9,989 bases of DNA from an uncultured Lysobacteraceae bacterium (lineage in GTDB: Bacteria; Pseudomonadota; Gammaproteobacteria; Xanthomonadales; Xanthomonadaceae), in NCBI GenBank assembly GCA_946886995.1, contig CAMPJU010000031.1:1-9989 (forward strand), in the 5' to 3' direction. The first letter of the stretch is position 1, and the number at the start of each line of letters is the position of its first letter. The position numbers and the translations under genes are program-made. Below the pieces are notes generated by a model that saw only the letters and a program-made list of their open reading frames with translations, searched no databases and was not told the DNA's origin. Positions 1 through 9,989 of the stretch are shown piece after piece.

Positions 1-170
1 CCGTCGGGCTGTGGCCACTGACCGGCAGCGCGCTGTACGAGATGGTGCCGGGCGTTGCGTTCGCTTCGATCGCGGTGGTGGTGGGCAGCCTGCTGGACCG
101 CCCGCCACCGGCGCACATCGTGGCGACCCATCGCGCCGTCCGCGACGAGTTGCGCACCACGGGCTACTAG
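1..170 (+). CDS. putP: C-terminal end of sodium/proline symporter (PutP-like, SSS family), partial
   Basis: Reading from base 3, an open frame of 55 codons runs from the window edge to TAG at 168-170. It contains SALYEMVPGVAFASIAVVVG followed by SLLDRPPP. This matches my recollection of the last transmembrane helix of PutP-type sodium/solute symporters (a 'LYE-[IM]-[IV]-PG' entry, a hydrophobic helix, then SLL and a proline-rich turn). Residues 11-31 of the fragment form the membrane helix and the remaining 24 residues are a charged cytoplasmic tail. PutP imports L-proline with Na+ across the inner membrane. The gene ends 12 nt before miaA on the same strand, so it may be cotranscribed with it. 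Only the tail is visible, so another SSS-family substrate cannot be excluded. Confidence 0.68.
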   Translation, partial: VGLWPLTGSALYEMVPGVAFASIAVVVGSLLDRPPPAHIVATHRAVRDELRTTGY

Positions 171-182
171 ACGCCGCCCCCC

Positions 183-1154
183 GTGGGAGCCGGACGACCT
201 TCCGCGATCGCCCTGATGGGCCCGACGGCGTCGGGCAAGACGGCGCTCGCCCTTGAGTGGGCGGAACGCCTCGGTGGCGAAATCGTCAGCGTCGATTCGG
301 CACTGGTGTATCGCGGCCTCGACATCGGGGCCGCCAAGCCGAGCGGCGCGGAACGGACCCGCGTCCCGCACCACCTGCTCGACCTGCGCGACCCGTGGGT
401 GCCTTACTCCGCCGCGGAGTTCGCCAGCGACGCGCGTGCCGCCATCGATGCCATCGTCGCGCGGGGACGCGTCCCGATCCTCGCCGGGGGCACCGGGCTC
501 TACTTCCGCGCGCTGCTGCATGGCCTGTCGCCGATGCCCGAGGCCGACGCCGGCATCCGCGCGGCGCTGGAAGCCGAGGCGGCGGAGCGCGGCTGGCCCG
601 CGCTGCATGCCGAACTCGAACGCGTCGACCCGGCGGCTGCCAGGCGCATCCGCCCGGGCGATGCGCAACGCCTGCAACGCGCGCTGGAAGTCTGGCGCCT
701 GACCGGCCGCCCGATCAGCGCCTGGCAGGCGGACCCGCCGCCACCGCGCCTGCCGGTCCGCGTGCTAAAGCTCGTCCTCGCGCCGACCGACCGCGCCGAA
801 CTGCACGCGCGCATCGAGCGCCGGCTCGACGCGATGCTCGCCGGGGGATTCCTGCAGGAAGTGGAGCGGCTGCGCGCGTTGCCGGAACTGCGCGACCACC
901 CGCGCCCCCTCCAGTTGCCTGCACTGCGTGCCGTGGGCTATCGGCAGGCGTGGGAACACCTCGATGGCGCTGCTGACGTCGATGGCCGCGATGCCGCGAC
1001 GTTCCGCGACCGCGCCGTATTCGCGACCCGCCAGCTGGCACGTCGCCAGCTCACCTGGCTGCGCGGGGAACTCGATGCGCGCTGGTTCGACCCGGCGCGG
1101 GACCGCGCCCGCCTCGACGCAGCACTGGAGTCATTCCTGCCCGGCGAAGCGTGA
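183..1154 (+). CDS. miaA: tRNA dimethylallyltransferase (isopentenyl-tRNA transferase)
   Basis: MiaA transfers the dimethylallyl group of DMAPP to N6 of A37 in tRNAs that read UNN codons, the first step toward ms2i6A; it acts in the cytoplasm. The 323-aa product has the usual family length (E. coli about 316). The P-loop GPTASGKT lies at residues 13-20, the DSA motif with catalytic Asp at 38-40, PHHLLD at 62-67, AGGTGLY at 101-107, and the tRNA-binding [12 protein letters not shown] near 283-294. The GTG start at 183 is the only plausible one: the next upstream in-frame codon of note is the putP stop at 168, and the next ATG (216) would remove the first beta strand. There is no clear Shine-Dalgarno sequence, so translation may be coupled to putP, 12 nt upstream. 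It heads the conserved miaA-hfq-hflX-hflKC block. Confidence 0.97.
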
Positions 1155-1176
1155 CCGGAGTCGCATCCGGTCGCCG

Positions 1177-1199
1177 ACCGCCCCGCCACGGGGCGGTTT
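1177..1199 (+). terminator. GC-rich hairpin with short T run after miaA
   Basis: A perfect 9-bp stem (1177-1185 ACCGCCCCG with 1189-1197) closes a 3-nt loop and ends in TTT. It lies 22 nt after the miaA stop. The T tract is only three residues before a G, so termination would be weak; it could equally be a 3'-end processing or stabilising hairpin separating miaA from hfq. Stem and position are directly visible; the function is inferred. Confidence 0.5.
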
Positions 1200-1202
1200 G
1201 TG

Positions 1203-1208
1203 TACCAT
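1203..1208 (+). promoter_or_regulatory. Possible -10 element for hfq
   Basis: TACCAT (4 of 6 to TATAAT) sits just after the post-miaA hairpin and about 95 nt before the hfq ATG. No convincing -35 hexamer is visible; its expected position would overlap the hairpin. hfq is known in enterobacteria to have its own promoters within or after miaA, so a promoter here is reasonable, but sequence support is weak. Confidence 0.28.
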
Positions 1209-1211
1209 CGA

Positions 1212-1272
1212 GCGGCCGCGTGCAGGGGAGTCGACGCGCGGCGCGGCTCGGGCGCGGCTTGCGCGCGGCCGC
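1212..1272 (+). promoter_or_regulatory. Long inverted repeat in the hfq 5' leader
   Basis: Bases 1212-1223 (GCGGCCGCGTGC) can pair along their whole length with 1261-1272 (GCGCGCGGCCGC), giving a 12-bp helix with one G-U pair that encloses 37 nt, itself very GC-rich. Each arm contains the 8-bp palindrome GCGGCCGC. The structure ends 30 nt before the hfq ATG and is followed by an unstructured A-rich segment (AAGAAC, GGGGAAAACACCA) holding the ribosome binding site. It may be a structured leader involved in hfq control; no experiment is implied. Confidence 0.4.
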
Positions 1273-1302
1273 CACAAGAACTCGAAATTGGGGAAAACAC
1301 CA

Positions 1303-1587
1303 ATGTCCAAGGGGCAATCCTTGCAGGACCCGTTCCTGAACGCGTTGCGTCGCGAGCGCGTCCCGGTTTCCGTCTACCTCGTCAACGGCATCAAGCTGCA
1401 GGGCACGATCGAATCGTTCGACCAGTTCGTCGTCCTCCTGCGCAACACGGTCAGCCAGATGGTCTACAAGCACGCGATCTCGACCGTCGTGCCCGCGCGC
1501 AACGTGCGGGTCGGACCGGGCGGCGGCTACGTGCAGTCGGCGGACGGCGACGACGACGGCGGCGAGCCGGACGACGAGGCCGGTTGA
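1303..1587 (+). CDS. hfq: RNA chaperone Hfq
   Basis: Hfq is a hexameric Sm-like protein that pairs small RNAs with target mRNAs and modulates RNA stability. The 94-residue product keeps the Escherichia residue numbering: Q8, the rim patch R16-R17-E18-R19, distal-face Y25, proximal Q41 and F42, and the Sm2 YKHAIS motif with K56-H57. The Sm core spans residues 7-66 and differs from E. coli at only a few positions (for example T35, R47). The C-terminal tail is short, about 28 residues, and strongly acidic: 8 Asp/Glu in the last 15. Start ATG 1303 is preceded by GGGGA at 1290-1294. Longer in-frame starts upstream would overlap miaA and lack homology. It lies between miaA and hflX, the usual context. 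Confidence 0.98.
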
Positions 1588-1593
1588 ACCGGC
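1579..1593 (+). repeat. Small palindrome spanning the hfq stop codon
   Basis: GCCGGTTGAACCGGC is a perfect inverted repeat around one central base, with the hfq TGA in its middle (1585-1587). As RNA it gives a 5-bp GC stem with a 5-nt loop. It is immediately followed by the larger hairpin at 1598-1621, so two stem-loops stack at the hfq-hflX junction. A role in mRNA stability or processing is inference. Confidence 0.45.
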
Positions 1594-1597
1594 GGCC

Positions 1598-1621
1598 CAT
1601 CGCCCCCATTCTCGGGCGATG
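1598..1621 (+). promoter_or_regulatory. Hairpin sequestering the hflX start codon
   Basis: CATCGCCC (1598-1605) is perfectly complementary to GGGCGATG (1614-1621), leaving an 8-nt loop. The last three bases of the 3' arm are the hflX ATG (1619-1621), and the GGGCG before it is the only purine-rich stretch near the expected ribosome binding site. Folding would hide the initiation region, so hflX translation may depend on ribosomes leaving hfq or on another factor. There is no T tract, so it is not an intrinsic terminator. Confidence 0.5.
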
Positions 1622-2965
1622 TTCGAACGATCCCGCCGGGGCGAAACGGCCCTGCTGATCCAGCCCCACGCCGGCGGACCGCCGGACGAGGGGCTGGCCG
1701 AGGAATTCGCCGACCTGGCCCGCTCGGCCGGCGCCACCGTCGCCGCCCAGCTCAATGCCAGGATCGACAAGCCCAATCCCGCGTTCCTAATCGGCACCGG
1801 CAAGCTCGAGGAAGTGAAGGCGGCCTGCGAGGCGACCGGCGCGGACCTGGTCCTGGTCAACCATCCACTGAGCCCGGTCCAGGAACGCAACCTGGAGAAG
1901 GCACTGGAGCGCCGCGTGGTCGACCGCACCGGGCTGATCCTGGACATCTTCGCCCTGCGCGCCAACAGCCACGAAGGCAAGCTGCAGGTCGAGCTGGCCC
2001 AGCTGAAGCACATGGCCACCCGCCTGGTCCGCGGCTGGACCCACCTGGAGCGCCAGCGCGGTGGCTCGATCGGCCTGCGCGGCCCGGGCGAGACCCAGCT
2101 CGAGACCGACCGTCGCCTCCTGCAGAAGCGCCTGGACCAATTGCAGAAGCGGCTGGACAAGGTGGAGGTCCAGCGCACCCAGATGCGTCGCGCGCGGGTG
2201 CGCAGCGAGGTTCCCCGCATCGCACTGGTGGGCTATACCAATGCCGGAAAGTCGACGCTCTTCAACGCGCTGACGGGTGCGGGCGCGTACGCCGCGGACA
2301 AGTTGTTCGCCACCCTGGACCCGACGGTCCGGCGCATCTCGCTGCCGGGCGGGGACGCGGTGCTGGCCGACACGGTCGGCTTCGTCCGCGACCTGCCGCA
2401 CGAGCTCGTCGCCGCGTTCCGGTCGACGTTGAGCGAGGCGCGCGAGGCTGACTTGCTGCTGCACGTGGTCGACGCGGCCGATCCGTTGCGCGACGAGCGG
2501 GTGGCCCAGGTCGACGAAGTGCTCGCCGAGATCGGCGCGGGGGAGATCCCGCAGTTGCTGGCCTACAACAAGATCGACCGTGTGGAGGGCGGCCACGCCC
2601 GCCACGAAGGCGCCGATGCCGCGCAGGCGGCCGAGCTCGGCCAGGCGATCCGCGAAAAGGTCTGGCTGTCGGCGCGCGTCGGCGACGGCCTGGACCTGCT
2701 GCGCAGGGCCCTCGGTGCGCGCCTTGGCCTGCGCCGGGTGGCCGGCGAACTGGTGCTGCCCGGCGATGCAGGCCGGCTGCGCGCCCGCCTCCATGACCTG
2801 GGCGCGGTGCGTTCGGAACAGCACGACGACGACGGCTGGCGCCTGCAGCTGGACCTGGCCGAGGCCGACGCCTCGCGCCTGGCCGCACAGGACTTCGGCG
2901 CGCCGCTGCGCCCGCTGATCGACGGCACGTCCGTCGGCAGCCCGTCCGTGGAAGGCGGGCCCTGA
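1619..2965 (+). CDS. hflX: Ribosome-associated GTPase HflX
   Basis: HflX is a translational GTPase-like protein that binds the 50S E site and splits stalled or stressed 70S ribosomes; it is cytosolic. The 448-aa product aligns from its first residues (MFERSRRGE resembles E. coli MFDRYDAGE), which fixes the start at 1619. The N-terminal HflX domain (about 10-135) carries SPVQERNLE and HEGKLQVELAQL. A linker coiled coil follows GPGETQLETDRR (155-166). The G domain shows G1 GYTNAGKS (205-212), G2 ATLDP (231-235), G3 DTVGF (251-255), G4 NKID (317-320) and G5 SAR (351-353). All nucleotide-binding motifs are intact. The gene starts 31 nt after hfq with its ATG inside a hairpin, and is followed by hflK after 75 nt. 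Confidence 0.97.
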   Translation: MFERSRRGETALLIQPHAGGPPDEGLAEEFADLARSAGATVAAQLNARIDKPNPAFLIGTGKLEEVKAACEATGADLVLVNHPLSPVQERNLEKALERRVVDRTGLILDIFALRANSHEGKLQVELAQLKHMATRLVRGWTHLERQRGGSIGLRGPGETQLETDRRLLQKRLDQLQKRLDKVEVQRTQMRRARVRSEVPRIALVGYTNAGKSTLFNALTGAGAYAADKLFATLDPTVRRISLPGGDAVLADTVGFVRDLPHELVAAFRSTLSEAREADLLLHVVDAADPLRDERVAQVDEVLAEIGAGEIPQLLAYNKIDRVEGGHARHEGADAAQAAELGQAIREKVWLSARVGDGLDLLRRALGARLGLRRVAGELVLPGDAGRLRARLHDLGAVRSEQHDDDGWRLQLDLAEADASRLAAQDFGAPLRPLIDGTSVGSPSVEGGP

Positions 2966-2979
2966 GCCACGCCCTCGTT

Positions 2980-2985
2980 TAGAAT
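2980..2985 (+). promoter_or_regulatory. Possible -10 element for hflK
   Basis: TAGAAT (5 of 6 to TATAAT) lies 15 nt after the hflX stop, within GTTTAGAATCCCC, a form often seen ahead of genes in high-GC gammaproteobacteria. No -35 match is present at 16-18 nt upstream (the region is GGGCCC-rich). The predicted transcript would begin near 2992, just before the GC hairpin at 2999-3024. This would give hflKC expression independent of hflX. Confidence 0.4.
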
Positions 2986-2998
2986 CCCCGTTCATTCC

Positions 2999-3024
2999 GC
3001 CGCGCGCGCCTCGTCGCGCGCGGC
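2999..3024 (+). promoter_or_regulatory. 10-bp GC hairpin in the hflK leader
   Basis: GCCGCGCGCG (2999-3008) pairs perfectly with CGCGCGCGGC (3015-3024) around the 6-nt loop CCTCGT. There is no following T run, so it is not an intrinsic terminator. It ends 7 nt before the GGAG ribosome binding site at 3032-3035, leaving that site open. If transcription starts near 2992 the hairpin would sit almost at the 5' end of the hflKC mRNA, where it could protect against decay. Confidence 0.5.
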
Positions 3025-3040
3025 AACGACTGGAGCAGGC

Positions 3041-4167
3041 ATGGCCTGGAACACCCCCGGCGGCAACGGCAACGACCGTGGTCGCGGCACCGGCGGCAAT
3101 GGACGCAATCCCTGGCCACCGCGCCGCGGGACCGGCGGCGGCATCCTCGACCGCCTGCCCGATCCCCTGCGCGGGATGTTCGATGGCGGTGGCGGCGCCT
3201 GGCGCTGGATCGCCATCGTGCTGCTCCTGTGGCTGGTGTTCAGCAGCATGGTCCTGGTGACCGAGCAGCAGCGCGGCGTGGTCCTGCGGTTCGGCGATTA
3301 CGCGCGGACCATGCAGCCCGGCCTGAACTTCAAGTGGCCGTGGCCGGTCGAGCGCGTGACCAAGGTCAACGCCACCGAGATCAAGACCTTCAGCGACAAC
3401 GTGCCGGTGCTGACCAGCGACGAGAACATCGTCCAGGTCGAGATCAACGTGCAGTACCGGATCGCGGACCCGGAGAAGTTCCTGTTCGGGACGCGCGACG
3501 GCGAGCAGGTGCTCCAGCAGGCTGCCCTGAGCACCGTGCGCGAGCAGGTCGGCCGCTCCCCGCTCGACACCGTGCTGGGCGCGCGCAACGCGCTGGCGGT
3601 GTCGGCGCGCGAGCAGCTGCAGGCCTCGCTGGATGCCTACAACACGGGCCTGGTGGTCACCGAACTCAACCTGCCGAACGCGCGACCGCCGGAAGAAGTG
3701 AAGCCGGCGTTCGACGACGTCAACAGCGCCCAGCAGGACAAGGACCGCCTGATCAGCGAAGCCGAGGCCTACGCCGCGAAGGTCGTGCCCGAAGCCCGTG
3801 GTGCGGCCGCGCGCGTGCGCACCGCCGCCGAGGGCTACCAGGCCGCGGTCGTCGCGCAGGCCACCGGTGAGGCCGCGCGGTTCTCGTTGCTGCTCGACGA
3901 GTACCAGGCCGCGCCCGAGGTCACCCGCAAGCGGCTGTGGCTGCAGACGCTGGAGCAGGTGCTGGCCGAGAACCGCAAGGTCGTCGGCGCCGATTCGCGC
4001 CAGCTGATCTACGTGCCGATGCCGGGTGCGGGCGGCCAGTCCGCCAGCGCGGGCAGCGCGCCGCCGGTGGTCCCGCCCGACGTGGTCGTGCCGGAAACGG
4101 GCGCGGCCGACACCAACGGCCTGCCGCGCCCGCCGCGCCAGCCCCGTACCAATTCGGAGCCGCTGCG

Positions 4168-4171
<4 letters not shown>
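3041..4171 (+). CDS. hflK: FtsH modulator subunit HflK (SPFH/prohibitin family)
   Basis: HflK forms, with HflC, a large inner-membrane complex that encloses and modulates the FtsH AAA protease. The 376-aa product has a Gly/Arg/Pro-rich cytoplasmic N-terminus (1-52), one membrane anchor at about 54-73 (WRWIAIVLLLWLVFSSMVLV), and the SPFH domain beginning VTEQQRGVVLRFGDY. The periplasmic coiled-coil region, rich in Ala/Glu/Arg, covers about 210-285. The C-terminus (from about 328) is low-complexity Gly/Ser/Pro with PRPPRQPR. The ATG is preceded by a good GGAG (3032-3035). Its stop overlaps the hflC ATG in an ATGA quartet at 4168-4171, a classic sign of translational coupling for a 1:1 complex. 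Confidence 0.97.
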
Positions 4172-6413
<2,242 letters not shown>

Positions 6414-6444
6414 ACCGTCCGGCGGCGTCCCGTCGGCCCGGTCG

Positions 6445-7185
6445 CTAGCGCGTCGGGTCGACCACCAGGCGAGAAGCATGCAGGCGCGTGTAGTGCGGCA
6501 TGCAGGCTTCGGCGACTTCCGCGGCCGCGCCGGAAAGCGAGGGCTTCGCGCGGGCGCCGGGTGGCTCGAAACCGGTGGACGCGCACACCCGCGCATACCA
6601 GTGCGGTGCCCACGCACCGTCGCTGTCGCGGGGCCCCGCGGGCCAGTGCAGCATGCGATCGGTGAACGCGATCCCGAGCCAGTCGCACAGCGCGCACAGG
6701 AAGGCTCCGGGCGCGCGCAGGAAATCACCCGCATCGATGACCGGCGGTGGCTCGCCGGCAGCGCACAGTGCGTCGTACAGCGCGGCCTGCTGTGGAAGTC
6801 CGATGTCCGTGGGCGTCACGTCCGCGCGCGACTTGACGTAGCTCGCCACCACCTCGCGCGGATCGCGGATGAGCAGCACGTTGCGCAACCCGTTGATCCA
6901 GCCGCGATCGATGTGCGGCAGCAGGTGGTGGGCCATGTGCTTCTGGTACCACACCGGCCGGGCATCGGGCGCGGGGCCGAGCAGGGCGTCGACCACCCGA
7001 CGCCAGTCCGTCTCGCCCGCCGCGATCACTTCGTCCGCGCCGGGATGGTCGAGCCCGGTGTGCGCGAGGTAGTGCGCGTACAGCGGCTCGTCGCTCACCG
7101 CGCAGTCGCCGCGGTTCTCCCACGCCCGCATCATCGCGGTGGAGATGTTGCGCGGGCCGGACCACATCGCGATCCGCACGGTCAC
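6445..7185 (-). CDS. Sulfotransferase-like P-loop protein, partner of the adjacent aminotransferase
   Basis: This 246-aa protein resembles PAPS-dependent sulfotransferases. The N-terminal MWSGPRNISTAMM (residues 7-19) fits the loop that binds the 5'-phosphosulfate, and LIRDPREVVASYVKSR (105-120) fits the 3'-phosphate-binding motif of the fold. Other marked stretches are DEPLY (32-36) and QKHMAHHL (81-88), with the histidines candidate functional residues. There is no signal peptide or membrane helix, so it should be cytosolic. The GTG at 7185 is chosen because it overlaps the upstream aminotransferase stop as GTGA; GTG 7179 and ATG 7167 are alternatives, the last cutting the P-loop strand. 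Its substrate and whether it is catalytic are unknown. The family identification is by motif and memory of homologues; related domains are fused to a class IV aminotransferase in plants. Confidence 0.82.
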   Translation of the reverse strand: MTVRIAMWSGPRNISTAMMRAWENRGDCAVSDEPLYAHYLAHTGLDHPGADEVIAAGETDWRRVVDALLGPAPDARPVWYQKHMAHHLLPHIDRGWINGLRNVLLIRDPREVVASYVKSRADVTPTDIGLPQQAALYDALCAAGEPPPVIDAGDFLRAPGAFLCALCDWLGIAFTDRMLHWPAGPRDSDGAWAPHWYARVCASTGFEPPGARAKPSLSGAAAEVAEACMPHYTRLHASRLVVDPTR

Positions 7186-8141
7186 GGGCGCTTGCGGCCT
7201 TCGACGTCGCGGCGGACCAGGTCGCGGTAGAGGTCCTGCAGGCGCCGCACCATCGGGCCGCGGTTGTCGTCGGCCGGCGTGCCGGTCAACGCATCGCCGC
7301 CGATCCAGCGCCCGTCGACGGTGTGCACCGGCACCACGCCGGCGAACGTCCCGGTGACGAACGCCTCGTCCGCGCCGTACACGTCCGTCAGGCTGAAGGC
7401 TTTCTCGAACACCGGGATCCCGGCATCGCGACAGAGGCGGATGACGTTGCCACGCGTGATGCCGCCCAGGCAGTACTGGCCGGTGGAGGTCCAGACCTCG
7501 CCCTTGCGGACGATGAAGAAATGGGTCGAATTGCACGTGGCGACGAACCCGTGCGGGTCCAGCATCAGCGCTTCGTCCGCGCCGGCCTGGGTGGCCTGGA
7601 TGCAGGCGGTGATGCAGTTGAGCTTGCTGTGCGAGTTGAGCTTCGGGTCCTGCACGTCCGGGAACCCGCGCCGCACGTGGACCGTGTGCAGCGAAACGCC
7701 ACGCGCGGCGCTGGCCGGCGACGCCGCCTTGTATTCCGCGATGATCACGATGGTCGCCTTGCCCTCGGTGACCCGAGGGTCCTGGTACGGCGTGCGCCGC
7801 ACCCCGCGGCTGGCCATCAGGCGTACGTGGACGGCGTCGTCGCCGGACATGCCGTTCGCGTCGAGGACGTCGTGGATGCGGCGGGTCAGGGCGGCCCGGT
7901 CCAGGCCCAGGTCGATCATCAGCGCCTTGGCGCCCTCGTAGAGCCGGTCCAGGTGGGCCTCGAGGAACGCGGGATGGCCGTCGACGATGCGGAAGCCTTC
8001 CCAGACGCCGTCGCCGAGGACGAAGCCCGAATCGAAGACAGAGACGGTGGCCTGGGCGCGCGGAACGAGGGATCCGTTGACGGAGATGAGGATCGAATCG
8101 TTCCGCGGGTCGTCGGTGGCGTGCTGGGTACCCTGGGTCAT
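7182..8141 (-). CDS. Class IV PLP-dependent aminotransferase (branched-chain aminotransferase-like)
   Basis: Class IV aminotransferases use PLP to move amino groups between amino and keto acids (branched-chain aminotransferase, D-amino-acid transaminase, ADC lyase). The 319-aa product shows SVFDSGFVLGDGVWEGFR (34-51), the candidate Schiff-base lysine K173 in HSKLNC, ADEALMLDPHGFVA (188-201), and CLGGITRGNVI (214-224). The glutamate that normally follows 'GxxxE' and contacts the PLP ring nitrogen appears to be threonine (FVATCNST, T202). Start ATG 8141 is chosen over ATG 8162 and TTG 8186 because a TACAAT -10 element sits 7 nt upstream of it, overlapping the longer versions. It is the first gene of a two-gene unit with the sulfotransferase-like gene (4-nt overlap). 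Being ilvE itself is possible, but the active-site loop is atypical, so no symbol is given. Confidence 0.9.
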   Translation of the reverse strand: MTQGTQHATDDPRNDSILISVNGSLVPRAQATVSVFDSGFVLGDGVWEGFRIVDGHPAFLEAHLDRLYEGAKALMIDLGLDRAALTRRIHDVLDANGMSGDDAVHVRLMASRGVRRTPYQDPRVTEGKATIVIIAEYKAASPASAARGVSLHTVHVRRGFPDVQDPKLNSHSKLNCITACIQATQAGADEALMLDPHGFVATCNSTHFFIVRKGEVWTSTGQYCLGGITRGNVIRLCRDAGIPVFEKAFSLTDVYGADEAFVTGTFAGVVPVHTVDGRWIGGDALTGTPADDNRGPMVRRLQDLYRDLVRRDVEGRKRP

Positions 8142-8148
8142 GGGGCCG

Positions 8149-8154
8149 ATTGTA
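8149..8154 (-). promoter_or_regulatory. -10 element of the aminotransferase promoter
   Basis: On the minus strand TACAAT (5 of 6 to TATAAT) occupies 8154 to 8149, and the chosen ATG begins at 8141 after only seven bases (CGGCCCC). Normal spacing from -10 to transcription start would put +1 at or within a base or two of the ATG. No Shine-Dalgarno sequence precedes the ATG. A -35 match is not visible. Confidence 0.5.
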
Positions 8155-8163
8155 TGGGCCATC

Positions 8164-8183
8164 CGCGGGAACCGCCGCCCGCG
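8164..8183. promoter_or_regulatory. Inverted repeat between divergent promoters (possible operator)
   Basis: CGCGGG (8164-8169) and CCCGCG (8178-8183) form a 6-bp inverted repeat with an 8-bp spacer. It lies between the minus-strand -10 (8149-8154) and the plus-strand -10-like element (8185-8190), over the expected -35 region of both. A regulator bound there could affect both genes, but in such GC-rich DNA a repeat this short may be chance. Confidence 0.25.
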
Positions 8184-8184
8184 C

Positions 8185-8190
8185 AATAAT
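8185..8190 (+). promoter_or_regulatory. Possible -10 element for the SRAP gene
   Basis: AATAAT (5 of 6 to TATAAT), in the context GCAATAATCG, is the most AT-rich spot upstream of the SRAP gene. Transcription would begin near 8197, giving a leader of about 22 nt that contains no Shine-Dalgarno-like sequence. No -35 is visible and no LexA-type box is seen around it. Confidence 0.38.
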
Positions 8191-8218
8191 CGACGGGCCT
8201 GCCCATCGGCCGACCCCC

Positions 8219-9148
8219 ATGTGCTATTCCGCCCAGCTCAAGGCCGACTATCGCCAGTTCCTGCGCGACACCGGTACCCGGATCGACATCGATTCGTTCA
8301 TGCGCCTGTACTGGGAGCGCAGCGAGGGCGCGAAACACCGGATCCCGCGCGCGATGGACGCGCTGTTCGCGGCGCCGGCCACGGCGGATGAGCGGCGCAT
8401 CGCGGACCTGGTTGCCGCGTTCGACCGGGCCGAAGCCGCGCGCCTGGAACAGCTGCTCTTCGGCCAGCGCAAGCGCCTGGCGGACGCGGAGCGCAAGTTG
8501 CAGCAGAAGCACACGAAGGCCGCCGCCGAAAGCAGGCGCATCGCCACGAACAAGGTGCAATGGGCCCTCGGCAAGCTCGCCGCCCTCAGGCGTACTGCGC
8601 TTTCCCCGGACGATGCACGGATCTTCCCGGGCTGGCATGCCCCGGTCCTGGTGGAGGAGGGCGGCCGGCGTCAGCTCAGGCCCATGCGCTACCAGTGCCG
8701 CCCGGCCGGCAAGCCGGAAACGCATGACCGCAGGTATCCCGGCACCTACAACGCCCGGCGCGACAACCTGGAGGGCTTCTGGAAGTCGCAGTTCGGCGCC
8801 AGCCACGGCATCGTGGTGCTCAACGCGTTCTTCGAGAACGTCGAGCGTGCCGGGAGCAACGTGGTGCTCGAATTCCGGCCCGAGCCCATGCAGGACATGC
8901 TGGTGGCCTGCCTGTGGTCGCGATGGGAGCCGCCGGCGGGCAGCGGATCGGATCCGTTGCTGTCGTTCGCGGCGATCACCGACGAGCCCCCGCCCGAAGT
9001 CGCGGCGGCCGGGCACGACCGCTGCATCATCCCGGTCAAGCCGGCGCACCTGGACGCATGGCTGAGGCCCTCGGGAGACCTGGCGGAGTCGTACGCGATC
9101 CTGGACGACCGGGCACGCCCCTACTACGAACACCGGATGGCGGCCTGA
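8219..9148 (+). CDS. SRAP-family (HMCES/YedK-like) abasic-site DNA-protein crosslink protein, variant with long insertion
   Basis: SRAP proteins use Cys2, exposed after Met removal, to form a thiazolidine crosslink with abasic sites in single-stranded DNA, shielding them from error-prone repair. The 309-aa product begins MCYSAQ, with C2 in place but a different following motif from the usual MCGR. Core motifs are YNAR (177-180, N178), a hydrophobic strand then NAFFENV with candidate catalytic E206, and GHDR (265-268) with H266 before a strand and the AWL turn (280-282). Residues about 22-135 are an extra helical, highly charged segment (basic coiled-coil-like stretch about 70-112) absent from the typical 220-230-aa family member. 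ATG 8219 is fixed by the need for Cys at position 2; upstream in-frame codons would bury it. It is divergent from the aminotransferase pair and convergent with the kinase gene. Confidence 0.85.
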   Translation: MCYSAQLKADYRQFLRDTGTRIDIDSFMRLYWERSEGAKHRIPRAMDALFAAPATADERRIADLVAAFDRAEAARLEQLLFGQRKRLADAERKLQQKHTKAAAESRRIATNKVQWALGKLAALRRTALSPDDARIFPGWHAPVLVEEGGRRQLRPMRYQCRPAGKPETHDRRYPGTYNARRDNLEGFWKSQFGASHGIVVLNAFFENVERAGSNVVLEFRPEPMQDMLVACLWSRWEPPAGSGSDPLLSFAAITDEPPPEVAAAGHDRCIIPVKPAHLDAWLRPSGDLAESYAILDDRARPYYEHRMAA

Positions 9149-9164
9149 CCGCTCGCCCGCGTTG

Positions 9165-9989
9165 CTAGAGGCTGCGGCGGATCTCGTCCAGCAGTTCCCC
9201 GAGCACGCGGATGTCCGCCGGCTTGCTGAAGTGATGGTCGAACCCGGCTTCGCGCGCGCGCTGCCGGTCGCGCTCTTCGCCCCACCCGGTCATCGCCGCG
9301 AGCACCATCCCGCCGTGGACCGTGCGTTCGCGCAGGTGCCGCGCCAATGTGTAGCCATCCATGCCCGGCATGCCGATGTCCAGCAGCGCGAGGTCGGGGT
9401 GGAAGCGCGTCGCCTCGTCGAGCGCCTCCTCGCCGGCGTGGGCAACGGCGACATCGACGTCCATGGCCTCCAGCAGCATGGCCATGGACTGGGCCGCGTC
9501 GCGGTTGTCGTCGACCACCAGCACCTTCAGCCGCGGGGCGTCGCCGTCGACGGGTGCGTTCGCCTGGGGAGATGCGGGCGCGGGATGGCTGGACGCGTCC
9601 GAGAGCGGCAGGCGAACGACGAATTCCGCCCCCTTGCCCTTGCCCTCGCTGTGCCCGGTGACGCTGCCGCCGTGCATCACCACGAGCTGGTGGACGAGGG
9701 CCAGCCCGATCCCCAGGCCATCGTGCAAGCGGTGCTCGCTCCGCCGTCCCTGCGAGAACAGCTCGAAGATCCTCGGCAGCAACTCGGGCTCGATACCGTC
9801 CCCGTCGTCCAGCACGGCGGCGACCGCCTCGTTGCCGTCGTGTCGCGCGGCGACTTCCACCGTGCCTCCGGGCTTGCCGTAGCGGATGGCGTTGTTCAGG
9901 AGGTTCCCGAACACCTGCGCGAGCCGCACGGGATCGGCATCGAGCGGGATCGGCTGCTCGGGCAGGGTGAGCAGGATTCGCGGCGCGTC
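9165..9989 (-). CDS. Hybrid sensor histidine kinase/response regulator, C-terminal part (cut by window edge)
   Basis: The frame is open from the window edge to TAG at 9165-9167, giving 274 residues. The first part is a histidine-kinase ATPase domain: N box FGNLLNNAIRYG (27-38), G1 DDGDG (61-65), F box FELFSQ (75-80), G2 GLGIG (91-95). After an Ala/Pro/Ser linker (about 131-150) comes a receiver domain with acidic pocket D160-D161, phosphoacceptor D204 in LLDIGMPGMDG, T234 and K256. All signalling residues are present. The sensor and phosphorylated-histidine regions lie beyond 9989, so the signal is unknown. There is no output domain after the receiver, so phosphate probably passes to a separate phosphotransfer protein or the receiver controls the kinase. 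It ends 16 nt from the convergent SRAP gene. Confidence 0.93.
   Translation of the reverse strand, partial: DAPRILLTLPEQPIPLDADPVRLAQVFGNLLNNAIRYGKPGGTVEVAARHDGNEAVAAVLDDGDGIEPELLPRIFELFSQGRRSEHRLHDGLGIGLALVHQLVVMHGGSVTGHSEGKGKGAEFVVRLPLSDASSHPAPASPQANAPVDGDAPRLKVLVVDDNRDAAQSMAMLLEAMDVDVAVAHAGEEALDEATRFHPDLALLDIGMPGMDGYTLARHLRERTVHGGMVLAAMTGWGEERDRQRAREAGFDHHFSKPADIRVLGELLDEIRRSL

Follow-up and report, generated by a model that had tools for sequence, protein, structure and literature searches.

The window, a stretch of 9,989 nucleotides from an uncultured Lysobacteraceae bacterium, encodes, in two overlapping genes, two proteins which we regard, with moderate confidence, as one module: a PAPS-dependent sulfotransferase (ST) and a dedicated, non-transaminating partner (AT) built on the fold-IV aminotransferase scaffold and handling an amino-acid-like compound. 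The two genes are paired across bacterial phyla, co-occur in genomes and are fused in eukaryotes. The AT partner has lost the catalytic lysine, and the ST has the fold and the motifs of a sulfotransferase. Both halves are known folds, and one lysine-less relative of the AT already has a deposited structure.

The gene pair

The AT frame ends with ...AAG CGC CCG TGA, and the possible ST start is the GTG overlapping that stop. The GTGA overlap, the coordinates and the order of the genes on the strand agree with the original prediction, and both frames belong to real families. The AT matches PF01063 (Aminotran_4; E=1.2e-42, 146.7 bits against a cut-off of 28.5) and the ST matches PF19798 (Sulfotransfer_5; E=6.3e-59, 199.6 bits against a cut-off of 23.2) in Pfam. 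In NCBIfam there is no family for the window ST and none above the cut-off for the window AT. The nearest named relatives are Lysobacteraceae.

Table 1. Features of the AT–ST pair in the window.
Feature	Position	Strand	Basis
AT: class IV (fold-IV) aminotransferase homologue without catalytic lysine, 319 aa	7182..8141	-	translation; PF01063
ST: Sulfotransfer_5 protein, sulfotransferase fold, 246 aa, GTG start	6445..7185	-	translation; PF19798; AlphaFold model
GTGA overlap, AT stop TGA within ST start GTG	7182..7185	-	sequence
Asn169 codon, opposite the Schiff-base lysine of fold-IV aminotransferases	7635..7637	-	alignment to 5mqz/5cm0/5e25
Thr202 codon, opposite the Glu contacting PLP pyridine N1	7536..7538	-	alignment; Glu role PMC9309667
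ST loop WSGPRNIST, residues 8-16, presumably 5'-phosphosulfate-type	7138..7164	-	conservation in 138 sequences
ST motif R107-x-P109-x5-S115, presumably 3'-phosphate-type	6841..6867	-	conservation in 138 sequences

Pairing and distribution in bacteria

A scan with the AT alignment, one genome per species, gave at least 572 confirmed matches, and the analysis went on with the best 80 loci. Of these best 80, 75 have an ST within the stretch fetched and 5 have none. The ST follows the AT on the same strand in 73 and is divergent in 2; two of the 73 have gaps of 0.9 and 2.5 kb, and an in-frame four-nucleotide overlap ([AGT]TGA) is seen in 57 of the 73. According to the record titles, the pair recurs in Alpha- and Gammaproteobacteria and in Actinomycetota, and this spread over classes and phyla refutes a restriction to one genus.

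As the first scan began from the AT, a second was begun from the ST. A total of 72 ST loci came from genome samples around an Anaerolineae MAG (G001; 200 genomes of its phylum), an actinomycete MAG (G002; 246 of its phylum), Pseudoxanthomonas yeongjuensis (G005; 274 of its class) and Oceanibacterium hippocampi (G006; 190 of its class), all named after their record titles. The phylum sample of G001 shares genomes with both proteobacterial class samples, and therefore locus L004, titled Anaerolineae, was left out as evidence for Chloroflexota. Five distant ST matches in the phylum sample of G002 had no locus and were also left out. The ST scores split into 50 close loci at 161-420 bits and 22 distant loci at 115 bits or less, a boundary chosen after the gap was seen. 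A lysine-less AT lies within the fetched stretch (up to 3.7 kb) of 44 of the 50 close STs and of 0 of the 22 distant ones. The remaining six close STs have no AT within roughly 5 to 7 kb on either side. The idea that these had lost their partner proved wrong, because five of the six genomes carry a lysine-less AT elsewhere.

Co-occurrence is very strong. Among the 190 genomes of the G006 class, a close ST is found in 20, a lysine-less AT in 23 and both in 19 (Fisher p=2.7e-21). Among the 246 genomes of the G002 phylum, a close ST is found in 14 and a lysine-less AT in exactly those 14 (p=4.3e-23), while six weaker AT matches (E 1e-45 or better) all have the lysine. Both samples contain their centre genomes, themselves picked for carrying the pair. 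The counts of lysine-less AT rest on E thresholds for matches to the window AT (1e-50 for the G006 class, 1e-45 for the G002 phylum), so remote His-type copies could escape. The dependence is one-sided: the ST almost never occurs without the AT, and the AT sometimes occurs without the ST.

In most bacterial loci read, the AT gene precedes the ST gene. The reverse order is found in all six bacterial pairs with a His-type AT (L093, L094, L098, L101, L129, L130) and in the Asn-type pairs L083, L140, L142 and L147. A constant third gene beside the pair was rejected as a general feature by clustering and Pfam/NCBIfam scans of selected neighbours, which proved varied: nitrilase, amine oxidase, agmatine-deiminase-like, M24, M19, M20 and threonine-dehydratase-like genes, and housekeeping genes (hemL, G6PD). 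A link with ectoine degradation was also rejected, the M24, AstE/AspA, PALP and PhyH neighbours being far below the NCBIfam ectoine cut-offs.

Fusions in eukaryotes

The fusion search gave 703 matches, of which 120 were listed and 118 proteins read. Among the matches listed, 115 of the 118 are arranged ST-AT, 1 is AT-ST and 2 are AT only; some of these rows are probably bacterial. The named sources among the matches listed are green algae, chytrids and land plants, including Myrmecia, Chlorella, Volvox, Pycnococcus, Gonapodya, Riccia, Marchantia, Physcomitrium and Selaginella; the land-plant fusions listed span liverworts, a moss, Selaginella and many flowering plants. Apparent AT-ST fusions among the matches of another homology search may be sequencing frameshifts and were left uncounted.

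Both domains of the Myrmecia fusion are homologous to the window pair (40% identity for the ST, 59% for the AT). The model of the algal fusion has a pLDDT of 87.8; its AT part matches 7z79 with a TM-score of 0.93 by target length at 50% identity, and the fold also matches 5mqz. The chlorophyte and chytrid fusions have Asn at the place of the lysine, as in the window, whereas the land-plant fusions have His and retain the glutamate. Several plant records carry the name branched-chain-amino-acid aminotransferase-like. Proteins 1 and 2 of that name combine both domains in one chain, as the window pair does in two, but differ from it in the order ST-AT and in the His subtype with Glu, against Asn and Thr in the window. 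In Chlamydomonas, Cre01.g033763 has been described as a D-aminoacid aminotransferase-like GreenCut2 gene among the targets of acetate-requiring mutants (PMC8448359), and it could be the ST-AT fusion.

The claim that genes adjacent in bacteria are fused in plants, and thus form a conserved unit, is well borne out by these counts. One reservation, that the plant fusions might belong to unrelated subfamilies, holds by half: the chlorophyte and chytrid proteins share the window subtype, and those of land plants belong to a sister subtype.

Loss of the catalytic lysine

In the alignment with the archaeal branched-chain aminotransferases 5mqz, 5cm0 and 5e25, the window segment DPKLNSHSKLN lies opposite PPNIKSLNYLN, which places Asn169 at the position of the Schiff-base lysine. 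In the same alignment FVATCNS lies opposite YVSEGSG, with Thr202 at the place of the glutamate that contacts the pyridine N1. The archaeal enzymes have the same fold and phosphate-binding residues as the window AT but differ in possessing the catalytic Lys and Glu. The roles of both residues in fold-IV aminotransferases are described in a review (PMC9309667).

The lysine is absent in all 44 ST-adjacent partners, with Asn in 38 and His in 6. Among the fusion-search matches listed (n=118), 73 proteins have Asn, 41 His, 1 Ser and none Lys, three being unreadable, so that the lysine is missing in 115 of 115 readable proteins. A control covered 30 class IV loci in 10 genomes, after four of 34 matches without a locus were left out. 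Away from the ST, 21 of 22 loci have Lys and the remaining one reads Met, probably by an alignment shift; beside the ST, 5 of 8 have Asn and 3 of 8 His. A further 25 AT loci from 18 genomes, most with a distant ST only, comprise 22 with Lys, 2 lysine-less (from genomes G191 and G633) and 1 fragment.

The phosphate cup (R66, T229, R230, G264, T265) is present in the window AT by alignment, and R66, T229, R230 and T265, together with R107, are retained in both lysine-less subtypes. W47, H105, E136, K138 and N204 are common to both subtypes and occur in 0 of 14 Lys rows. By the pattern Tyr-x-Arg, H105 stands at the place of the tyrosine that meets the substrate carboxylate in branched-chain aminotransferases (PMC9309667). 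The pyridine-N1 glutamate is replaced by Thr202 in the window AT and retained in the His subtype.

The original prediction treated the first protein as an aminotransferase acting by transamination. That reading had to be abandoned, the Schiff-base lysine being absent from the window AT and from every readable ST partner; judged from its residues, the AT partner likely does not transaminate. The missing lysine had escaped the original prediction.

Could the lysine four residues further on, Lys173, stand in for the lost one and leave a true transaminase? It is Lys in 49 of 54 Asn-type rows, but position 173 is Arg in the ST-linked L083, L084, L138, L140, L142 and L144 and in 7z79, and all 15 His-type rows have Leu there. 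Lys173 is therefore no conserved substitute lysine; it was rejected in that role, and we consider a transaminase of this kind very improbable.

By sequence, the closest solved relative of the window AT is 7z79, an aminotransferase-like protein from Variovorax paradoxus (E=7.8e-102) with Asn at the place of the lysine. The same protein has been deposited as the mutant N174K (9j32), which implies that the depositors noticed the odd residue. Members of its type (Arg173, Ser202) stand beside an ST (L083, L140, L142, L144) and also, on their own, within operons for importers (L203, L204). In the literature covered, which leaves out most subscription papers, we found no paper on the 7z79 protein and none linking this lysine-less relative to sulfotransferases or plants. 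Searches with Arabidopsis locus names, plant loci, PDB codes, and the ST together with an aminotransferase pseudoenzyme returned nothing useful. A plant sulfotransferase study used PF19798 among its profiles, and its main text does not contain the word aminotransferase (PMC12506393); the aminotransferase review, in turn, does not contain the word sulfotransferase (PMC9309667).

The sulfotransferase half

The second protein had been called sulfotransferase-like, and its AlphaFold model (pLDDT 96.1) confirms this, the closest folds being sulfotransferases. They include the PAPS sulfotransferases CurM ST (4gbm), olefin-synthase ST (4gox) and tyrosylprotein ST, with 12-16% identity to the window ST. 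A PDB sequence search with the window ST gave antibody noise and nothing useful. W8, P11, R12 and S15 are present in 138 of 138 ST sequences, S9 and T16 in 137, and R107, P109 and S115 again in all 138. The nucleotide-binding motifs, WSGPR..ST and RxP.....S, are conserved in the window ST as sequence patterns. We take WSGPRNIST to be the 5'-phosphosulfate-type loop and RxP.....S the 3'-phosphate-type motif, and by these motifs the ST would use PAPS.

Phylogeny of the two partners

The AT trees were built with the motif masked, from 83 rows and then from 98 rows that include the nearest Lys relatives found; four long-branch Lys rows were left out of the larger tree. A single branch separates the lysine-less AT from the Lys enzymes (support 99 with 83 rows, 100 with 98). 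The His type (15 rows, support 98-99) and the Asn type (54 or 65 rows, support 100) are sister groups, and so, given the sampled Lys rows, one loss of the lysine suffices. The fusions of chlorophytes and chytrids nest within the Asn clade, those of land plants within the His clade.

Among the 83 rows of the ST tree, the close STs form one clade against the distant ones. The window groups with L052, L051 and L054 in both trees. Plotted on the ST tree, the His label of the partner changes five times, with at least two changes forced by well-supported branches, and a single clade of His-type STs is rejected (AU p=0.00016; 82 rows, L151 left out). Judged from these trees, AT and ST have exchanged partners at least once. 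The expected co-phylogeny is hence upheld within local clades, whereas at depth the AT subtypes have been exchanged.

The ST domains from eukaryotes all come together on a single branch of the tree (support 99 with 83 rows, 100 with 82). Since this one branch is joined to two AT subtypes, a partner swap inside plants would follow. The single eukaryotic origin of the fused ST is nevertheless weaker than it first appeared: the alternative tree (82 rows), in which the land-plant ST joins the bacterial His-type ST, withstands the AU test (p=0.229), and there may therefore have been two separate fusions.

AT copies without a sulfotransferase

A search of plasmids gave 21 AT matches, 20 of them 49.7-54.5% identical to the window AT. 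Sixteen loci were opened (H7, H8, H13, H18 and H19 were left out). One of the 16, in an ilv operon of Alkalihalophilus, has the lysine; the other 15 are of the Asn type and lack an ST within the stretch fetched. When the plasmid collection was searched for the ST, three records matched, none of them among these AT plasmids. An importer gene lies within 8 kb in 15 of 15 Asn-type plasmid loci, and in 10 of 15 an amino-acid ABC ATPase gene stands 0.75-1.7 kb upstream on the same strand, measured from match start to match start. The AT without ST was also found in 4 of 190 genomes, three of which have the order SBP-permease-permease-ATPase-AT (L320-L322). No SBP or permease match was obtained for G810, 12 further Asn-type loci and 4 His-type loci of its taxonomic order; as these 13 Asn-type and 4 His-type loci have beside them neither an ST nor an amino-acid importer of the probed kind, the importer theme is not general.

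The 75 ST-linked loci gave no SBP or permease of the plasmid-importer kind, and a general ABC ATPase probe matched 6 of them; the ST-linked pair L161, outside those 75, stands before a branched-chain-type ABC importer. The neighbour probes were taken from L062, L164, L201, L202, L207, L280, L281, L283 and L284, which match themselves. In Mameliella alba the AT gene overlaps a choline-sulfatase gene by 4 nt (591.6 bits against a cut-off of 433.45), and in Yoonia another choline-sulfatase gene lies about 4 kb downstream of the AT. A sulfatase link is found in 2 of 15 AT-only loci, and a weak sulfatase match in 1 of 75 ST-linked loci (L006). ClC anion-channel genes follow the AT in L206, L209 and L284, with proC near in all three; ornithine-cyclodeaminase family genes are found at L283 and L209, and a sulfatase gene at L280. 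As the AT exists without the ST, its basic job needs no sulfation.

Possible function of the module

In the module that we favour, the partner has kept the phosphate-binding cup and an active-site Arg and given up the lysine for covalent PLP binding, the window subtype having lost the PLP-activating Glu as well. It has gained the polar pocket residues His105, Glu136, Lys138 and Asn204, and may bind an amino-acid-like, probably anionic, small molecule. The ST and the partner would act jointly on that molecule, with the sulfate put on or taken off. An amino-acid-like compound is the likely substrate class, and we infer a physical complex of AT and ST. The varied neighbours of the ST-linked pairs, with no constant third gene, weigh against this account, as do the limited reach of the importer theme, the rarity of the sulfatase link and the existence of the AT without an ST.

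Sulfate may instead serve as activation, a reading which we hold to be unlikely though worth weighing. In this reading an amino compound would be sulfated by the ST on a hydroxyl; the partner, with noncovalent PLP or PMP, would then expel the sulfate and form an enamine or imine; AT copies without an ST would import the ready-made substrate. In CurM ST and olefin-synthase ST, both among the nearest ST folds, sulfate serves as a leaving group, but likeness in fold is a poor guide to what a sulfotransferase's sulfate is used for. A further precedent is offered by the ColD-type PMP-dependent sugar dehydratases, where the PLP lysine is replaced by His, the residue that the land-plant subtype also has. 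These enzymes, however, are of fold type I and not IV, and in our proteins the His is confined to the sister clade; the window AT has Asn. The retained phosphate cup is also in favour of activation, but with Asn and Thr at its two key positions the window AT has no obvious acid or base, and PLP binding is hypothetical. The AT-only loci add imine-reductase genes (proC at L206, L209 and L284; ornithine-cyclodeaminase family at L283 and L209), the sulfatase gene at L280 and the ClC genes at L206, L209 and L284. The proC/ClC loci, however, look like one operon type and hence are not independent. A pseudo-enzyme sensor or scaffold, which would bind an amino acid or B6 vitamer and regulate or position the ST (or an importer) with no chemistry of its own, appears to us doubtful to the same degree. 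The Asn/Thr and His/Glu subtypes both serve as ST partners and the STs of His-type pairs are not one clade, so that the exact active-site residue seems unimportant; the stronger dependence of the ST on the AT than the reverse points the same way. The strong conservation of H105, R107, E136, K138 and N204 in both subtypes is enzyme-like and argues against it. The lost lysine could finally mark an AT that is decaying beside an unrelated gene, adjacent by descent. This is refuted by the eukaryotic fusions, by adjacency across phyla, by co-occurrence even when the genes lie apart and by the high conservation of the AT between window and alga, and its probability is negligible.

The boldest reading, to which we give a rather low probability, is a new sulfation-dependent amino-acid pathway common to bacteria, green algae, chytrids and land plants. 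Here the partner, whose Asn and His versions would have replaced each other in evolution, would perform novel fold-IV chemistry at the carbon that the ST had sulfated in an amino compound. By analogy, each half of this chemistry would have a precedent, in CurM and ColD.

Biological significance

Because green algae and land plants carry both parts joined in one protein, a sulfation step may be common to bacteria and plants. The plant name branched-chain-amino-acid aminotransferase-like is probably misleading, because its aminotransferase half has no catalytic lysine and the remaining half resembles a sulfotransferase. With the two-gene bacterial form, the question can readily be tested in species that grow in culture. 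Amino-acid-like sulfate esters are candidate substrates, as suggested by the AT-only operons with importers, one of which has an overlapping sulfatase gene. A single loss of the lysine, followed by Asn and His versions working with the same ST clade, would be an unusual repurposing of a PLP fold.

Gene neighbourhood of the pair

The pair formed by the class IV aminotransferase homologue (AT) and the Sulfotransfer_5 protein (ST) is located beyond the purA look-alike, on the opposite strand. Judged from the sequence, the series ending in this gene looks like an ordinary housekeeping order. On the far side, the SRAP/YedK-like frame is divergent to the pair, and the kinase look-alike behind it is incomplete, truncated at the window edge.

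Features and operons with their positions
Feature	Position	Strand	Basis
miaA, hfq, hflX, hflK, hflC, purA look-alike series	window 183-6413	plus	by eye, no search
Putative SOS-response-associated peptidase (SRAP/YedK-like) ORF, start MCYSAQLKADYRQFL	window 8220-9148	plus	by eye
Putative hybrid histidine kinase/response regulator, C-terminal part	window 9165-9989	minus	by eye
Mameliella alba plasmid operon	L280:346-9906
Plasmid operon with GntR, amino-acid ABC importer, Lys-less AT, ClC chloride channel and proC	L284:743-7967; also L209, L206

Elsewhere, M24 creatinase/prolidase-like genes immediately adjoin Arg173-subtype ST-AT pairs in two genomes (loci L162 and L164), and in L062 and L072 the genes after the pair are one of the nitrilase family and one resembling flavin amine oxidases. 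Some database records (P0067, P0084) name the ST a “HAD family hydrolase”, apparently a wrong name that has been carried over.

Solo and plasmid-borne aminotransferase homologues

The Lys-less AT also occurs with no ST alongside. Four genomes (L316-L319) carry such a solo His-type AT (AKIHH-NQLNQ); in L316 it adjoins an Fe-alcohol dehydrogenase gene. The solo Asn-type AT is adjoined by a gene of 406-412 aa in L312 and L314 and, by size and place, in L311, L313 and L315; a scan of the L312 copy, the only one of the five behind this assignment, indicated a relative of M20 N-carbamoyl-amino-acid hydrolases. A 127-residue piece with an internal stop and 56% identity to the window AT (L251) is perhaps a broken Lys-less AT gene; the ST found in its genome, G706, are all of the distant type.

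A ClC chloride channel gene accompanies the Lys-less AT on the plasmid loci L284, L209 and L206; in L206 proC is placed upstream. The L280 operon comprises an amino-acid ABC importer, a Lys-less AT, a choline-sulfatase (its gene overlapping that of the AT by 4 nt), a DHDPS-like protein, an FAD oxidoreductase and an SDR; it is a candidate for the breakdown of a sulfated amino compound.
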